Source: Acidobacteria bacterium RIFCSPLOWO2_12_FULL_66_21 | Lineage (GTDB): Bacteria > Acidobacteriota > Vicinamibacteria > Vicinamibacterales > 2-12-FULL-66-21 | Direction of reading: 5' to 3' | Assembly (NCBI GenBank): GCA_001767455.1 | Contig: MELC01000086.1 | Location: 1 to 64,000 of the forward strand | Length of the DNA: 64,000 bases | Shown: positions 1 to 64,000 of the stretch, one piece after another | Numbering within the stretch: position 1 is the first letter of the stretch | Layout: every line of letters begins with the position of its first letter | Position numbers and translations under genes: made by a program | Notes under the pieces: model-generated | Told to the model about the DNA's origin: nothing | The model's database searches: none | Seen by the model: the letters and a program-made list of their open reading frames with translations, nothing else

Positions 1-855
1 CCGAAGGCGGGGACCACCTGGCTGTTCCGCTGCCTGAGCGAACACCCTGAAGTCTTCATGGCGCCGAGAAAGGAGACGAACTTCTTCCATGCCGAGACGA
101 TCGAAGGCAGGCTCGGGGAATATCAGGAGTACTTCACGGGGGCTCAGAGCTTTCGGGTTGTCGGAGAGATCTCGGTCCGCTATTTTCATTCGCCACGAGC
201 GCCCGAGCGCATCAAACGGCACATACCCAGCGCGCGGCTGTTCGTTTCATTGCGCAATCCAATCGAGCAGGTCTATTCCCACTACTGGCACCTGCACCGC
301 CAGAACTTCCATGAGTACGACCGGAGCCTTGTGCCGTCAACCTTCGAAGAGGCGCTGGAACGCTATCAGGAACGGCTCGTGGAACCGGCTTACTGCAGCC
401 GTGCTCTCGCCCGCTGGCTCGAATACTTTGACCGCTCTCAGATCCACGTCATCCTCTTCGATGACATCAGCGCTCGACCAGCGTCGGTTCTCGCAGAGCT
501 GTACGCATTCGCCGGAGTCAACGGCTCTTTCCAGCCGGCCTCTATGACGCAGGTGGATTCGGATGTCCGCCGCGGCGTCTCGCCCCGGAGCCCGTTCCAT
601 GACCGCGCCCACCGGTTCCTGTATCAACACCTTGCGCGGCGCCTGTACTACCGGCTCAAGCTTACCCTTGGCCTCCAGCGCGCGGTTCGCCTGGCGGAGT
701 CGCTGCGGGCGCGGCAGCTCATGGAAGCGCTCTTCTACCGTAGCGGCTATCCCCCGATGAGCGAGCGTACCCGGGCCGCTCTCCGCGAGCGATTCTCGGA
801 AGAGGTGCAGCAGCTCTCGCGGCTGATCGGCCGGGACTTGAGTCACTGGAAGTAG
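1..855 (+). CDS. Sulfotransferase, 5'-truncated by window edge
   Basis: PAPS-dependent sulfotransferase, expected to move a sulfuryl group onto a glycan or other acceptor. The frame is already open at base 1 and reads PKAGTTWL, the 5'-phosphosulfate-binding loop of the sulfotransferase family, so only a short N-terminus is missing. An internal ATG at 58 is therefore not the real start. About 80-95 visible residues in, LFVSLRNPIEQVYSHYW matches the 3'-phosphate-binding motif with its conserved Arg and Ser. The visible part is 284 residues, close to a full bacterial sulfotransferase domain. It is followed 9 bases later by a methyltransferase gene and heads a long polysaccharide operon. The PAPS synthase at 22267-23988 would supply its donor. 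The acceptor is unknown. Confidence 0.9.
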   Translation, partial: PKAGTTWLFRCLSEHPEVFMAPRKETNFFHAETIEGRLGEYQEYFTGAQSFRVVGEISVRYFHSPRAPERIKRHIPSARLFVSLRNPIEQVYSHYWHLHRQNFHEYDRSLVPSTFEEALERYQERLVEPAYCSRALARWLEYFDRSQIHVILFDDISARPASVLAELYAFAGVNGSFQPASMTQVDSDVRRGVSPRSPFHDRAHRFLYQHLARRLYYRLKLTLGLQRAVRLAESLRARQLMEALFYRSGYPPMSERTRAALRERFSEEVQQLSRLIGRDLSHWK

Positions 856-864
856 GGTCGAATC

Positions 865-1566
865 GTGTTTCCCAAGCCGGTCCCCTTCGCGAGGTATTCG
901 GATTCTGGCGCGTATCACTGGGTCGAGTGTGACCGTCGGTCGTCCAGCTACAACCCGCCGCTGCGCGCGCGGTACGAAGCGGTATTGAGGCGGGTGGCGG
1001 CTGCGAAGCGGGTGCTGGACGTCGGGTGTGGTGACGGGTATCTGATGGGACTGCTCAGCACCGGCTGCGAGCGCGTGTTTGGCGTCGATCCCGAGCAGCG
1101 TGGCGTCGCGCTCGCGTCGGCACAACTGCGCTCGTTCGGGAACTGCCATGTCGCGCGGGCGAGCTGCTATGCGCTGCCGTTTCGGCCGGAATCCTTCGAT
1201 GTCGTGCTTCTGGCCGACGTGATCGAGCATCTGGAATACCCGGCACTCTGCCTCCAGGAGCTGCGCCGCGTGCTTGTGCCCGGCGGGATGGCGTTCGTGA
1301 CGACGCCTCTCGGCCGACCGGAGCGGAAGGTGGGATGGAACCACGTCAAGGAGTACACCGGCCCTGAGCTGGCGGAACTGTTGGGTCATCAGTTTGCGTC
1401 GGTCCGGGTGACGTATCTGTGGCCCAGAACCTGGTTTAGGCTCTATTCCACCCCCATCGGCTGGCGCGGAATCCGGTGGCTGTGCCGGCTGCTTGATGTA
1501 AACCCTTTCCGGCGGGAGGGCATGGAGCCGAAACGTTATGAACAGATCCTCGCGGTCTGTCGGTGA
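865..1566 (+). CDS. Class I SAM-dependent methyltransferase
   Basis: Predicted methyltransferase acting on a sugar or glycan intermediate in the cytoplasm. Residues 50-58 read VLDVGCGDG, the SAM-binding motif I. An acidic motif II follows (VFGVDPEQ), then a DVVLLADVIEHLEYP segment typical of Methyltransf_11/23 proteins. The 233-residue length is normal for a single-domain enzyme. The start is GTG, nine bases after the sulfotransferase stop, with a weak AGGG upstream. Gene order places it in the polysaccharide operon, so O-methylation of a sugar is the likely role. The substrate cannot be read from sequence. Confidence 0.85.
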   Translation: MFPKPVPFARYSDSGAYHWVECDRRSSSYNPPLRARYEAVLRRVAAAKRVLDVGCGDGYLMGLLSTGCERVFGVDPEQRGVALASAQLRSFGNCHVARASCYALPFRPESFDVVLLADVIEHLEYPALCLQELRRVLVPGGMAFVTTPLGRPERKVGWNHVKEYTGPELAELLGHQFASVRVTYLWPRTWFRLYSTPIGWRGIRWLCRLLDVNPFRREGMEPKRYEQILAVCR

Positions 1567-1569
1567 GCA

Positions 1570-2784
1570 GTGGCGACCCCCCTTCGCCTCGGGATCCTGG
1601 TTAGCCATCCGATTCAATACTATTCGCCGTGGTTCCGCTTCCTGGCGAATCGGCTGGACCTCGAAGTCTTTTACGCACACCGTCAGGACGCCGGCGGACA
1701 GGCGGAGGCCGGATTCGGAGTGGCGTTCGAGTGGGACACGCCGGTGCTCGAAGGGTATCCGTATCGCTGGCTTCACAACGTGGCGCGGAGTCCCGGCGTC
1801 GGTTCATTCGGCGGTTGCGACACGCCGGAGATGTACCGGATCCTCGCACGCGAGCGATTCGACGCGTTCCTTGTCATCGGCTGGAACCACAAGAGCGCGA
1901 TCCAGGCGATCCTCGCCTGCCGGCAGAACGGCGTACCCGTGCTGATGCGGGGGGATTCTCAGCTCCGTACGAAGCGGAGCTCGTGGCGCCGGACCATGAA
2001 GTACCTACCGTACAGATACCTGCTTCCACGCCTCGACGCGCACCTGTACGTAGGGCAGAGAAATCTGGAATATCTGCGCCATTATGGCGTGCCTGATGAG
2101 CGGTTGTTCTTTGCGCCGCACTGCGTGGACAACGCCTTCTTCATCTCGCGGGCCGAGTGTGCCAGGCGCGACGGGACTCGCCTGAACCTGCGACGCAGTT
2201 TAGGGATCGCCCCAGACGACTTTCTCGCCCTGTTCGTGGGGAAGCTGATCGAGAAGAAGCGCGCCGCAGACTTCATCGCCGCCTGCGGCAGGATTGAGGC
2301 CACATCCCCGGGCCGGAGGCTCCACGGTGTGCTGGTGGGCGATGGGCCGCTGCGCGGGCGGCTCGAGACGTTGGCCCGGCCGTGGGCCGAACGGATCCAC
2401 TTCGCCGGGTTCCACAATCAAAGCGAGTTGCCCGCCTGGTACGCTGCTGCCGACGCCTTGCTGCTCTGCTCCGACGCCAGTGAAACGTGGGGCCTTGTGG
2501 TCAACGAAGCGATGGCCTGCGGGTTGCCGGTCGTAGCCAGCGAGGCTGCTGGATGTTCTCCCGACCTGATCGAGCCTGGTCGGACCGGATATACCTATCC
2601 GCTCGGTGACGTCCAGGCGATAGCAGCGCGTCTCTGCGACATGGATCGGGCGGCTCGCCGGGATCCTGCTGAACTTCAACGCAGCCTGGCGGAGAAAATG
2701 GCGAAGTACGATTTTGACCGCGCCGCACAAGGGCTCGAGGCAGCGGTGACGGCCGTAGCCGCACGCAAAGGCGGCAGCTCGTGA
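1570..2784 (+). CDS. Glycosyltransferase family 4
   Basis: Retaining GT-B glycosyltransferase that would add one sugar from a nucleotide-sugar donor to the growing glycan at the cytoplasmic membrane face. The N-terminal acceptor domain begins RLGILVSHPIQYYSPWFR, a pattern common in exopolysaccharide GT4 proteins. The C-terminal GT1-type donor domain has FVGKLIEKKRA near residue 220 and a SETWGLVVNEAM segment near residue 305, which carries the E-x7-E donor-binding pair. The length of 404 residues is typical. GTG start three bases after the previous stop; its end overlaps the next gene by four bases (GTGA), implying translational coupling. Confidence 0.88.
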   Translation: MATPLRLGILVSHPIQYYSPWFRFLANRLDLEVFYAHRQDAGGQAEAGFGVAFEWDTPVLEGYPYRWLHNVARSPGVGSFGGCDTPEMYRILARERFDAFLVIGWNHKSAIQAILACRQNGVPVLMRGDSQLRTKRSSWRRTMKYLPYRYLLPRLDAHLYVGQRNLEYLRHYGVPDERLFFAPHCVDNAFFISRAECARRDGTRLNLRRSLGIAPDDFLALFVGKLIEKKRAADFIAACGRIEATSPGRRLHGVLVGDGPLRGRLETLARPWAERIHFAGFHNQSELPAWYAAADALLLCSDASETWGLVVNEAMACGLPVVASEAAGCSPDLIEPGRTGYTYPLGDVQAIAARLCDMDRAARRDPAELQRSLAEKMAKYDFDRAAQGLEAAVTAVAARKGGSS

Positions 2785-4094
2785 GAAGCGGCGCGGCAGT
2801 TGCAGCCGCGGAGGCTCAGCAAGCCAGATGCGATCTCGTTTTCGCAATGACGACCAGCTCCGAGGAAGCTGGCGGCATAGCGGCTGTCAACCGCATGCTG
2901 ATCCCCGCGCTGGTAGAACTGGCCGATGAGCGGGACTTGCGAATCGCGATTCTCAGCATGCAGGGCACGGACGTTGATCGTCCAAAGGAGCTTCCTGCCC
3001 GGCACTTCTACCGCGGTTTTGGCAGCCGCCGGAGCCTGTTTGCGCTCGAACTGCTGCGATGGTCGAAAGTCAGACCAATCTTTCTGTTCGAACGTGTCGG
3101 CTTGGCGCGCGCGCTGTTGCCGCTCGCTGTTGCCAGACTCGCCAGGACGGTGATCTTTGCGCACGGATCCGAGAACTGGCAATCGGTACGGTGGATGGAC
3201 TCGTGGTCCATCCGTCTGAGCGACTTGATCGTCACCAACTCACACTTCACTCTGCGGAAAATGCGGCAGCGATTTCCGCGCCTGCGGGGAGCAGCCTGCC
3301 CGCTCGGCCTCTCGACGTCTTTCCCGCTGCGCGCGGAGCCGGCGGCCCTGCCCTCGATCCCCCTTGTCTACGAGGCCTGCGACCGCCGAGCCCACGAGCT
3401 CGGCGGTCGCGTGCTACTGCTGACCGGCCGCCTTCATCCGAGCGAGCGAAAAAAGGGGCACGACCTCCTGATCAGCGTCCTCCCGCGAGTCCTGGTCCGA
3501 CATCCGAACGTGCAGCTGGTCTTCGCTGGTCCGGGCAGCGATCGTTCGCATATTGGGCGTCTTGCATACGAGGCGCGGGTCGCCTCGTCCGTGTTTGCTC
3601 CCGGATTTCTCGAGACACCCGCGTTGGAGCGCCTGTACGAGCAATGCTATGCCTTCGTCATGCCCAGCAGACAGGAGGGCTTTGGGCTGGTCTATCTGGA
3701 GGCGATGAACTGTGCCAAGGCGTGCGTCGGGTGTTTCGGCGATGGCGCCGAAGACGTAATCGTCGACGGCAAGACAGGATACCTGCTGCGCGATCCCAAG
3801 GACCTTGACGAGCTGCTGACCGTGCTGTTGAAGCTGCTCGACGATGCGGAGCATACGAAGTCGCTTGGCAGGAACGGCTTCGATCGTCTGAACACGCACT
3901 TCACCCTCGATCAGTTCCGCAACCGGTTCAAGCGCATACTGGCGCGGGCGCTCGAGAATCCGAGAATGACCCTCGCAGCCGCTGATGGAGAGTCCGCCGA
4001 TGCGGCGGGCAGGACATCCCCGCGATCCACAGAGACACAAGAGGTCGGCGAACCTCACAGTGAAGTTGGCGGAAGGGCCGGAAGCGATCGGTGA
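2781..4094 (+). CDS. Glycosyltransferase family 4
   Basis: Second GT-B retaining glycosyltransferase of the operon. After a polar N-terminus of about 20 residues comes an MTTSSEEAGGIAAVNR stretch, the glycine-rich acceptor-side loop. The donor domain carries LLTGRLHPSERKKGHD and then RQEGFGLVYLEAMNCAKA, with the conserved E-x7-E pair. The 437-residue length includes a C-terminal tail of about 40 residues rich in Ser, Thr and Glu with no recognisable domain. Start GTG overlaps the previous stop by four bases, and its own stop overlaps the next start in the same way. Sugar donor and acceptor unknown. Confidence 0.87.
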   Translation: MRSGAAVAAAEAQQARCDLVFAMTTSSEEAGGIAAVNRMLIPALVELADERDLRIAILSMQGTDVDRPKELPARHFYRGFGSRRSLFALELLRWSKVRPIFLFERVGLARALLPLAVARLARTVIFAHGSENWQSVRWMDSWSIRLSDLIVTNSHFTLRKMRQRFPRLRGAACPLGLSTSFPLRAEPAALPSIPLVYEACDRRAHELGGRVLLLTGRLHPSERKKGHDLLISVLPRVLVRHPNVQLVFAGPGSDRSHIGRLAYEARVASSVFAPGFLETPALERLYEQCYAFVMPSRQEGFGLVYLEAMNCAKACVGCFGDGAEDVIVDGKTGYLLRDPKDLDELLTVLLKLLDDAEHTKSLGRNGFDRLNTHFTLDQFRNRFKRILARALENPRMTLAAADGESADAAGRTSPRSTETQEVGEPHSEVGGRAGSDR

Positions 4095-5086
4095 GTTCCG
4101 CTTCAATCCTGGAACGAATGTCGCCAGCAGAGATCAAGCGCCAGGTGCTTCGTATGTACATGGCGCATCCGTACCCGCAATGGACGAAGGAGGAGCGCCG
4201 CGATCATTTCGCCGGGACCCTGACGCAGTTCCGTTTTCTCGGGCTTGCCGATTTCATGTCGGGCGCGAGGTTTCTCGATGTGGGTTGCGGGACCGGAAAC
4301 CGAACCATGAAGGTAGCCCGGCATTACGGCGTCAGGAAGTACGTGGGCGTCGACCACTCCAGGGCCTCGCTGAAGATCGCCCAGTGCGTCGCCAAGGAGG
4401 AGGAATTCGACCGGTTCGTTGGCATAGAAAGTGACCTGTTCGACCTTCCGTTTCCCGACGATTCCTTCGACATTGTGCTTTCCCAGGGCGTCCTGCACCA
4501 CACACCCAATCCTCTTCGAGGTCTTCAGGAGTTGGTTCGGGTCTGCCGGCCGGGCGGACTTATCGCTCTCTATCTGTACAACAAGTGGAATCACTGGCGG
4601 CACAACATCCAGAAGAACAAGGTGAGCCGTCTGGCGGGACCAGATTTCGAGCGGCGATTCCATATGGCCCATCGTCTGTACGGACGCAAGCCGATCGAAG
4701 AGATGACCCCTGAGCAGATTGCGACCTTCTACGACCAGTATTGTCATCCTCACAAGAGCGACCACACAGTCGGAGAGACGCTGCGGTGGTTTGACCAGTT
4801 GGGTCTCACGTACTGGGGCAGCTATCCCCCAATGCGTTTTGGAGACCTCCTCGCTGCCGCCCAGCACAGAGGGAAACTGCTCACCGAATCTCCGACGATG
4901 TACAGCGCGCTCGGGAGAATGCTGGTGAGCACGGCGCTGAAGCTGCCATCCGTTGAAATCGGCAAGCCACCCTTCAGGCGTCCCACCCTGCTGCACGCGA
5001 TCATCTTTCAGATGGGGTACGCCTGCCAGGGATCGAGCGGCGCGTATTCAGGCGGTCCCGGATTCTCGGTGCGGAAACCTTCATAG
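4091..5086 (+). CDS. Class I SAM-dependent methyltransferase
   Basis: Methyltransf_11-type protein. Motif I is FLDVGCGTGNRT near residue 60, followed by VGVDHSRASLKIA and the post-motif DDSFDIVLSQGVLHHTP. The 331 residues are about 100 longer than a minimal methyltransferase; the extra C-terminal part is rich in aromatic residues and probably holds the substrate site. GTG start in a four-base overlap with the upstream glycosyltransferase. The stop is only three bases from the next gene (asparagine synthetase type), so the three are clearly co-transcribed. The target is presumably a sugar of the glycan made here. Confidence 0.85.
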   Translation: MSSASILERMSPAEIKRQVLRMYMAHPYPQWTKEERRDHFAGTLTQFRFLGLADFMSGARFLDVGCGTGNRTMKVARHYGVRKYVGVDHSRASLKIAQCVAKEEEFDRFVGIESDLFDLPFPDDSFDIVLSQGVLHHTPNPLRGLQELVRVCRPGGLIALYLYNKWNHWRHNIQKNKVSRLAGPDFERRFHMAHRLYGRKPIEEMTPEQIATFYDQYCHPHKSDHTVGETLRWFDQLGLTYWGSYPPMRFGDLLAAAQHRGKLLTESPTMYSALGRMLVSTALKLPSVEIGKPPFRRPTLLHAIIFQMGYACQGSSGAYSGGPGFSVRKPS

Positions 5087-5089
5087 ACC

Positions 5090-7060
5090 ATGTGCGGAAT
5101 CGCTGGCATTTATAATCTGGACGGGGCGCCCGTCGATGTGCACGTGTTGACGCGCATGACGGACGTGCAGCGCCATCGCGGTCCGGATGACCAGGGGTTT
5201 GGTCTCTTTTCCCTGCGCGCGGGCCGCTCGACGCCCTGCTCGCCATCCCAGGGTTCCGCCGACTCTGGACTGTGGGAGGGCGGACTCGGGGTCAATCGTC
5301 TGAGCATTCTTGATCTGTCGCTCGAAGGCCATCAGCCCATGGCAACCGCCGATGGCTCGGTGCTGATCGCTTACAACGGAGAAACCTACAACGCCTTCGA
5401 TCTTCGGCCGGGCCTGGAGGACGAGGGGGTCCGCTTCCGCAGCCGCACCGACACGGAGGTGCTGCTGTATCTGTATCAGCGACACGGGCTGGAGGAAATG
5501 CTGCGGCGCCTCAACGGCATGTTCGCATTCTGTCTGGTCGATCTGCGCGAGGCGCGGCTGTACCTGGTGCGCGATCGGCTGGGCGTCAAGCCTCTCTACT
5601 GGTGGTCGAACGGACGGGTGTTGCTGTTTGCCTCAGAGCTCAAAGCCCTGCTCGAGCATCCCGCGTTCGCCCCGGAGCTGGAACCGACCCGACTCGATGA
5701 ACACTTCCTGTTCCGCTATGAGGCGGGGAACGGCTGCCTTCTGAAGGGGGTTCGGCAACTCGAACCGGGACAGTGGCTCAGCCTCAAGGACCAGCGACTG
5801 ACCACCGGCAAGTACTGGCGCGTGCCGGATTCGGACAGTGCGATCCAACTCGGTCGCGACGAGACTGCCGATCGCCTCGAAGCGCATCTCGAACGCAGTG
5901 TCCGAATGCAGCTGCTCAGCGACGTGAAGGTCGGCTGCCAGTTATCGGGCGGGGTGGACTCGTCGCTGGTCACGCTCCTCGCAGCACGGCATTCCCCGGG
6001 AAGCCTGGACGGTTTCTCGATCGTTTTCGACGACCGCCAGGTGAGCGAGGAGGCGTGGATCGACGAGGCAGCGGGTGTGGCCGGCGTCGACTATCACAAG
6101 TACACCTTGGACGGGCACGCGTTCACCGATCGGCTGGAAGCGGCGACCTGGCACATGGACCAGCCGCTGAACCATCCCAATTCCGTGGGCATCTTCTATC
6201 TCGCCGAGCAGGCCCGGCGGCACATCACGGTGTTTCTGACCGGCGAAGGGGCCGATGAGCTGTTCGGAGGGTACACGCGGTTCCTGTACGCCACGCTGAG
6301 GCCAAGAATCCAGCCCTGGGCGCGCCTGCTCGGCTGGCTGCCCTACATTGGCGAAAGGCTGCACACCCGCTTCAACGGCCAGCCGGCCGATGGCGTGGAC
6401 TGGTTCATCCTGCAGTCGGCGTTCCTGGATCCGGCGCAGTTCATGGCGCTCCGGCCCGACGCGCGTCTCGAGGAAGTGCTCGCCAGCCGCCGGGCGATCT
6501 TCGAGCAGTCTTCCGGGGATCATCTGGCCCGATGCCTCAATTACGAGCTCCGCACCTACCTGGTGGATCTCCTCGTTCGGCAGGACAAAATGACCATGGC
6601 TCACTCCATCGAGAACAGGGTTCCCTATCTGGATCATGAACTGGTCGAGTTTGTCCGGTCGCTGCCGCCGTCGCGATTGGTGTCGGATCGCCTGGCCAGA
6701 TGGCGCCCCCGCACTGGCAACACAAAGGTACTGCTCAAGGACGTGGCGCGCCGCCATTTTCGAGCGAGATTCGTGTACCGGTCGAAAGAGGGATTCCCCC
6801 TGCCGCTGCAGGCATTCTTCCTGAGCGCCCCATTCAGGTCTGTGATGGAGGAACGGTTGCTGCCGGGCATCCGCAAGCGGGGAGTGACGGACGCGAAAGT
6901 GGTCGGCCGGTGGTGGAAGAGCCTTTTGCAGGGCGAGGCGCAGAATGTGGAGGCACTGTGGATCTGCGCCGCGTTCGAGCTGTGGGCACAGCGCTTCCTG
7001 GATCACGCTGGAGCAGGGAGCGTGGTGCCAGCCCGCCCGCCGTCCGTGATTCGAACCTGA
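5090..7060 (+). CDS. asnB: Asparagine synthetase (glutamine-hydrolysing) family amidotransferase
   Basis: Two-domain amidotransferase. The class II glutaminase domain begins MCGIAGIYN; removal of Met1 exposes the catalytic Cys2, which releases ammonia from glutamine. The ATP-pyrophosphatase/synthetase domain starts near residue 240 and carries the SGGVDSSL pyrophosphate loop at about 286-293 and a GEGADELFGGY motif. The 656 residues match AsnB-type proteins. In surface-polysaccharide operons such proteins often amidate sugar carboxylates (uronic acids) instead of making free asparagine, and the WlbA-like uronate pathway gene at 20001 would fit. That use is inferred; sequence alone cannot separate it from housekeeping asparagine synthesis. 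Confidence 0.9.
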   Translation: MCGIAGIYNLDGAPVDVHVLTRMTDVQRHRGPDDQGFGLFSLRAGRSTPCSPSQGSADSGLWEGGLGVNRLSILDLSLEGHQPMATADGSVLIAYNGETYNAFDLRPGLEDEGVRFRSRTDTEVLLYLYQRHGLEEMLRRLNGMFAFCLVDLREARLYLVRDRLGVKPLYWWSNGRVLLFASELKALLEHPAFAPELEPTRLDEHFLFRYEAGNGCLLKGVRQLEPGQWLSLKDQRLTTGKYWRVPDSDSAIQLGRDETADRLEAHLERSVRMQLLSDVKVGCQLSGGVDSSLVTLLAARHSPGSLDGFSIVFDDRQVSEEAWIDEAAGVAGVDYHKYTLDGHAFTDRLEAATWHMDQPLNHPNSVGIFYLAEQARRHITVFLTGEGADELFGGYTRFLYATLRPRIQPWARLLGWLPYIGERLHTRFNGQPADGVDWFILQSAFLDPAQFMALRPDARLEEVLASRRAIFEQSSGDHLARCLNYELRTYLVDLLVRQDKMTMAHSIENRVPYLDHELVEFVRSLPPSRLVSDRLARWRPRTGNTKVLLKDVARRHFRARFVYRSKEGFPLPLQAFFLSAPFRSVMEERLLPGIRKRGVTDAKVVGRWWKSLLQGEAQNVEALWICAAFELWAQRFLDHAGAGSVVPARPPSVIRT

Positions 7061-7080
7061 CGGCCGACTCTCCCGCCGTG

Positions 7081-8436
7081 ATGACCTTGCCTGCGGCCCC
7101 GCGTTTCCTGCGAGCGACAGCCACGGCCCGCCGGTTCGCTGGCGCTCGAAACAACGTCCAGCGCTGGCGTTCGCCCGATCCCGGCGAGGTCGCGTCGTTC
7201 CAGCTCGACCGCCTCCGCGCTGTGTGGGCCGACGTCGTGAAGAACGTTCCGTATTACCAGCGTCTGGTGGCCAACGGCGCCGCCCCGCGTGCGATCGAAT
7301 CGCTTACGCAATTCAGGAGCGGTGTGCCGCTGCTCCGGCGCGAGGACGTGATCGCTGCGCCTGAGTTGTTCGTTCGCACCGACCGGTTTCCAGATGCGTT
7401 CATGACGACGGCCGGTTCCACGGGAAACCCGTTGCGGTTCGGCGTCTACCGCCAGGAATCCGAGCCGCCGGCGTCCGACATGCTGACGGCGCGCATCGCG
7501 AACGGCCTCGAAGAGGGTGACCGGGTTTTTCTCCTCTGGGGACATTCGCACCTGCTCGGTACGGGACTGCGCGGCCTGGGTAAGCACGGTGTCCGCACAA
7601 TCAAGGACTGGGTGCTTGGCTACCGGCGCGCGAACGCCTATCGTCTCGATCCGTCGAGCGCGCGATCGCACATGCACGCAATCTTGAGCTTCCGGCCGCA
7701 CGTGCTGATTGCGTACAGCAACGCGTTGGACCTCCTCGTGCGGCATAACCACGAACTGCGGGCCGATGCGCGGGCGCTTGGGCTCCGGTTCGTGGTGGCC
7801 ACGGCGGAGGTGCTGCCCTCCCCTGACACCCGCCTGATCGTGGAGGACTTCTTCGGGTGTCCGCTCGCGATGGAATACGGCGGCGTCGAGTTCGCGGCTG
7901 TCGCGCATACCGATTCCGACGGCCTGTACCGCGTCTATTGGTGGAACGTTCTGGTCGAGGCGGTCGTCGAGAGCGCCGCTGAGGAAACACAGATTGCGGT
8001 GACGGCGCTCTACCCTCGTTGCTTTCCGATCGTCAGGTACCTGCCCGGCGACGAGCTCGGCGGCGTGCATCGCCTGCCGGAGGGATCCGTGATCGCGTTT
8101 GACGAGATGCGAGGCCGCCACAACGATGTCGTCCGGCTCGAGGACGGCACGGTCATCCATAGCGTGGCACTCTTCCACTCGATTCATCAGGAACCGGGCG
8201 TGTACAACATCCAGCTCGTGCTCGAACCCGGAACCATCCGCATCGTTCTGGTGGCCGCCGATCGGGATCCAGCGAGGCTGGCGCGCATCCGCCATCGCCT
8301 CCGATCGCTGAGTCCCGCGCTGGCGGCGGCGCCGATCGAGGTGGTCGCCGATCTCGTGACCAATCGCGCAGGCAAGCGCCGGTGGATCGTCGATCGACGT
8401 GGTGAGAACACCCCTGCCGTGAGAGGCCCGGCATGA
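7081..8436 (+). CDS. PaaK/CapK-like adenylate-forming protein
   Basis: Member of the phenylacetate-CoA ligase-like (PaaK/CapK) branch of adenylate-forming enzymes, often seen in capsule loci. A frame open since 6700 contains it, but that part overlaps asnB; the true start is ATG 7081 (or GTG 7078), giving 451 residues. Visible signatures are an N-terminal NVPYYQRLV segment, the Thr/Ser/Gly-rich ATP loop FMTTAGSTGNPLRF near residue 105, and MEYGGVEFAAV near residue 265 where the family has its YG..E motif. It probably activates a carboxylic acid that is transferred to a sugar. The acid is unknown. Confidence 0.8.
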   Translation: MTLPAAPRFLRATATARRFAGARNNVQRWRSPDPGEVASFQLDRLRAVWADVVKNVPYYQRLVANGAAPRAIESLTQFRSGVPLLRREDVIAAPELFVRTDRFPDAFMTTAGSTGNPLRFGVYRQESEPPASDMLTARIANGLEEGDRVFLLWGHSHLLGTGLRGLGKHGVRTIKDWVLGYRRANAYRLDPSSARSHMHAILSFRPHVLIAYSNALDLLVRHNHELRADARALGLRFVVATAEVLPSPDTRLIVEDFFGCPLAMEYGGVEFAAVAHTDSDGLYRVYWWNVLVEAVVESAAEETQIAVTALYPRCFPIVRYLPGDELGGVHRLPEGSVIAFDEMRGRHNDVVRLEDGTVIHSVALFHSIHQEPGVYNIQLVLEPGTIRIVLVAADRDPARLARIRHRLRSLSPALAAAPIEVVADLVTNRAGKRRWIVDRRGENTPAVRGPA

Positions 8437-8650
8437 GCACGATGGCGAGGCTGCCTTCCGCCGAGACGCTTGCCGCCGGCATGTAGCCTTCAGTACGTCG
8501 AGTATCACTGGACACGGTTCGGGTGGACGCTGGACGCTTCGCTGCACTGGCGCTCGAGCCCGTGAGGCTCGGGTGCGGAGTCGCATCCACCCGGTGGCGC
8601 CACGCGACTTCGCCCCGCGCTTTTCACGGCGCTCATCGGATGCGTCGATC
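8437..8650 (+). other. Spacer with possible gene remnant and hairpin
   Basis: This 214-base gap is the largest inside an otherwise overlapping operon. An ATG at 8433 overlaps the previous stop in ATGA form, like a coupled downstream gene, but the frame closes after 17 codons (8433-8486). In another frame, bases near 8488-8565 encode LQYVEYHWTRFGW and then stop. A 6-bp hairpin with a 5-base loop (CGAGCC/GGCTCG, 8555-8571) follows. I read this as the debris of a deleted gene, at low confidence. Confidence 0.3.
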
Positions 8651-9256
8651 ATGCACATGAGAGCAGTCGTCCATTTTTGCCGGTTTCTCTTAAGTCTGGA
8701 TCAGCCGCGCTCGCAGCTCACGGCAGCTGAGCTCGACGTGCTGCTCAAGTACGCTCGAGGCGCGAAGATCGCGGTCGAGATTGGCTGCGCGGAAGGTAAA
8801 ACGTCCGTGGCCCTCGCGCAGGCGGTCGCTGGTCGTATCTATTCGATCGACATCTTCTCCAGAGGACGGTTTGGCATCAGCTATTCGGAATGGACTGCGA
8901 AGATACACCGTCGCCGCCGAGGCGTGAAGAACTTGGAGTTCGTCAAGGGTGACAGCAAGGCCGTTGCCTATCAGTTTCCCGACCTGATCGACTTCCTGTT
9001 CATCGATGCGGATCATAGCTACGATGCGGTGCGCGCCGATTGGAATCTCTGGGGATCCAAAGTTCGTCCGGGCGGCATCATTGCCTGCCATGACTGCCGG
9101 ATCGGGCCAAACAACCGCAACTGTCTCGACAGCATGCGCTTCTACGAAGAGCACATGCGGCATGCGCCGTGGGCGACCGAGATCGACGGAGTCGATTCTC
9201 TGGCCGTTTTCCGGGTTTTGTCGACCGGCGCTCACGACCCGCTGCAAATGCAGTAA
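8651..9256 (+). CDS. Methyltransf_24-type SAM methyltransferase
   Basis: Small SAM-binding Rossmann protein of 201 residues from the ATG at 8651 (a GTG at 8573 is in frame, but the extra 26 residues look unconserved). KIAVEIGCAEGKTSVALA is the nucleotide-binding motif I; DFLFIDADHSYDAVRADW is the Methyltransf_24 signature with the acidic and His residues that coordinate a metal or substrate in related O-methyltransferases and cephalosporin-hydroxylase-like proteins; GGIIACHDC follows. It is paired with another member of the same superfamily immediately downstream, suggesting two different methylations of the same product. Confidence 0.8.
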   Translation: MHMRAVVHFCRFLLSLDQPRSQLTAAELDVLLKYARGAKIAVEIGCAEGKTSVALAQAVAGRIYSIDIFSRGRFGISYSEWTAKIHRRRRGVKNLEFVKGDSKAVAYQFPDLIDFLFIDADHSYDAVRADWNLWGSKVRPGGIIACHDCRIGPNNRNCLDSMRFYEEHMRHAPWATEIDGVDSLAVFRVLSTGAHDPLQMQ

Positions 9257-9275
9257 CTCGGATCCGCAAGTGTCC

Positions 9276-10283
9276 ATGTTCCACCGTTTGACGACACTCG
9301 TGGCCGATGTTCGGTCCCGTGCGAACGCGTCGGTCGCGATCGACAGGGCGCTGCGGGATCCGCGCCTGCTGCTTCGGTACATCCGGCGTACTGGCTCGTC
9401 GGCGTGGATACGCGCGGTCTTTGACACCCGCCGGGAATACGAGCAACTCGCGAGTGAGGTCCGCGAATCGGGATTGATCGAGGAGCTTCAGCGCGGGCTC
9501 GGTGACGCCTTCGCCGGTCTTTCGGGCTCGACCGTGCGCGGCGCGGGCTACGTGGACGGAGCGATGAAGATCGGCCACGTGCTCGCGCTCTATGCTGTGG
9601 TGCGCAAGAGGCGCCCGGCCGTTGTACTGGAAACAGGCGTGTGCAACGGCTTTTCGACGGCGATTTTGCTGGAGGGCCTTCGTCGCAATGACACAGGTCA
9701 CCTGTATTCGGTCGATCTGCCGGAGGTCGCGGGCGACATCGATGGAGGCCGGCAGTTCTGGTCCGGCAAGGGAGGAGCGGTCGTTCCGCCGGACCGGCCG
9801 AGCGGATGGCTGGTGCCAGAACAACTGCAGGATCGCTGGACGCTTTGCCTGGGGCGCTCCACTGCTGTGCTACCGGGGCTGGTCAATCGGCTGGGCCAGA
9901 TCGATCTGTTCATTCACGACAGCGAGCACTCACTCGAGAATCAGATGTTCGAGTTCCGCCTCGCGTGGCAGCATCTGTGCCCTGGAGGACTGCTCGCCGC
10001 ATCCGACATCAATTGCAGCCCGGCATTCCTCCAGTTCTGCGAAGAGATTCGAGACGCCGGGCACGTGTACTTCGTTGATGACGGGCTGGCTTTCATGGTC
10101 AAGGGGCACGAAGCGCGGCCTCACACCGCACGGACCAACCGTGGCAACACCTTTGCCGCGAGTTTCTGGTGGCAGCTCCTGTTCCTGCTGTGGGTCGGTG
10201 TGGTGAGCGCGCTGTATTATCGCCAGTTTAGTGACCTGGTGCTTGCCCGTTTTCCAGCAGTGCGAAGCTGGTGGCCGTGGTAG
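9276..10283 (+). CDS. Methyltransf_24-type protein with C-terminal membrane segment
   Basis: A 335-residue protein from ATG 9276 (GTG 9270 is also possible). The N-terminal 100 residues are helical and unassigned. The central domain has VVLETGVCNGFSTAILLEG (motif I) and IDLFIHDSEHSLENQ, the same IxDxxH pattern as the gene before it, then LCPGGLLAASDI. The last 35 residues contain a strong hydrophobic stretch (WWQLLFLLWVGVVSALYY), predicting a C-terminal membrane anchor with the catalytic domain in the cytoplasm. The gene end overlaps the start of the next gene, an integral membrane protein, by 13 bases, so the two may act together at the membrane. Confidence 0.75.
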   Translation: MFHRLTTLVADVRSRANASVAIDRALRDPRLLLRYIRRTGSSAWIRAVFDTRREYEQLASEVRESGLIEELQRGLGDAFAGLSGSTVRGAGYVDGAMKIGHVLALYAVVRKRRPAVVLETGVCNGFSTAILLEGLRRNDTGHLYSVDLPEVAGDIDGGRQFWSGKGGAVVPPDRPSGWLVPEQLQDRWTLCLGRSTAVLPGLVNRLGQIDLFIHDSEHSLENQMFEFRLAWQHLCPGGLLAASDINCSPAFLQFCEEIRDAGHVYFVDDGLAFMVKGHEARPHTARTNRGNTFAASFWWQLLFLLWVGVVSALYYRQFSDLVLARFPAVRSWWPW

Positions 10284-12232
10284 CGATTGCCAACTCCGTC
10301 CTCACGTTCGGGCTGGTCATCGTGCATGCTGCCTTCGGGTGGCAATGCCTGCGGCGATTCAGATGGCCGGCAGAGCGGTGGCTGGACTCAGCGTTGTGCA
10401 GTGTGGCCTTCGCCTTCGGCCTTTCGGCCTTGTTGATGTTCTCGTTGGGTATTGTCGGTTGGCTGCGGCCGGTGGTGGTGTGGGCGCTGGTTTCCGTCAT
10501 GGGCGTGGCCGCGGGTCGGGCAGGTTGGCGCGGAGCGTTGGGCTCGATGCGGCAGTTCTGGCGAGCGCTAAGCGGCGGGGCGGCGCGCGGGGCCGGCCTG
10601 GCCTGGCTGGTCCTTCTGACGGGGGTTCTTCTTCTGAGCCTCCTGACGGTCTCCGCCCCTCTCACCGGCTCCGACGCTCTGTCGTATCACTTCATGGTGC
10701 CCAGGTTGTATGAGGACGCGGGACGGGTCTTTCCCGTTTTCTGGCACGTCAACTCGTTCTTCAGCATCGGCACGGGACACGGACTGATCCTGCTAGGGAC
10801 CATGCTCGGTGATGCCAGTACTGGGCTGCGCCTCTGCCACCTCGGCGGCGTGTTGTCCACTCTGGCAACGTACGCGCTTGCCCGGAGGTTCATGCCGGCG
10901 AACTGGGCGTTGCTTACCGCCGCGCTTCTGCTGGTGGCGCCCATGACCTTCTGGCAGATGAGTGTCGCTGGTGCCCCGGACATGTGGACCACGCTTTACA
11001 CCGTGCTGGCCGTCCTCACGTTGCTGAACTGGTCTGACCGTCGCGACGAGGGCTCGTTAGGCCTTTGCGGCTTTTTCGCCGGTCTCGCGGCGAGCAGCAA
11101 GTACACCGGGTGGGCGGTCCCGCTGCTGGTGTTGCCCTTCGTGATTTTTTTTGGCCCCCGTTCCGCGAAAGGACTCGGAAAAGCACTCCTCCTTTTCGCA
11201 TTGCCGGTGCTCGTGGCGGGATCCTGGCGTCACGTGCTCAATTATGTATGGACGGGCGATCCCGTATTTCCGTTTCTAGCGCGGCTGCTCGCAGTCGAAA
11301 ACTTCAACACGTTCACATACGAGAAGATGTTGACCGGCACGCGAGCGCCTGGCTTTACCCTGACGCCCTGGAGATTCGTGACGTATCCTTTCCTGCTGAC
11401 GCTGGAAGGCCGGACGGTGGGTGTCGGCCACTATTTCGGCCCGATCATCCTGTCACTTGCCCCGATCGCCCTCGTAAGCTCGTTAACGGCCAGGCTACGC
11501 ATCGTCCTGCTGCTATGCCTTGGTTTCTTTGTCACGAACTGGCTGACGAGCCAGGTCGGCCGATTTCTGCTGCCGGTGTTTCCGCTCGCACTCGTGTTGA
11601 GCGTGCACGCACTGTGGTGGCTCACATGCAGACCCGGCCTGAGAATCGCCCGGACCGCTGCCTGGACTGCAGTCGGTGCGTTCTTGTGCTTTGGTGTCGC
11701 TGCCAGCGCCCTGTACGCGAGGGATTTCTTGCCGGTAGTCGTGGGTACAGAAAGCCGAGAGGCGTTCCTGAGGCGGATGGCACCGGACTACGAAATCGCG
11801 GAGTACGTGAACGAAGCAATCGCGGGCCAGCCTGGCAAGGTCATGGTCTTTTTCCGGCATACCTACTATCTGACTGTTCCCTTCGTCCATGGTGATCCGC
11901 GGATCTCGTGGATCATGACCCTGGAAAGAACCAAGACTGCGGACTCACTGCACCAGCTACTTCAAGAGCTCGACGTTCGATGGGTGGTCGAGACCGGTCC
12001 CTACCCCTTCTGGCTCGAATCTTCATTTCGGGAACTGAAGCGACGGGGCCTGCTCACCGAAGGGCCATCCACCGACGTCGAGAATTTCAGTGGTAACCGG
12101 ATTTACGGGCGCCGTGGCCCGGTGAGGGTCGTGATCCTGCGCGTCGAGCCGCGGATGTCTTATGGCGCAGGCGCTGAACATCGAATACCCACCCCTGTCG
12201 GAACGAGCGCGGTGACGGAGGAAGATCGGTGA
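10271..12232 (+). CDS. GT39/PMT-like integral membrane glycosyltransferase
   Basis: Polytopic membrane protein of 653 residues with about ten hydrophobic helices and a soluble C-terminal domain of roughly 150 residues. Layout and motifs such as SDALSYHFMVPRLY after the first helices and FWQMSVAGAPDMW resemble dolichyl-phosphate-mannose/ArnT-like GT-C enzymes, which use lipid-linked sugars on the periplasmic side. The acidic residue of SDALSYH sits in the first large loop, where GT-C enzymes keep their catalytic Asp or Glu. GTG start overlapping the previous gene. GT-C assignment is from architecture; no single motif proves it. Confidence 0.65.
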   Translation: MAVVAIANSVLTFGLVIVHAAFGWQCLRRFRWPAERWLDSALCSVAFAFGLSALLMFSLGIVGWLRPVVVWALVSVMGVAAGRAGWRGALGSMRQFWRALSGGAARGAGLAWLVLLTGVLLLSLLTVSAPLTGSDALSYHFMVPRLYEDAGRVFPVFWHVNSFFSIGTGHGLILLGTMLGDASTGLRLCHLGGVLSTLATYALARRFMPANWALLTAALLLVAPMTFWQMSVAGAPDMWTTLYTVLAVLTLLNWSDRRDEGSLGLCGFFAGLAASSKYTGWAVPLLVLPFVIFFGPRSAKGLGKALLLFALPVLVAGSWRHVLNYVWTGDPVFPFLARLLAVENFNTFTYEKMLTGTRAPGFTLTPWRFVTYPFLLTLEGRTVGVGHYFGPIILSLAPIALVSSLTARLRIVLLLCLGFFVTNWLTSQVGRFLLPVFPLALVLSVHALWWLTCRPGLRIARTAAWTAVGAFLCFGVAASALYARDFLPVVVGTESREAFLRRMAPDYEIAEYVNEAIAGQPGKVMVFFRHTYYLTVPFVHGDPRISWIMTLERTKTADSLHQLLQELDVRWVVETGPYPFWLESSFRELKRRGLLTEGPSTDVENFSGNRIYGRRGPVRVVILRVEPRMSYGAGAEHRIPTPVGTSAVTEEDR

Positions 12233-13728
12233 ATCCGATGCCCGCGCGAGAGCCGAACGACCCCGATTGGGTCCGATCGATACGGCGCGGCCGGCCCCCC
12301 AGCAGCATGGAGGAGTACCTGCGGGGATGGGAGGCCTTTTTCGACGCCTATGCGGCGGAGGTCGGTCAGTGGCATCGTCGCAACGAGGGTTACCACCAGG
12401 CGATTGCGACCGTCGCTGGATTCTTCGTTCCGCCGCAGAGCCGTGTGCTCGAGCTCGGCTGCGGAACCGGCGACCTGCTGGCGGCGTTGCGTCCGTCGTA
12501 TGGTGTCGGTGTGGATATCTCGGGGGAGATGGTGCGGCTTATGGCCGAGCGGCATCCCCATCTCAAGGGCGTGAAGATGCCGGCAGAGCACGTCGAGTTG
12601 CCTGGAGAGAAGTTCGATTACATTGTCATGTCCGATCTCATCGGTTACTTGTACGATATTCGCCTCGTGTTCGAGCGACTCCGTCCGGTATGCCGCCCGG
12701 GCACTCGCATCGTCCTGGGCTGGTACAGTCGGCTGTGGCAACCGGTTCTCGTATTGGCTGAACATCTTGGTCTGAAGTATCCGCAGCCACTCCTGAACTG
12801 GACCACGGCGCAGGATGTATCCAACCTCCTGTACCTCGCTGGGTTTGAGGTGGTCCGCTATCGCGGCCATATACTGCTGCCCAAGCGCATGCCGTGGCTC
12901 ACCACTCTGGCGAACCGCTACCTGGCCCATCTCCCCGGCTTCCGATGGTTGTGTCTCACGAACTGGATTGTCGCACGACCTGTGGGCTTGCCCGCCGACT
13001 CCGGAGCGCCGCGCGTGTCCGTGATCTGCCCGTGCCGGAATGAAGCGGGCAATATACGGTCTGTCGCGCAACGGCTCCCAGCCATGGGCGCCCATCGTGA
13101 ACTCATCTTCGTCGAAGGCCATTCGACTGACGAGACGCTGGACGAGTGCCGCCGCGCGGCCGCAGCGCGGCCGGACGGCGAGATCAAGGTCCTGACTCAG
13201 ACCGGTACGGGGAAAGCAGACGCTGTGCGCCTCGGATTCTCGCATGCCAGCGGCGACGTCCTGATGATTCTCGATGCCGATCTGAGCGTTGCGCCGGAAG
13301 ACCTTCCGCAATTCTACGGTGCGCTCGTGTCCAGAAAGGGTGAGTTCATCAACGGTTCGCGCCTCGTCTACGCCCTGGATTCGCACGCGATGCGGTTTTT
13401 CAATCTTCTCGGAAACAAGACGTTTGCTTTCGTTCTGAGTTCGCTACTGGGCCAGCCCCTGAAAGATACGCTGTGCGGGACCAAGGTCCTCTGGCGGGAG
13501 GATTACGAGAGGATCGCCGCGGGTCGATCGTACTTCGGCGACTTCGACCCGTTCGGGGATTTCGACCTGCTTTTCGGCGCGGCGAAACTCAATCTCAAGA
13601 TCATGGAAGTCGCCGTACGTTATCGGCAACGCACGTACGGCAAGACAAACATCAGTCGCTTTGCGCACGGATGGTTGTTGCTCCGGATGTCGACCCGGGC
13701 GGTGAGGACCTTGTTCTTCATTGGCTAA
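12229..13728 (+). CDS. Bifunctional methyltransferase-glycosyltransferase family 2 fusion
   Basis: Two enzymes in one 499-residue chain. Residues about 40-230 form a SAM methyltransferase with SRVLELGCGTGDLLAAL and VGVDISGEMV. Residues about 258-480 form a GT-A (GT2) glycosyltransferase: RVSVICPCRNEAGNI at its start, LIFVEGHSTDETLDE, and DVLMILDADLSVAPEDL with the DxD-type metal site. KMK-like membrane segments are absent, though the C-terminus (LLLRMSTRAVRTLFFIG) is hydrophobic. GT2 sequence resembles dolichyl-phosphate-sugar synthases, so it may charge a polyprenyl phosphate used by the GT-C protein upstream. GTG start in a GTGA overlap. Confidence 0.85.
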   Translation: MNPMPAREPNDPDWVRSIRRGRPPSSMEEYLRGWEAFFDAYAAEVGQWHRRNEGYHQAIATVAGFFVPPQSRVLELGCGTGDLLAALRPSYGVGVDISGEMVRLMAERHPHLKGVKMPAEHVELPGEKFDYIVMSDLIGYLYDIRLVFERLRPVCRPGTRIVLGWYSRLWQPVLVLAEHLGLKYPQPLLNWTTAQDVSNLLYLAGFEVVRYRGHILLPKRMPWLTTLANRYLAHLPGFRWLCLTNWIVARPVGLPADSGAPRVSVICPCRNEAGNIRSVAQRLPAMGAHRELIFVEGHSTDETLDECRRAAAARPDGEIKVLTQTGTGKADAVRLGFSHASGDVLMILDADLSVAPEDLPQFYGALVSRKGEFINGSRLVYALDSHAMRFFNLLGNKTFAFVLSSLLGQPLKDTLCGTKVLWREDYERIAAGRSYFGDFDPFGDFDLLFGAAKLNLKIMEVAVRYRQRTYGKTNISRFAHGWLLLRMSTRAVRTLFFIG

Positions 13729-14467
13729 ACCAGTTGTTCCAGCGCTGAGTGGGTTAGAGCGAATGGCGCGCCACCGCGCGATCTGGGCGGGCCGGCCCGA
13801 GTTACGCTGGGTGTATCACGGCTGGTTTCAAGAACTCCTCAAGCATGTGGCGGGGCGGCGGCCTGTCGTGGAGGTTGGCGGCGGACCGGGGTTCTTCAAG
13901 GAATACCATCCGCAGCTGATCTCTACCGATGTTACAGGGGCTCCATGGCTGGACGTGGCTTGCGACGCTTGTGCGCTCCCGTTCCCCTCGGAGAGCATAG
14001 GCGCGCTCGTGATGGTGGACGTCCTCCATCATCTAGCCCGGCCGCTCGATTTTCTCGACGAGGCAGCACGAGTGCTCCGGCCCGGGGGTCGGCTGGCGGT
14101 CATCGAACCATGGCTGACGCCCTTGTCGTATCTCATATACCGGTTCTTGCACCATGAACGCTGTGAGGCACTGATGGATCTCGCCTCCCCATTTGGCCTG
14201 GCTCAAAAGGACGCGTGGGATGGGAATGCGGCGATTCCTTTTCGGCTCGTACAACATGTCAGTGCGAATCAATCGCCAGAATCGCTGCGCATTGCCGTGT
14301 TGCGTGTGTTTATGGCCGTTCCATACCTCTTCAGTTTCGGATTCAAGTGTTCTAGGCGCCTTCCCATCGCGTGGGTGCACGCGGGGGGTACGTTGGAACA
14401 GTTAGCCCGACCGCTGGTGCGCTGGACCGCAACGCGCGCGCTGGTGGTATGGGAGAAGAGCGCCTGA
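13721..14467 (+). CDS. Class I SAM-dependent methyltransferase
   Basis: Methyltransf_11-like protein of 248 residues. RRPVVEVGGGPGFFKEY is a modified motif I (E-V-G-G-G-P-G) and ALVMVDVLHHLARPLDFLDEAARVLRPGGRLAVIEPW is the downstream core. The called start is TTG 13721, which overlaps the fusion gene by eight bases; ATG 13763 is an alternative that removes 14 residues. It ends in the same stretch in which the next membrane protein begins. Likely role is methylation of a sugar or lipid-linked intermediate; substrate unknown. Confidence 0.8.
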   Translation: MAKPVVPALSGLERMARHRAIWAGRPELRWVYHGWFQELLKHVAGRRPVVEVGGGPGFFKEYHPQLISTDVTGAPWLDVACDACALPFPSESIGALVMVDVLHHLARPLDFLDEAARVLRPGGRLAVIEPWLTPLSYLIYRFLHHERCEALMDLASPFGLAQKDAWDGNAAIPFRLVQHVSANQSPESLRIAVLRVFMAVPYLFSFGFKCSRRLPIAWVHAGGTLEQLARPLVRWTATRALVVWEKSA

Positions 14468-16014
14468 GACACGCATCGGATGGGCGTGCGGCGGTGACTC
14501 CGAAGCCGACACAGTACCCTGTTCAGCGGCGTTTCGGCCTTTGGGGCCTTTGGGCGGGTCTCTTGGGTGGCCTCTTGTTGCTCTCGCCGCTGGCCGGCCT
14601 TATCCTGGCGATGGTGTTCTGGTGCACGGGAGCAGTATGGCGAAGAGACGAACTCCCGGTGCTGCCTTTTTGCCTGGGCTTCCAGTCGCTTTGCGTTGGC
14701 AGCAGTTTTATCTACCAGCAGGTTGTCGGTAGATACCCCAGGGGTGACGCACTCGGACTCTCTAGCGACCTGGAGCAAGCCGTTTTCTTGTCTGCCGTCG
14801 GGCTGCTGGTAGTGACCATCGGCGTGCGGACTGGAATCGATGCGATGAGCGCTACGCTCCCGCGGCGAAAGCACTCTGGCCTCCCCGAGTACGATATCGG
14901 CCGCCTGTTCTGGCTGGTGGTAGCCGTGTACTGGATTAACTGGGCTGTTGAGATCAGACCGATAGCCATCCTCTACGACCTTTCACAGGTGATCTACAAC
15001 ATTCTGGCGTTCAGAATGGTGCTGCTCTGCCTGTTGCTTGTGAGTATCCTCCAACAAGAGCGCGGATACCGTTATGGAGCCGCGGCCCTGATTCTCGTAT
15101 GCGTGCCGACCGTTATCTCGCCGATGTCTAATTTCAAAGAGATTCCTTTCCTGGTGATGATCGTGCTCGCTGGTCAGTGGCGGCCGTGGTCGGAATCCCG
15201 GGCAGAGCGTCGTCGTAGCTACCACCGTATGTGTCAAGCGGCCGCTCTCGTCGCGGTGCTTTTCTTCACGGGGGTCGTCTGGGTAGGCGGTATGAAAACC
15301 GTCTGGCGTTCGTCTTTGGCAGACGGCTCCGTTAGTGGCTCGCCGATGGAAAAGGTCGTTGCGTTTGGCTCGACCCTGGTCAGCACAGCGCCTCGGGTCA
15401 GTATGGCCGCGGGCGTGGAGCAGCTTACCGCAAGAGTATCGGCAGGCTTGGATTACTTTTCCATCGTGCTGGAGCGCGTACCGGCGATCGTGCCGCATGC
15501 GAACGGCAGCATGACGCTCCGAGCGCTGCGCCATATCGCACAGCCAAGGTTTCTGTTTCCTGACAAGGAAAATCTCGTGTCGTCGTCTTGGCTGATTCGC
15601 GAGTACGTGGGGATCCAGGCGGCTGGCGATGAATCCGGAACATCCGTGGGTTTAGGGTACATTCCAGAGTTCTATATCGAGTACGGGGTGCCGGGTATGT
15701 TCCTGGCTCTTTTTCTATATGGCGCGCTGATTGGCGGTTTGTACATCGGCCTCCGCCAAGTCGCGCCGTCCCAGGCATTGTTCGTCAGTGCCGCGGCCGT
15801 GATGTTTCCACAGCACTTCGCCAACTACGAGAGTGAATTCGCCAAACTGCTCGGCGGGGTCTTGCAGACGTTTCTGGTATTTGCTGTCCTTCTTTTTGTG
15901 TCTCGCGGATGGTTTCAACGGCGATTCTCCTCTCCTGCCACGATCGGAATGCCACAGCGCCGGCGGGGTATTGTAACCGCGCCTGCGCACGGAGCCCGAC
16001 GGAGGCACGCATGA
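14449..16014 (+). CDS. Polytopic membrane protein, Wzy/O-antigen polymerase-like
   Basis: A 521-residue hydrophobic protein with about ten predicted membrane helices and one large extracytoplasmic loop, the layout of O-antigen/exopolysaccharide polymerases. The start taken is ATG 14449, which overlaps the methyltransferase end by 19 bases; the frame is open from 14371 but the upstream part is not hydrophobic. The loop near residues 330-430 and the GYIPEFYIEYGVPGMFLALFLYG region near the C-terminus resemble Wzy-like proteins, where a short Gly-Pro motif precedes the last helices. Function is inferred from topology and operon position. A flippase (Wzx) was not seen in the window. Confidence 0.55.
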   Translation: MGEERLRHASDGRAAVTPKPTQYPVQRRFGLWGLWAGLLGGLLLLSPLAGLILAMVFWCTGAVWRRDELPVLPFCLGFQSLCVGSSFIYQQVVGRYPRGDALGLSSDLEQAVFLSAVGLLVVTIGVRTGIDAMSATLPRRKHSGLPEYDIGRLFWLVVAVYWINWAVEIRPIAILYDLSQVIYNILAFRMVLLCLLLVSILQQERGYRYGAAALILVCVPTVISPMSNFKEIPFLVMIVLAGQWRPWSESRAERRRSYHRMCQAAALVAVLFFTGVVWVGGMKTVWRSSLADGSVSGSPMEKVVAFGSTLVSTAPRVSMAAGVEQLTARVSAGLDYFSIVLERVPAIVPHANGSMTLRALRHIAQPRFLFPDKENLVSSSWLIREYVGIQAAGDESGTSVGLGYIPEFYIEYGVPGMFLALFLYGALIGGLYIGLRQVAPSQALFVSAAAVMFPQHFANYESEFAKLLGGVLQTFLVFAVLLFVSRGWFQRRFSSPATIGMPQRRRGIVTAPAHGARRRHA

Positions 16015-16107
16015 CGGGGGTACTGGAGACCGGTGCGCCTGCGGTGGATCCGATTGGGACCGTTCCAGCCGGGTGAGAGACCTCTTCGCAGATCGCGGAA
16101 GCCGATC

Positions 16108-17292
16108 GTGAACGTCCTCCACGTTATCCCGGCGGTGGCCGAGCGATATGGCGGGCCGAGCCGGGCCGTGTTCGGCATGTGCAGGGCACTGGCCGACATT
16201 GGGGTCAAGGCAGAAATCGCGACCACAGACGCGGATGGAGAGGGACGGCTGGCGGTTCCCGTGGGCGAACCGACGGAGTACCGGGGCGTTCCGGTCGTCT
16301 TCTTTCGGCGCCAGTTCAGCGAATCCCTCAAGTACTCACGTACGCTGCACCTATGGTTGTTTGGACACGTGCACCGCTTCGACGTCGTGCACATCCATGC
16401 CGTCTACTCCCACGCACCACTTGCGGCTGCTGCCGCTGCACGGTTCCGAGGGGTACCTTATATCGTCCGTCCGCTCGGATCGCTGTCACATTGGGCACTG
16501 CGACACAAGCCTTTCCGCAAGCGCATTGCCTGGCACCTCGGTGCGGGCCGGATGCTCGCCGGCGCCAGCGCCATCCACTGCACGAGCGCCGCGGAGGCGC
16601 GCGACCTGCAAACGCTGGGTCTGACGAACAAGACGTTGGTCATTCCACTGGGGGTGGCGGCGCCGGATGCGCAGGTGGCTTCGGAAACGGAAAACGAGTT
16701 GCCCGCGTGCGACGGAGCGCGAGGGCAACTCTATGTGCTGGCTTTGGGCCGGATTCACCCGAAGAAGGCCTTGGACGTGCTGATCCGGGCTTTCGCGCAG
16801 ACCGTGAAGAAGAGCACGAAGCTCGATGGCTGGCGACTGGTCATTGCCGGGGCAGGCGAGCCCGAGTATGTGTCCCACCTTGAACAGTTGGCGGGATCGT
16901 GCCAGTGTGCTGACCGAGTCCGGTTTACAGGCTGGATCAGCGGAGCACACCGGGAGTCGGCGCTGCGGGGAGCCGCGGTACTGGCCATGCCTTCACATCA
17001 GGAGAATTTCGGGTTTGCCGCGTTCGAGGCCATGGCCCGCGGCGTTCCGGTGGTGGTGGGCGCGGCTACGGATTTTGCTGCGGAGATTGTGGCTGCCGAC
17101 GCAGGATGGGCCGCCGAACCGGACGAGCAGCGGTTCGGGGCCGTGCTCGCGGAGGCGATGCAGCACGAATCGGAGCGGGTGCGGCGCGGCGCAGCGGGTC
17201 GCCGGCTGGTTCAGCAGCACTTCACGTGGGAACACGTCGCGCGACAGATGGAAGCAGCGTACGCTCGCATCGTGACGGACGGCCGGCTGTGA
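16108..17292 (+). CDS. Glycosyltransferase family 4
   Basis: GT-B glycosyltransferase, 394 residues from GTG 16108, which has a good GGAAG six bases upstream. An earlier GTG at 16033, also with GGAG nearby, would add 25 Arg-rich residues; family proteins normally begin at NVLHVIPAVAERYGGPSRAV, which supports the shorter form. HVVHIHAVYSH-like text in the acceptor domain is followed by YIVRPLGSLSHWALR. The donor domain has LALGRIHPKKALDVLI and SHQENFGFAAFEAMARGVPVVV, with the E-x7-E pair. Its stop overlaps the next start (GTGA). Donor sugar unknown. Confidence 0.87.
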   Translation: MNVLHVIPAVAERYGGPSRAVFGMCRALADIGVKAEIATTDADGEGRLAVPVGEPTEYRGVPVVFFRRQFSESLKYSRTLHLWLFGHVHRFDVVHIHAVYSHAPLAAAAAARFRGVPYIVRPLGSLSHWALRHKPFRKRIAWHLGAGRMLAGASAIHCTSAAEARDLQTLGLTNKTLVIPLGVAAPDAQVASETENELPACDGARGQLYVLALGRIHPKKALDVLIRAFAQTVKKSTKLDGWRLVIAGAGEPEYVSHLEQLAGSCQCADRVRFTGWISGAHRESALRGAAVLAMPSHQENFGFAAFEAMARGVPVVVGAATDFAAEIVAADAGWAAEPDEQRFGAVLAEAMQHESERVRRGAAGRRLVQQHFTWEHVARQMEAAYARIVTDGRL

Positions 17293-18185
17293 ACCTGCAG
17301 GGCCGGGTGCCCGTGACCGCGCTGGTGCTGACCTTCAATGAGGAGCTCAACCTGCCGGCATGTTTGGACAGCCTGCGTGGTTGGGTGGACCGAATTGTGG
17401 TGGTGGACTCCGGCAGCAACGACGGAACCGTCCGAATCGCGGAGGCCTACGGAGCGTGTGTACTACGTCATCCTTTCCATACGCACAACACCCAGTGGCG
17501 CTGGGCGATAGAGAACCTGCCCGAAGGGGCCTCTGACTGGATCCTTGGCCTCGACGCGGACCAGCGCGTGACCGCCGAATTGGCGGCCGAGATCCGTCAG
17601 GCGCTTGGGACTGCCCGCGGGACGCCTGATGGCGTAGCCGGCTACTACATCAACCGGCGGCAGATCTTCCGCGGCCGTTGGATCCGATACGGGGGCTACT
17701 ATCCCAAATACCTGCTCAAGTTGTTCCGGAGAGATGGCGTCTCGTTCGATGAGAACGAACTGGTGGATCATCACTTCTACGTGCGAGGCCGGACTCAGCT
17801 GCTGAAGCACGACCTGATCGAGGCGAACCACAAAGAGGACGACCTGGCCTTCTGGATCGCCAAGCACTGCCGCTACGCGCGCTTGATGGCGCAGGAAGAG
17901 CATCTGCGGCGCAGCGCCCGCAGCGAGGGGGCCGCAGGGATCCGTCCGAACCTGATGGGCAGTCCCGATCACAGAAGGCTCTGGCGGAAGCGTGTCTGGG
18001 CGCACATGCCCCTCTATGTGCGACCGTGGCTCTACTTCTCGTACCGTTACTTCATCAGGCTCGGCTTCCTGGACGGTCGCGAGGGATTCGTGTTTCACCT
18101 CTTTCAGGCCTGCTGGTTCAGGCTGATGGTGGATGTGTACTTGGACGACCTGCGGCGCGCTGGTCCCCAATCAGGCAACCTCTGA
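17289..18185 (+). CDS. Glycosyltransferase family 2
   Basis: GT-A fold inverting glycosyltransferase of 298 residues. The GTG at 17289 overlaps the upstream TGA; an open frame back to 17106 lies inside the previous gene and is not used. VTALVLTFNEELNLPACL and VVVDSGSNDGTVRIA are the nucleotide-binding strand and loop; WILGLDADQRVT carries the DxD metal motif. The central GYYINRRQIFRGRWIRYGGYYP stretch and LLKHDLIEANHKE resemble WaaE/KdtX-like GT2 proteins that extend lipopolysaccharide core or capsule. TGATG joins it to the carbamoyltransferase gene. Confidence 0.85.
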   Translation: MNLQGRVPVTALVLTFNEELNLPACLDSLRGWVDRIVVVDSGSNDGTVRIAEAYGACVLRHPFHTHNTQWRWAIENLPEGASDWILGLDADQRVTAELAAEIRQALGTARGTPDGVAGYYINRRQIFRGRWIRYGGYYPKYLLKLFRRDGVSFDENELVDHHFYVRGRTQLLKHDLIEANHKEDDLAFWIAKHCRYARLMAQEEHLRRSARSEGAAGIRPNLMGSPDHRRLWRKRVWAHMPLYVRPWLYFSYRYFIRLGFLDGREGFVFHLFQACWFRLMVDVYLDDLRRAGPQSGNL

Positions 18186-19987
18186 TGATCGTCGTGGGGA
18201 TCAACGCGTACCACGGCGACGTGTCCGCCGTGATTCTGCGCGACGGCGAGCTCATCGTCGCCGTCGAGGAAGAACGCTTCAGGCGGATCAAGCACGTCGC
18301 CGGCTTTCCTCGGCACTCTATTGCTGCCTGCCTGGAGATGGCGGGCGTCGCGCCACGGGAGATTGATTGCTTCGCGATCTCCCGCAACCCCCGCGCGAAT
18401 ATGGTGCGCAAGGTGGCCTTTGCACTCACGGCCCGGCCGAGCGCGTCGATGGTGCGTGACCGGCTGCGCCACCGTCGCGTCGTCTCGGACGTCGCCGGAA
18501 CCTTGGCGGAGATGCTGGGACTCGAGCGCGAGGCGGTCAGCCGTCGGCTGCGTTGGGTCGAGCACCACCCGGCCCACCTCGCGAGCGCGTTCTTCATGTC
18601 GCCGTTCGAGGACGCCGCGGTTTGCGCCATCGACGGCTTCGGCGACTTCGTGAGCACCTCGTCATGTCTCGGCCACCGGGCCCGCCTGGAGCCGCTGCGG
18701 AAGGTGTACTTCCCGCACTCGCTGGGCCTCCTCTACCTGGCGATGACACAGTATCTCGGCTTCCCGAAGTACGGGGACGAGTACAAGGTGATGGGCCTCG
18801 CGCCGTACGGGGAGCCGCGCTACGTCCACGAGATCCGAAAGCTGATCCAGTTGCTGCCCGATGGGCGCTTCCAGCTCGACCTGACGTATTTCCGGCACTG
18901 GTCTGAAGGCGCGCCCATGACGTGGGACGACGGCGAACCGACGTTGGGCCCGGTATTCACGCCTAAGCTCGAGGCGCTGCTCGGGCCTGCCCGGCAGCCT
19001 GGCGACCCGCTCGAGCCCCGACACGAAGCCATCGCAGCGAGCATCCAGCAGGTCTTTGAGGAAGCGGCGTTCCATGTACTGCATGCGCTCTACCGAAGAG
19101 TCCGCGTGCCGCGCCTCTGTCTGGCCGGAGGGTGTGCGATGAACAGCGTCGCCAACGGGAAGGTACGCGGGCGGACTCCATTCGAGGAGCTTTACGTGCA
19201 GCCCGCGGCTGGTGACAACGGTACCGCCCTGGGGGCGGCCCTGTATGTGTGGCACCAGGTGCTCGGGCGGCCCAGGCAGTTCGTCATGGAGCACGCGTAC
19301 TGGGGGCCGGCCTCCGGTGACGCCGACATCCGCGCTGCGCTCGAGGCCGATCGCGACCGGCTCGTTGCACTCGGCGCGATCCCGCGAGTCGTGGAGGACG
19401 AAGGAGAACTGTGCGCGTGGACCGCCGCACAGCTCGAGCGCGGCCGTGTTGTGGGCTGGTTTCAGGGCCGCATGGAGTGGGGCGCGCGGTCGCTCGGGAA
19501 CCGGAGCATCCTCGCTGACCCGCGCCGGGGCGACATGCGCGACATCATCAACACGAAGATCAAGTTCCGGGAGAGATTTCGGCCGTTTGCCCCGTCGATT
19601 CTCGAGGAGGCACTCGACGAGTATTTCGTGGACGCCGTTCCCGATCCGTTCATGATTCAGGTATACGCTGTCCGGCCGGCGAAGCGCAGCGTGATTCCTG
19701 CGGTCACGCACGTGGACGGATCCGGACGCCTCCAGACGGTGAACCGCAGCGCGAACCCCCGCTACTGGCGATTGCTTCGCGCGTTCGCTGATCTCACCGG
19801 AGTGCCCGTGCTTCTCAACACGTCGTTCAACGAGAGCGAGCCAATCGTCCGCCAGCCGTCCGAGGCGCTTGACTGTTTCCTCCGAACGCAGATGGACGTG
19901 CTGGTGATCGAGAACTTCATTGTCGAGAAGACCCACGCGGGGCCGGTCAGCCCGGTCCTCGCCGTCCAGCATCCAGGGCGTTCGTGA
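18185..19987 (+). CDS. Carbamoyltransferase (NodU/CmcH family)
   Basis: O-carbamoyltransferase of 600 residues that uses carbamoyl phosphate and ATP to carbamoylate a hydroxyl, here probably of a sugar. The N-terminal YrdC/Kae1-like domain begins IVVGINAYHGDVSAV. The metal-binding motif HHPAHLASA lies near residue 126, and a VCAIDGFGDF strand follows. The C-terminal domain contains WFQGRMEWGARSLGNRSI, the hallmark of NodU-type enzymes, and RFRPFAPSI. Start ATG 18185 shares its A with the previous stop; a longer frame back to 18026 belongs to the upstream gene. Nodulation-factor and antibiotic enzymes of this family set the precedent for sugar carbamoylation. Confidence 0.92.
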   Translation: MIVVGINAYHGDVSAVILRDGELIVAVEEERFRRIKHVAGFPRHSIAACLEMAGVAPREIDCFAISRNPRANMVRKVAFALTARPSASMVRDRLRHRRVVSDVAGTLAEMLGLEREAVSRRLRWVEHHPAHLASAFFMSPFEDAAVCAIDGFGDFVSTSSCLGHRARLEPLRKVYFPHSLGLLYLAMTQYLGFPKYGDEYKVMGLAPYGEPRYVHEIRKLIQLLPDGRFQLDLTYFRHWSEGAPMTWDDGEPTLGPVFTPKLEALLGPARQPGDPLEPRHEAIAASIQQVFEEAAFHVLHALYRRVRVPRLCLAGGCAMNSVANGKVRGRTPFEELYVQPAAGDNGTALGAALYVWHQVLGRPRQFVMEHAYWGPASGDADIRAALEADRDRLVALGAIPRVVEDEGELCAWTAAQLERGRVVGWFQGRMEWGARSLGNRSILADPRRGDMRDIINTKIKFRERFRPFAPSILEEALDEYFVDAVPDPFMIQVYAVRPAKRSVIPAVTHVDGSGRLQTVNRSANPRYWRLLRAFADLTGVPVLLNTSFNESEPIVRQPSEALDCFLRTQMDVLVIENFIVEKTHAGPVSPVLAVQHPGRS

Positions 19988-20000
19988 AGGGCGGATCCCG

Positions 20001-20948
20001 ATGACCAACTTCGCGCTCATCGGTGCCGCGGGGTATGTCGCGCCGCGGCATCTGGCGGCCATCCAGGCGGTCGGCGGCCGGCTCCTGGCGGCGACGGATC
20101 CGCACGACGCCGTCGGCATCCTGGACAGGTTTTCCTTCGACACCCGCTTCTTTCCTGAAATCGAGAGGTTCGAGCGACACCTCGACAAGCTGCGACGCGG
20201 AGCCGAGGAGAATCGCCCGCGCTACGTATCGATCTGTTCGCCCAACTATCTGCACGACGCCCACATCCGGCTCGCGCTTCGGGTCAACGCTGACGCGATC
20301 TGCGAAAAGCCGCTGGTCATCAGTCCGTGGAACCTCGAGCCGCTCGAGGACCTCGAGGTTGAAACAGGCCGCCATGTCTACACGGTCCTGCAGCTTCGCC
20401 TGCATCCGAAGCTCCAGGAGCTCAAGCGACGACTCACGGAGCAACCGGACGTGCGGCATGACGTGTCTCTGACCTACGTCACCGCCCGGGGGCCGTGGTA
20501 CGCGGTGTCGTGGAAGGGCAACGCTGAACGATCCGGAGGGTTGCTGCCGAACATCGGACTGCATCTCTTCGACCTGGTGGTGTGGCTCTTCGGCGCCGCC
20601 AGCTCCTGGACGGTTCACTGCAACGAACCGGGCCGCGTCGCAGGAGCGCTCATGCTTCAGCATGCCGACGTACGATGGTTCCTGTCGACTCGTCCCGAAG
20701 ATCTGCCGGTTCCGCCAGAGCGCGGCGGGCGAACGGGACATCGGGAAATGACATTCGACGGCGAGCGGATCGATTTCGCGAACGGCTTCGGCGACCTTCA
20801 CACGCGCGTTTACGAGGAGATTCTGGCGGGTCGCGGACTTGGCATCGCGGACGCAAGGCCGTCCATCGAGCTCGCGCACACCCTGCGGCACACTCCCGTC
20901 ACCGATGGAGGCGAACGCCACCCGTACCTGCTGCGGTGCAACCCCTGA
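20001..20948 (+). CDS. wlbA: Gfo/Idh/MocA oxidoreductase, WlbA/WbpB-like
   Basis: NAD-dependent dehydrogenase of 315 residues closely resembling WlbA/WbpB, which oxidise the C3 hydroxyl of UDP-GlcNAc uronate on the way to acetamido-amino uronic acids. Seen: the Rossmann loop ALIGAAGYVAPRHLAAI at 5-21, SICSPNYLHDAHI, and CEKPLVI near residue 100, whose Lys is catalytic in the family. DAHIRLALR and the VLQLRLHP segment are typical of this branch. ATG 20001 is taken; the frame is open from 19920 inside the previous gene. The acetyltransferase that completes the route follows directly, but the intervening aminotransferase (WlbC/WbpE) is not in the window. Confidence 0.85.
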   Translation: MTNFALIGAAGYVAPRHLAAIQAVGGRLLAATDPHDAVGILDRFSFDTRFFPEIERFERHLDKLRRGAEENRPRYVSICSPNYLHDAHIRLALRVNADAICEKPLVISPWNLEPLEDLEVETGRHVYTVLQLRLHPKLQELKRRLTEQPDVRHDVSLTYVTARGPWYAVSWKGNAERSGGLLPNIGLHLFDLVVWLFGAASSWTVHCNEPGRVAGALMLQHADVRWFLSTRPEDLPVPPERGGRTGHREMTFDGERIDFANGFGDLHTRVYEEILAGRGLGIADARPSIELAHTLRHTPVTDGGERHPYLLRCNP

Positions 20949-20985
20949 ACCGGCGCTGCCTCGTGCGGGCGCAAACCTTCACAGC

Positions 20986-21615
20986 ATGACCAGCTATTTC
21001 GCACACGAGTCTGCGTGCATCGACGACGACTGCCTGATAGGCACCGGCACCAAGATCTGGCACTTCAGTCATGTCATGCCTGGCGCGCGCATCGGGCGCG
21101 AATGCTCGCTCGGTCAGAACGTCCTGGTGGCCAGCGGCGCGGTGCTCGGCAACAACGTCAAGGTACAGAACAACGTGTCCATCTACACCGGCGTCATCCT
21201 CGAAGATGACGTCTTCTGCGGGCCGTCGACCGTCTTTACCAACGTTCTCAATCCACGGAGTCACGTGCCACGGAAGCACGAATACCGGCAGACGCTGGTC
21301 AGGCGTGGCGCGAGCCTTGGTGCGAACAGCACAGTCCTATGTGGCGTGACGATCGGGCAGTACGCGCTGATCGGAGCCGGGGCCGTCGTGATCAAGGATG
21401 TGCCGGATCGCGCGCTCGCCGTCGGGAATCCATCGCGTATCGCCGGCTGGGTGTGCGACTGCGGCATCACGCTGAGCCATAGTCGGTTGCCGCCCCGTCG
21501 GGCCGCATGTGCGACCTGCGGCGCGACATACGTCAGAGGAACAGGCAAAGGACTGGAACGCGTCGATGTGCAGCCCGAAGGCCGCGGCGCACGATCGCCT
21601 ACCGGAGGAATCTGA
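20986..21615 (+). CDS. wlbB: Left-handed beta-helix N-acetyltransferase, WlbB/WbpD-like
   Basis: Hexapeptide-repeat acyltransferase of 209 residues. Repeats such as IGTGTKIWHFSHVMPGARIG and LGQNVLVASGAVLGNNVKV form the left-handed helix; the His of HFSHV and the NPRSHVPRKHEY loop match WlbB/WbpD, which acetylate the 3-amino group of UDP-2-acetamido-3-amino-2,3-dideoxyglucuronate using acetyl-CoA. After the helix a short tail has two CxCG/CxxCG pairs, likely a small zinc site. ATG 20986 follows the dehydrogenase by 37 bases. Its end overlaps by 17 bases the end of a convergent gene on the other strand. Last gene of the + strand operon. Confidence 0.85.
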   Translation: MTSYFAHESACIDDDCLIGTGTKIWHFSHVMPGARIGRECSLGQNVLVASGAVLGNNVKVQNNVSIYTGVILEDDVFCGPSTVFTNVLNPRSHVPRKHEYRQTLVRRGASLGANSTVLCGVTIGQYALIGAGAVVIKDVPDRALAVGNPSRIAGWVCDCGITLSHSRLPPRRAACATCGATYVRGTGKGLERVDVQPEGRGARSPTGGI

Positions 21616-22270
21616 GCACCCACAAGCAGTAGGCGTCGAAGTACGCGATCCATCCGGCCCGCGATCGCCACCAGGCCCGCGCATCGATGTTCCTCGGCCT
21701 AACGGGATGCATGCGGAGCTCGACGCCGGAACCCTCCAGGTTCTTGCGCAACCCATTCCTAGCGAGCCTGCTTGCGGGGGAGGATGCGACCACAATCACG
21801 CGGAGCGGTCTGCCCTGCGCGAGACCTCTTATGGCATCTGCCAATTCCCGATCGGTGCTCACACCGGATCCGATTGTGTCGATGGCATGAGGAGGGACGC
21901 CCCGAGCTTCGAGAAGCTTTCTCCAGACCTCGTGTGCGGGCGGACCGAGGCCCAGCTTCTCGAGGCGACTGGGTTCCACGCCGTACAGCAACACGCGAGG
22001 AGCGAGCCGCCGTTGATAGAGGTCTGCCGCACCTGCCGGTATGGAATCCGAATCGTGATAGAGAAGCAGAATGAAGTCGGCCTTCTCCAATGGACTGCTC
22101 GCAGCCATGAACGCGGCGACCCCGAGCAGCAAGGGCTGCCACGAGATCATGACGGCAGCCAGGATCCCGACGATGCTCACGATGAGCCGCTTGCGGTAGG
22201 GCGTGAGCCGCTTCAGCACGGCTCCGGCTCGTGCCATGTCCGTTCCCAGAAATCGGCCGAGGTGAATCAC
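21599..22270 (-). CDS. YdcF/SanA-like DUF218 protein, membrane-anchored
   Basis: DUF218-family protein of 223 residues. GTG 22270 is preferred because it overlaps the upstream TGA as GTGA; TTG 22276 is also in frame. One N-terminal membrane helix (RLIVSIVGILAAVMISWQPLLL region) is followed by the DUF218 fold: ADFILLLYHDSD, then a LYQRRLAPRVLLYG strand and VIVVASSPASRLA. The C-terminus is aromatic (RAWWRSRAGWIAYFDAYCLW). E. coli relatives YdcF, SanA and ElyC act in envelope biogenesis; biochemical function is unsettled. It is the third gene of a - strand set with PAPS synthase between two such proteins. Confidence 0.75.
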   Translation of the reverse strand: MIHLGRFLGTDMARAGAVLKRLTPYRKRLIVSIVGILAAVMISWQPLLLGVAAFMAASSPLEKADFILLLYHDSDSIPAGAADLYQRRLAPRVLLYGVEPSRLEKLGLGPPAHEVWRKLLEARGVPPHAIDTIGSGVSTDRELADAIRGLAQGRPLRVIVVASSPASRLARNGLRKNLEGSGVELRMHPVRPRNIDARAWWRSRAGWIAYFDAYCLWVLRFLR

Positions 22271-23988
22271 CGACAATCGCCGATGTAGCCCATCTGCTCG
22301 AGACGCAACAGGATCTCCTGTGCGGCCTCCTCCGGCGTTACGGCCGACGCGTCGACGACGACTTCGGCGTCGGTCGGCACCTCATACGGATCCGAGATGC
22401 CGGTGAATTGCTTCACAATGCCGGCACGCGCCTTGGCGTAGAGGCCCTTGCGGTCGCGCTGCTCACATACTTCAAGCGGCGTGGCCACATGAACGAGCAG
22501 CATACCCCCCACCGATTCGATCATGGCGCGCACGTCCTTACGCACGCTGTCGTACGGCGCGATGGGCGCACAGATCGCGATCCCGCCATTCTTCGTGATC
22601 TCAGCGGCGACGAAGCCGATTCGCCGGATGTTCAGGTCGCGATGCTCCTTCGAGAAACCGAGCTCCGATGACAGGTGAGTGCGAACGATGTCTCCGTCCA
22701 GCAGGGTGACAGGCCGCCCTCCCATCTCGAGGAACTTGATGAGCAGGACGTTGGCAATGGTGGACTTGCCCGACCCCGACAATCCCGTGAAGAACACAGT
22801 GAGCCCTTGGTTTCGCCGGGGCGGATAGCTGCGTATCAGTTCGCGGGCGACCTCTGGGAACGTAAACCACTTCGGGATGTCGCGTCCGTCGGCCAACCGA
22901 CGTCGCAGCTCGGTACCTGACAGGTTGAGCGTGCGCGCCCCCGCAGGCACCTCGTCCTCCGGGAAATACGCGTCCTGCTCTTCCAGGTACACCATGTTCT
23001 GGAACGGCACCATCGTGACGCCCAGCTCCTCCTGATGTTTACTGAGAAGCTCCTGCGCGTCGTATGGCCCATAGAACGGCCTGCCGGTCTTGTCCGCCCC
23101 TGGTCCAGCGTGATCGCGCCCGACGATGAAATGTGTACATCCGAAGTTCTTTCGAATCGTGGCGTGCCACAGCGCCTCGCGCGGCCCACCCATGCGCATG
23201 GCGAGCGGGAGCAGCGAGAGCTTCACCGTGTGCTGCGGATAACGGGCGAGTACGGCTTGGTAGCAGCGCACGCGAGTGTAGTGGTCGACGTCCCCCGGCT
23301 TGGTCATGCCGACAACGGGATGAATGAGCAGATTGGCCTGCGCCGCTTTCGCCGCGCGCATGGTCAACTCCTGATGCGCGCGGTGAAGCGGGTTGCGCGT
23401 TTGAAAGGCGACAACGCGCCTCCATCCCATGCGGGTGAACTCGGCGCGCAGTTCGGCCGGTGTCAGCCGCAGCTCACGGAAGTCGTAGTGAACAGGCAAC
23501 TGTAATCCCTGAACTGCACCTCCTGCGTACCAAGGCTGAGTGCGATCCAGGAGGTGGGCGACACCGGCATGGTCGCGGCTTGTCGTGCCGAACACCGCGC
23601 GTGCCTCGGCCTCACGGTCCGGCTGCCACACGTCGTCGACACGCAGCGCGGCAAGCATCACCCCTTCGGGATCCCGCAGCGCGAGCGCCTCCCCAGGGCG
23701 GAGCGCCTGGGCGACAACCTCAGATACATCGAGCGTTATAGGCATCGACCACAGCGGCCCGTTCGCCAGGCGCATTCGGTCGCAGACGGACCGGTAGTCC
23801 GCTTGACACATGAAACCACGCAGAGGTGAGAACCCGCCGTTGAGCAGCAGCTCGAGATCGCACAACTGGCGCGCTGTCAAAACCCACGACGGCCAGGTAC
23901 GAGATGCGTCGAGCAGATCTGCGCGTTCGGCCGACGGGGCCATCAGATCAACCAGAGCGCCCCCGTGCGGAGGATTCACATCATGCAT
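22267..23988 (-). CDS. Bifunctional sulfate adenylyltransferase / adenylylsulfate kinase
   Basis: Makes PAPS from sulfate and two ATP in one 573-residue chain. Residues about 1-390 are ATP sulfurylase of the homo-oligomeric (Sat) type: TRNPLHRAHQE near 200 holds the HxxH ATP motif and IVGRDHAG lies further on. From about residue 395 comes APS kinase (CysC) with the P-loop GLSGSGKST, DGDIVRTHLSSELGFS and the EHRDLNIRRIGFVA segment. The domain order, sulfurylase then kinase, is that of Aquifex-type and fungal-like enzymes, with the kinase retaining its P-loop and so probably active. PAPS is the donor for the sulfotransferase at base 1. No PAPS reductase or cysteine genes are nearby, which favours sulfation over assimilation. 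Confidence 0.93.
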   Translation of the reverse strand: MHDVNPPHGGALVDLMAPSAERADLLDASRTWPSWVLTARQLCDLELLLNGGFSPLRGFMCQADYRSVCDRMRLANGPLWSMPITLDVSEVVAQALRPGEALALRDPEGVMLAALRVDDVWQPDREAEARAVFGTTSRDHAGVAHLLDRTQPWYAGGAVQGLQLPVHYDFRELRLTPAELRAEFTRMGWRRVVAFQTRNPLHRAHQELTMRAAKAAQANLLIHPVVGMTKPGDVDHYTRVRCYQAVLARYPQHTVKLSLLPLAMRMGGPREALWHATIRKNFGCTHFIVGRDHAGPGADKTGRPFYGPYDAQELLSKHQEELGVTMVPFQNMVYLEEQDAYFPEDEVPAGARTLNLSGTELRRRLADGRDIPKWFTFPEVARELIRSYPPRRNQGLTVFFTGLSGSGKSTIANVLLIKFLEMGGRPVTLLDGDIVRTHLSSELGFSKEHRDLNIRRIGFVAAEITKNGGIAICAPIAPYDSVRKDVRAMIESVGGMLLVHVATPLEVCEQRDRKGLYAKARAGIVKQFTGISDPYEVPTDAEVVVDASAVTPEEAAQEILLRLEQMGYIGDCR

Positions 23989-23999
23989 GGTCGGAGAGT

Positions 24000-24659
24000 C
24001 TAGAAGGCGTAGCGAGCCCAGTAGTACGGCAGCTTCAGATACTCGTGCAGATATGCCAACACGCCCTCATCGTGCCGCCACCAGTTCGTCTCGTCGAACC
24101 GAAGATGCCGTGCCGGCGCCATTCGAATATCCACCTGCGTGCCTGCAAAGGCCTTCCGGAAGGCCCACAACGCCCGGCGCGTATGTTCCGGCGACGTCAC
24201 GACCACCAGCTTGGCCGGACGCTGCGGAGTCAGTGCATGACGGACCGCCAGCGCTTCGTCGCGGGTGTCGCGTACCTTTCCCGGAACTACCCGGATCGCT
24301 GACGAAGGCACCCCCTCGAGCTCCAGCACCCGCCTATATAACTCGGTCCCTGAAGGAGTCAGACCCATTCGAATCGCGTCGTTTGTGCCGTATTCGAAGA
24401 TGAGCACCGTCGGCGCCACTTGCTGCTTGTACAACGCCGCCGCCACAAACGGACGGTCCTCTGCGCCGCCGCCAAGCGGCACGATGTAGTCCGCAGGTGG
24501 TCCGACGGTGTCCACGGTAAGGACGTGGGCGAGGCCTCTCAGCAGTGGAGCTCTCGCCAGATACGACGCTGTCGGGCAGGCGATCGCTATGGCCAGAAGA
24601 GCGAGAAGCACCGATCGCCTGCGCCGAGACGCGGACCGAGTCTCGAGTTGAACTCTCAC
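24000..24659 (-). CDS. YdcF/SanA-like DUF218 protein, membrane-anchored
   Basis: Paralogue of the protein at 21599-22270 and first gene of this - strand operon; 219 residues from GTG 24659, which has GGGAGAAGG nine bases upstream. ATG 24692 is an alternative adding 11 residues. A cluster of Arg (ASRRRRS) precedes one membrane helix (LLALLAIAIACPTASYL). The DUF218 core reads ADYIVPLGGGAEDRPFVAAAL, then PTVLIFEYG, RDEALAVRHAL and KLVVVTSPEHTRRALWAF, with SPEHTRRA being the conserved motif. It ends with an aromatic tail, YLKLPYYWARYAF. Eleven bases separate it from the PAPS synthase start. Confidence 0.78.
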   Translation of the reverse strand: MRVQLETRSASRRRRSVLLALLAIAIACPTASYLARAPLLRGLAHVLTVDTVGPPADYIVPLGGGAEDRPFVAAALYKQQVAPTVLIFEYGTNDAIRMGLTPSGTELYRRVLELEGVPSSAIRVVPGKVRDTRDEALAVRHALTPQRPAKLVVVTSPEHTRRALWAFRKAFAGTQVDIRMAPARHLRFDETNWWRHDEGVLAYLHEYLKLPYYWARYAF

Positions 24660-24893
24660 GTCAGTGAGCCTTCTCCCGTCGGGTCCAACCATGCCGTCTT
24701 TTCTTGCTGCTTCTCGAACCGTTGGCCGAAAACCGCGCACGCGATCGGCAGCTCTCCGGGGACGGGGTTCTTGATCGCTTCCACCGATGACGGAGTATAG
24801 CACTCCGGATTTCCCCGGACAGGCGCACTCCCCCCAACCTTCTTGCGCGCCTGGTCCGCCAGGGCACGCCTGAATGCTGACGTGCGCTAAACT

Positions 24894-25856
24894 GTGTCGG
24901 TGAATACTCGCATCTTCGTCGCCGGACACCGCGGTCTCGTCGGGTCGGCCATCCTTCGCCGGCTGGAGGACACGGATGCCCAGATCCTCACCGCCACGCG
25001 GGAGCAGCTCGACCTGCGCGACCAGGCGGCGGTGAATTATTGGTTCCGGGCCAACCGCCCCGAGTACGTCTACCTGGTCGCGGGCACCGTTGGGGGGATC
25101 ATGGCGAACTCGACGCGGCCCGCCGAGTTCATCTACGACAACATGCTGATTCACGCGACGGTGGTACACGCCGCGCACCTGTATCGCGCGAAGAAGCTGC
25201 TGTACCTCGGAAGCTCCTGCATCTACCCGCGCGACTGCGCACAGCCGATGACGGAGGAGCAGTTGCTGACCGGCGCGCTCGAGCCGACGAACGAGTCGTA
25301 CGCGATCGCGAAGATCGCCGGCATCAAGCTGTGCGAGGCCTATCGGAGACAGTACGGTGCCGATTTCATTTCCGCGATGCCCACGAACTTGTACGGGCCG
25401 AACGACAACTTCAACTTGACCAGCTCGCACGTGCTGCCCGCGCTGATTCGCAAGTTCCACGATGCGAAAACGGCCGGCACACGTGAGGTCGTCATCTGGG
25501 GCACGGGCTCGCCCCGGCGCGAGTTCCTGCACGTCGACGACCTCGCCGACGCCTCCGTGTTCTTGATGGAACACTACGACGGGATGCGCCACATCAACAT
25601 CGGCACCGGTGAGGATCTCTCGATCCGCGAGCTCGCCGAGATGGTCCGCGAGGTCGTCTATCCGGAAGCGGTGCTCCTGTTCGACGCCTCGAAGCCGGAC
25701 GGCATGCCTCGCAAGCTGCTCGACGTCTCACGCCTCCACGCCCTCGGCTGGCGCCACAAGATCGGCCTGCGCGAGGGGATCGCCTCCACCTACCAGTGGT
25801 TCCTCGAACACCACGACGAGCTCCGCACGTCCGCCGCCGCCGCATCTCAGGCGTGA
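24894..25856 (+). CDS. fcl: GDP-L-fucose synthase
   Basis: NADPH-dependent 3,5-epimerase/4-reductase converting GDP-4-keto-6-deoxymannose to GDP-L-fucose. The 320-residue SDR-extended protein begins with the nucleotide loop [12 protein letters not shown] at about 9-20, has GSSCIYP with the catalytic Ser, and [10 protein letters not shown] with the Tyr-x3-Lys pair; [13 protein letters not shown] is the substrate loop typical of WcaG/Fcl. The start is GTG 24894 (GTG 24900 is possible). It stands alone, divergent from the DUF218/PAPS block, with GDP-mannose dehydratase (Gmd) missing from the window. Likely supplies fucose to the same glycan. Confidence 0.92.
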
Positions 25857-25871
25857 GACGATCTTGCGATG

Positions 25872-25932
25872 AGGCAGCCCTGACCAGCCTCCGCCAAGGC
25901 TTCGGCGGTCCGCCGAAGCGCTGCGCAACACG
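25872..25932. repeat. Interrupted REP-like palindrome with nested hairpin
   Basis: The REP unit found at 37969, 38040, 42786, 46035 and 47727 (core GCAGCCCTNAAGGGCTGC) appears here split: GGCAGCCCTGA at 25872-25883 and GCTGCGCAAC at 25920-25929. Between the halves sits a second inverted repeat, GCTTCGGCGG/CCGCCGAAGC (25899-25908/25910-25919). It may serve as terminator for the GDP-fucose synthase gene. No gene was seen in the spacer 25857-26013. Confidence 0.6.
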
Positions 25933-26013
25933 TCCAGCCGCTCGGAGCGCTGCCTGCACGTGCCCGCGGCGGCTCACCCGCGGGCCGCACATGCCGCGTG
26001 GTATCCTGCGAGC

Positions 26014-26436
26014 GTGAACCTGCGCGAAGCTCTCGCCGCGATCTGCCGGCAGTTCGAGGTCGAAGCGCTGTACGTCTTTGGCAGCCGAGCCGCCGAAGTG
26101 TTCGCGTGCGTCCAGGGTCTCGGCGCCCTCGCCTCTTCTACTTCCGATGTCGACGTCGGCGTGTTACCGATGTCGTCCCGACTCTCAGACCCGAGAGAAC
26201 GCGTGCGCCTGGCCGACGCGATGGAACATCTGCTCGGCGGTCCTCGCGTGGACCTTGTGATGCTCCCGGAAGCAGACCCGTACCTCGCCCTCGACGTGGT
26301 GTCGGGCGAGCTGCTCTACTGCGCGGACGCGGTGCGACAGGCCGAGTACGAGCTGTACGCCCTGCGCCGCGCAGGCGACCTCGCGCCGTTCGAGCGCGAA
26401 CGCCGCGCCCTGCTCTTGACCGGGTCCACGCCGTGA
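26014..26436 (+). CDS. mntA: MntA-like nucleotidyltransferase antitoxin
   Basis: MNT-domain protein of 140 residues, the antitoxin class that AMPylates a HepT toxin. EALYVFGSRAAE gives the GS motif, and TSDVDVGV the two metal-binding Asp. Between GS and DVD there are 20 residues instead of the usual ten, so the loop is about ten residues longer than in canonical GSx10DxD proteins. The second part (VDLVMLPEADPYLALDVVSG and YCADAVRQAEYE) matches the family. Start GTG 26014; a frame back to 25960 lacks similarity. The stop overlaps hepT by four bases. Confidence 0.8.
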   Translation: MNLREALAAICRQFEVEALYVFGSRAAEVFACVQGLGALASSTSDVDVGVLPMSSRLSDPRERVRLADAMEHLLGGPRVDLVMLPEADPYLALDVVSGELLYCADAVRQAEYELYALRRAGDLAPFERERRALLLTGSTP

Positions 26437-26891
26437 CCGCGACAGGCATCAAAGAGAAGGTCGTCGCCCAGCGAATTGCGTGGATTGAGGAAATGGTCCG
26501 CGCCGTCGCGGGGCTGCCGCTGGACAGCCTGGAGCGCTTCGTGGCAGATCCCCGAAACGTCGCCGCTGCGGACTCATACGTACGGAGAGCCCTCGAAGCC
26601 CTGCTCGATCTCGGTCGCCACATCCTGGCCAAAGGCTTCGGCCGGGCCGTGAGCGAGTACCGCGAGGTCGCGCGCCAGTTGCTGGCGGCCGGCGTCCTGG
26701 CCGAAGACGACGCACGAGTCATGGGCGAGATGGCCGGCTACCGAAACCGGTTGGTGCATTTCTACGACGAAGTCACACCTCCCGAACTGTACCGAATCTG
26801 CACGGAGCGCGTGTCCGACGTGACGGCGATCGTGAACGCGCTCCGCCTCTGGATTCAACACCACCCCGAACGCGTGGACCGGTCCCTGTAG
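26433..26891 (+). CDS. hepT: HepT-like (DUF86) HEPN ribonuclease toxin
   Basis: Helical HEPN protein of 152 residues with the diagnostic R-x4-H-x-Y motif in YRNRLVHFY near residue 107. In studied HepT/MntA modules that Tyr is the residue AMPylated by the antitoxin, and the Arg/His pair forms the RNase site. KIAWIEE-like N-terminal helix and SYVRRALEALLDLGRHIL follow the DUF86 pattern. GTG 26433 in GTGA overlap with mntA gives antitoxin-first order. Complete and apparently intact. Confidence 0.85.
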   Translation: MTATGIKEKVVAQRIAWIEEMVRAVAGLPLDSLERFVADPRNVAAADSYVRRALEALLDLGRHILAKGFGRAVSEYREVARQLLAAGVLAEDDARVMGEMAGYRNRLVHFYDEVTPPELYRICTERVSDVTAIVNALRLWIQHHPERVDRSL

Positions 26892-26933
26892 CCGAGGCGG
26901 CGGAACCGGGTCCATCTGCCCGACGCTGCCCAA

Positions 26934-26974
26934 CCATGATTCATGGTATTATTACTACCATGACTATTACCATG
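26934..26974. promoter_or_regulatory. Nested palindromic operator over the vapB start codons
   Basis: An AT-rich patch in GC-rich DNA. It contains CCATGA-T-TCATGG (26934-26946), then CATGGTA (26942-26948) and TACCATG (26956-26962) as a perfect 7-bp inverted repeat with 7-base spacer, and a second TACCATG at 26968-26974, 12 bases on. All three candidate vapB ATGs (26936, 26960, 26972) lie inside these half-sites. AbrB-type antitoxins bind such repeats to repress their own operon. Confidence 0.65.
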
Positions 26975-27217
26975 GACGCGGCCGGCCGCCTCGTGATTCC
27001 GAGCGAGATCCGCCGCGAAGCTGCCCTCGAGCCGGGCGCGCCGCTCGAGGTCAGATGCCGCGACGGCGTCATCGAGATCGAGCCGCAGCCGCTCCCGGTC
27101 AAGCTCCAGCGGAAAGGCCGCCTGCTCGTGGCCGCGCCCGTGCGCAGAACGCCGCCGCTTCGCGCAGCCACGGTCGAGCGCACGCGGCGGCGCGTCGCGC
27201 AGGACCGGAGCCGCTGA
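26936..27217 (+). CDS. vapB: AbrB/VapB-type antitoxin
   Basis: SpoVT-AbrB swapped-hairpin DNA-binding antitoxin. From ATG 26960 the protein begins MTITMDAAGRLVIPSEIRRE, the core of the domain (strand, then R-x-VIP-x-EIR). ATG 26936 and 26972 are other starts; none has a clear ribosome-binding site, because all sit inside a palindromic operator. The C-terminal half, rich in Arg and Pro (VRRTPPLRAATVERTRRR), is the expected toxin-binding tail. One base separates it from vapC. Length is 93 residues from the longest start, typical of the family. Confidence 0.82.
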   Translation: MIHGIITTMTITMDAAGRLVIPSEIRREAALEPGAPLEVRCRDGVIEIEPQPLPVKLQRKGRLLVAAPVRRTPPLRAATVERTRRRVAQDRSR

Positions 27218-27218
27218 C

Positions 27219-27656
27219 GTGCCCCGGTTCGCGCTCGACACGAGCTGCATGGTAGCCGCGGTGTGTTCGTGGCACGAGCGCCACGCTGCCGCCGCGGCGG
27301 AAATCGAACGGCGGCTCGATGACGGCGAGACCCTCGCTGTAGCGGCACACGCGCTCGCCGAAACCTACGCCGTGCTGACCCGACTGCCCGCACCGCACCG
27401 CCTCGCGCCCATCGATGCGTGGACCCTCGTGGAGGCGAACTTCGTGGAGCGCGCGGACGTCGTCGCGCTGGACGGCCCCGCAGCCGTCGCGTTGCTGGCG
27501 TCCCTGCCAGGGGCCGGGATCGCCGGCGGACGGACGTACGACGCCCTGACTGCCCGATGCGCGCAGCAGGCAGTCGCGGGGGCTCTTCTGACCTTCAACT
27601 CGCGTCACTTCGATCCGGCTCCGCCCGGTGTCGCCATCGTCGAACCCGGGGATTGA
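27219..27656 (+). CDS. vapC: VapC-like PIN-domain toxin
   Basis: PIN ribonuclease of 145 residues. The four acidic positions expected of VapC are visible: Asp7 in FALDTSC, Glu48 in ALAETYAVL, Asp108 in TYDALTA, and a further polar cluster at NSRHFD near 127-132. VapC toxins cut tRNA or rRNA and are held by VapB. GTG start one base after vapB, so the pair is an operon. No truncation or frameshift is seen. Confidence 0.87.
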   Translation: MPRFALDTSCMVAAVCSWHERHAAAAAEIERRLDDGETLAVAAHALAETYAVLTRLPAPHRLAPIDAWTLVEANFVERADVVALDGPAAVALLASLPGAGIAGGRTYDALTARCAQQAVAGALLTFNSRHFDPAPPGVAIVEPGD

Positions 27657-27668
27657 CAGCCGGACTCT

Positions 27669-27701
27669 GAATTCACGAATTCACCAATTCACCAATTCAC
27701 G
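27669..27701. repeat. Short tandem repeat, TTCACCAA unit
   Basis: Three to four imperfect copies of an 8-10-base unit (ATTCACGA, ATTCACCA, ATTCACGG) fill the 55-base gap between vapC and the HAD-like gene. It belongs with the other short-unit spacer repeats of the window and stands out as AT-rich. No gene. Confidence 0.7.
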
Positions 27702-27711
27702 GACTTCGATC

Positions 27712-28506
27712 ATGCCCCTCCGCATCGGCTTCGACATGGACGGCGTCCTCGCCGACTTCGCGTCCGCGTTTCTGGAGATCGAAACGCGGCTGCTTGGGCC
27801 CGACGCGCATATCAGCGCGGATCGGCCGGAAGTTGAAGAAGAAAGGGAGTCAGCAGGCAGCAGGCAGCAGGCAGCTGGCAGCGAGAACGAAGCAGGCAGC
27901 AGGCAGCAGGCAGCTGGCAGTGAGACCGAGGACACGAAGGAAGACACGAAGACTGACGGGAATACAGAAGCCGAGGGTCCGAGCCCGCGCGAGTTGAGGC
28001 GCCAGCGGGACGCGATCTGGAACGCGATCCGAACGACGCCGGGCTTCTGGGAAGGCTTGAAGCCGATCGAAGAAGGCGCGGTCCGGCGTATCCACGAGAT
28101 GATGCTGCGCCACCGGTGGGAAGTCTTCTTCATCACCCAGCGCCCCGCCACTGACGGGGACACCGTGCAGCGCCAGACGCAACACTGGCTGGTCGAGCAG
28201 GGCTTCGACCTGCCGAGCGTCCTCGTGCTCGGTGGCTCGCGCGGCGCCGCCGCTGGCGCGCTTCGCCTGGATTACCACGTGGACGACAGCCCGCAGAATT
28301 GCCTCGACGTCATCGCCGAATCGAGCGTAAAGCCGATCCTGATCGCTCCGGACGCGGACGACAAGATCGTCGCCAGCGCACGCAAACTCGGGATCGGTAG
28401 CGCGCGCTCCATCTCTGTGTGTTTGGACATCCTCGAAGAGGCGACCACCGTACGCGCAGAACCACGCCTGCTGGCTCGTATTGCCGCTCTGGTGGGGTGG
28501 AAATAA
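27712..28506 (+). CDS. HAD-like phosphatase (NagD/5'-nucleotidase-like) with repeat-encoded linker
   Basis: A 264-residue protein starting at ATG 27712. FDMDGVLADF at 7-16 is HAD motif I with nucleophile Asp8 and Asp10; FFITQRPATDGD near 143-155 matches the 5'(3')-deoxyribonucleotidase-like motif II (Thr); DYHVDDSPQN near 185 gives motif IV acids. Substrate unknown. Residues about 43-90 are a low-complexity polar linker holding two copies of AGSRQQAAGSE followed by EDTKEDTKTDG. The DNA there is the same repeat that fills spacers elsewhere, so the linker looks inserted. Neighbours are vapBC upstream and a repeat block downstream. Confidence 0.75.
   Translation: MPLRIGFDMDGVLADFASAFLEIETRLLGPDAHISADRPEVEEERESAGSRQQAAGSENEAGSRQQAAGSETEDTKEDTKTDGNTEAEGPSPRELRRQRDAIWNAIRTTPGFWEGLKPIEEGAVRRIHEMMLRHRWEVFFITQRPATDGDTVQRQTQHWLVEQGFDLPSVLVLGGSRGAAAGALRLDYHVDDSPQNCLDVIAESSVKPILIAPDADDKIVASARKLGIGSARSISVCLDILEEATTVRAEPRLLARIAALVGWK
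27851..27955. repeat. GCAGGCAG and GACACGAAG repeats inside the HAD-like gene
   Basis: Two nearly identical blocks of (GCAGGCA)n ending in GCAGCTGGCAG (27851-27882 and 27890-27920) are followed by two GACACGAAG units (27930-27954). The first unit also fills 31221-31430, the second 59991-60028, both non-coding. Total insert length keeps the frame open. Confidence 0.85.
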
Positions 28507-28511
28507 GGAAG

Positions 28512-28556
28512 TTTCCAGCTTCCAGCTTCCAGTTCCCAGCTTCCAGTTCCCAGTCC
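28512..28556. repeat. TTCCAGC tandem repeat after the HAD-like gene
   Basis: Six degenerate copies of a 7-8-base unit (TTCCAGC/TTCCAGT/TTCCCAGC) begin six bases after the HAD-like stop. The same unit occurs at 35584, 36181, 38753 and 54096. The gap 28557-28639 holds nothing else recognisable. Confidence 0.8.
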
Positions 28557-28639
28557 CCGCATCCCAAGCCCAACGCTCATGTCAGGAGGGCGGAGCCTCG
28601 CCGATCCGTGAGCGCTGTCAGGGTGGGTTGGAAGTTGCG

Positions 28640-29386
28640 TCAGTGCTGCGCGTGAAGGGCGTGCGCGAGCAGCGAGAGCAGATCCGCTGGGACAAAGGGC
28701 TGGGGGAGGACTCGCACGTGCCGGTCCGCGAGGTGCCGCTGGCGCTCCGCGTTCAGCGAGGCCGGGTCCGCGAGCGCCACCAGCGGGATGCCGGCCGTCA
28801 CCGGATCGGACTCGATCAACTCGAGCACCCACCACATCGACGGCTTCGACCGCTCTCGCAGATCCACGACCGCGAGATCCGCGCCGCTCTCCTTCGCTGC
28901 CCGGATGGTCGCCTTCGCATCGGTGACCAGCCGAATCTGGTAGCCCGCGCCGCTCAACGCTTCGCTGACGGTGGCGTTCAGCTTGGCATCCGCGCTCACG
29001 ACGAGCACGCGGAACGGGAGCTCCTCGATGGACAGCGCGCCGCCACAGAGCTGCGCGACCCCCTGCATCGCGGCGGCCGAGACGCTCGTGAACATGACGC
29101 CAACGGCATACGCGGGCTGTTTGAGCACCGCCCCGCCGGGCAGCTCGATGGTCATCCTCTCGCACCGCACGACGCGTCCCGTCAACTCGATTTGACGCGC
29201 GTCCACATCGAGGACGACGGGACCCTGCGCGCCGACGGGAAGCTCACGCAGCACACGTACAAGCGCGCCCGTGGCGCTCACGTTCAAGAGGTCGCCCGTT
29301 GCGGTGTTCACACGGGCGCGAACCCCGGATACAGGTACCCGGACAGATCGAACGAGTCGCGGTGATGCCCGCTGGGGAGAAGGCAT
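28640..29386 (-). CDS. PilZ domain fused to response-regulator receiver-like domain
   Basis: A 248-residue two-domain protein. Residues about 10-115 look like PilZ (RSVRVPVSG, LLNVSATGALVRV, VVRCERM), the family that binds cyclic di-GMP; the RxxxR and D/NxSxxG motifs are partly met (NVSATGA), so binding is plausible. Residues about 125-248 are receiver-like: FRVLVVSADAKLNATVSEAL, AVVDLRERSKPSMWWVLELI, and PQPFVPADLL. The phosphoacceptor region reads LAVVDLRE with an Asp. No output DNA-binding domain and no partner kinase next to it. Starts at ATG 29386 without a clear ribosome-binding site. Possible role is motility or surface signalling; inferred. Confidence 0.72.
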   Translation of the reverse strand: MPSPQRASPRLVRSVRVPVSGVRARVNTATGDLLNVSATGALVRVLRELPVGAQGPVVLDVDARQIELTGRVVRCERMTIELPGGAVLKQPAYAVGVMFTSVSAAAMQGVAQLCGGALSIEELPFRVLVVSADAKLNATVSEALSGAGYQIRLVTDAKATIRAAKESGADLAVVDLRERSKPSMWWVLELIESDPVTAGIPLVALADPASLNAERQRHLADRHVRVLPQPFVPADLLSLLAHALHAQH

Positions 29387-29414
29387 TGGTGTATGGTGTG
29401 CCGGTTCGGACAGT

Positions 29415-29630
29415 CTATCTCATCCATGCGGGCGCCGTAAACGCCGGCCCTGAAAGGCCCGGCCCACGTGAACACCGGCCCGCCCTGAGCTTAAGATTAG
29501 TCGAAGGCTCCTGGCGCTCGCCGAAACGCCGCGGTACCCGCTCGAGTTCATGCCCGAGTTGCGCAGGCGACGCGAGATCTTGAGCGAGGCGAATGAGGCG
29601 CCTGCGCTTGATCGGACCCCAGGAGGGCAT
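29415..29630 (-). pseudogene. hicA: Decayed HicA toxin gene
   Basis: Begins with ATG 29630, sharing its A with the hicB stop (TGATG), the normal linkage of hicB and hicA. The first 13 residues, MPSWGPIKRRRLI, match HicA N-termini, but the rest of the 71-residue frame does not: there is no Gly-x-His-active-site segment, and the last 20 codons run into a REP-like palindrome. I read it as a remnant after an internal deletion and frame change. If so, the HicB gene lacks a working toxin. Confidence 0.5.
29443..29468. repeat. REP-like palindrome, family K
   Basis: GCCGGCCCTGAAAGG then CCCGGCCCACGT forms an imperfect inverted repeat. A close copy lies at 32792-32818 in the same orientation, ending CCTACGT. 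It overlaps the decayed 3' end of hicA. Confidence 0.6.
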
Positions 29631-29869
29631 CAGCCAGCGCGGCGAACTCTGACGATCGCCTTGCCGAGGGGCGGAACGTCCATGCCTCGCGCAACCCGCA
29701 CCAGGATCCATTCCTCGATGACTTCCGCCAGCTCGCGTCGGCAGGCTTCAAGCGTCGGGCCGGTGGCGACGACTCCCCTGAGGCCCCGGACCGTCGCGAC
29801 AAATGTGCCGTCATCGACGAAGCGGTATTGGGCGCGATCCGACGCCGCGGCAACGTACTGGCTGACCAT
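29630..29869 (-). CDS. hicB: HicB-family antitoxin
   Basis: A 79-residue protein with the HicB partial RNase-H-like fold: YRFVDDGTFVATVRGLRGVVATG, then TLEACRRELAEVIEEWILVR. In the family these are two strands, the G-T-x-EEA-like turn and the helix. It lacks a C-terminal helix-turn-helix or RHH domain, so it is of the short HicB type. ATG 29869. It is divergent to the truncated Uma2 gene. Its presumed toxin partner looks decayed. Confidence 0.72.
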   Translation of the reverse strand: MVSQYVAAASDRAQYRFVDDGTFVATVRGLRGVVATGPTLEACRRELAEVIEEWILVRVARGMDVPPLGKAIVRVRRAG

Positions 29870-29892
29870 CTCGTCACATTCTGCCGCACGAC

Positions 29893-30237
29893 GCTATTTC
29901 GACCCGCCTCGAGGCGCAGCCACCGGGAGCGGTGTTTGTGGCCCCCTTCGATGTCGTCTTTTCCGACCTCGATGTGGTCGAACCGGATCTGCTCTATGTC
30001 TCGCGCGAGCGGCGCCATGTGGTCACCGAGGCACATGTCCAGGGGCCGCCCGATCTGGTCGTGGAGGTGCTCTCACCCGGAACCCGCAAGACCGATGAGT
30101 TGACGAAACGCAAGCCGTACGAGCGTTTCGGCGTGGCGGAATACTGGGTCGTCGATCCCGAGTTGGAAACGATCAAGATCTACCGGCGTGAGCCTGTCGG
30201 AGGGGCCTTCGCGCGTCTCGCGGAACTGCAGGCGTGA
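29893..30237 (+). pseudogene. Uma2-family (DUF820) endonuclease fragment, 5'-truncated
   Basis: The visible frame encodes AVFVAPFDVVFSDLDVVEPDL, the middle of the Uma2 fold, and [20 protein letters not shown], which carries the PD-(D/E)xK-type acidic and Lys residues, then [15 protein letters not shown] to the normal end. About 60-80 N-terminal residues of a usual 180-190 are missing; the frame runs into the divergent hicB at its 5' side with no plausible start except an internal GTG at 29932 (101 residues). A fragment left by a rearrangement is the simplest reading. Confidence 0.7.
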
Positions 30238-30253
30238 GATAATCACCCTTCAC

Positions 30254-31135
30254 ATGAAAGGCATCATCCTCGCCGGCGGTTCCGGCACACGCTTGTACCC
30301 GCTGACGCGCGTCGTCAGCAAGCAGCTCCTGCCGGTCTACGACAAGCCGATGGTGTACTACCCGCTGTCGACGCTGATGCTGGCCGGCATCCGTGAGGTC
30401 CTCGTCATTTCAACCCCGGAGGACATCCCGCGGTTCCAGGACCTGCTCGGCGACGGCAGCCAGTGGGGCGTTCATTTCGAGTACGCGGAGCAGGCCGAGC
30501 CCAACGGCCTCGCGCAGGCGTTCGTCATCGGCGCGCGGTTCATCGGGGCCGGCGGCGTGTGCCTCGTGCTCGGCGACAACCTCTTCTACGGCGACAGCCT
30601 GACGACGATGCTGCATCGCGCCGCCGCGCAGCCGTCAGGCGCGACGATCTTCGGCTACTACGTCAGCGACCCCGAACGCTACGGCGTCGCCGAAGTGGAC
30701 GGCGAGGGACACGTCGTGAGCATCGAGGAGAAGCCCGCGGCGCCGAAGTCGAACTTCGCCGTCACCGGCCTGTACTTCTACGACAACGACGTCGTCGAGA
30801 TCGCGCGAAACCTGAAGCCGTCCGCGCGAGGCGAGTACGAGATCACCGATGTCAACATCGCGTACCTGAGGAAGCGCGCGCTGCGGATGGAGTTGATGGG
30901 CCGCGGGATGGCGTGGCTGGATACCGGCACGCACGAGTCGCTGCACGACGCCTCCAGCTTCATCGAGACAATCGAGAAGCGACAGGGACTGAAGATCGCC
31001 TGCCCGGAGGAGATCGCCTTCCGCATGGGATACATCGACGCGGAGGCCACCATGCGCCTCGCGGAACCGCTGAAGACCACCTCGTACGGGCAGTACCTGA
31101 TCAAGATGATCGCGATGACGAGAAGGAGCTCCTGA
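30254..31135 (+). CDS. rfbA: Glucose-1-phosphate thymidylyltransferase
   Basis: Makes dTDP-glucose from dTTP and glucose-1-phosphate, the first step to dTDP-rhamnose and other 6-deoxy sugars. The 293-residue enzyme starts at ATG 30254 (the frame is open from 30188). [11 protein letters not shown] at 8-18 is the nucleotide loop, LGDNLFYG near 108 holds the metal Asp, [12 protein letters not shown] and the [10 protein letters not shown] substrate segment near 222 follow. No rfbB, rfbC or rfbD is next to it. Followed by a 300-base repeat block. Confidence 0.95.
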
Positions 31136-31438
31136 CCGCAGCTCGCCTGCCCCGCCGTAGCGCAACGCGCGAAGGCGGGTGGCTCGTGGCTCGCAGCTCG
31201 TGGATCGCGCTGTCCCGGAAAAGCAGGCAGCTGGCAGCAGGCAGCGGGCAGCAGACAGTATGCGGTAGGCAGTAGGCAGTGGATCACGCTGTCCCGCAGA
31301 AAAGCTGGCAGCAGGCAGCAGGCAGCTGGCAGCGGATCACGCTGCAACGCAGCAGGCAGCAGGCAGCAGGCAGTAGATCACGCTGTCCCGCTGCACGGGC
31401 AGCACGCAGCAGGCAGTGGATCACGCTGTCAAGCTGGG
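31136..31438. repeat. Composite short-unit repeat block
   Basis: A non-coding stretch between rfbA and the HEPN gene. It starts with a CGCCGTAGCGCAACGCGCG palindrome-like patch (about 31150-31170), then GGCTCGTG units (31178-31206), then five rounds of a composite module: (GCAGGCAG)n or (GTAGGCA)n followed by GGATCACGCTGTCCCG (near 31201, 31281, 31334, 31375 and 31417). Spacing between modules varies (40-80 bases), so this is not a CRISPR. The same joined units occur inverted at 61391-61428. Confidence 0.85.
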
Positions 31439-31849
31439 CTACGGGAGGACGGCTGGCGCGACGATGCCGATGGTGAACTGCGCGGCGCCGCGCGCGCGTT
31501 CGGCGTCTGCTTTCGCGTAGAAGTTCGACGGTGTGAGGTCCTCGGTGCCGTCGAAAGCAAGCTCGCGGTCCCGGCGCAGCTCCTTCGAAATCGCCGCAAG
31601 ACGCTCGAGGTGCCGCCGGACCGTCTCAGGGAGCCTGTCGCGTTCCGCCTCCAGAACGGCCGACATATCATGGATTCGCGGCGGCGCGACGCCGTGGGCC
31701 CGCAACAGACCCTTCAGCGCCAGCTCCACCACCTCCTGGGATTCGCGGACGACATCCGCCCAGCATTGCCCGTCGAAGAGGACGTCGAGCGCGCGCACGC
31801 GCACGGCGGCACGGCGCACGTAATCGGCCGCGAGCTCCGGATTTCTCAC
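31439..31849 (-). CDS. HEPN-domain protein (toxin of MNT/HEPN pair)
   Basis: A 136-residue helical protein. QCWADVVRESQEVVELALKGLL and LRAHGVAPPRIHDMSAVLEAE are the HEPN (PF05168-type) helices with the conserved His-Asp. GTG 31849 overlaps the stop of the nucleotidyltransferase gene upstream as GTGA. HEPN/MNT pairs act as toxin-antitoxin systems or as nucleotidyltransferase complexes. It is a different HEPN subclass from the HepT at 26433, lacking its RxxxxHxY motif. Confidence 0.75.
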   Translation of the reverse strand: MRNPELAADYVRRAAVRVRALDVLFDGQCWADVVRESQEVVELALKGLLRAHGVAPPRIHDMSAVLEAERDRLPETVRRHLERLAAISKELRRDRELAFDGTEDLTPSNFYAKADAERARGAAQFTIGIVAPAVLP

Positions 31850-32406
31850 GCCGCCTCCGTGGTGGTCCAGTACGGCTGCCCGTGCGCCGTGCGTCGGACC
31901 AGCCGCCCGCCCGCAATCGCGCGCCTGATCCCGACGAGCGTCCGCGACAGCGCGTAATCGCGCTCGAAGAGTACAATCCCATCCAGCGCGATCTCCGGCC
32001 AGAGGCCGCCGGTCACCTGGCCGGCATCGGGCATCCGCACGATCTGCACCTGCACCGGATGCCCCTCCCACGATAGCGACGCCTCGTCGGCCTTCCGGTA
32101 CGTCGATCGCGTGAGCGCCGCCGAGGGGTTGAGGATGACGAGCACATCCACGTCGGATTCGCGCGTCGCCTCGCCACGGGCCCACGAGCCGTACACCACC
32201 ACGCCGGCCAGGGCCTCGCCGAACGCGGCGCTCGCCCACGCCAGGATCGCCGGCGCCTCCGACGCGCCGTCCAGCGGCCGATCCGCGAGGCGGCGCACGC
32301 AGTACTCATTCAGCGACACCCCGGCCCCTCGGGCGGCCCGCTTCAGGGCGCCGTGGAGGGCGGGAGGGGTCCGCAGCACGAAACGGCCGGACGGGCTCGA
32401 GGTCAT
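31846..32406 (-). CDS. RHH-like domain fused to MNT nucleotidyltransferase (antitoxin)
   Basis: A 186-residue two-domain protein. Residues about 8-42 (RFVLRTPPALHGALKRAARG and SLNEYCVRRLADR) match the ribbon-helix-helix segment found at the end of HicB-like and Arc-type proteins: a strand, then two helices. Residues about 68-160 are an MNT nucleotidyltransferase with YGSWARGEATRESDVDVLV, a canonical GSx10DxD. Linked by a four-base overlap to a HEPN gene. A DNA-binding antitoxin able both to repress and to AMPylate would be unusual; the fusion is seen directly, the function inferred. Confidence 0.75.
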   Translation of the reverse strand: MTSSPSGRFVLRTPPALHGALKRAARGAGVSLNEYCVRRLADRPLDGASEAPAILAWASAAFGEALAGVVVYGSWARGEATRESDVDVLVILNPSAALTRSTYRKADEASLSWEGHPVQVQIVRMPDAGQVTGGLWPEIALDGIVLFERDYALSRTLVGIRRAIAGGRLVRRTAHGQPYWTTTEAA

Positions 32407-32410
32407 AGTA

Positions 32411-32760
32411 TCACCGCTGATTCAAGATGATACTACAAACGGGTGCTGGGCGCTGGGTGGTCTCATCGACGCCGTCGTTGTCGGTGTCCGTCAGGAGGTA
32501 GATGTTCAGCCGGTCTCGCTGTCTCGCATTCAATGCGGTGACATCGGCGGTGATCCGCAGGGTCACGGAATGACGTTGCGTGACGAGCGGAACGAGCCGT
32601 CCCCATTGCCGCGCAGCCATGCGACTCGGTTCGACTGCGCCGACACGATCAGATCGATCTGCCCGTCCTCGTCGAAATCGCCGGCCGCGATTGAATGAAA
32701 CGCATAGAAGCCATGTGTTGACAACCCCGCTGCTGCCCGGGCTATCAGTGCGGCTGGCGG
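32411..32760 (-). pseudogene. FG-GAP/VCBS repeat protein remnant
   Basis: Two overlapping frames hold pieces of one gene. The upstream piece encodes FYAFHSIAAGDFDEDGQIDL followed by VAWLRGNGDGSF, one FG-GAP/VCBS calcium-binding repeat, and then stops. The downstream piece, in another frame (32411-32620), reads VTLRITADVTALNARQRDRL and LLTDTDNDGVDET. No signal peptide or start is visible. A frameshifted, 5'-deleted remnant of a secreted beta-propeller protein is likely. Confidence 0.5.
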
Positions 32761-32790
32761 AGATTTTTGCGCCGCCGTCTTGAAGATTCC

Positions 32791-32853
32791 CGCCGGGCCT
32801 GAGAGGCCCGGCCTACGTCCGAGCACCCAGCACCGAGCACCCAGTACCCAGCA
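32791..32853. repeat. REP-like palindrome plus GCACCCA units
   Basis: CGCCGGGCCTGAG/AGGCCCGGCC (32791-32813), a second copy of the palindrome at 29443, is followed by four GCACCCA or GCACCGA units (32821-32853), the repeat seen as TCAGCACC at 36848-36984 and 47770-47815. It lies just past the kinase stop and could act as its terminator. Confidence 0.65.
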
Positions 32854-32862
32854 CCGTGGCGA

Positions 32863-35553
32863 CTATTTCGCGGCGATCAGCACCACGTCGTTGCTGGCGT
32901 TGCCGCGCGAAATGGCCGTGCCGTACTTCGGCGACGATGCGCCGGAGAGGATCTGCGGCCAGGAGTCGCGCGGGAAGCGCGTGACCGGGCGCTCGTCGCC
33001 GCCGGCGAGCGGACGCGTGAACGTGTTCATGCGCCCCTCGCGGACCGCGACGTAGGAGATTGACGTGCCATCGCGCCCCCAGCGGCACGTGTTCGGAATC
33101 TCCCCGCCGGTCGCGCCAAGATCTCCGAGCAGCCGCACCGCGCCGCCGGCCACAGGAAGCACCGCACATTCGGAGCGCTGCTTCTCCTGGTTCCACGCCA
33201 TCCCGAGAAGCCGGGTGCCGTCGGGCGAGAGGTCCATCGGCGCGAACACCGTGTCGCCCACCTTCGATTGATCGCTCCCGTCGGCCTTCATCCGCATCGG
33301 CATGTTCTGGCCGTTGACGGTGGCGGTGTAGTAGACCCACTGGCCGTCGACGCTGAGAATCGGCCTGAACGCCTCGGCCCCCGTGGTCAACGCCTTCTGA
33401 TCCGAGCCGTCGATCCCCATCCGCCAGATGTTGACGGCCTGCGCCGCGGACACGTAGTAGATCCAGCGCCCGTCCGGCGACACGACAGGGCTGGAGGTGA
33501 CGGCTTCGCCACTCGTCAACTGCCTCGCCTCCAACCCGTCCAGCCCCGCGATCCACACCTGCCGGAATCCTGCCGACTCCGCCGTGAACACGAGCCGGCC
33601 ATCAGGCGTCCACGAAAGACCATTGGTCGCAATCGTACGGCCCGCCGCAATCGGAACCTCCCTCGCCTCTCCTCCCTTCGACTCGCCGCGCTCGCTCAGG
33701 GCAGGCCCTGGCAGTAGCCAGATCTTCGATTCCGTCGTCCCCTGCACGGTCGCGAGCATCCGTCCGTCCGCCGAGAGGCTGACCCCGACGTAGCCGTTCA
33801 GATCGTTGGTGATCCGCTGGCGCTCGCCCGACGGGTACGTCACCTGCCAGAGCTGCGGCTGCCCCGTCGCGAGACGATCGATGCCGTCCATCACGAACGA
33901 TCGGCCGTCGGGCATCCATTTCACGTTGCGCGCGAAGAGCCAGTTCTCACCGATCTGGGCGATCGCGCCGGTCGCGACGTCCACCGCCATCATCCCGAAC
34001 TTCAGCGACGACTCGGAGGCAGGCACGAGGATCGTGCGCCCGTCGGGCGACCACGACGGCGCTTCGGCGAGGAACTTCATGCCGGAGGAGGGCGCGGCCA
34101 CGATGCGCGCACCGCTGCCGTCCACGCCGGCGATCATCAGGTTGCGCACGCCACGCCGCACCTCTCCGCGAACGAAGGCGAAGCTGCCGCCGTCAGGAGA
34201 AAACGACGGCGCGCTGTCGATGTCTTCCAGCACGCGGATGGGGGTGCCGCCAAGCGCGGGTATCCTGTAAAGGCTCGCCACGCCGCGTGAGGGCGGATAC
34301 GTGACGTAGTACACGTAGTTTCCGTCCGGGGAAAACGCCACGCCGTCGTATCGCACATTGGCGGGCGGCACGACTCGAACGTCGCTCGTCGTGGCCGTCT
34401 GCCGGACCCACAGACCCGGGAGCCCGTTCTCCAGCTTGACGTGCACGACGTAACGGCCCTCCGCCGAAAGCGCGGCCATGAAAGCGGATCCGCTCTGCGT
34501 CAGACGCGTGAACCGGTCCGCGGCGAACACCGCCGCGGGCTTCGACACGGTGCCGCCACCCGTCGCCATCCATGCGAACAGACCAGCCGCCACGATCGCG
34601 AGGAGCACGATCGCGCCAATCGCGATCCACTTCACCGGCACGCGCTGACGCGCCGGCGCCGGACGCGCGGATGTCGTCGTGATGACCCCGCTGTCGAGAT
34701 CCTGCTTCACTTCCTCGAGGTCGTTCCTGACGTCGGTCGCCGTCTGATATCGCCGCGCCGGGTCCTTCGCCAGGCATCGCCGGACGACGCGCGCGAGCCC
34801 GGCGGGGAGATCCGGCTTGCGGTCGGTGATGGAGCCGGGGGTGTCCTTGATGATCGACGAAATGACGGAGATGTCAGTGTCGCCCTTGAACGGCCGGTCG
34901 CCCGCGGCCATCTCGTGCAGCATCACGCCGAGCGAAAAGATGTCGGAACGCTGATCGACGGGTCTGCCTTCCGCCTGCTCCGGCGACATGTAGGCGACGG
35001 TGCCGATGATGCGGCCTTCACCCGTCAGGTTCTCCTCGCGCAGGACGGTCGGCTGCTCGCCGTCGGCTTCGCGCTCCGCCTCGCGCAGCTTGGCGAGCCC
35101 GAAGTCGAGGACCTTGACGCGGCCGTCCGGCGTCACCATCACGTTGGCCGGCTTCAGATCGCGGTGGGTGATCCCGCGTTGATGCGCCGCCGCCATCGCA
35201 TCGGCGACCGCCATCCCCACACGCAGCAGGACGTCGAGCGGCATCCCGCCCTCGGGGATCATCTCCTTCAGCGTCCGCCCCTCAACCGCCTCCATCGTCA
35301 GAAACAGCACGCCGGAGGCTTCCTCGACCGAGTAGATGGTGACGATGTTGGGATGATTGAGGGCGGCAACGGCCTGCGCCTCGCGCTCGAACCGCTTGCG
35401 GCGATCGGGATCCGCCCCCATCGCGAGCGGAAGGATCTTCAGCGCGACGGTCCGGTGCAGCCGCGTGTCTTCGGCGGCATACACCTCACCCATCCCTCCC
35501 TTGCCCAGGGGCGAGAGGATGCGGTAGTGGCCCAGGAGAGTGTCGGGCAGCAT
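32863..35553 (-). CDS. Ser/Thr protein kinase with C-terminal PD40/TolB-like propeller
   Basis: An 896-residue membrane-spanning kinase. The catalytic domain (9-280) has the glycine loop GKGGMGEVY at 18-26, Lys39, HRDLKPAN at 130-137 and DFG at 150-152, all intact. One transmembrane helix lies near 312-332 (WIAIGAIVLLAIVAAGLFAW). The outer part has repeated SPDG turns (FSPDGNYVYYV, LSPDGTRLLGM) of a WD40-like/TolB beta-propeller, a sensor layout frequent in Acidobacteriota. Ligand and substrates are unknown. Starts at ATG 35553. No partner phosphatase adjacent. Confidence 0.92.
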   Translation of the reverse strand: MLPDTLLGHYRILSPLGKGGMGEVYAAEDTRLHRTVALKILPLAMGADPDRRKRFEREAQAVAALNHPNIVTIYSVEEASGVLFLTMEAVEGRTLKEMIPEGGMPLDVLLRVGMAVADAMAAAHQRGITHRDLKPANVMVTPDGRVKVLDFGLAKLREAEREADGEQPTVLREENLTGEGRIIGTVAYMSPEQAEGRPVDQRSDIFSLGVMLHEMAAGDRPFKGDTDISVISSIIKDTPGSITDRKPDLPAGLARVVRRCLAKDPARRYQTATDVRNDLEEVKQDLDSGVITTTSARPAPARQRVPVKWIAIGAIVLLAIVAAGLFAWMATGGGTVSKPAAVFAADRFTRLTQSGSAFMAALSAEGRYVVHVKLENGLPGLWVRQTATTSDVRVVPPANVRYDGVAFSPDGNYVYYVTYPPSRGVASLYRIPALGGTPIRVLEDIDSAPSFSPDGGSFAFVRGEVRRGVRNLMIAGVDGSGARIVAAPSSGMKFLAEAPSWSPDGRTILVPASESSLKFGMMAVDVATGAIAQIGENWLFARNVKWMPDGRSFVMDGIDRLATGQPQLWQVTYPSGERQRITNDLNGYVGVSLSADGRMLATVQGTTESKIWLLPGPALSERGESKGGEAREVPIAAGRTIATNGLSWTPDGRLVFTAESAGFRQVWIAGLDGLEARQLTSGEAVTSSPVVSPDGRWIYYVSAAQAVNIWRMGIDGSDQKALTTGAEAFRPILSVDGQWVYYTATVNGQNMPMRMKADGSDQSKVGDTVFAPMDLSPDGTRLLGMAWNQEKQRSECAVLPVAGGAVRLLGDLGATGGEIPNTCRWGRDGTSISYVAVREGRMNTFTRPLAGGDERPVTRFPRDSWPQILSGASSPKYGTAISRGNASNDVVLIAAK

Positions 35554-35583
35554 CCCGGCATTCTACTGCTGCCAGACCAAGTT

Positions 35584-35637
35584 ACCAGCTTCCAGCTTCC
35601 AGCTTCCAGCTTCCAGCTGGGAACTGGAAACTGGAAT
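35584..35637. repeat. TTCCAGC repeat forming an inverted repeat
   Basis: Five TTCCAGC units on one side and CTGGGAACTGGAAACTGG on the other pair into an imperfect hairpin of about 20 bases. It lies between the kinase start and the end of a small secreted-protein gene, so a terminator for the latter is possible. Confidence 0.7.
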
Positions 35638-35641
35638 CATA

Positions 35642-36130
35642 CTACGAGCAAGTGTCGGCGAGTAACCGCACCGATTGCACCTTGACCTTGAACGACGGGA
35701 CCTTGATCTCGCCGGGCGCGGCGGCGGTGGCGGAGGCCGCGGCGGCCGAGCCCTCCGGCACTTCCACCTTCTTGGTGCGCTCGGTCTTGAGCTCCACCTT
35801 GCCGTCCTTGGTTTTCACCTTCGTCTTGTCCACATCGTCGTCGAGCATGCCGACGATTTCGACCTTGTGGCCGACGTGCGACTTGAACTTGTCCGGCTGG
35901 TTCAGCCAGTACACGGCGGCGGTGTCGGGTGCCCCCGACGTGCCGACAGCCACGTCGGTCCGCTGAACGTCGGTCAACATGTAAGTGTTGTGCGCCGTTC
36001 CCGCCGTGACGCACCCGGTCAACGTCACCGGCTGTTTGGCGATTTTATCGTCCGCTTTCTTCGGCTTCACCTGGGCGCCGGCGGCAACCGTCATCGCCAA
36101 CATGACGATACCGAAGCTCATCAATCTCAT
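35642..36130 (-). CDS. Small secreted protein, TGC/C-terminal-Cys family (paralogue 1)
   Basis: A 162-residue protein with an N-terminal signal peptide (SFGIVMLAMTVAAGAQ). I do not recognise a named family. It shares with the genes at 36241-36786 and 54328-54876 the order TLTGCV, YWL, a GxKVEIVG-like strand, GTSG and a Cys within the last three residues (ADTCS). The two conserved Cys may form a disulfide. The middle is rich in Lys and Glu (KVELKTERTKKVEV). An OB-fold-like beta protein of the periplasm is a guess from strand pattern only. ATG 36130 is followed by a signal peptide, supporting the start. Confidence 0.6.
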   Translation of the reverse strand: MRLMSFGIVMLAMTVAAGAQVKPKKADDKIAKQPVTLTGCVTAGTAHNTYMLTDVQRTDVAVGTSGAPDTAAVYWLNQPDKFKSHVGHKVEIVGMLDDDVDKTKVKTKDGKVELKTERTKKVEVPEGSAAAASATAAAPGEIKVPSFKVKVQSVRLLADTCS

Positions 36131-36180
36131 TCACACACCTCCGAGGCTTCAGCTGCATAGACGGGTCCAAAGACAACCGG

Positions 36181-36240
36181 CTCCAGCTTCCAGCTCCCAG
36201 CTTCCAGTCTGGGAACTGGAAACTGGAAACTGGAAACTGG
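36181..36240. repeat. TTCCAGC/CTGGAAA inverted repeat
   Basis: Units TTCCAGC and CTCCCAGC (36183-36208) face ACTGGAA units (36212-36240) and would fold as a hairpin. It sits next to the stop of the following gene (36241), at its 3' end, like the copy at 35584. Confidence 0.75.
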
Positions 36241-36786
36241 CTATGAGCACGTGGACGACAGCACCTTGATCGACTTGACGTCGATCTTGCGGACGACGAC
36301 CTTGTAGTCCTGCTCCTTGTCGGTGACGCCGGAGGTGCCGACCGCCGCGGGCGCTTCTGGCACCTTCACCGTGATCTTCCGCTATCCTTCCGCCTTGAAC
36401 TCGATCTCCACGAGGCCGCCTTCGCGCTCGACTGCGATCTCGCCCTTGTCGACGTCACCCGTGAACTTGCCGGTGACCTCCACGCGCTGGCCGGCGTGCT
36501 CGTCGAGATCCTTGTCGTCGTGCAGCCAGTACAACGTGCGCGCGGCGATGGCCGCGGACGCCGTCGCAGCGACGCTCCCGCTCGTCCCGGCCGGCTGGGC
36601 CATCACGCCGAAGTTCGGCGGCTCAGTTACGTTGGCGAGGACGTAGCCACCGTCGCCTTTCACGACACAGCCGGTAAGAGTGATGTCTTTGTCATCGCCG
36701 AAGGCGGAGACGGTGGGCGCCTGCTGAGCCGACACTGCCGCCGAAATCACCAACGCCAGCGCCGCTCCATAGCCGATGAGCTTCAT
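36241..36786 (-). pseudogene. Small secreted protein (paralogue 2) with in-frame TAG
   Basis: Signal peptide (LIGYGAALALVISAAVSAQ), then TLTGCV, TSG, YWL and GQRVEVTGKF as in its paralogues. At 36384-36382 the frame meets TAG after 134 codons, yet the same frame continues for 47 more sense codons with family features (VPEAPAAVGTSG, KIDVKSIKVLSSTCS) and ends at 36241 exactly where a paralogue would end. A single C-to-T change (GAC or CAG class codon to TAG) explains it. Options are a young pseudogene, readthrough, or a sequencing error. The first 134 residues would still be exported. Confidence 0.7.
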
Positions 36787-36847
36787 TTTCTCGACCTCCC
36801 TCGCAGTCTAAGGACGCGAAGAAATGCGAATGCGATGCCCAATCCAG

Positions 36848-36984
36848 GGTGCTGAGAGGTGCTGAGAGGTGCTGATGGGTGCTGATGGGTGCTGATGGGT
36901 GCTAAGGTGCTGACGTGCTGAGGTGCTCTGAGGGCCGCACCCCTGAGCACCTTTCAGCACCCCTCGGCACGCTTCAGCACCCCA
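36848..36984. repeat. GGTGCTGA / TCAGCACC repeat block
   Basis: About eight direct copies of GGTGCTGA or GGTGCTGATG (36848-36928), then about five copies of the complement TCAGCACC (36944-36984), so the block can fold on itself. It occupies the gap between two - strand genes. Confidence 0.8.
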
Positions 36985-36986
36985 GA

Positions 36987-37946
36987 TCAGTTGAAGCTTG
37001 CGACCCTCTTGCGCAGCGTCTTGACGTGCTCCCAGATCTCGGTCGCGTCGTCAGACGGCTCGGCGTCGTCGTCCTCGTCGTCGTGCTCGGCGAGCAGGTC
37101 GTGCTCACCTGGCTCGGCGGACTTGGGCACCAGCCGGAGGTACTCCTCCAGGTCGTGCAGCGCCGCGGCGAAGTCCTGGAGGTGATACGCGAGCAGCCCG
37201 CGATCGCGCAGCTCGGAGATCGCTGACGGATCGGCGGCGAGGAGCAGCGACGAGATGAAGCGGGCCTGGGGGAACGATCGCATGCGGACGTAGAGCCGCT
37301 TCAGGTTCACCAGCATGCGCACGACGATGTCGTGGCGCGTGGCGGGGGAGAGGAGGGACCGATCGAAGGCGGCCTCGTCGCCCACATGCTCGCGAAGGAG
37401 CTGGCGGCAATCGATCTCCGAGAGCAGCGCGCCCCCGTGGAACGGGTCGATGATGATCGCGTCCATGACGCCATCGGACGTGACGGCCTCGCGCGCGCGG
37501 AGCAGGAAGTGGCCGGGGAAGTTCACGCCGTCCACCAGCAGCCCCGCCCGGCGCGCCACCTCCAGATAGATGACCGCGAGGCTGATGGGAATGCCGGTGC
37601 GGCGATCGAGCACCTCGTTCAGAAAGCTGTTGCGCGGATCGTCATACCGCTCGCGATTCCCGGTGAACCCCAGCTCGTCGTAGAGATACTCGTTGAACGC
37701 CTTCACGGACTGCTCGGGCGGCACGTCCGCGCCCTTCGCGATCCGCGTCGCGGCCTGCTCGCCCATGCGATCGAGCCGCTTGATGTACGGCTTCGGGTCG
37801 AGCGAGGGGTACTCCACGCGCGCGATGGCGAGCGCCGCCGGCGCGAGCTCGTCTCCCGGCGCGTTCATCGCTCGCTCCAGTTCCGCCGCGACCTGGGTCA
37901 CGCGGGATTGGAGGTTCAATGAAAAGGGCACGCGTTGATTGTACAC
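36987..37946 (-). CDS. SirB1-family transglutaminase-like protein with C-terminal TPR-like part
   Basis: A 319-residue cytoplasmic protein. The central part NSFLNEVLDRRTGIPISLAV and GLLVDGVNFPGHFLLR match the SirB1/transglutaminase-like (PF13369) fold, keeping the His of PGHF and the Asp of IIDPFHGG, while the Cys of true transglutaminases is replaced (RRTGIPISL). The C-terminal part (RDRGLLAYHLQDFAAALHDL) is TPR-like, ending in an acidic tail rich in Asp and Glu. Start is GTG 37946; family function remains uncertain. Confidence 0.82.
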   Translation of the reverse strand: MYNQRVPFSLNLQSRVTQVAAELERAMNAPGDELAPAALAIARVEYPSLDPKPYIKRLDRMGEQAATRIAKGADVPPEQSVKAFNEYLYDELGFTGNRERYDDPRNSFLNEVLDRRTGIPISLAVIYLEVARRAGLLVDGVNFPGHFLLRAREAVTSDGVMDAIIIDPFHGGALLSEIDCRQLLREHVGDEAAFDRSLLSPATRHDIVVRMLVNLKRLYVRMRSFPQARFISSLLLAADPSAISELRDRGLLAYHLQDFAAALHDLEEYLRLVPKSAEPGEHDLLAEHDDEDDDAEPSDDATEIWEHVKTLRKRVASFN

Positions 37947-37951
37947 GGATG

Positions 37952-38063
37952 ACGTTGCTCGTTGCTCGGGCAGCCCTAAAGGGCTGCGCTACGGGAGCAC
38001 GATGCATCTCGTGGCTCGTGGCCTGTCAAACGTGATCCGGTAGCGCAGCCCTTTAGGGCTGCC
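37952..38063. repeat. GCTCGTT units and two inverted REP palindromes
   Basis: GTTGCTCGTTGCTCG (37954-37968) leads into REP copy GGCAGCCCTAAAGGGCTG... (37969-37992). A second REP copy (38040-38063) is its exact inverted complement over 24 bases; between them lie CTCGTGGCTCGTGG units. The pair makes a large potential cruciform of about 95 bases between two - strand genes. Confidence 0.85.
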
Positions 38064-38081
38064 GGCGTTGGCAGGCCTGCA

Positions 38082-38735
38082 CTACAGGAGGCCGATGAAA
38101 CTCGCCGTCAACTCCTCCAGCGACGAGACGATGCGGTCGGCGAGGCGAAGCTGGTCGGGAGGGTAGGTATGCGTGACGGCGACGCACTTCAGGCCGGCCG
38201 TCTGCGCGGAGGCGACGCCCCAGCGCGAGTCTTCGATCGCGAGGCAGTCCCCAGGCGGCAGGCCGTGCAGTTGCGCGGCGCGGGCGTAGGGATCGGGCGC
38301 CGGCTTGCCACGCGCCGTGTCCTCGGCCGACACGATGAAGCGGAAGTGACGATCGATCCGGCGCCGCGAGAGGATCGCCTCGATCTCGTGGCGCAGCGCG
38401 CCTGACGCGATCCCGAGCGGGAACGCCGCCGCCAGCCGCTCGATGCACTCGACCGCGCCCGGATACAACACGTCCGCGCGCGCGATCGCTTCTTCCATCA
38501 CCCGCGACTTGTCTTCGATGAGCGCCGCGATCTGCCGCGCATCGAGCGCCCACCCCTCATCCTCCGCGATCTTCCTGAACACCCCCTCATCGTCGAACCC
38601 CAGCAGGTCGAGGTAGTACCGCTCGCGCGTGAGGGTCACGCCAAGCGGCTCCAGCACCTCCTGGTACGCGCGAAGGTGCAGCGGCTCGGAGTTCGCGATG
38701 ACGCCGTCGAAGTCGAAGACGACAGCTTTGATCAT
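38082..38735 (-). CDS. HAD-superfamily hydrolase, beta-phosphoglucomutase-like
   Basis: A 217-residue HAD phosphatase of the PGMB/CbbY group. Motif I VVFDFDGVIANSEPLH at 5-20 gives nucleophile Asp8 and Asp10; the helical cap follows; motif II is GIASGAL, motif III lies around GKPAPDPYARAA with its Lys, and motif IV is CLAIEDSRWGVASA. Such enzymes remove phosphate from sugar phosphates or isomerise beta-glucose-1-phosphate. The exact substrate is unknown. Starts at ATG 38735; standard length. Confidence 0.88.
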   Translation of the reverse strand: MIKAVVFDFDGVIANSEPLHLRAYQEVLEPLGVTLTRERYYLDLLGFDDEGVFRKIAEDEGWALDARQIAALIEDKSRVMEEAIARADVLYPGAVECIERLAAAFPLGIASGALRHEIEAILSRRRIDRHFRFIVSAEDTARGKPAPDPYARAAQLHGLPPGDCLAIEDSRWGVASAQTAGLKCVAVTHTYPPDQLRLADRIVSSLEELTASFIGLL

Positions 38736-38752
38736 GAAACGTGATCAGCTAC

Positions 38753-38822
38753 CCGTTCCCAGCTTCCAGTTTCCACCTTCATCGTGTCCCGCTGGAAGCT
38801 GGGAGCTGGGAACTGGAAACGT
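38753..38822. repeat. TTCCCAGC/GCTGGGAA inverted repeat
   Basis: TTCCCAGCTTCCAGTTTCC (38755-38773) faces GGAAGCTGGGAGCTGGGAA (38793-38811), an inverted repeat of about 19 bases around a 19-base loop. It lies between two - strand genes. Confidence 0.75.
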
Positions 38823-38833
38823 GACAACGGGCA

Positions 38834-39439
38834 CTAATGCGCCACTGCGCTCATGCGCTCCCCCGCCCGAACCGGGGTCGTGAGCCGATTCTCGCGAGGA
38901 GGCACTGGGCAATCGTACTTGGGGTTGTAGTAGCAGAACGGGAAGTACGCACGGTTGAAATCGAGATCGTAGATGCCCGTTGCCGTGCGTTCGAGGTCCA
39001 GATAGCGGCCGCCCGTGTAGGTCTCGTTGCCGTTGGTGAGATCGCTGAACGGGACGAACAGGCGGCGCATGTCGTTCTCGGCGACGTCGACAAACGCGGT
39101 CAGCGTCAGCGGCTGTCCTTTGAGCGTGAAGCGCAACGTGCCGATCCGCCGCATCTGGCGGCGCTCGCCCGTGGACGTCGGCATCTGGAGAATGTCGCCG
39201 CTCGCCGCCACGCTCAGGGCCGCGGGCACGCGGTACTCGGGATCCACCGGGTAGTAGTGCAGCGGCTGGAACGCGGCGCGGCTCTCCGGCAGGATCGGCG
39301 ACTCCGCCGACTCGCGCATGAACTCGTCCTTCTGCGCCCGCCAATTGGCGATCTCCTGGTCGTACGGCACCTCTCTGGGCCCGCAGGCGGACGCGAGGCT
39401 CACGCAGAGAATGACGAGCGGCGTCGTGCAGCGTGACAC
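38834..39439 (-). CDS. DUF1684 lipoprotein
   Basis: A 201-residue protein with a lipoprotein signal: hydrophobic LVILCVSLASACG with a lipobox-like Ala-Ser-Ala-Cys around residue 19. The mature part matches DUF1684: EIANWRAQKDEFMRE, then FVDVAENDMRRLFVPFSDLTNG and DLDFNRAYFPFCYYNPKYDCPVPPREN, the family's Cys-containing C-terminal motif. Function of the family is not settled. ATG 39439. Confidence 0.85.
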   Translation of the reverse strand: MSRCTTPLVILCVSLASACGPREVPYDQEIANWRAQKDEFMRESAESPILPESRAAFQPLHYYPVDPEYRVPAALSVAASGDILQMPTSTGERRQMRRIGTLRFTLKGQPLTLTAFVDVAENDMRRLFVPFSDLTNGNETYTGGRYLDLERTATGIYDLDFNRAYFPFCYYNPKYDCPVPPRENRLTTPVRAGERMSAVAH

Positions 39440-39462
39440 GCCGAATACTTTAGTCGATTAGA

Positions 39463-39511
39463 CCGTTATGCGGCGCGCGACGAGAATTTCGTTCTCGTTG
39501 CCGCATAACGG
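39463..39511. repeat. Two-level perfect palindrome (cruciform)
   Basis: Outer arms CCGTTATGCGGC (39463-39474) and GCCGCATAACGG (39500-39511) are perfect complements; inner arms ACGAGAA (39480-39486) and TTCTCGT (39492-39498) also pair, around a 5-base loop. It sits between the divergent DUF1684 and padR genes, so it is not a terminator of either. A stable extruded structure, or the end of a small mobile element, is possible. Confidence 0.7.
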
Positions 39512-39581
39512 CGGCGCGCACGGCGCGCCCGTGAGGGAGCGGAGCGGGGCGTGGGGCCCCCGCGAGCGACCGAACCGGGGT

Positions 39582-39598
39582 CTGGGGCGGAGCCCCAG
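39582..39598. repeat. CTGGGGC-GGA-GCCCCAG hairpin
   Basis: A 7-bp GC-rich stem with a 3-base loop, without a T-run. It lies in the divergent region upstream of padR among other GC-rich inverted stretches. Confidence 0.45.
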
Positions 39599-39643
39599 TC
39601 TAGTTGGCCCTTTGCAGCATCTTGCTGGCGCGCTCCACTCCTT

Positions 39644-39687
39644 TTGACATTCTACATGAAGCGCGCAATACTCATCTAGAATGTCAA
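39644..39687 (+). promoter_or_regulatory. padR promoter with overlapping 11-bp inverted repeat operator
   Basis: TTGACATTCTA (39644-39654) and TAGAATGTCAA (39677-39687) are perfect complements 22 bases apart. The left arm contains a consensus -35, TTGACA; 17 bases on lies AATACT, a fair -10 at 39667-39672. Transcription would begin about 39679-39681, at the padR ATG, suggesting a leaderless message. The right arm covers that start codon, so PadR bound there would block transcription. Confidence 0.75.
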
Positions 39688-40031
39688 CAGAAAGAACGAA
39701 ACCCGACCTGCTGCAGGGTACGCTCGACGTGATGGTGCTGCGCACCCTGGAAACGATGGGACCGCAGCACGGCTTCGGCCTCGCGAAGCGCATCCTGCAG
39801 ATCTCCGATGGTCTCCTGAATCTGAACCAGGGGACCCTCTACCCGGCGTTGCTTCGCCTCGAGCAGCGCGGCTGGATCCGGGCGCGATGGGGCACCTCCG
39901 AAAACAACCGGCGGGCGCGCTTCTATGAGCTCACGAGGGCCGGGCGCAGCCAGATCGCCGCCGAGGAGCGGGACTGGGCTCGAACGGTGGCCCTGATGCA
40001 GCGGTTCCTCCGTCCGGGCGAAGAGGGCTGA
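39681..40031 (+). CDS. PadR-family transcriptional regulator
   Basis: A 116-residue winged-helix repressor. DLLQGTLDVMVLRTLETMGPQHGFGLAKRI is the family's start; LNQGTLYPALLRLEQRGWIRARWG is the recognition helix plus wing; RRARFYELTRAGR is the wing strand. It lacks the long C-terminal dimer domain of PadR-s1, as is usual for those paired with ADOP permeases. The TGATG junction with the permease shows co-transcription, so it probably represses both genes through the inverted repeat over its start. Confidence 0.93.
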   Translation: MSTERTKPDLLQGTLDVMVLRTLETMGPQHGFGLAKRILQISDGLLNLNQGTLYPALLRLEQRGWIRARWGTSENNRRARFYELTRAGRSQIAAEERDWARTVALMQRFLRPGEEG

Positions 40032-42757
40032 TGATCGCATTGTTGCGGCGGCTGCTCGCGACCGTCCGCTGGAACAAGGCCGAGCGCGACCTCGACGCCG
40101 AGATCCGGTTTCACCTGCAGTCGCTCGCCGAGGAGTTCGAGGCCAGGGGCCTCGACCGAAATGACGCCCGGCTGGCTGCCAGGCGCGCCTTCGGCGGCGT
40201 GGAGCCGATGAAGGAGGTCTACCGTGACCGGCGCGGACTGCCGCTCGTGGAGGGCATGCTTCGCGACCTGCGCCACACCGGTCGCTCGCTGCGGAGAGCG
40301 CCGGGCTTCACGACGGTCGTGGTGGCCACCATCGCACTGGCGATCGGCGCGAATGCCGCCGTGTTCCTGCTGCTCGACCATGTGGTCCTGCGCCCGCTGC
40401 CCGTTGCGCAACCGTCCGAGCTGGTGATCGTCAGCGTGCCGCCGCTGCCGCTGGAAAAGGCCACATCCGCGGGCAGCGGCCGGGGTCCGGACGGACAGAT
40501 GATGTACGCCGTCTCGTATCCGCTCTATCAGACATTGCGCAGGCGCGATCTTCTGTTCCAGGATGTCCTGGCCCACCGCCCGATCCGGCCGACGCTGCTG
40601 GCCGGCACGACGCCGATGGTCGCGGACGCCGAACTGGTGACGGGCAACTACTTCGACATGCTCGGGATCAAGGCGGCGATCGGCCGTACTCTCCAGCCGG
40701 ACGACGATCATGCTCCAGTCGGGAATGCCGTTGCCGTGCTCTCACACGGTTTCTGGCAGCGCGAGTTCGGCGGCGATCCGTCCGTGCTGAACCGAACGAT
40801 TCGCGTCAACAACTACCCGCTGACGATCGTCGGTGTCGCCGCGCCCGGTTTCTCGGGCACCGGGGGCGGGCGGGGTCCCGACTTCTTCGTGCCACTGACG
40901 ATGGGCAATCAGGTGTACCAAAGGCGCGGGTTGGACCTTCTCTCGGACGCTGTGAGCCACCTGAGCGTGATCGCGCGCCTCGCGCCGGGCGTCTCGCGCG
41001 AGCAGGCCGAGAAATATCTGCGCGGCGTCTACGAGACGCTCTTCAACGAAGCGGTCGGGCGGACGACGAAGCCGTTCAATGTGGAACGTGCCAAAGCGCG
41101 TCCCGTGTCGCTGTTTCCGGGTGGATATGCCTCGAGTGCGCAGTCGGCGGTCACGCGCGAGCTGAAACGGACGCTCGAACTGCTGATGGGAATGGTGGCG
41201 CTCGTGCTGCTCATCGCGGCCGGCAACGTGACGAACCTCCTCGTGGCGCGCGGGGCCGCGCGGGCCCGGGACATGGCGATTCGTCTCGCCATCGGCGCCA
41301 GCCGCTGGCGTCTGCTTCGCGAACGCCTCGTCGAGAGCCTCGTGCTCGCGCTGATTGCGGGCGTCGCCAGCCTGTTCGTCACCTCGTGGGTGGTACGGCT
41401 CCTGACGCTCGTGTTGCCGTTCGGCGATCGCGCGGCCGGCCTGGCGCTGACACCAGATCGCCGCGTTGTGGGGTTCATTTTCCTTGTGGCCGTCGCCACG
41501 GGCCTGTACATCTGGCTGACGTCGGCGTTGCAGGTGACGCGTCGTTCCTCCCTGCCGCCCCTTTATGCAGGCGCGACGAGGCAGGCGGGCGCGGGCAAGC
41601 CGCTTCGATTGCGGCGAGGTCTCGTCGTCGTGCAGGTTGCCCTGTCGCTTGGGCTGCTGTGCGCGTCGGCGCTGCTGGCACGCAGCCTTTACAACCTCCT
41701 GACCGTCGATCCCGGCTTCAAGGTCGAGGGGCTGTCCACCTTCTCGGTGCAACTGCCCGACGCCGCCGGCACGGCGGAGCGTAGAACTCTCTTCTTGCAG
41801 CTGTTGCTCGAAAACGTCCGCGGCGTGCCAGGCGTGCAGGCGGCGTCGATTGCGAGCAGTCTGCCGTTCATCGATAGCCCGGGCGGAAGCTGGGCGTCGA
41901 CGCCGGGTATCGAAAAGAAGATCTCGTACGAGGCATCCCACGTCGGTCCCGAGTTCTTCCGGACAATCGGCATGCCTCTCGTTGCGGGCCGCGACTTCAA
42001 TCAGCACGACGTGTCGGGTGCCGAGAAGGTAGCAGTGGTCAACGAAGCGATGGCCTCCGCCCTGTTCGGCGATGGCAAGGCGATTGGGCGGCTCGTGTCC
42101 TACGAGGAAGACATGCCGGCCGAAACGCGCATCGTCGGGATCGCAAAGGATGCGAAAGCCGGGCCGCGCACCGACGCGCGTCCGACGATCTACCTGCCGT
42201 GCCTCCAACGACCAGCAACCACCATGAACGTCGTGGCGCGGATGGCGGGCGGGGAAATGTTGTCGGCCGGCGGCGTGCGGACCCTGCTGAAGCGCGTCGA
42301 TTCATCGGTGGCCTCGTCGGAGCCGCGCGCGATAGCCGACATCATCGCCGAGAGCCTGCTGCGCGATCGCATGCTGGCCACCCTCTCCGCCTTCTTTGCG
42401 GTCCTCGCCATGGCGTTGACAGGGATCGGCCTGTTCGGGCTCACGAGCTTCGGGGTCGCCCGCCGTTCACACGAGATCGGCGTGCGGCTGGCGCTCGGAG
42501 CCGCACGCAGCTCGATCGTGTGGCTGGTCGTCCGGGAGGTCGCCGTGCTGACGCTCGTCGGCGGGGCGCTCGGCCTGGCCGCGTACGTCGCGGCCAGCCG
42601 GGCGGTCGGGACATTCCTGTTCGGTCTGTCGGCGACGGATCCTCAGACGGTTGCCGCAGCCACGATCGTTCTGGCCGCGATCGCGCTTTCAGCCGGCGTC
42701 GTGCCCGCCTGGCGCGCGGTGCATCTCGACCCGGCGCTCACGCTTCGCGACGAGTAG
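40031..42757 (+). CDS. ADOP-family (MacB-like) ABC transporter permease
   Basis: A 908-residue permease with the ADOP layout: an N-terminal segment of about 85 residues (DLDAEIRFHLQSLAEEFEARG, then AARRAFGGVEPMKE) typical of PadR-linked members, then two MacB_PCD/FtsX units, each a helix, a large periplasmic domain and three helices. TTVVVATIALAIGANAAVF marks the first membrane helix; VALVLLIAAGNVTNLLVARGAARAR and RSHEIGVRLALGAARSSIVW mark FtsX blocks. No ATPase is encoded nearby, as the orphan name implies; substrate unknown. ATG 40031 shares its A with the padR stop. Confidence 0.92.
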   Translation: MIALLRRLLATVRWNKAERDLDAEIRFHLQSLAEEFEARGLDRNDARLAARRAFGGVEPMKEVYRDRRGLPLVEGMLRDLRHTGRSLRRAPGFTTVVVATIALAIGANAAVFLLLDHVVLRPLPVAQPSELVIVSVPPLPLEKATSAGSGRGPDGQMMYAVSYPLYQTLRRRDLLFQDVLAHRPIRPTLLAGTTPMVADAELVTGNYFDMLGIKAAIGRTLQPDDDHAPVGNAVAVLSHGFWQREFGGDPSVLNRTIRVNNYPLTIVGVAAPGFSGTGGGRGPDFFVPLTMGNQVYQRRGLDLLSDAVSHLSVIARLAPGVSREQAEKYLRGVYETLFNEAVGRTTKPFNVERAKARPVSLFPGGYASSAQSAVTRELKRTLELLMGMVALVLLIAAGNVTNLLVARGAARARDMAIRLAIGASRWRLLRERLVESLVLALIAGVASLFVTSWVVRLLTLVLPFGDRAAGLALTPDRRVVGFIFLVAVATGLYIWLTSALQVTRRSSLPPLYAGATRQAGAGKPLRLRRGLVVVQVALSLGLLCASALLARSLYNLLTVDPGFKVEGLSTFSVQLPDAAGTAERRTLFLQLLLENVRGVPGVQAASIASSLPFIDSPGGSWASTPGIEKKISYEASHVGPEFFRTIGMPLVAGRDFNQHDVSGAEKVAVVNEAMASALFGDGKAIGRLVSYEEDMPAETRIVGIAKDAKAGPRTDARPTIYLPCLQRPATTMNVVARMAGGEMLSAGGVRTLLKRVDSSVASSEPRAIADIIAESLLRDRMLATLSAFFAVLAMALTGIGLFGLTSFGVARRSHEIGVRLALGAARSSIVWLVVREVAVLTLVGGALGLAAYVAASRAVGTFLFGLSATDPQTVAAATIVLAAIALSAGVVPAWRAVHLDPALTLRDE

Positions 42758-42785
42758 CGCGTATTTCGCTGTTTCAAAAACCCTT

Positions 42786-42809
42786 GTAGCGCAGCCCTTC
42801 AGGGCTGCC
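42786..42809. repeat. REP-like palindrome, family J
   Basis: GTAGCGCAGCCCTTCAGGGC then TGCC, a copy of the 24-base REP unit found as an inverted pair at 37969/38040. It lies between the convergent permease and acyl-CoA dehydrogenase genes and could end transcription in both directions. Confidence 0.8.
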
Positions 42810-42830
42810 TTCGCGGTTTTGAAACCGCCT

Positions 42831-44567
<1,737 letters not shown>

Positions 44568-44573
44568 AACATC

Positions 44574-44798
44574 AACTCCAAACTACAAACTTCAAACTCC
44601 AAACAGACTCCAAACTCCAAACTCCAAACCTCAAACCCCAGAGCCCCCACCTCCGCGCGCGTAAGAATCGAGCGCGCTACGGCGCGGCCTCGCCGTAGCT
44701 CGTCGCTGGAATTTTGGCGCGCCGAGCGAAGGCGGGCGAGCCCCGAGCCGCCGCCTTCGCGCTTTGCGCTTCGGCGTGCCAGGCCCTTAGCCCCGAGC
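44574..44798. repeat. CCAAACT repeat and other spacer sequence
   Basis: Seven or so units of CTCCAAA/CTTCAAA (44574-44635) precede a GC-rich stretch with GCTACGGCG/CGCCGTAGC inverted patches (44678-44700) and AGCGAAGGCGGGCG (44724-44737). No gene is seen. It is the spacer between fadE and the thiolase gene. Confidence 0.75.
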
Positions 44799-46025
<1,227 letters not shown>

Positions 46026-46034
46026 GGTGCCTCT

Positions 46035-46108
46035 GGCAGCCCTGAAGGGCTGCGCAACACAGCGGTATAGCGTGAAGGCCCTTCTACGTTCTACCTTCTA
46101 CGTTTCCG
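46035..46108. repeat. REP palindrome J plus TTCTACC units
   Basis: GGCAGCCCTGAAGGGCTGCG (46035-46054) is REP family J; it is followed by TTCTACGTTCTACCTTCTACG units (46083-46103). They lie between the alpha/beta hydrolase stop and the thiolase start, both - strand. Confidence 0.75.
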
Positions 46109-46110
46109 TC

Positions 46111-46953
46111 TCATCCCTCATAGTCCTTGAGGAGGTCTTCGAGCGCTTCGCCGACTTCCTGTGTCTTTCCCTCGAACAGATGGTCCGCGCTGTCGATGAT
46201 CGCGAGTTCTCTGGGCTCCTCGAGCCGCGCGTAGAATGCCCGCAGGCCCGCGAGCGGGCAGACCTCGTCGTCCTCGCCCTGCACGAAGAATTTCGCCTTC
46301 CTGCTCGCCAGCGTCCGCTCGAACGTGTACTCGTGGCCCGACAGCGACGTCGCCACCGGCGGCGCGATGCCGATCAGCACCGACACGCGGTCGTCGTCAG
46401 CGCCAACCTCGAGCGCGACCCACGCGCCGAAAGAGAATCCGGCGGCCCAGAGCTTCACCCCTGGATATCGCGCCGCCATGTAGTCGAGCGCACTCCTGAA
46501 ATCATCTTTCAGAATCGTCGGGGCCCCCTGCACCCCGACTGGCGGCCTCCATTGCGCCGGCGCTTCGTCGCCGGCTCCATTCCGGCCGCTCCGTTCTTGA
46601 ATCGTCGGGGCCCCCTGCACCCCGACTGGCGGCCTCCATTGCGCCGGCGCTTCGTCGCCGGCTCCATTCCGGCCGCGTTTCTCTCCGTCGCCGAGATCGA
46701 ATGTGCCGGCGCTCCGGCCGACGCCGCGGAAGTTGAACCGCAGAACGGCGCACCCGATCCTCACCAGCCCCTTCGCTCCCTGAAACACCGCTTTCGTGTG
46801 CATCGTCCCGCCATACTGCGGGTGCGGGTGCGCGAACACGACCGCCGCGCGAATCGCCGGGGCCTGCCCTGAGCGAGCGTGCGAGCCGAAGGGCTCGTCG
46901 AGAATGGCATCGAGCCGTCCGGCCGGGCCGATCAAGTCAGTGACTGTGGGCAT
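46111..46953 (-). CDS. Alpha/beta hydrolase with in-frame duplicated insert
   Basis: A 280-residue alpha/beta hydrolase of the dienelactone-hydrolase/YheT-like group. AAVVFAHPHPQYGGTMHTKA near 36-55 is the oxyanion side, LWAAGFSFGAWVAL holds the nucleophile elbow G-F-S-F-G near 172, and the last acid and His are near FVQGEDDEVCP and DSADHLFEG. Between SAGTFDLGDG and DDFRSALDYMA there are about 55 extra residues made of two copies of a 29-residue unit, NGAGDEAPAQWRPPVGVQGA plus a tail. ATG 46953 gives the start; the open frame further upstream lies in the next gene. Substrate unknown; position suggests acyl-thioester or ester cleavage. Confidence 0.82.
   Translation of the reverse strand: MPTVTDLIGPAGRLDAILDEPFGSHARSGQAPAIRAAVVFAHPHPQYGGTMHTKAVFQGAKGLVRIGCAVLRFNFRGVGRSAGTFDLGDGEKRGRNGAGDEAPAQWRPPVGVQGAPTIQERSGRNGAGDEAPAQWRPPVGVQGAPTILKDDFRSALDYMAARYPGVKLWAAGFSFGAWVALEVGADDDRVSVLIGIAPPVATSLSGHEYTFERTLASRKAKFFVQGEDDEVCPLAGLRAFYARLEEPRELAIIDSADHLFEGKTQEVGEALEDLLKDYEG
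46512..46675. repeat. 77-bp direct repeat (period 87 bp) inside the hydrolase gene
   Basis: Two identical 77-base copies (46512-46588 and 46599-46675), 87 bases apart, so the frame holds. Each contains two hairpins: GTCGGGG/CCCCGAC and GCCGGCG/CGCCGGC, a REP-like design. It was probably inserted once, then duplicated. Confidence 0.9.
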
Positions 46954-47716
46954 GCACGAATCCTGAGACGATGCTCGCGAACTCCGCGGGACGCGTGACG
47001 AGGCCGATGTGGCCCGTGCGTTCCAGCGTCTGATGGCGCGCGCCGCGAATGAGCGATTCGTAGCGCCGCGTGGCTCCGACCGGAACGACCCGGTCGAGCT
47101 GCTCTTCGCCCGTGACGACGAGTGCCGGCGCCTCGACGCGCGCGCAGTCCTCAGAGAAATCAAGCGCCTGCTCGAGGCGGATGCGCGACGCCATCAGCGA
47201 CGGGATCGCCGGCGCGGCAAGTACCCGGGCGATGTGCCTTGCGCCGAACATGATTCCTCCCGTCACGGTTCCGCGCGCCGCCATAATCTCCGGCCACAGC
47301 CTTCCGGGCGACGTCGCCAGGAAGGCGGGCACCGACAACCACGGCCGCGCAATGTAACGCCGTTGCCGCTCATTCGGCGTCCAGCCCGGCGCGGGAGACG
47401 CTGCGAAGATCAGCGCGGAAACGCGCCCGGGCCGCGCGGACGCGTAGCGCAGCGCGACCAGGCCCCCGAATGACACTCCGCACAACGCCACGCGATCCAT
47501 TCCGGCCTCGTCCAGCACACGATCGAGCTGCCGCACGTAATTGTCGAACCCCAGCGACGGATCGACTTTCGTCCCCGACCCGAAGTCGCCGCACAACGAA
47601 TAGCTGACCGTACGGCATCGCTTCCGCAGCTCCTGCAGCGCCGGCCGCATCCATTCCCAGCGTCCCTGAACGCCAGGGATCACGACGAGCGCGGGGCCGG
47701 TCCCTTCATCGAACAT
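46937..47716 (-). CDS. Alpha/beta hydrolase
   Basis: A 259-residue hydrolase of the standard fold. ALVVIPGVQGRWEWMRPAL is the HG-like oxyanion region (P-G-V-Q-G), VALCGVSFGGLVAL holds the nucleophile Ser near residue 83, the acid lies around VVTGEEQLDRVVP and the base His in LERTGHIGLV. It overlaps the other hydrolase by 17 bases. ATG 47716. Role in fatty-acid breakdown (for example thioester or ester hydrolysis) is inferred from the operon only. Confidence 0.85.
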   Translation of the reverse strand: MFDEGTGPALVVIPGVQGRWEWMRPALQELRKRCRTVSYSLCGDFGSGTKVDPSLGFDNYVRQLDRVLDEAGMDRVALCGVSFGGLVALRYASARPGRVSALIFAASPAPGWTPNERQRRYIARPWLSVPAFLATSPGRLWPEIMAARGTVTGGIMFGARHIARVLAAPAIPSLMASRIRLEQALDFSEDCARVEAPALVVTGEEQLDRVVPVGATRRYESLIRGARHQTLERTGHIGLVTRPAEFASIVSGFVHAHSH

Positions 47717-47726
47717 GGTTCATGTC

Positions 47727-47815
47727 GGCAGCCCTGAAGGGCTGCGCAACAGAGTCAGTCTCGCGCTGGACCCAGCACCCGGCACCTTTGAGCACCCCTT
47801 AGCACCTCTGAGCAC
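47727..47815. repeat. REP palindrome J and GCACC units
   Basis: REP copy GGCAGCCCTGAAGGGCTGCG (47727-47746), then GCACCCGGCACCTTTGAGCA and more GCACCTC units (47777-47815). It separates the hydrolase start from the fadB-like stop. Confidence 0.8.
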
Positions 47816-49984
<2,169 letters not shown>

Positions 49985-49988
49985 GATC

Positions 49989-50026
49989 GTTCTACAGGGT
50001 TCTACAAGGTTCTACAGGGTTCTAGA
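49989..50026. repeat. GTTCTACAGG tandem repeat
   Basis: Four copies of a 10-base unit (GTTCTACAGG or GTTCTACAAG) in the 49-base gap between fadB and the TetR gene. Related TTCTACC units are at 46083 and 61244. Confidence 0.85.
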
Positions 50027-50033
50027 GAACGAC

Positions 50034-50678
50034 TTAGACTCTCTCTCCGACTCCTCCGACAAATAAATCAACGATGTCGTCGGCCTCCGCGACGAGCGAG
50101 TACTTGCGGCGGCTCAGGACCCAGTTGGTTGCCATCTCGTCGAGCGCGCCAAAAAACAGCTTCGCGGCGAGCGTCGGGTTGAACCTCTTGCGAAAGACGC
50201 CGCGCGCCTGGCCGTCGGCGATGACGTCACGGATGATGCCGAGATACTCGCGCAGGTACGTGGCCGAAAAGCGCTCCATGAACTTGGTGGACTGCCGCAG
50301 CTCGATCTGGAAGACGACGGCAAGCGCGCGGTCGTGGCCCATGCGGCCGAGGTGCAGCCGCGCGATCTCGCGCAGCCGATCGACCGGGTCCGTCTTGGCG
50401 GCCACGCTCGAGCGGCCGGCCTCGATCGCCTCCTTCATCGTCTTTTCGAAGATCGAGATCAGCAAGTCGTCCTTGCCGCGGAAGTACAGGTAGACGGTGC
50501 CGGCGGCGACCCCGGCGGCGCGGGCGACGTCGGCGACCTGGGCGCCGAAGAATCCTGTTTCGGCGAAGGTGTCGATGGCGGCTCGCAGGATCGCGTCGCG
50601 CCTGTCGGCTTTATCGGGGCGGTCGGCGAGGGCGGGATACCGGCGGGCCACGGAGGACATGAATGAATGTTCATTCAT
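50034..50678 (-). CDS. TetR-family regulator, FadR-like
   Basis: A 214-residue TetR regulator. RRDAILRAAIDTFAETGFFG and VADVARAAGVAAGTVYLYFR are the helix-turn-helix; the C-terminal ligand domain (REIARLHLGRMGHDRALAVV, FSATYLREYLGIIRDVI) matches TetR_C FadR-type, which sense long-chain acyl-CoA. Start is ATG 50678, or ATG 50660 (MSSVARRYPAL) which avoids the operator-coded residues. First gene of the beta-oxidation set, and its start lies within a 15-bp inverted repeat, so autorepression is expected. Confidence 0.88.
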   Translation of the reverse strand: MNEHSFMSSVARRYPALADRPDKADRRDAILRAAIDTFAETGFFGAQVADVARAAGVAAGTVYLYFRGKDDLLISIFEKTMKEAIEAGRSSVAAKTDPVDRLREIARLHLGRMGHDRALAVVFQIELRQSTKFMERFSATYLREYLGIIRDVIADGQARGVFRKRFNPTLAAKLFFGALDEMATNWVLSRRKYSLVAEADDIVDLFVGGVGERV

Positions 50679-50684
50679 GTCCTC
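50653..50684. promoter_or_regulatory. FadR-type operator over the tetR start
   Basis: A perfect 15-bp inverted repeat (50653-50667 and 50670-50684) with a two-base centre; core TGAATGAATGTTCATTCA. It closely resembles the FadR box of Bacillus. On the - strand a TTGACA -35 lies at 50695-50690, so bound repressor would cover the -10 and start codon. Confidence 0.85.
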
Positions 50685-50776
50685 AGGGATGTCAAGTGCA
50701 GTACGCTGAGCTCAACCTGCGGGTTTTTTGGCGCCTATGTCAACACTCGGAGCCCGCCCGCAGTATAGACAGCATC

Positions 50777-51052
50777 ATGCTTGACGAACTGCAGCAGCAG
50801 GCGATCGTCACCCGCCTGAACAGGATCGAGGGGCAGGTGCGGGGAATCAGACGGATGGTCCAGGAACCGCGCCTCTGCGTCGAGATCCTGCAGCAACTGT
50901 CCGCCGCCGAGGCTGCGCTCAATCGCATCAGCCTCGCGGTCTTCAAGTTCCATGTCGAACGGTGCGTACCGGACGGCCTGGCCAAGGGCGAGCCGGAGAA
51001 AAGCAAACAGCTGGCCGAGCTGGTGGACATTTTCGACCGATTTGCGAAGTAA
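50777..51052 (+). CDS. csoR: CsoR/RcnR-family metal-sensing repressor
   Basis: A 91-residue all-helical regulator (DUF156). IVTRLNRIEGQVRGIRRMV is the DNA-contacting helix; Cys34, His59 and Cys63 reproduce the C-x24-H-x3-C spacing of copper-sensing CsoR. The residue next to Cys34 is Val, so formaldehyde-type FrmR is less likely. Start ATG 50777, supported by TATAGA at 50764-50769. Divergent to the TetR gene with which it shares a spacer. No metal transporter follows, so the regulated gene is unknown; the next gene is a TPR protein 12 bases on. Confidence 0.88.
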   Translation: MLDELQQQAIVTRLNRIEGQVRGIRRMVQEPRLCVEILQQLSAAEAALNRISLAVFKFHVERCVPDGLAKGEPEKSKQLAELVDIFDRFAK

Positions 51053-51064
51053 AATCGAATCATC

Positions 51065-51988
51065 ATGAAATCATTCCGCACCTACATACTGCTGGCGGCG
51101 GTCCTGTTGATGGCCGCCTCCGCATCCGCACAGAGCAAGGGCAAGGCGCGTCTCACCGGCAAGGTCGTCGACGTGCAGGGACAACCCGTCGCGGACGTCA
51201 CGGTCCGGACGCAGAAGGCCAACGAGACCGAGGTACTGGCCACCAAGACCGACAAGAAGGGCGAGTTCAAATTCAACCTCGCCGACGGCGAGTTCAAGAT
51301 CGAGTTCGCGAAAGAGGGACTCGAGACCATCCAGCACACCTTTGGCGTGAAGGACGGCGCGGTCGAGCCCTTGAACGTCACGATGGCGCCGCCGAAGCCG
51401 AAGGAAGATCCGTCGGCCGCGATCAACGCGGAACTCCAGCGGGCGGTGACGACGGCACAGGCGGGGAAATTCGCCGAGGCGCGGAAGATCTGCGAGGACC
51501 TGCTCGTCAAGTATCCCGTGCTGACGCAGTGCTACGGGTTCAACGCCCGGATGTACGCCGCCGAGAACCAGCCGCAGAAGGCGCTCGATCAGGCGAACCT
51601 GGCCGTCGAGAAGGAGCCGGCCAACGTCGACAGCAAGCTGCTCCAGGCGGACCTGCTGATGGAGGTCGGCAACAAGGAAGAAGCGCGGAAGATCCTCGCC
51701 GCGATCGACCTGACGCAGGTGAAGGACCCGTTTCCGTTCATCAACGACGCGATCATATTGATCAACGAGAAAAAGGGAGCCGAAGCCGCGGCCGCGCTGA
51801 CGAAGCTGCTCGTCCAGTTCCCGAACCAGGCGGAGATCTACTACTACCGCGGCCGGGCGTACATCTTCGTGGCCGACAAGCTCCCCGAGGCAAAGTCGGA
51901 CCTCGAGAAGTTCGTCACGATGGGGAAGCCGGACAGCAAGGAAGTCGCGGAAGCGAAGAAGATTCTCGAGCAGTTGGTGAAGAAGTAG
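51065..51988 (+). CDS. Secreted protein with CarboxypepD-reg-like and TPR domains
   Basis: A 307-residue protein with a cleavable signal peptide (YILLAAVLLMAASASAQ). Residues about 27-105 (LTGKVVDVQGQPVADVTV and KGEFKFNLADGEFKIEF) form a carboxypeptidase regulatory-like beta sandwich. Residues about 120-300 have TPR-like pairs of helices (AGKFAEARKICEDLLVKYP, QAEIYYYRGRAY). Likely periplasmic scaffold. ATG 51065 lies 12 bases after csoR, so co-transcription is possible though unrelated in function. Confidence 0.85.
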   Translation: MKSFRTYILLAAVLLMAASASAQSKGKARLTGKVVDVQGQPVADVTVRTQKANETEVLATKTDKKGEFKFNLADGEFKIEFAKEGLETIQHTFGVKDGAVEPLNVTMAPPKPKEDPSAAINAELQRAVTTAQAGKFAEARKICEDLLVKYPVLTQCYGFNARMYAAENQPQKALDQANLAVEKEPANVDSKLLQADLLMEVGNKEEARKILAAIDLTQVKDPFPFINDAIILINEKKGAEAAAALTKLLVQFPNQAEIYYYRGRAYIFVADKLPEAKSDLEKFVTMGKPDSKEVAEAKKILEQLVKK

Positions 51989-52003
51989 CGCACCGGCTGG
52001 TCC

Positions 52004-53806
52004 ATGTTCCCAAGCCGCGCGCGGACGATCTCGACGGCATTCCTCCTGGCCATCGGGCTCGCCGCGTGCGGCGGATCCTCAGGGTCCAGCAACTCTCCTA
52101 CGCCTCCCACGACCCAGAATCCCTGCGCGGCGACCTTTGCCACCGCCGAGGCAGACGTGCCGGCCTCCCCGCAAGCGACGGAGGACAAGCGCCGCGCGAT
52201 TGACGGCAACCCGCGATGGCGCGTGCTCGACGCGCTCTGGCTGCACCGGGCGCAGGGGCGCGACCGCCAGCCGACGCTGATGCCGAGACCGCAGCTCGCC
52301 GACGTCGGCGACGTCGCCATCGTGCAGGACGAGGGGGACCTCGTGCTGCCCCCGAACACGTTCGACCTGAAAACGGCCGGACTGCGCTTCACCCGCAACG
52401 GCTCCGGCGGCTACGACGTCAGGAAGATCGACGCGACCTTCCGCCAGACGCTCGGCAGCCCCGTCCCGCTCAGCGACGACGACAGCGCGCCGAGAAACGT
52501 CCAGTTCGCGTTCTCGTTCTACGGCAGGACGCAGACGGCGGCGTTCGTCAACTCGGACGGCAATATCACGTTCGAGGAGGAAGACAAAGCGAGCACGGAA
52601 CGCAACGTGGCGCGGCTGCTGACGGGTCCGCCGCGCGTCGCGCCGTTCCTGGCGGATCTCGACCCGTCGATCGGCGCCGGCAAGATCTTCGTCAACGCCG
52701 CGTCGGATCAGTACACCGTGACGTGGTGCAGCGTGCGCGGGTTCGATTCGGCCGCCAACGTCACGGCGCAGGTCACGCTGCTGCCCGACGGCACGATCGA
52801 GATGAAATACGAGACGGTCGCGCTCGGCGACGCGGTCGTGGGGCTCTCGCCGGGACACACGGGCGAGTTCAAGCCGGTCAACCTCAGCGACACAGGGCCG
52901 ACGGGCGGAGGCGGCAGCGCCGTCGGCGAGCGCTTCGCGGCAAGCCCGCAGCTCGATACCGTGGCGCTCGCGCAGAAGTTCTACCGCAGTCATTCGGACA
53001 GCTACGATCAACTCATCCTCTGGACCGACACCTCCGTCACGACCAGCGGCACGTTCGCGTACGAGCTGACCGTCGCAAATGAGGTGCGCGGCATCGGCAT
53101 CGACATCTTCGACGCCAGCGAAGACTTCGGGAGCACGGGCCGCCGGCTCCGCAGCCTGGTCGTCATGGACGCGCTCAACAAGTATCCGGACGATCCCGCG
53201 GCGAAGTTCCTCGGCGAGAACAACACCCTCAGCCTGCTCGGCCAGGAGTCGGGCCACCGGTGGCTCGCCTTCCTGGAATTCAAGGATCACGATGGGCAGC
53301 GGTCGGACGCGCTGCTCGGGCGCGACCTGGTGCACTGGAGCTTCTTCATGAACTCCGACGCGTCTGTAATGGAGGGGAACGCGATCCAGGATCTCGGCGG
53401 CGGATCGTTCGTGACCACCGCCGCGGTGCAGCGCTACAGCCTGCTCGATCAATACGCGATGGGGCTCGTGCCCGATACCGAGGTGCCGACGTTCTTCTAC
53501 GTCGAGAGCCCGGTCAACGTCACCCCAAGCCGCACGCGCTCGTCGGCGCCGCAGGTCGGCGTCACCTTCTCCGGCACGCGCCGCGACGTGCTCATCAAGG
53601 ACGTGACCGACGTCATGGGACCGCGGATCCCGTCAGCCGCGGACTCGCCAAGGACACACCGCCAGGCGTTCATCTATCTGGTCAGCGCCGGCCGCAGCGC
53701 GGATACCGGGCTGATCGCGAAGATCGACCGCATCCGCAAGGCGTGGGAACCGTTCTTCATGCAGGCGACCGATCAGCGCATGACGCTGATTACGCGGTTG
53801 CAGTAG
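52004..53806 (+). CDS. Large lipoprotein with NIDO-like and degenerate zincin-like motifs
   Basis: A 600-residue secreted lipoprotein: hydrophobic TAFLLAIGLAACGGSSG ends in a lipobox with Cys near residue 22. The middle (FSFYGRTQTAAFVNSDGNITF, then PFLADLDPSIGAGKIF and WCSVRGFDS) resembles the NIDO/nidogen-type domain. From about 400 residues, LLGQESGHRWLAFLEF looks like a zinc-peptidase helix with Gln in place of the first His, followed by ALLGRDLVHWSFFMNS and YSLLDQYAMGL, an arrangement seen in uncharacterised secreted proteins. Catalysis is uncertain. 15 bases from the TPR gene. Confidence 0.6.
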   Translation: MFPSRARTISTAFLLAIGLAACGGSSGSSNSPTPPTTQNPCAATFATAEADVPASPQATEDKRRAIDGNPRWRVLDALWLHRAQGRDRQPTLMPRPQLADVGDVAIVQDEGDLVLPPNTFDLKTAGLRFTRNGSGGYDVRKIDATFRQTLGSPVPLSDDDSAPRNVQFAFSFYGRTQTAAFVNSDGNITFEEEDKASTERNVARLLTGPPRVAPFLADLDPSIGAGKIFVNAASDQYTVTWCSVRGFDSAANVTAQVTLLPDGTIEMKYETVALGDAVVGLSPGHTGEFKPVNLSDTGPTGGGGSAVGERFAASPQLDTVALAQKFYRSHSDSYDQLILWTDTSVTTSGTFAYELTVANEVRGIGIDIFDASEDFGSTGRRLRSLVVMDALNKYPDDPAAKFLGENNTLSLLGQESGHRWLAFLEFKDHDGQRSDALLGRDLVHWSFFMNSDASVMEGNAIQDLGGGSFVTTAAVQRYSLLDQYAMGLVPDTEVPTFFYVESPVNVTPSRTRSSAPQVGVTFSGTRRDVLIKDVTDVMGPRIPSAADSPRTHRQAFIYLVSAGRSADTGLIAKIDRIRKAWEPFFMQATDQRMTLITRLQ

Positions 53807-54327
53807 GAGCGCGCGGGGAGTACGGAGACCGCGGTGAAGTCCTCACACGGAGACACGGAGCCCACGGAGACGCACGGTGGGCGTCGCCGCCGGTCCCGCC
53901 GCGCTTCGCGCGGTGAGGTGATCTGAGATCCGCAGATGCAAACCCGCGCGACCCCGCTGGCGTGCTTGCATCTGTGGATCTCAGATCACCTCGAACGCCG
54001 GCCAGAGGCCGCCAGAGGCCGGCGCGGGACCGGCTTCTTCTCCGCGCGTCCCCGCGCCCTCCGCGCCCCCGTGTGAGTATTCTGACTTCGCTGGCGAACT
54101 TCCAGCTTCCAGCTTCCAGCTTCCGATTTCCAGTTTGGAGTCTGAAGTGTGAAATTTGAGGTTCCCCGTCGATCGTGCCCGATTGAGGCAACGTCGGGGC
54201 AGGGCTGTTCATTTCAGAACAGACGCGATCCGGCCGCTGCGCGTAGTGTGATCAGACAAGCGGCGGATCCAGCGATGAACACCGGTTGGTGACGCCGCAT
54301 TGCCGGAACGGAAGAGAGAGGAACATC
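53807..54327. other. Intergenic region with repeats and a long inverted repeat
   Basis: 521 bases without a gene. In order: ACACGGAGACACGGAGCCCA units (53850-53875); a GC-rich stretch; a 27-base inverted repeat (53917-53943 and 53968-53994, one mismatch, 24-base loop); GGCCAGAGGCCGCCAGAGGC units (54002-54021); TTCCAGC units (54097-54137). The last 60 bases carry the GAGAGAGGAAC ribosome-binding site of the next gene. No -35/-10 pair stands out. Confidence 0.8.
53917..53994. repeat. 27-bp inverted repeat
   Basis: Arms begin GAGGTGATCTGAGATCC and end GGATCTCAGATCACCTC; 26 of 27 positions pair and the odd one is a G-T wobble. Longest perfect-type inverted repeat of the window. No transposase is adjacent; a terminator or the tips of a deleted element are possible. 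Confidence 0.85.
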
Positions 54328-54876
54328 ATGAGCCGCGTCATCATTGCTGCGACGTTCGTCCTCGCCCTGGCAGGCACGGGCCTCCTGTGGGCCGCGTCCG
54401 GGCAGGCGGGTCGGGATCCGAAGATCGGGACGAGAGTCACCATTACCGGCTGCCTGCACCAGGGCACGGAGCGGGGCTCGTTCGTTCTGCTGGGTGTCAC
54501 CGAGCGACCCGCCGATACACCAGCGGCGGCGATTCGGCCGGTGCCCTACGCCATCTACTGGCTGGATTCGAACGACGGGCTGAAGCCTCTCGTCGGCGAA
54601 ATGGTAGACGTTACCGGAAAGGTCACAGAGCGCAGGGAGAAGCGCGGGACGATCACGGTTTCCCTCGACCCGACCGAAACGAAATCAAAGGACGTTCAGG
54701 TGGTGAGCGGGAACAAGGACCTGGACGTGACGACCAAGAAGTTTGACGACAGGCCGCGGCCGGTGGGTACGTCAGGCTCCCCGTCGGAGGTCGAAGTGAC
54801 GCGGCCGGTGTACAAGCTGGACGTGGAGAACGTCCGCGCCGTCAACATCCCGACGGCCGGGCCGGCGTGCCGCTGA
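54328..54876 (+). CDS. Small secreted protein, TGC/C-terminal-Cys family (paralogue 3)
   Basis: A 182-residue secreted protein, ATG 54328 with GAGAGAGGAAC just upstream. Signal peptide IIAATFVLALAGTGLLWAAS. It shares with the two paralogues at 35642 and 36241 the sequence TITGCL, YWL, EMVDVTGKV, GTSG and a Cys two residues from the end (GPACR). It has no database name that I recognise. The paralogues are on the other strand 18 kb away, so dispersal is old. Possibly disulfide-bonded beta-barrel in the periplasm. Confidence 0.65.
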   Translation: MSRVIIAATFVLALAGTGLLWAASGQAGRDPKIGTRVTITGCLHQGTERGSFVLLGVTERPADTPAAAIRPVPYAIYWLDSNDGLKPLVGEMVDVTGKVTERREKRGTITVSLDPTETKSKDVQVVSGNKDLDVTTKKFDDRPRPVGTSGSPSEVEVTRPVYKLDVENVRAVNIPTAGPACR

Positions 54877-54920
54877 GAGTTGCGGGACCGGAACTTCTGC
54901 GGCGTCCCGTGTCCTGGGGT

Positions 54921-54949
54921 GAGGGTCCGGACTGAATCTCCGGACCCTC
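54921..54949. terminator. Perfect 11-bp stem-loop after paralogue 3
   Basis: GAGGGTCCGGA (54921-54931) and TCCGGACCCTC (54939-54949) pair perfectly around a 7-base loop, 45 bases after the stop. No T-run follows, so termination would be Rho-dependent or the hairpin may only protect the 3' end. Confidence 0.6.
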
Positions 54950-54955
54950 CGTCCG

Positions 54956-55003
54956 TCCTCGCGGTCTGTCCATCCGTGTGATCCGTGGTGATCCGTGGTA
55001 ATA
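54956..55003. repeat. ATCCGTGGTG tandem units
   Basis: TCCGTGTGATCCGTGGTGAT (54974-54993) and neighbouring GTCCATCCGT copies form three to four units of about 10 bases directly upstream of the serine hydrolase-NamZ gene. A GTG start at 54985 would lie inside this repeat and is rejected. Confidence 0.8.
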
Positions 55004-55011
55004 ATCGCCTT

Positions 55012-57444
55012 GTGAAACACAAGCTCTTCCTGCTCACAGTCATCCTCCTGATCGCCACGGCGCGGCCATTCGTGCATGGATCCGCGGCCCAGAACATCAA
55101 CAACACGACGGCGAGGCCACCCGCGACCTCCGCGGCCGATGATCTGCGGAAGCTGGAGACCATCGAGCCGCTGGTCAAGGAGGCGATCGCCGACAAGAAG
55201 CTGCCGGGCGCGGTGGTGCTCGTCGGGCGCGGCGACGCGGTCCTCTATCAGAAGGCGATCGGCAACCGCGCGGTGGTCCCGGCCATCGAGCCGATGACGC
55301 TGGATACGATGTTCGACCTGGCGTCGCTGACGAAAGTGGTCGCGACGACGACGAGCGTGATGATCCTGATCGAGGAAGGCAAGATCCGAACGAGCGACCG
55401 CGTGGCCGCGTTCATTCCCGGCTTCGAGAAGTACGGCAAGGGCAACATCACGATCCGCGATCTGATGACGCACGTGTCGGGACTCCGGCCGGACCTCGAT
55501 CTCGGCGACGTGTGGAGCGGGTCGGACACCGCGATCGCGCTGGCGATCGACGAGGTGCCCGCGTCCGCGCCGGGCGAGAAGTTCGTCTACAGCGATATCA
55601 ACTACTTCCTCCTGGGTGACATCGTCCGGCGCGTGAGCGGGATGCCGCTCGACCTGTTCGCGAAGAGGCGCGTCTTCGAGCCGCTCGGGATGGAGGACAC
55701 GACGTTCCTGCCGCCCGACTCGCTGCGCCCGCGCATCGCGCCGACCGAGGCGTGCCCGCCGCTTGGCTGGCCCTGTGAGGGGACCGGCATGAAGATGCTG
55801 CGCGGCGTCGTACACGATCCGACCGCGCGCCGCATGCGGGGCGTGGCCGGGCACGCGGGCCTGTTCAGCACGGCCGCCGACCTGTCGGTGTTCTGCCGGA
55901 TGCTGCTCGGAGGCGGCGCCTACCACGGCGTCCGCATCCTCTCGCCGCTCGCGGTGGCCAAGATGACGACCCCGGCGACGCCGATCGGCGAGCGCAACGT
56001 GCGCGGCCTGGGGTGGGACATGGACTCCTCCTTCTCGTCCAACCGCGGCGAGCTGCTGCCGCTCGGATCGTTCGGCCACACGGGCTTCACCGGCACGTCG
56101 CTGTGGATGGATCCGTCAACCGGCCTGTTCGTGGTGTTCCTCTCGAACCGCGTGCATCCCGACGGGAAGGGCGACGTCACGCCGCTGCGCGCGCGTATCG
56201 CCACGGTGGCCGGCTCGATCGTCGACGACCTGCCCGCCGGCCTGCGGGCCGCGCCGATCTGGAACGGCCGCGACTTCGGTCCCGCCGGCACGCTGCCGGC
56301 GCCGAAACCGTCCCTGCCGGCTCAGACGGGCATCGACGTCCTTCGCGCGGGCAGCTTCGCGCTGCTCAAAGGCAGGCGCGTCGGCCTCGTCACGAACCAC
56401 ACCGGCCGCGCCCGCGACGGCGCGACCACGATCGACCTCCTGCACGGCGCGAAGGACGTGACCCTCGTCCGGCTGTTCAGCCCGGAACACGGCATCCGCG
56501 GCATTCTCGACTCGAGCGTGCCGTCCACGACGGACGAGAAGACCGGCCTCACGATCTACTCGCTCTACGGCGACACCAGGCGGCCGAACGACGCGATGCT
56601 CGAGGGGATCGACACGATGGTGATCGACCTCCAGGACATCGGCGCCCGCTTCTACACCTACATGACGACGATGGCGTATGTGATGGAGGAGGCGGCGAAG
56701 AGAAGGATCGCGGTGGTCGTGCTCGACCGGCCGAACCCCATTGACGGCTACCAGGTCGAGGGGCCCACGCTCGACAAGACCGCGCTCGGCTTCACGGGAT
56801 ACTTCCCGATGCCGATCCGCCACGGGATGACGCTCGGCGAGCTGGCGAAGCTGTTCAACGCCGAGAACAAGATCGGCGCGGACCTGACCGTCGTCGCCAT
56901 GAAGAACTGGAACCGGGAGCAGTGGTTCGACTCGACGGGCCTGCCGTGGATCAACCCGTCGCCGAACATGCGCAACCTGATCCAGGCGACGCTGTATCCC
57001 GGCATCGGGGCGATCGAAGGCACGAACCTGTCGGTCGGCCGCGGGACCGACACGCCGTTCGAGCAGATCGGCGCGCCATGGATCGACGGCGTCGCGCTGT
57101 CCGACGCGCTCAACGCGCGCAACCTGGCGGGGATCCGCTTCTATCCCGTGCGCTTCACGCCGGCGTCGAGCAAGCACGCGAACGCGGAGTGCGGGGGCGT
57201 GTTCATGATCGTCACCGACCGGCTGGCGATCCGGCCCGTGCGCGTCGGCGTCGAGATCGCGGCCATGCTGCAGAAGCTCTACGGCGCCAAGTACGAGCTG
57301 GAAGCCGCGGAGCGATTGTTCGGATCGAAGGAAGGGCTTGCGCGGATTCGCGCGGGCGAGGACCCGAACGCCATCGTCGCGATGTGGTCTCAGGGAGAAT
57401 CGCGGTGGCGATCGATGAGGACGAAATACCTGCTGTATCGGTGA
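55012..57444 (+). CDS. Serine hydrolase (beta-lactamase fold) fused to NamZ-like (DUF1343) exo-muramidase
   Basis: An 810-residue secreted two-domain enzyme. GTG 55012 gives a signal peptide (KLFLLTVILLIATARPFVHG); GTG 54985 lies in repeat DNA. Residues about 45-430 are a serine hydrolase with Ser105-x-x-Lys108 (ASLTK), YSDINYFLLG and HTGFTGTSL, as in PBP4*/esterase proteins. From about 445 residues, LLKGRRVGLVTNHTG, FSPEHGIRG, IDLQDIGARFYTYMTT and DRPNPIDGYQVEGP are DUF1343/NamZ (GH171) motifs, an exo-beta-N-acetylmuramidase of cell-wall recycling. The fusion suggests coupled peptide and glycan cleavage. Confidence 0.9.
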   Translation: MKHKLFLLTVILLIATARPFVHGSAAQNINNTTARPPATSAADDLRKLETIEPLVKEAIADKKLPGAVVLVGRGDAVLYQKAIGNRAVVPAIEPMTLDTMFDLASLTKVVATTTSVMILIEEGKIRTSDRVAAFIPGFEKYGKGNITIRDLMTHVSGLRPDLDLGDVWSGSDTAIALAIDEVPASAPGEKFVYSDINYFLLGDIVRRVSGMPLDLFAKRRVFEPLGMEDTTFLPPDSLRPRIAPTEACPPLGWPCEGTGMKMLRGVVHDPTARRMRGVAGHAGLFSTAADLSVFCRMLLGGGAYHGVRILSPLAVAKMTTPATPIGERNVRGLGWDMDSSFSSNRGELLPLGSFGHTGFTGTSLWMDPSTGLFVVFLSNRVHPDGKGDVTPLRARIATVAGSIVDDLPAGLRAAPIWNGRDFGPAGTLPAPKPSLPAQTGIDVLRAGSFALLKGRRVGLVTNHTGRARDGATTIDLLHGAKDVTLVRLFSPEHGIRGILDSSVPSTTDEKTGLTIYSLYGDTRRPNDAMLEGIDTMVIDLQDIGARFYTYMTTMAYVMEEAAKRRIAVVVLDRPNPIDGYQVEGPTLDKTALGFTGYFPMPIRHGMTLGELAKLFNAENKIGADLTVVAMKNWNREQWFDSTGLPWINPSPNMRNLIQATLYPGIGAIEGTNLSVGRGTDTPFEQIGAPWIDGVALSDALNARNLAGIRFYPVRFTPASSKHANAECGGVFMIVTDRLAIRPVRVGVEIAAMLQKLYGAKYELEAAERLFGSKEGLARIRAGEDPNAIVAMWSQGESRWRSMRTKYLLYR

Positions 57445-57448
57445 CGGC

Positions 57449-57476
57449 GTAGGGGCCGTTCGCGAACGGCCCCTAC
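57449..57476. terminator. 28-bp perfect palindrome between convergent genes
   Basis: GTAGGGGCCGTTCG and its exact complement meet without a gap (57449-57476). It lies between the ends of the convergent NamZ and ADOP genes, and the ADOP stop codon (57475-57473) is inside it. A bidirectional terminator or REP element is likely. Confidence 0.8.
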
Positions 57477-59917
57477 TGGTCGCGTAACGCCACGAGCGGA
57501 TCGACGCTTGCGGCGCGCCTTGCCGGGAGCGCGCTGGCGGCCAGGGCGGCCAGCGTCAGCGTGGCCAGCGCGGCGGCGAAGAACCGCACATCCGTCGCGC
57601 GCACCTGGAACAGCAGCGTCTCTTCCTTCGCGCCGAGATAGCGCGCCAGGAACCATGCCGCCACGGTCCCGATCGCAATCCCTGAGAAGACGAGCACGGC
57701 CGCGCGGCTGAGCACCATGCGGACCACCCGTCCGCGGGTCGCGCCAAGCGCCATGCGCACGCCGATCTCCCCCGTGCGCTGCGCGACGACGTACGCCATG
57801 ACGCCGTAAATCCCCACGGCCGCAATCACCAGGCCGAGGAAGCCGAAGAGAGACAGCAGCGCCATGTTGAACCGGCGCTGCGCGAGCAGCCTGTCCATGT
57901 AGCCGTCGAGCGTGTAGGTGTCGCTCGAGAAGCGCTGGTCCGGGTTGACCGACCAGACGGCGTTCTTGACCGCGGGTAGCGCCGCGAGCGGATCGCCGCG
58001 CGTCCGCATGACGAACGTGGTGCCAAGCGCCTGGCTCTGCGCGACCGGAATGTACCCTTCGTGCCGCGCCGGCTGCTCCGGGCCCATCTGCCGGATGTCG
58101 CCCACGACGCCTACGACGACGCGCTCCTTGCTGTTGATCGTGATGCGCTGGCCGAGCGCCTCTTGTCCCGGCCAGTACTTGCGCGCGGCCGCTTCGTTGA
58201 TGACGATCACCGGCTGACTGCCCGCACGATCGTCGGCGGTGATGGAGCGCCCGCGGTGCAGCGGCAGCCGCAGCAGCTCCAGGTACCCTGGCGTCGCGAT
58301 GACCTGGTTGATCGAGTCGTCGTCGCCCTTCAGCTCGCCCTTTCCCGGCAGCGTGACACTGTTGCGGCTCCAACTGTTGGTGAGCGGCAAGCCGCCGGAC
58401 ATGCCCGCGACCGATTCGACCTGCGGTACTTGCCGGATGGCTTCGAGCATCGCCTGTGAGTCGGCCGCTCCGCGCTCGAACGCCTCCTTGAGCGTGCCGG
58501 GCGTGAACTTGCGCCAGGCGTTCACGGTCAGCACGCCGTGGTAATCGAAGCCGGGATCGATGCGCGTGAGCTTCGCGAAGCTGCCGATGAACAGGCCCGC
58601 GCCGACGAGCAGGACCACCGCCAGTGCAATCTCAATCGCCACGAGTCCGTTCCGCACCGCCAGGCCTCCACGGCCCGCCGTCGTCGATCGGCCGCTGTCC
58701 TTGAGGGCGAGGGTGAGGTTGGGGCGCGAGGCGTGCAGCGCGGGCACGCTCCCGAAGAAGAGGCCTGTCAGAACCGCGCCGCCGACGGCAGCCGCGAGCA
58801 CGCGCAGGTCGATGCCGATGCCGGCGACGCGCGGCAGGCCCGGGGGCAGCCACGCGACGATGGCGTGCACGCCGAGCCACGCGAGCAACACGCCAACCGC
58901 CGCGCCGGCGAGCGAGAGCACGAGCCCTTCGACGAGCAGGCCGCGCACGAGGATCCAGCGGCTGGCGCCGAGCGCGGCGCGGATGCCGATCTCGCGCCCG
59001 CGCACCGTCGCGCGGGCGAGCATCAGGTTCGCGACATTCGCGCAGGCGATCAGCAGCACGATCCCGACGGCGCCGAGCAGCGTCAGCATCCACGACCGCA
59101 CGCGGCCGACCAGGTGCTCCTGCAGCGTGATGATGCGCACGCGCCGCCCCGGCGACCATTTCGGATACTGCGTGTCGAGCGCCGCCGCGATGCCATTCAT
59201 CTGCTCCGAGGCCTGCTGGATCGTGACGCCCGGCTTCAGCCTCGCGATTGCCGTGAAGCTGTAGTTGCGGCTGCCGCCGCGCACCTTCTCGTCGTTGCCG
59301 AACGCGATGGGGACGTAGACGTCCGTCGCCTTCTGGCTCGCGACGGGATACGCGAAGCCGCGCGGCATCACGCCGACAATCTCGTACGTCTCGTCGTTGA
59401 GCGTCAGCGTCCTGCCGACGACGTCGGCGGCGCTGCCGAGGCGGCGCAGCGCGAATCCGTGGCTGAGAATCGCGACGCGATGCCGTCCGGTGATCTCGTC
59501 GTCTTTCGTGAAGGCGCGGCCGTAGGCGGGCTGGACGCGAAAGACGGGGAAGAAATCCGCCGTCATGCGCACGCCGCGCACGTCCTCCGGGTGGCCCGAC
59601 TCGTCCTTCAGGCCGAAGGACGTCGAGCCGACCGCGGCCAGCGCCTCGAACGACTGCTGTTGCGCGCGCCAGTCCAGATAGGTCTGCGTGGTCGTCGATC
59701 CGCTGCCGAACGTCGTCGGCCGCTTCGTGTCGTGCTCCAGGACGGCGACCATGCGATCGTGCTCGTCGAACGGCAGCCCGCGAAGGACGACGGCGTCGAC
59801 CACCGAGAAGACGGCGGTCGCGGAGCCGATGCCGAGCGCCAGCACCACCACGGCGACGAGCGAGAACGCCGGCGATTTACGCAGCGAGCGGATGGCGGTT
59901 TTCAGGTCTTCGCGCAT
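57473..59917 (-). CDS. ADOP-family (MacB-like) ABC transporter permease
   Basis: An 814-residue permease without the long N-terminal tail of the 40031 protein. LKTAIRSLRKSPAFSLVAVVV begins the first helix; two MacB_PCD domains (one with GRTLTLNDETYEIVGVMPRG) and FtsX blocks (GAVGIVLLIACANVANLMLA, QRTGEIGVRMALGATRGRVV) follow. No ATPase adjoins. ATG 59917. Substrate unknown; the family is thought to export small molecules or act in envelope stress. Confidence 0.92.
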   Translation of the reverse strand: MREDLKTAIRSLRKSPAFSLVAVVVLALGIGSATAVFSVVDAVVLRGLPFDEHDRMVAVLEHDTKRPTTFGSGSTTTQTYLDWRAQQQSFEALAAVGSTSFGLKDESGHPEDVRGVRMTADFFPVFRVQPAYGRAFTKDDEITGRHRVAILSHGFALRRLGSAADVVGRTLTLNDETYEIVGVMPRGFAYPVASQKATDVYVPIAFGNDEKVRGGSRNYSFTAIARLKPGVTIQQASEQMNGIAAALDTQYPKWSPGRRVRIITLQEHLVGRVRSWMLTLLGAVGIVLLIACANVANLMLARATVRGREIGIRAALGASRWILVRGLLVEGLVLSLAGAAVGVLLAWLGVHAIVAWLPPGLPRVAGIGIDLRVLAAAVGGAVLTGLFFGSVPALHASRPNLTLALKDSGRSTTAGRGGLAVRNGLVAIEIALAVVLLVGAGLFIGSFAKLTRIDPGFDYHGVLTVNAWRKFTPGTLKEAFERGAADSQAMLEAIRQVPQVESVAGMSGGLPLTNSWSRNSVTLPGKGELKGDDDSINQVIATPGYLELLRLPLHRGRSITADDRAGSQPVIVINEAAARKYWPGQEALGQRITINSKERVVVGVVGDIRQMGPEQPARHEGYIPVAQSQALGTTFVMRTRGDPLAALPAVKNAVWSVNPDQRFSSDTYTLDGYMDRLLAQRRFNMALLSLFGFLGLVIAAVGIYGVMAYVVAQRTGEIGVRMALGATRGRVVRMVLSRAAVLVFSGIAIGTVAAWFLARYLGAKEETLLFQVRATDVRFFAAALATLTLAALAASALPARRAASVDPLVALRDQ

Positions 59918-60269
59918 GACGGGTTAGACGCGCCAAGTGGGATCAGGGTTGGCGCGCCGGTGTTCCGCCGCACGCGCCGACGGCTTTCGCGCACGAAGAC
60001 CACGAAGTTCACCAAGGACACGAAGACTGTCACAATCCGTTGTTTTCTTGTTCCGCTGTCCCGCTGCACGCGACGATGTGAAGCCGTCTGGCCGCGCATC
60101 GCGCATGGATCCGCTCGCTGCAGGCCGGTCCAGGGCCCCACGGCCGGCGCCAGACCGGGTTCACTTCCGCGCGCCACCGGCCGCCGGATGTCGCCATCAT
60201 CAAGCCTCTCTTGCTCGTTTCCTCCTGTTCGAAGACAGACCCGGCTGCCGGAGGAACGGCTGGCGCTTA
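59918..60269. other. Intergenic region with CACGAAG repeats
   Basis: 352 bases between two - strand genes. The only ordered feature is ACGAAGACCACGAAGTTCAC followed by CAAGGACACGAAGAC (59991-60028), four units of the repeat also used inside the HAD-like gene. The rest is GC-rich with no convincing gene, promoter or hairpin. Confidence 0.75.
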
Positions 60270-61301
60270 TCATTTCGCCCGGAGCTTGCGAATCCGTTCG
60301 ATCAGGCTCGGATCGTTCGGGAAGAGCCCCGCGGCGGGCAGCCGCAGCAGCAGGTCCGCCCAGATCGGCTCTCTGGCGAATACTGCCTTGAAGATCGGTG
60401 CCGCCTCCGCTTCGCGGCCAATCGAGGCGAGCGTCACCGCGTGCCAGAAGGGCAGCTCCACGATCTCCGGCGCGAGCGTGCTGGCCGCCTTGTATTCCTC
60501 CAGCGCCTGGTCGACTTTCTTCTCCGTCATCAGCTCGTCGCCGTGGTTCGCGTGCGCGTAGGCGCGCTGCAACCGGATCAGCCTGCGCAGCTCGACGATC
60601 GGCTGCGGGTTGTCGTCCACGCGGAGATCGAACACTCGATCGGCGCCGACCCACGGGCGTCCCGTGCCCTTGGCGTTGACGATGAGGATCGCGGCGGACT
60701 GTCGGCCGCGGATGTCGCCACCGGCGGCCTGCCCCGCGTCCAGCGCCGCGAGCATGCGGTCGGCGAGATCCCCCCTCGTTGCCTGGAACGCGCGCGCCAT
60801 CTCGGGCCATACCCGCTCGTTGGCCATCATGTTGGCCTGCACGGAGAACTGTGTGCCGATCTCGTGTCCGGCGGCTGCGATCGCCGACTTACCCGTGTAC
60901 GCGGACACGCGTCCCTGCGCGTCGACCATGGCGACCTGACGGCCGTCGGGCTGCGGGTCCGCGGCGACGAGCTGCTTCAGCGCGTCCGGCGCGGCCACGC
61001 CCTTGCGCATCAGGTCCAGCCCGCGCATGCCGTAGGCGGGCTCGACGAAGGACTGCGTCGCGACCGCGCCGACGCCGGCCTCCGCCCACGTCACGATCGA
61101 GCCGACCGAGAACCAGTGCGATTGCACGGCAACGCCCATCTGACCGGTGGCGGCGTCGCGCGCAACGATGGAGAAGGTGTGCGCCAGAGGGCCGCGCGCG
61201 GCCGGTTCCCGCGCAGACGACGGGGCGGGCGCGCGTGAACCGTCGAAGGTCGAAGGTAGAAGGTAGAAGGTCCCGACGATGCCAAGCAGCAAGGCTCTCA
61301 T
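60270..61301 (-). CDS. DUF1028 protein with TPR-like C-terminus
   Basis: A 343-residue secreted protein. ATG 61301 is preferred to 61349 because it starts the hydrophobic signal RALLLGIVGTFYLLPSTF. The mature part HTFSIVARDAATGQMGVAVQ, WAEAGVGAVATQSFVEPAYG and AYTGKSAIAAAGHEIG matches DUF1028, an Ntn-hydrolase-like fold. From residue 245 (RLIRLQRAYAHANHGDELMT) the sequence is TPR-like. Part of the signal (FYLLPSTF) is encoded by TTCTACC repeat DNA. No partner gene is evident. Confidence 0.85.
   Translation of the reverse strand: MRALLLGIVGTFYLLPSTFDGSRAPAPSSAREPAARGPLAHTFSIVARDAATGQMGVAVQSHWFSVGSIVTWAEAGVGAVATQSFVEPAYGMRGLDLMRKGVAAPDALKQLVAADPQPDGRQVAMVDAQGRVSAYTGKSAIAAAGHEIGTQFSVQANMMANERVWPEMARAFQATRGDLADRMLAALDAGQAAGGDIRGRQSAAILIVNAKGTGRPWVGADRVFDLRVDDNPQPIVELRRLIRLQRAYAHANHGDELMTEKKVDQALEEYKAASTLAPEIVELPFWHAVTLASIGREAEAAPIFKAVFAREPIWADLLLRLPAAGLFPNDPSLIERIRKLRAK
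61244..61275. repeat. GAAGGTA repeat inside the DUF1028 signal peptide
   Basis: GAAGGTCGAAGGTAGAAGGT (61246-61265) plus a further unit, the same repeat as at 46083 and 49989. It encodes part of a signal peptide and its cleavage region. Confidence 0.75.
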
Positions 61302-61425
61302 GCGCCTAAGATACACCCGCCTTCGCACCGCCGGCGCTACGGCGGGCAAGCCGAGTAGGCAGTCTCGGGGGCAGGGACAGGGCGCAGCGTGACAGCTTGA
61401 TCCACTGCCTACTGCCTGCTGCCTA
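61302..61425. repeat. Spacer with REP-like patch and GTAGGCAG units
   Basis: CGCCTTCGCACCGCCGG and GCTACGGCGGGCAAG (61319-61350) form an imperfect inverted repeat; then AGTAGGCAGTC (61354-61364) and GACAGCTTGATCCACTGCCT with ACTGCCTGCTGCCTACT (61391-61428), the inverted form of the composite module at 31136-31438. The last units run to the edge of the ADOP stop. Confidence 0.8.
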
Positions 61426-63921
61426 CTACTCGTAGCGCAGCGCGGTCATCGGATCCACGCGCGAGGCGCGGTACGCGGGGATGATGCCGGCGAGGAAGGC
61501 GACGAAGACAAGCGCGACGGATGCGCCCGCGAAGACGGCGGGGTCGAACCCTTCCATCTCGAACAGCTGCGACTTGGCCAGGCGGCCGAGCCAGTACGCG
61601 ACGGCGATGCCGAACGCGGCGCCGACGACCGTCATCCAGGCCACCTGGCTGAGGACCAGCCGGCGCACGCGGCTGCCGTTGGCGCCAAGCGCCATGCGGA
61701 GCCCGATCTCGCGCGTGCGCTGCGTCACCGTGTAGGCGAGCACGCCGTAGAGACCCACCGACGCCAGGATCGTCGCGAGCAGCGCAAAGGCCGCCGCCAG
61801 CGTGCTGATCATCCGATCGAGAAACACGTTGTCGCGCACCTGCTGGGTCATGGTCTTCGCGTCTTCCACCGGCAGGGTCGGATCGAGCCGCGCGACGATC
61901 ACCGCAATCGTGCGGACGAACGCCTCCGGATCCGTTGCGGTCCTGACGTAGAAGCTCATGCCGTCCACGCGCTCCGCCTGCGGGTACGGCCTGAAGAACA
62001 GCGGCGGCACCTGCTGCTTCACGTCGCTGTACTTCGCGTTCTGCACGACGCCGACGATCTCGATCTCCAGCTTCTGGTCGGACCCCGTCCCCATGTGCTT
62101 TTCGACGGCGTTCCTCCCGAGGTTGAATTTGTTCGCGAAGGCCTCGTTGACGATCGCCACCTTCGGCGCCTCCTTGCCGTCCGCGGCCGTGAAGTCGCGT
62201 CCCGCCATGAGCGGCACGCCGAGCGTCCTGAAGTAGCCGGGACTGACGACATTGACGCGCGAACCGGCGTCGGTGTCGGGTCCCTTCTCGAAGCCCTCGA
62301 CCGAGACGTCGTTGCCCCAGCTGCTCCCGGCCAGCAGCGGCACCATTGCCGCGCCGACGCCGGTCACGCCCGGCGCTCCCGCGAACTCCTCTTCCAGCCG
62401 CTTGTAGAACGTCCGCGACCGCTCGGTATCGTAGCCGCTCAGGCTCGGCGAGATCGCGAACGTGACGACGTGGTCCACCTTGATGCCGAGATCGACGTGC
62501 GAGATCTTCGCCAGGCTCTTGACGAAGAGTCCCGCGCAGATGAGCAGCGCCATCGACAGCGTGATCTGCGACGTGACCAGGATGCGGCGGAACCACGCCG
62601 CGCCCCGAGCGCCCGACGGCTGTCCCGCCTGCGCCTTCAGCGTGGTCACGAGGTCCGCCCGCGTGCTGTGCAGCGCGGGAAAGATCCCGAACAGCACGCC
62701 CGTCGCGAGCGCCACCACGCCCGCGAAGAGCACGACGCGTGTCTGGAGGTGGAAGTCGATGATGGTGGCCGCTTCCGGCGGCAGCAGCGTGGCGATGTAC
62801 GCGAGCGTCCATCTCGACACGAGCAGTCCGGCCACGCCTCCCAGCACCGCGAGCAGACAGGACTCCATGAGGAGCTGCCTCAGGAGCTGCCACCGGCTGG
62901 CCCCGATCGAGAGCCGCACGGCCATCTCCGTCGATCGGCCCGCCGCGCGGGCGAGCAGCAGGTTCGCGATGTTCGCGCAGGCGATGAGCAGGACAATCCC
63001 GGTCACCGTGAGCAGGAGAAGCATCGGGATCCGCGCCTCGGTGTGGACCGAGCTCTGGCCCCGGCGCCCCTCCGTGATCTCGAGCACCTTCGCCCTGAAC
63101 CGCTGCATCGTCTGCTCGCTCATGCCCTTCTGGAGCGGCGCCTCGACGGTGTTGATGATCGACGTGTACTGGCCGCCCAGCTGCGCGCGCGCCTGATCGA
63201 GGGTGACGCCGGGCTTGAGCCTCCCGAACAGGTACGCCCAGTAGCCGCGGCGATTGTCGAAGTCCTTCCGCCCGGGCACCACCTGCGCGCGCATCGTCAC
63301 CGGGACGAACACGGCGGGGTCGCTGCCGAGGACGGTGCCCTTGAAGCCGCGCGGCGCGACGCCGACAATCGTCATCGACTGGCCGTTGACGATGATCGTC
63401 TCGTTGAGGACCGAGGGGCTCGCCCCGAGATGGCTGGTCCAGAACCCGTGGCTCAGGACCGCCACGAAATGGCCGCCGATCGTCTGGTCGTCGCGCTCGT
63501 CGAGCAGGCGGCCGATTTCCGGCCGCAGGCCGAGGACCGGAAAGTACGAGCCGGACACGAGCATCAGCTCGCTGTTCATCGTCTCCGATCGGATCGCGAG
63601 GTTGGCCTCGAACGAGACGTGCGCGGCGAGACCGGTGAACACCTGCTGCGCCTTTTCCAGATCGCGGAACATCGGGTAGCTGAACACGTCGGTGCAGGCG
63701 CCGGCCTGGTTGCACGACGTGGATCCCGGCTTCGGCCCTGGCGCGGCGAGGTTGACCAGTTCGTCAGGCCGCGGCACGGGGATCGCCCGCAGCAGCGTCT
63801 GATCGAACAACGAGAAGATGGCGGCGTTCGCCCCGATCCCGAGCGCCAGCGACACGATGGCGACGGCGGTCACGAAGGGCGTCTTGAGCAGCCGGCGAAA
63901 GGCGAGTTTCAGATTGGTCAT
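61426..63921 (-). CDS. ADOP-family (MacB-like) ABC transporter permease
   Basis: An 831-residue permease from ATG 63921 (MTNLKLAFRRLL); ATG 63939 would add six residues. TPFVTAVAIVSLALGIGANA begins helix 1, with MacB_PCD segments (VNGQSMTIVGVAPRGFKG) and FtsX blocks (GIVLLIACANIANLLLARAA, QRTREIGLRMALGANGSRVR) twice. Like the others it has no ATPase next to it. Its C-terminus (YRASRVDPMTALRYE) is the conserved ADOP ending. The gene reaches near the window edge; a PadR regulator upstream, if any, is not visible. Confidence 0.92.
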   Translation of the reverse strand: MTNLKLAFRRLLKTPFVTAVAIVSLALGIGANAAIFSLFDQTLLRAIPVPRPDELVNLAAPGPKPGSTSCNQAGACTDVFSYPMFRDLEKAQQVFTGLAAHVSFEANLAIRSETMNSELMLVSGSYFPVLGLRPEIGRLLDERDDQTIGGHFVAVLSHGFWTSHLGASPSVLNETIIVNGQSMTIVGVAPRGFKGTVLGSDPAVFVPVTMRAQVVPGRKDFDNRRGYWAYLFGRLKPGVTLDQARAQLGGQYTSIINTVEAPLQKGMSEQTMQRFRAKVLEITEGRRGQSSVHTEARIPMLLLLTVTGIVLLIACANIANLLLARAAGRSTEMAVRLSIGASRWQLLRQLLMESCLLAVLGGVAGLLVSRWTLAYIATLLPPEAATIIDFHLQTRVVLFAGVVALATGVLFGIFPALHSTRADLVTTLKAQAGQPSGARGAAWFRRILVTSQITLSMALLICAGLFVKSLAKISHVDLGIKVDHVVTFAISPSLSGYDTERSRTFYKRLEEEFAGAPGVTGVGAAMVPLLAGSSWGNDVSVEGFEKGPDTDAGSRVNVVSPGYFRTLGVPLMAGRDFTAADGKEAPKVAIVNEAFANKFNLGRNAVEKHMGTGSDQKLEIEIVGVVQNAKYSDVKQQVPPLFFRPYPQAERVDGMSFYVRTATDPEAFVRTIAVIVARLDPTLPVEDAKTMTQQVRDNVFLDRMISTLAAAFALLATILASVGLYGVLAYTVTQRTREIGLRMALGANGSRVRRLVLSQVAWMTVVGAAFGIAVAYWLGRLAKSQLFEMEGFDPAVFAGASVALVFVAFLAGIIPAYRASRVDPMTALRYE

Positions 63922-64000
63922 GAGGCTTGATCGGAACATTACGCAGGACGCTGCCGGAGGTTTCAGCAGGCGATCCTGCAGATCGGGGCTCTCAGCCCCG

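Follow-up and report, generated by a model that had tools for sequence, protein, structure and literature searches.

A repeat dispersed through the genome of this soil member of the Acidobacteriota, with the heptamer GCAGGCA as its unit, appears to have come into a permissive linker of a HAD-like gene, where a 39-nt duplication followed; we regard the result as a tolerated passenger and not a functional module, and give this reading roughly three chances in four. The gene lies at positions 27712-28506 (+ strand) of the window, the 64-kb stretch of DNA that was analysed, and encodes a protein of 264 residues. The window comes from a draft assembly of 91 contigs, in which short tandem arrays may be mis-sized.

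The protein, which is presumably made, is predicted from its sequence and modelled fold to be a 5'(3')-deoxyribonucleotidase-like enzyme of the NT5C type. It matches Pfam NT5C (PF06941) over residues 98-200 with 28.5 bits (cut-off of 24.8); an NCBIfam search gave no match. An AlphaFold model with a nine-sequence alignment as input has a mean pLDDT of 78, and the top Foldseek matches in the PDB are deoxyribonucleotidases (3bwv, 4mum and 1q92), with identity to solved structures of only ~15%. In the model HAD motif I (D8-M-D10-G) falls on strand 4-8 and motif II (T142) on strand 137-142, with R177 as a candidate for motif III and D191-D192 as motif IV. Alignment shows D8, D10, T142, D191 and D192 to be invariant across the six closest homologues, and the enzyme core looks intact. 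While the Pfam match above cut-off and the best fold matches liken the protein to NT5C 5'(3')-deoxyribonucleotidases, it differs from them in a long, variable cap-region linker (about residues 30-96, 27799-27999, + strand), delimited by length and sequence variation in 77 homologues and by low model confidence. The linker is predicted to be disordered, with pLDDT falling below 50 at residues 56-86. The repeats had originally been placed between motif I and the cap; they do follow motif I, but lie inside the cap-region insertion between motifs I and II. Directly upstream of the gene a MazE/AbrB-like antitoxin gene (26936-27217) and a PIN-domain toxin gene (27219-27656) probably form a toxin-antitoxin module.

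Within the linker, two direct copies of a 39-nt block (27852-27929, + strand; 2.0 copies, 94% match) each consist of three GCAGGCA units, one GCTGGCA unit and an 11-nt tail (GCGAGAACGAA in one copy, GTGAGACCGAG in the other). They encode AGSRQQAAGSE twice, as residues 48-58 (27853-27885) and 61-71 (27892-27924), and are followed by two 12-nt copies of GARGACACGAAG (27928-27951, + strand) encoding EDTKEDTK (residues 73-80), so that these peptides and their positions are as first described. The reading frame is open across all of the repeats, and since the 39-nt unit amounts to 13 codons, its duplication preserves the frame although a 7-nt unit does not. With up to one mismatch GCAGGCAGCAGGCA has 17 matches in the window against 0.02 expected, which leaves chance as no explanation of the GCAGGCA repeat; GACACGAAG has 5 against 0.7 expected. 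Two further short arrays border the gene: an octamer array (AATTCACC, 27668-27701, + strand) just 5' of the start codon and a TTCCAGC heptamer array (28510-28558, + strand) beginning 4 nt 3' of the stop codon. The octamer and the decamers GGTGCTGANG and GGTTCTACAG make up intergenic array families (window 27668-27701, 36846-36907 and 49989-50027) that occur at several sites in the genome.

The dispersed heptamer of this genome is GCAGGCA. A 22-nt pattern built on it, GCAGGCAGCAGGCAGCNGGCAG, has 166 matches genome-wide and none when reversed as a control, and a similar pattern is absent in 34 of 39 relatives. Arrays were surveyed in an 836-kb sample of the genome that is 84% coding, with genes called by a simple codon-usage script, so that in-gene counts carry some error. 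The sample holds 84 arrays of period 7, compared with 0-12 for each of the periods 5, 6 and 8-12 and none after shuffling. Despite the coding density of the sample, 74 of the 84 lie outside called genes (binomial p ~6e-48), leaving 10 (12%) within them, and among the GCAGGCA arrays of the sample the HAD-like gene is the sole gene with an internal one. The peptides encoded by arrays follow the unit (AGSRQQA, TSHEPRA, PGAGSRE).

The intergenic copies have a recognizable architecture. GCAGGCA arrays are bordered on the right by conserved sequence, either GTGGATCACGCTGTC or GTGAGTCGAGCTGTC, and forward arrays are followed within 130 nt by reverse-complement arrays in 22 cases (21 intergenic), with no case of the opposite order. 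Because inverted pairs occur in one order only and the right flank is conserved, the intergenic element has the form (GCAGGCA)n, core, (TGCCTGC)n, and could fold into a hairpin. In the window, intergenic arrays with flank GTGGATCACGCTGTC that are related to those in the gene lie at 31223-31428 (+ strand), and a GCAGGCA/GTAGGCA array, also intergenic, followed by GTGGATCAAGCTGTC lies at 61406-61427 (- strand); both belong to the set of sites, L189 among the others, that define the palindromic core as GTGGATCACGCTGTC...GACAGCTCGACTCAC. An Rfam search of the window and of L189 gave no match. The HAD-like gene carries only the forward arm of this element, twice, with no inverted partner within the linker; no hairpin was found in the insert, nor the short GTAG hairpin that marks REPs with RAYTs. 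Y1-type tyrosine transposases are present in these genomes (3 Y1_Tnp matches in this one); they have no known connection to GCAGGCA.

The second family behaves differently from what had been supposed. The original prediction held that the two families occur side by side only in this gene and separately in non-coding DNA. For GCAGGCA the latter holds, as its copies are mostly intergenic; for GACACGAAG it does not in the window, where the copies outside the HAD-like gene are single and two of the three are in called genes. Juxtaposition is unique to the gene within the window but not genome-wide, since GACACGAAG abuts an intergenic GCAGGCA array at G000:C86:342466-342506. The 12-nt unit also resembles a tandem nine-base family of the GGACACGAA type that occurs only outside the window, for example at the intergenic sites C30:92728 and C79b:17384 of the 836-kb sample; this family was met in 2 of 149 genomes of the phylum and is thus not widely shared. 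The window additionally contains a perfect 87-nt tandem duplication at 46512-46676 (1.9 copies, 100% match).

The gene copy can be tied to particular intergenic copies. Its longest identity outside the gene is 35 nt, shared with the intergenic copy at G000:C65:52652, on another contig, and spanning the variant unit GCTGGCA together with the first five core bases GTGAG; 30 nt are common to the gene and a copy on contig C29. The 35-nt identity speaks for a copy of a dispersed element and against slippage in place. Beyond GTGAG/GCGAG the tails resemble the element core weakly, and since 2-7% of sites that are random or preceded by GGCA match the core at least as well as the 11-nt tails do, the tails are only suggestive of the start of the palindrome core.

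The age of the linker was assessed from a search of the order, in which 87 of 162 genomes match the HAD-like protein at the threshold used and 77 distinct homologues have a readable linker, its length being measured from motif I (DxDG) to a conserved FW. Lengths run from 32 to 110 residues with a median of 72, and the linker here has 99. Homologues had been expected to lack about 48 residues exactly at this place, which they do not: the excess over the median is ~27 residues, near the 26 codons of heptamer repeat DNA. The linkers of homologues are polar and low in complexity and have no conserved sequence, and it is this variability of length and sequence across the order that marks the linker as ancestral and length-tolerant and argues that the repeat did not create it. 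L009 and L012 have linkers equal to or longer than the one here, of unrelated sequence, and none of the 76 other homologues combines the same linker sequence and length with an absence of repeat DNA.

A period-7 run scoring at least 0.90 (0.90-0.95) is found in 3 of the 77 linkers, while the remaining 74 score 0.76 or less, and the three arrays are made of three different units: GCAGGCA in the HAD-like gene here, AGGCGGA in L002 and CCGGGAR in L024. L002, from genome G004, is the nearest homologue and of the same family, with a linker of 92 residues. L024, from genome G036 of another family, has a linker of 88 residues, compared with 74-84 in its congeners, which have no array. CCGGGAR is itself a dispersed family of G036 (225 matches, against 3 or fewer per genome in 13 others). 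With GCAGGCA dispersed here and CCGGGAR dispersed in G036, two species of different taxonomic families thus each have their own dispersed heptamer in this linker. Whether HAD linkers are enriched in heptamers relative to other genes depends on the base rate (P of at least 3 in 78 is 0.011 or 0.052), and the excess is only suggestive. HAD linkers were also tested for an excess of hairpins in general, which was rejected (mean of 6.4 versus 6.5 in control windows; 0 of 78 at 11 or more).

The alternative that survives best is a local origin, in which slippage in GC-rich, low-complexity linker DNA built the array and its likeness to the intergenic family reflects chance or mutational bias. The G004 linker gives this some force: AGGCGGA occurs only once in that genome at the stringency used, its perfect heptamer run looks local in origin, and local expansion within the linker would therefore seem to happen as well. 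Heptamer arrays are moreover over-represented in many bacteria, for which slippage has been put forward as an explanation (cited in PMC4692102). Against it, in both G000 and G036 the unit in the linker is the species' own dispersed family, and in the present gene the identity to an intergenic copy extends over 35 nt that include a variant unit and the start of the core. We consider a local origin for the GCAGGCA array unlikely, at a fraction of the weight given to arrival of a dispersed copy.

It is far less probable that the repeat is useful, with linker copy number tuning or switching the enzyme as a contingency locus, an idea suggested by the frame shift that any single 7-nt gain or loss would cause. 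Arrays of 7-nt units can slip, and in the same genome ACGAGCC arrays between domains of MetH (G000:C30:229723-233469, or C30:139723-143469 in the sample; L183/L184; residues 351-378) coincide with a jump in the assembled reading frame: conserved sequence resumes beyond the array in a frame other than the one preceding it, and a gap of 66 N follows. The jump may be a real frameshift or a mistake of assembly. In the HAD-like gene, by contrast, the duplicated unit is 39 nt and in frame, each run is short with only 4 units, an array is lacking in 74 of 77 homologues, and the linker sequence is unconserved. Equally improbable is an ordinary fast-evolving acidic or polar linker whose resemblance to a repeat reflects codon bias, since although all homologues have low-complexity linkers, the repetition is at the nucleotide level with a period of 7, not a codon period, is confined to three linkers (0.90-0.95 versus 0.76 or less in the other 74) and extends to 35 nt of identity with intergenic DNA, which already contradicts a codon-bias reading.

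Arrays also occur in other genes, whose products are named provisionally from reading of the sequences. In the genome of the HAD-like gene, an array interrupts residues 407-437 of an S15-type peptidase. In G036 arrays lie within HutH, an ABC permease, HemW (N-terminus), a penicillin acylase-like protein and membrane proteins. Three sites could be compared between species of one genus, the comparison genomes being drafts and MAGs. In HutH (L197, L201) the loop after GDLAPLAHLALVLxGEG is short in six congeners, and is filled in frame by GGGATCA-type heptamers in G036 and by a hairpin block in G076; GGGATCA is itself a dispersed heptamer of genus g24. One loop of the ABC permease holds CCGGCTC-type repeats in G036 and GGAGCCC in G116. 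In a SpeE/MFS fusion (L209-L217, genus g24) the palindromic repeats in the loop after NLIAAAGA are in frame and differ between congeners: a hairpin with CCGGGAG arms, both present, in G036 (stem score of 30), a hairpin armed with GGGATCA in G069 (13), two REP-like hairpins GGGCGGGACTGAAGTCCCGCCC in G076 (13; a further example of the REP-like hairpin is GGGCGGGACTGAAGTCCCGCCCCTACG), and other short hairpins in G117, G086 and G098 (10 each), where neighbouring windows score 5-10. Certain loops of Vicinamibacterales proteins, the HAD linker among them, may act as recurrent landing sites that receive whatever heptamer-armed or hairpin repeat happens to spread in a given species, so that sister species come to carry different in-frame repeats in one and the same loop. 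We hold this proposal tentatively and think it somewhat less probable than its opposite.

Several features of these repeats are already known from other bacteria, namely heptamer repeats that prefer intergenic DNA, pair in inverted orientation and lie within genes in a minority of cases, the rare occurrence of heptamers in ORFs, and the in-frame elements of Rickettsia. The dispersed heptamers of Xanthomonas (GGGAATC) and Nostoc (GGGGAYT) have period 7 and are 89-93% and 68% intergenic, respectively; those of Xanthomonas form inverted convergent pairs (70 and 75 cases in two strains) and are intragenic in a minority of 7-11% (PMC4692102). The GCAGGCA genome resembles these in its over-represented period 7, its dispersed and mostly intergenic unit, its inverted pairs and the 12% of arrays in called genes. 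It differs in that GCAGGCA has at most GG runs and no quadruplex-forming G-tracts, in that families change between species and arrays flank a conserved core, and in that the fate of copies inside genes is here traced across relatives. The TAACTGA direct repeats of marine Beggiatoaceae are likewise heptamers, mainly intergenic with some in ORFs, for which tolerance at the protein periphery has been proposed; they encode stops in forward orientation and sit just upstream of starts (PMC4679880). GCAGGCA shares with them the form of a direct heptamer repeat, mainly intergenic and rarely in an ORF, whereas its unit is free of stops and sits in an internal loop of the HAD-like protein. Rickettsia palindromic elements (Ogata 2000, 2002, according to the account given in PMC10969869) are dispersed palindromes of ~150 bp with a conserved peptide, inserted in frame into unrelated genes where the fold tolerates them. 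The HAD-like gene is similar in carrying its repeat in frame, but the insert is a single heptamer arm without a ~150-bp palindrome, and the families here change between species. A search of the open-access literature found no paper on heptamer repeats in Acidobacteria. What would be new is that conserved Acidobacteriota enzymes carry, in internal loops, heptamer arms and hairpins specific to the species, and that different repeats reuse the same loops.

To return to arrival of a dispersed copy, an array, one arm of a palindromic element that is otherwise intergenic, would have arrived in a disordered, length-tolerant linker; the 39-nt (13-codon) block would then have been duplicated in tandem with survival of the reading frame, and selection would have kept the repeat only because the protein is indifferent at this place. 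Its persistence is accounted for by three properties: nearly any hydrophilic sequence is acceptable in the linker, neither GCAGGCA nor GCTGGCA yields a stop codon in any frame, and the insert has a length divisible by three. Freedom from stops helps but is not special: GCAGGCA, GCTGGCA, CCGGGAG and ACGAGCC are stop-free in six frames, as are 74% of random heptamers of equal GC content. The claim that such repeats move into genes and are tolerated is supported as regards tolerance, given an in-frame repeat in a gene with intact motifs and arrays in other genes and species, and the insert would be nearly neutral; the movement itself we infer from the 35 shared nt. Such repeats would enter genes where the protein can bear them.

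With one heptamer at 100 or more sites per genome and another unit in the next species, slippage alone is no explanation of these families. Copies within genes, unlike intergenic ones, offer alignable flanks, so that comparison with relatives can reveal the inserted block and its limits, and the SpeE/MFS loop with its different repeat in each of several congeners makes the question of origin testable now. The HAD-like gene illustrates a route from selfish or structural DNA repeats to disordered protein linkers outside Rickettsia, and if recurrent landing sites prove to be real, intergenic repeat elements would regularly supply conserved enzymes with new linker sequence.

Follow-up and report, generated by a model that had tools for sequence, protein, structure and literature searches.

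An alpha/beta hydrolase gene on the minus strand (46111..46953, 280 aa), recognised by its open reading frame, Pfam matches and ortholog alignment, carries a doubled hairpin-bearing segment in the 64-kb window (the whole stretch of DNA analysed), which raises the question whether this segment is a part of the hydrolase or a sequence that entered it from elsewhere.

The insert in the hydrolase gene

The hydrolase product matches Pfam Hydrolase_4 and Abhydrolase_11 above the cut-offs, and its reading frame is otherwise intact, with the GxSxG region conserved in the ortholog alignment. The full insert occupies 171 nt of the minus strand (46507..46677, residues 93-149), as delimited by the ortholog alignment, the split matches of seven of seven same-family orthologs and the gap against the PDB chain 3trd_A. 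It contains, all on the minus strand, the element copy closer to the hydrolase start (46599..46676; 78 nt, two hairpins, 100.6 bits with the covariance model), the 9-nt spacer AAGAACGGA (46590..46598) and the other, identical 78-nt copy (46512..46589), found by the repeat search and the covariance model. The original prediction of two identical copies was right as to their identity, and one base short as to a length of 77 bases and an end at 46675, the true values being 78 nt and 46676. The copies are spaced by 87 nt, that is 29 codons, and the predicted in-frame repetition of a 29-residue unit agrees with residues 93-149 being extra in comparison with all the orthologs and with 3trd_A. Each copy folds, as had been proposed, into two stem-loops, with -23.7 kcal/mol and a z of -3.2 relative to 200 shuffled sequences. 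The recent duplication that had been suggested is borne out by the differences between copies: 0/78 within the hydrolase pair versus at least 3/78 to every other 78-nt copy compared, so that the second unit is most likely a local duplicate.

The pair is the longest of two exact direct repeats of at least 30 nt in the window, the second one, at 27852, being an array of heptamer type; tandem arrays of degenerate 7-bp and 10-bp units (AGCAGGC, AACTCCA and GGTGCTGATA types) are seen at 27851-27929, 31222-31428, 44574-44640 and 36848-36983. A thiolase (fadA-like) gene contains at 45342-45435 two long in-frame hairpins of the GGTGCC-TGACCCC and GGGGCC-GTCCCC types, which resemble the palindrome flanking a RAYT at locus L031. 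With a different sequence and only 4 genomic matches, counting the one at its own place, the fadA element was rejected as a member of the same family, in line with the distinction drawn at the outset.

The 57 residues are missing in six of six orthologs from GTDB contigs, five of them bearing Acidobacteria or Vicinamibacteria in their titles and one of them Rhodospirillales. They are also missing in seven of seven same-family orthologs, obtained from a search of 11 other genomes, seven with a match; here the matches break at query residues 92-93 and resume at 149-151. Identical junctions suggest that, among these 13 sequences, at least two come from genomes counted twice. Thus, the segment is not general to the hydrolase family, all 13 ortholog sequences compared being without it, and in 3trd_A the adjoining residues 88 and 89 flank the position of the insert. 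The AlphaFold2 prediction was run with six aligned sequences, and the best of five models was used, two being poor (mean pLDDT 37 and 34). In it, residues 77-143 have pLDDT below 50 and most of the remaining core above 80, the insert forming a predicted disordered loop after the strand 68-75 and before the helix 144-162, ahead of the nucleophile elbow. The location between cap and core that had been assumed for it is not supported by this model, which puts it between a strand and a helix of the core. The insert presumably leaves the hydrolase fold intact, and the enzyme appears to tolerate rather than use it.

A dispersed family of two-hairpin repeats

A search with one copy by blastn gave 55 places in the same genome, and the covariance model, built from 18 copies that are among its matches by construction, gave 70 matches at E<=0.01, in other genes as well as between genes; the genome search proposed for further copies was therefore positive. 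Matches were found in 10 of 39 relatives (11 of 40 genomes with the own one), including 7 of the 11 relatives of the same family and 3 of the 28 from other families of the order, and tandem pairs of the element recur elsewhere in this genome and in others. The unit comprises about 65-78 nt, with two unlike hairpins in a fixed direct order, the second having a 7-bp stem and a loop of 9, TGCAGGGG, that hardly varies over the 134 distinct rows. As to the marks of a MITE, terminal inverted repeats and a target-site duplication, the ends of the element, GCGGCC and GATTC, are not mutual inverted repeats, and there is one 4-nt candidate for a duplication.

Both hairpins covary strongly. An alignment of 134 distinct copies, drawn from four genomes, has standard pairs in 93.2% of the cells and double changes at 12 of 18 pairs, with a covariation score of 0.264 versus 0.092 in shuffled and at most 0.043 in slid alignments; it was produced by fitting to the model and is thereby biased in its favour. 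Without such fitting, the alignment of 18 copies also has double changes, at 7 pairs. Strand-specific G.T pairing, considered as a sign of RNA function, gave no signal, the 30 G.T pairs being about equal to the 23 A.C pairs, so that nothing here indicates which strand folds. No Rfam family was matched at the repeat, a sub-threshold Guanidine-II match being located elsewhere only, and no report of this repeat family in Acidobacteriota was found in the literature searched.

Placement of the copies within and before genes

For the placement counts, the genes were called by a simple codon-usage caller made for this analysis, and copies on the same strand within 200 nt were joined into loci; those of the relatives G001, G004 and G013 represent higher-scoring copies only. 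The own genome has 52 loci, 41 extragenic and 11 in genes, 9 of the latter in sense; the two antisense copies lie in an M49 gene and a DsbH-like gene. In the count over four genomes, 11 of 13 in-gene loci are in sense. In-frame copies of the own genome were found in the genes for UvrA, MetRS, an MMPL transporter, an M20 peptidase, GH3 (N-terminal), the YkuD L,D-transpeptidase, with two tandem in-frame units of 28 codons, and others, and in G013 there is one in NhaA. The insert position is filled by 40 residues in UvrA versus 13 in the PDB template and by 38 residues in NhaA versus 5. The M20 peptidase had no PDB match at 1e-20, and its insert therefore rests on Pfam, while the insert of MetRS falls in a variable linker with no clear gap against PDB.

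The frame reading GVQG is used in the hydrolase, UvrA, M20 peptidase and NhaA, and other frames in YkuD and MMPL, which is evidence against a selected peptide. The family consensus has TGA in the frame of the hydrolase, where the hydrolase copies read TGG, and the window copy is stop-free in all six frames, so that the element would survive more easily in genes. In-frame copies are favoured partly by detection, since a disrupted gene would have escaped being called as a single ORF.

A ribonuclease G/E-like gene, so named from its translation, includes three tandem copies and an N run (L049:1501-1753, G000 C64:84197-84449). It was rejected as an in-frame insertion, as the reading frames on its two sides differ; either the gene is broken or the assembly is unresolved here. 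In a stretch that we take to be rimM-trmD-like (L042/L050, G000 C91:106586-108341), three tandem copies precede the first gene and one overlaps the end of the second. In G004 (L210:1281-1919), two tandem copies make up the C-terminal end of an ORF, presumably nucleotidyltransferase-like, ending just before the next start codon.

The most unusual trait of the family is its sense placement, often a few nucleotides before a start codon. Of the 41 extragenic loci of the own genome, 28 have a sense start codon no more than 60 nt from their 3' end, in comparison with 2 of 41 in the mirrored count, and the counts lean the same way in G001 (16/23 versus 1/23), G004 (9/18 versus 1/18) and G013 (7/15 versus 0/15). 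Over the four genomes, 71 loci fall in unidirectional gaps, 65 of them pointing in sense and 6 the other way (p 1.3e-13), with 19 loci in divergent gaps, 4 in convergent ones and 3 without a neighbour. By a simple rule that also picked up a few in-gene copies, an ATG was called within 60 nt past the second stem in 63 of 129 copies, 19 of those 63 having it at 8-10 nt. Two G001 copies, both shortly before a start codon, have empty sites in the genus-mates G008 and G011.

As a control, another repeat of the genome, GCAGCCCT..AGGGCTGC, was counted in 21 loci from the first 30 places of its 180 genome copies; it is also near start codons, with one direction preferred (1 sense-labelled versus 9 mirrored within 60 nt), and is in genes in 0 of 21 loci. 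The proximity to start codons is thus partly general to repeats in this compact genome, the shortness of the intergenic gaps or some feature of the whole lineage contributing to it, and in comparison with the control the family stands out by a stronger orientation bias and its in-gene copies. Two copies of the control repeat are present in the window itself (46036-46054 and 47728-47746), preceding the start codons of the thiolase gene and a second hydrolase gene by 10-11 nt.

Origin of the insert and its meaning

The dispersal, the distribution among relatives and the copies in other genes point to a REP/RPE-like palindrome that was, in addition, duplicated locally. Very probably, a non-autonomous mobile palindrome of this kind entered the hydrolase gene in sense and in frame and was then duplicated in place. 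One copy would have been inserted between codons 92 and 93 (GE-[KRMS]-[EDA]-D-F in the orthologs), at a purine-rich spot, GAGAAAGATGATTTC, suggested by the orthologs, and the unit then doubled with the 9-nt spacer, through slippage or unequal recombination, to add 57 residues as a disordered surface loop. The comparison with the empty ortholog sites offers a candidate 4-nt target duplication, GAAA, on the 5' side (46678..46681, minus strand) and on the 3' side within the 171 nt (46507..46510, minus strand), which is suggestive at this single site, there being no clean case otherwise. The mobility may depend on a putative trans-acting enzyme working on the hairpin, with insertion preferred 5' of A/purine-rich DNA in a strand-specific manner; such a preference would account both for the in-gene copies lying mostly in sense and for the siting before start codons or Shine-Dalgarno sites. 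The 8 bases after the in-gene copies, counted with the inner hydrolase copy excluded, are 37% A (44/120) versus 16% in coding strands, although this A-rich flank may belong partly to the element itself.

The same DNA might be read instead as a functional subdomain of this hydrolase lineage, as the kept frame, the otherwise intact gene and the conserved GxSxG region would allow; this is hardly credible, given its lack in all 13 orthologs compared and its recurrence in unrelated genes and intergenic sites in different reading frames. The second unit could be an assembly artefact of a strain with one unit, since the genome is a 91-contig draft and other tandem arrays of the family contain N runs; the hydrolase, in contrast, is without N, tandem pairs exist elsewhere, both in this genome and in others, and a single unit would keep the frame too (87 = 29 x 3), so that we regard an artefact as quite improbable.

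A classical REP of the GTAG or CGTC type, mobilised by a RAYT (Y1 transposase), would likewise be dispersed, palindromic, tandem and sometimes in genes, as described for such repeats in the part of the source cited (PMC3733652), and the own genome has three Y1_Tnp matches. Its three RAYT loci, however, have different palindromes at their flanks, GCAGCCCT..AGGGCTGC at two of them (arrays at L032 and L033) and GGGGTCAGACCCC at one, and the covariance model (R1) found the element at none of 32 RAYT loci sampled from the Y1_Tnp matches (3 own, 29 of relatives; 0/32 at E<0.01, best E 0.061), against the RAYT association of GTAG REPs and REPtrons. The GTAG/CGTC REPs are described, in the portion cited, as a single stem-loop of 20-40 bp with an unpaired GTAG or CGTC (TGTC/CCTC) tag, the CGTC ones with stems of 8-9 bp and loops of 4-5 nt, mainly near gene 3' ends (PMC3733652). 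The element departs from this form as a two-hairpin unit of 65-78 nt, with a second stem of 7 bp and a loop of 9, no such tag, CGTC letters that are partly within the stem and co-vary to other pairs, and a position near 5' ends. The many dispersed similar palindromic copies (70 matches, with covariation) agree with REPs in general, and 41 of 52 loci are extragenic, yet divergent gaps outnumber convergent ones (19:4), unlike a location by gene 3' ends. A classical REP is, accordingly, unlikely.

The placement before genes gives some ground, though rather little, for a portable 5' leader; the element would then be transcribed as a hairpin module, its AGGGG loop similar to a Shine-Dalgarno core, and would assist or adjust translation of the gene behind it, the in-gene copies being strays. 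The sense orientation in 65 of 71 unidirectional loci, the start codon 8-10 nt past the stem in 19 of 63 copies, the nearly invariant loop and the G001 copies right before the ATG, with no space for another ribosome site, are in its favour. The patchiness among relatives (10/39), the tandem arrays and the in-gene copies suggest mobility instead, G.T pairs are not in excess of A.C pairs, and purine-rich sites in genes are also used. It is to the same small degree conceivable that an Acidobacteriota mobile hairpin places itself in the direction of transcription before start codons as a translation-start or leader module, with the in-gene copies as peptide inserts.

The palindromic elements of Rickettsia were reportedly described by Ogata et al. 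in 2000 and 2002. The BIMEs and REPINs are RAYT-mobilised inverted REP pairs forming two-hairpin composites, and the mobile palindrome proposed here is similarly a composite of two hairpins, although unlike ones in direct order, with no RAYT link found in 32 loci. In-gene palindromes are already known (Rickettsia RPEs; Di Nocera 2013). According to the parts of the sources cited, the RPEs lie in frame inside protein genes (PMC10969869, PMC3733652), and the element behaves like them, though the likeness is in behaviour only, as a short dispersed palindrome in frame in unrelated protein-coding genes, including repair and RNA-related ones; it differs in the host phylum, the mostly intergenic sense placement before start codons and the use of several frames. 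It also resembles the in-gene GTAG/CGTC REPs, for which the cited portion describes dimers within uvrA as well as synthetase genes with copies (Di Nocera et al. 2013, PMC3733652), by its hairpins, dimers, clusters and copies in uvrA and a tRNA-synthetase gene.

Thus, the protein-invading palindromes, best known from Rickettsia, are extended to a GC-rich lineage that is acidobacterial to judge by the orthologs, with UvrA again a target, and annotators should be aware that stretches of peptide like GGVQGxPP in these proteins derive from the repeat. The sense-directed 5' placement, unlike that of the published REPs, makes the family a testable case of site choice by mobile hairpins and of possible expression signals, and if the leader reading were true, a repeat would be rewiring gene starts as well as protein loops.
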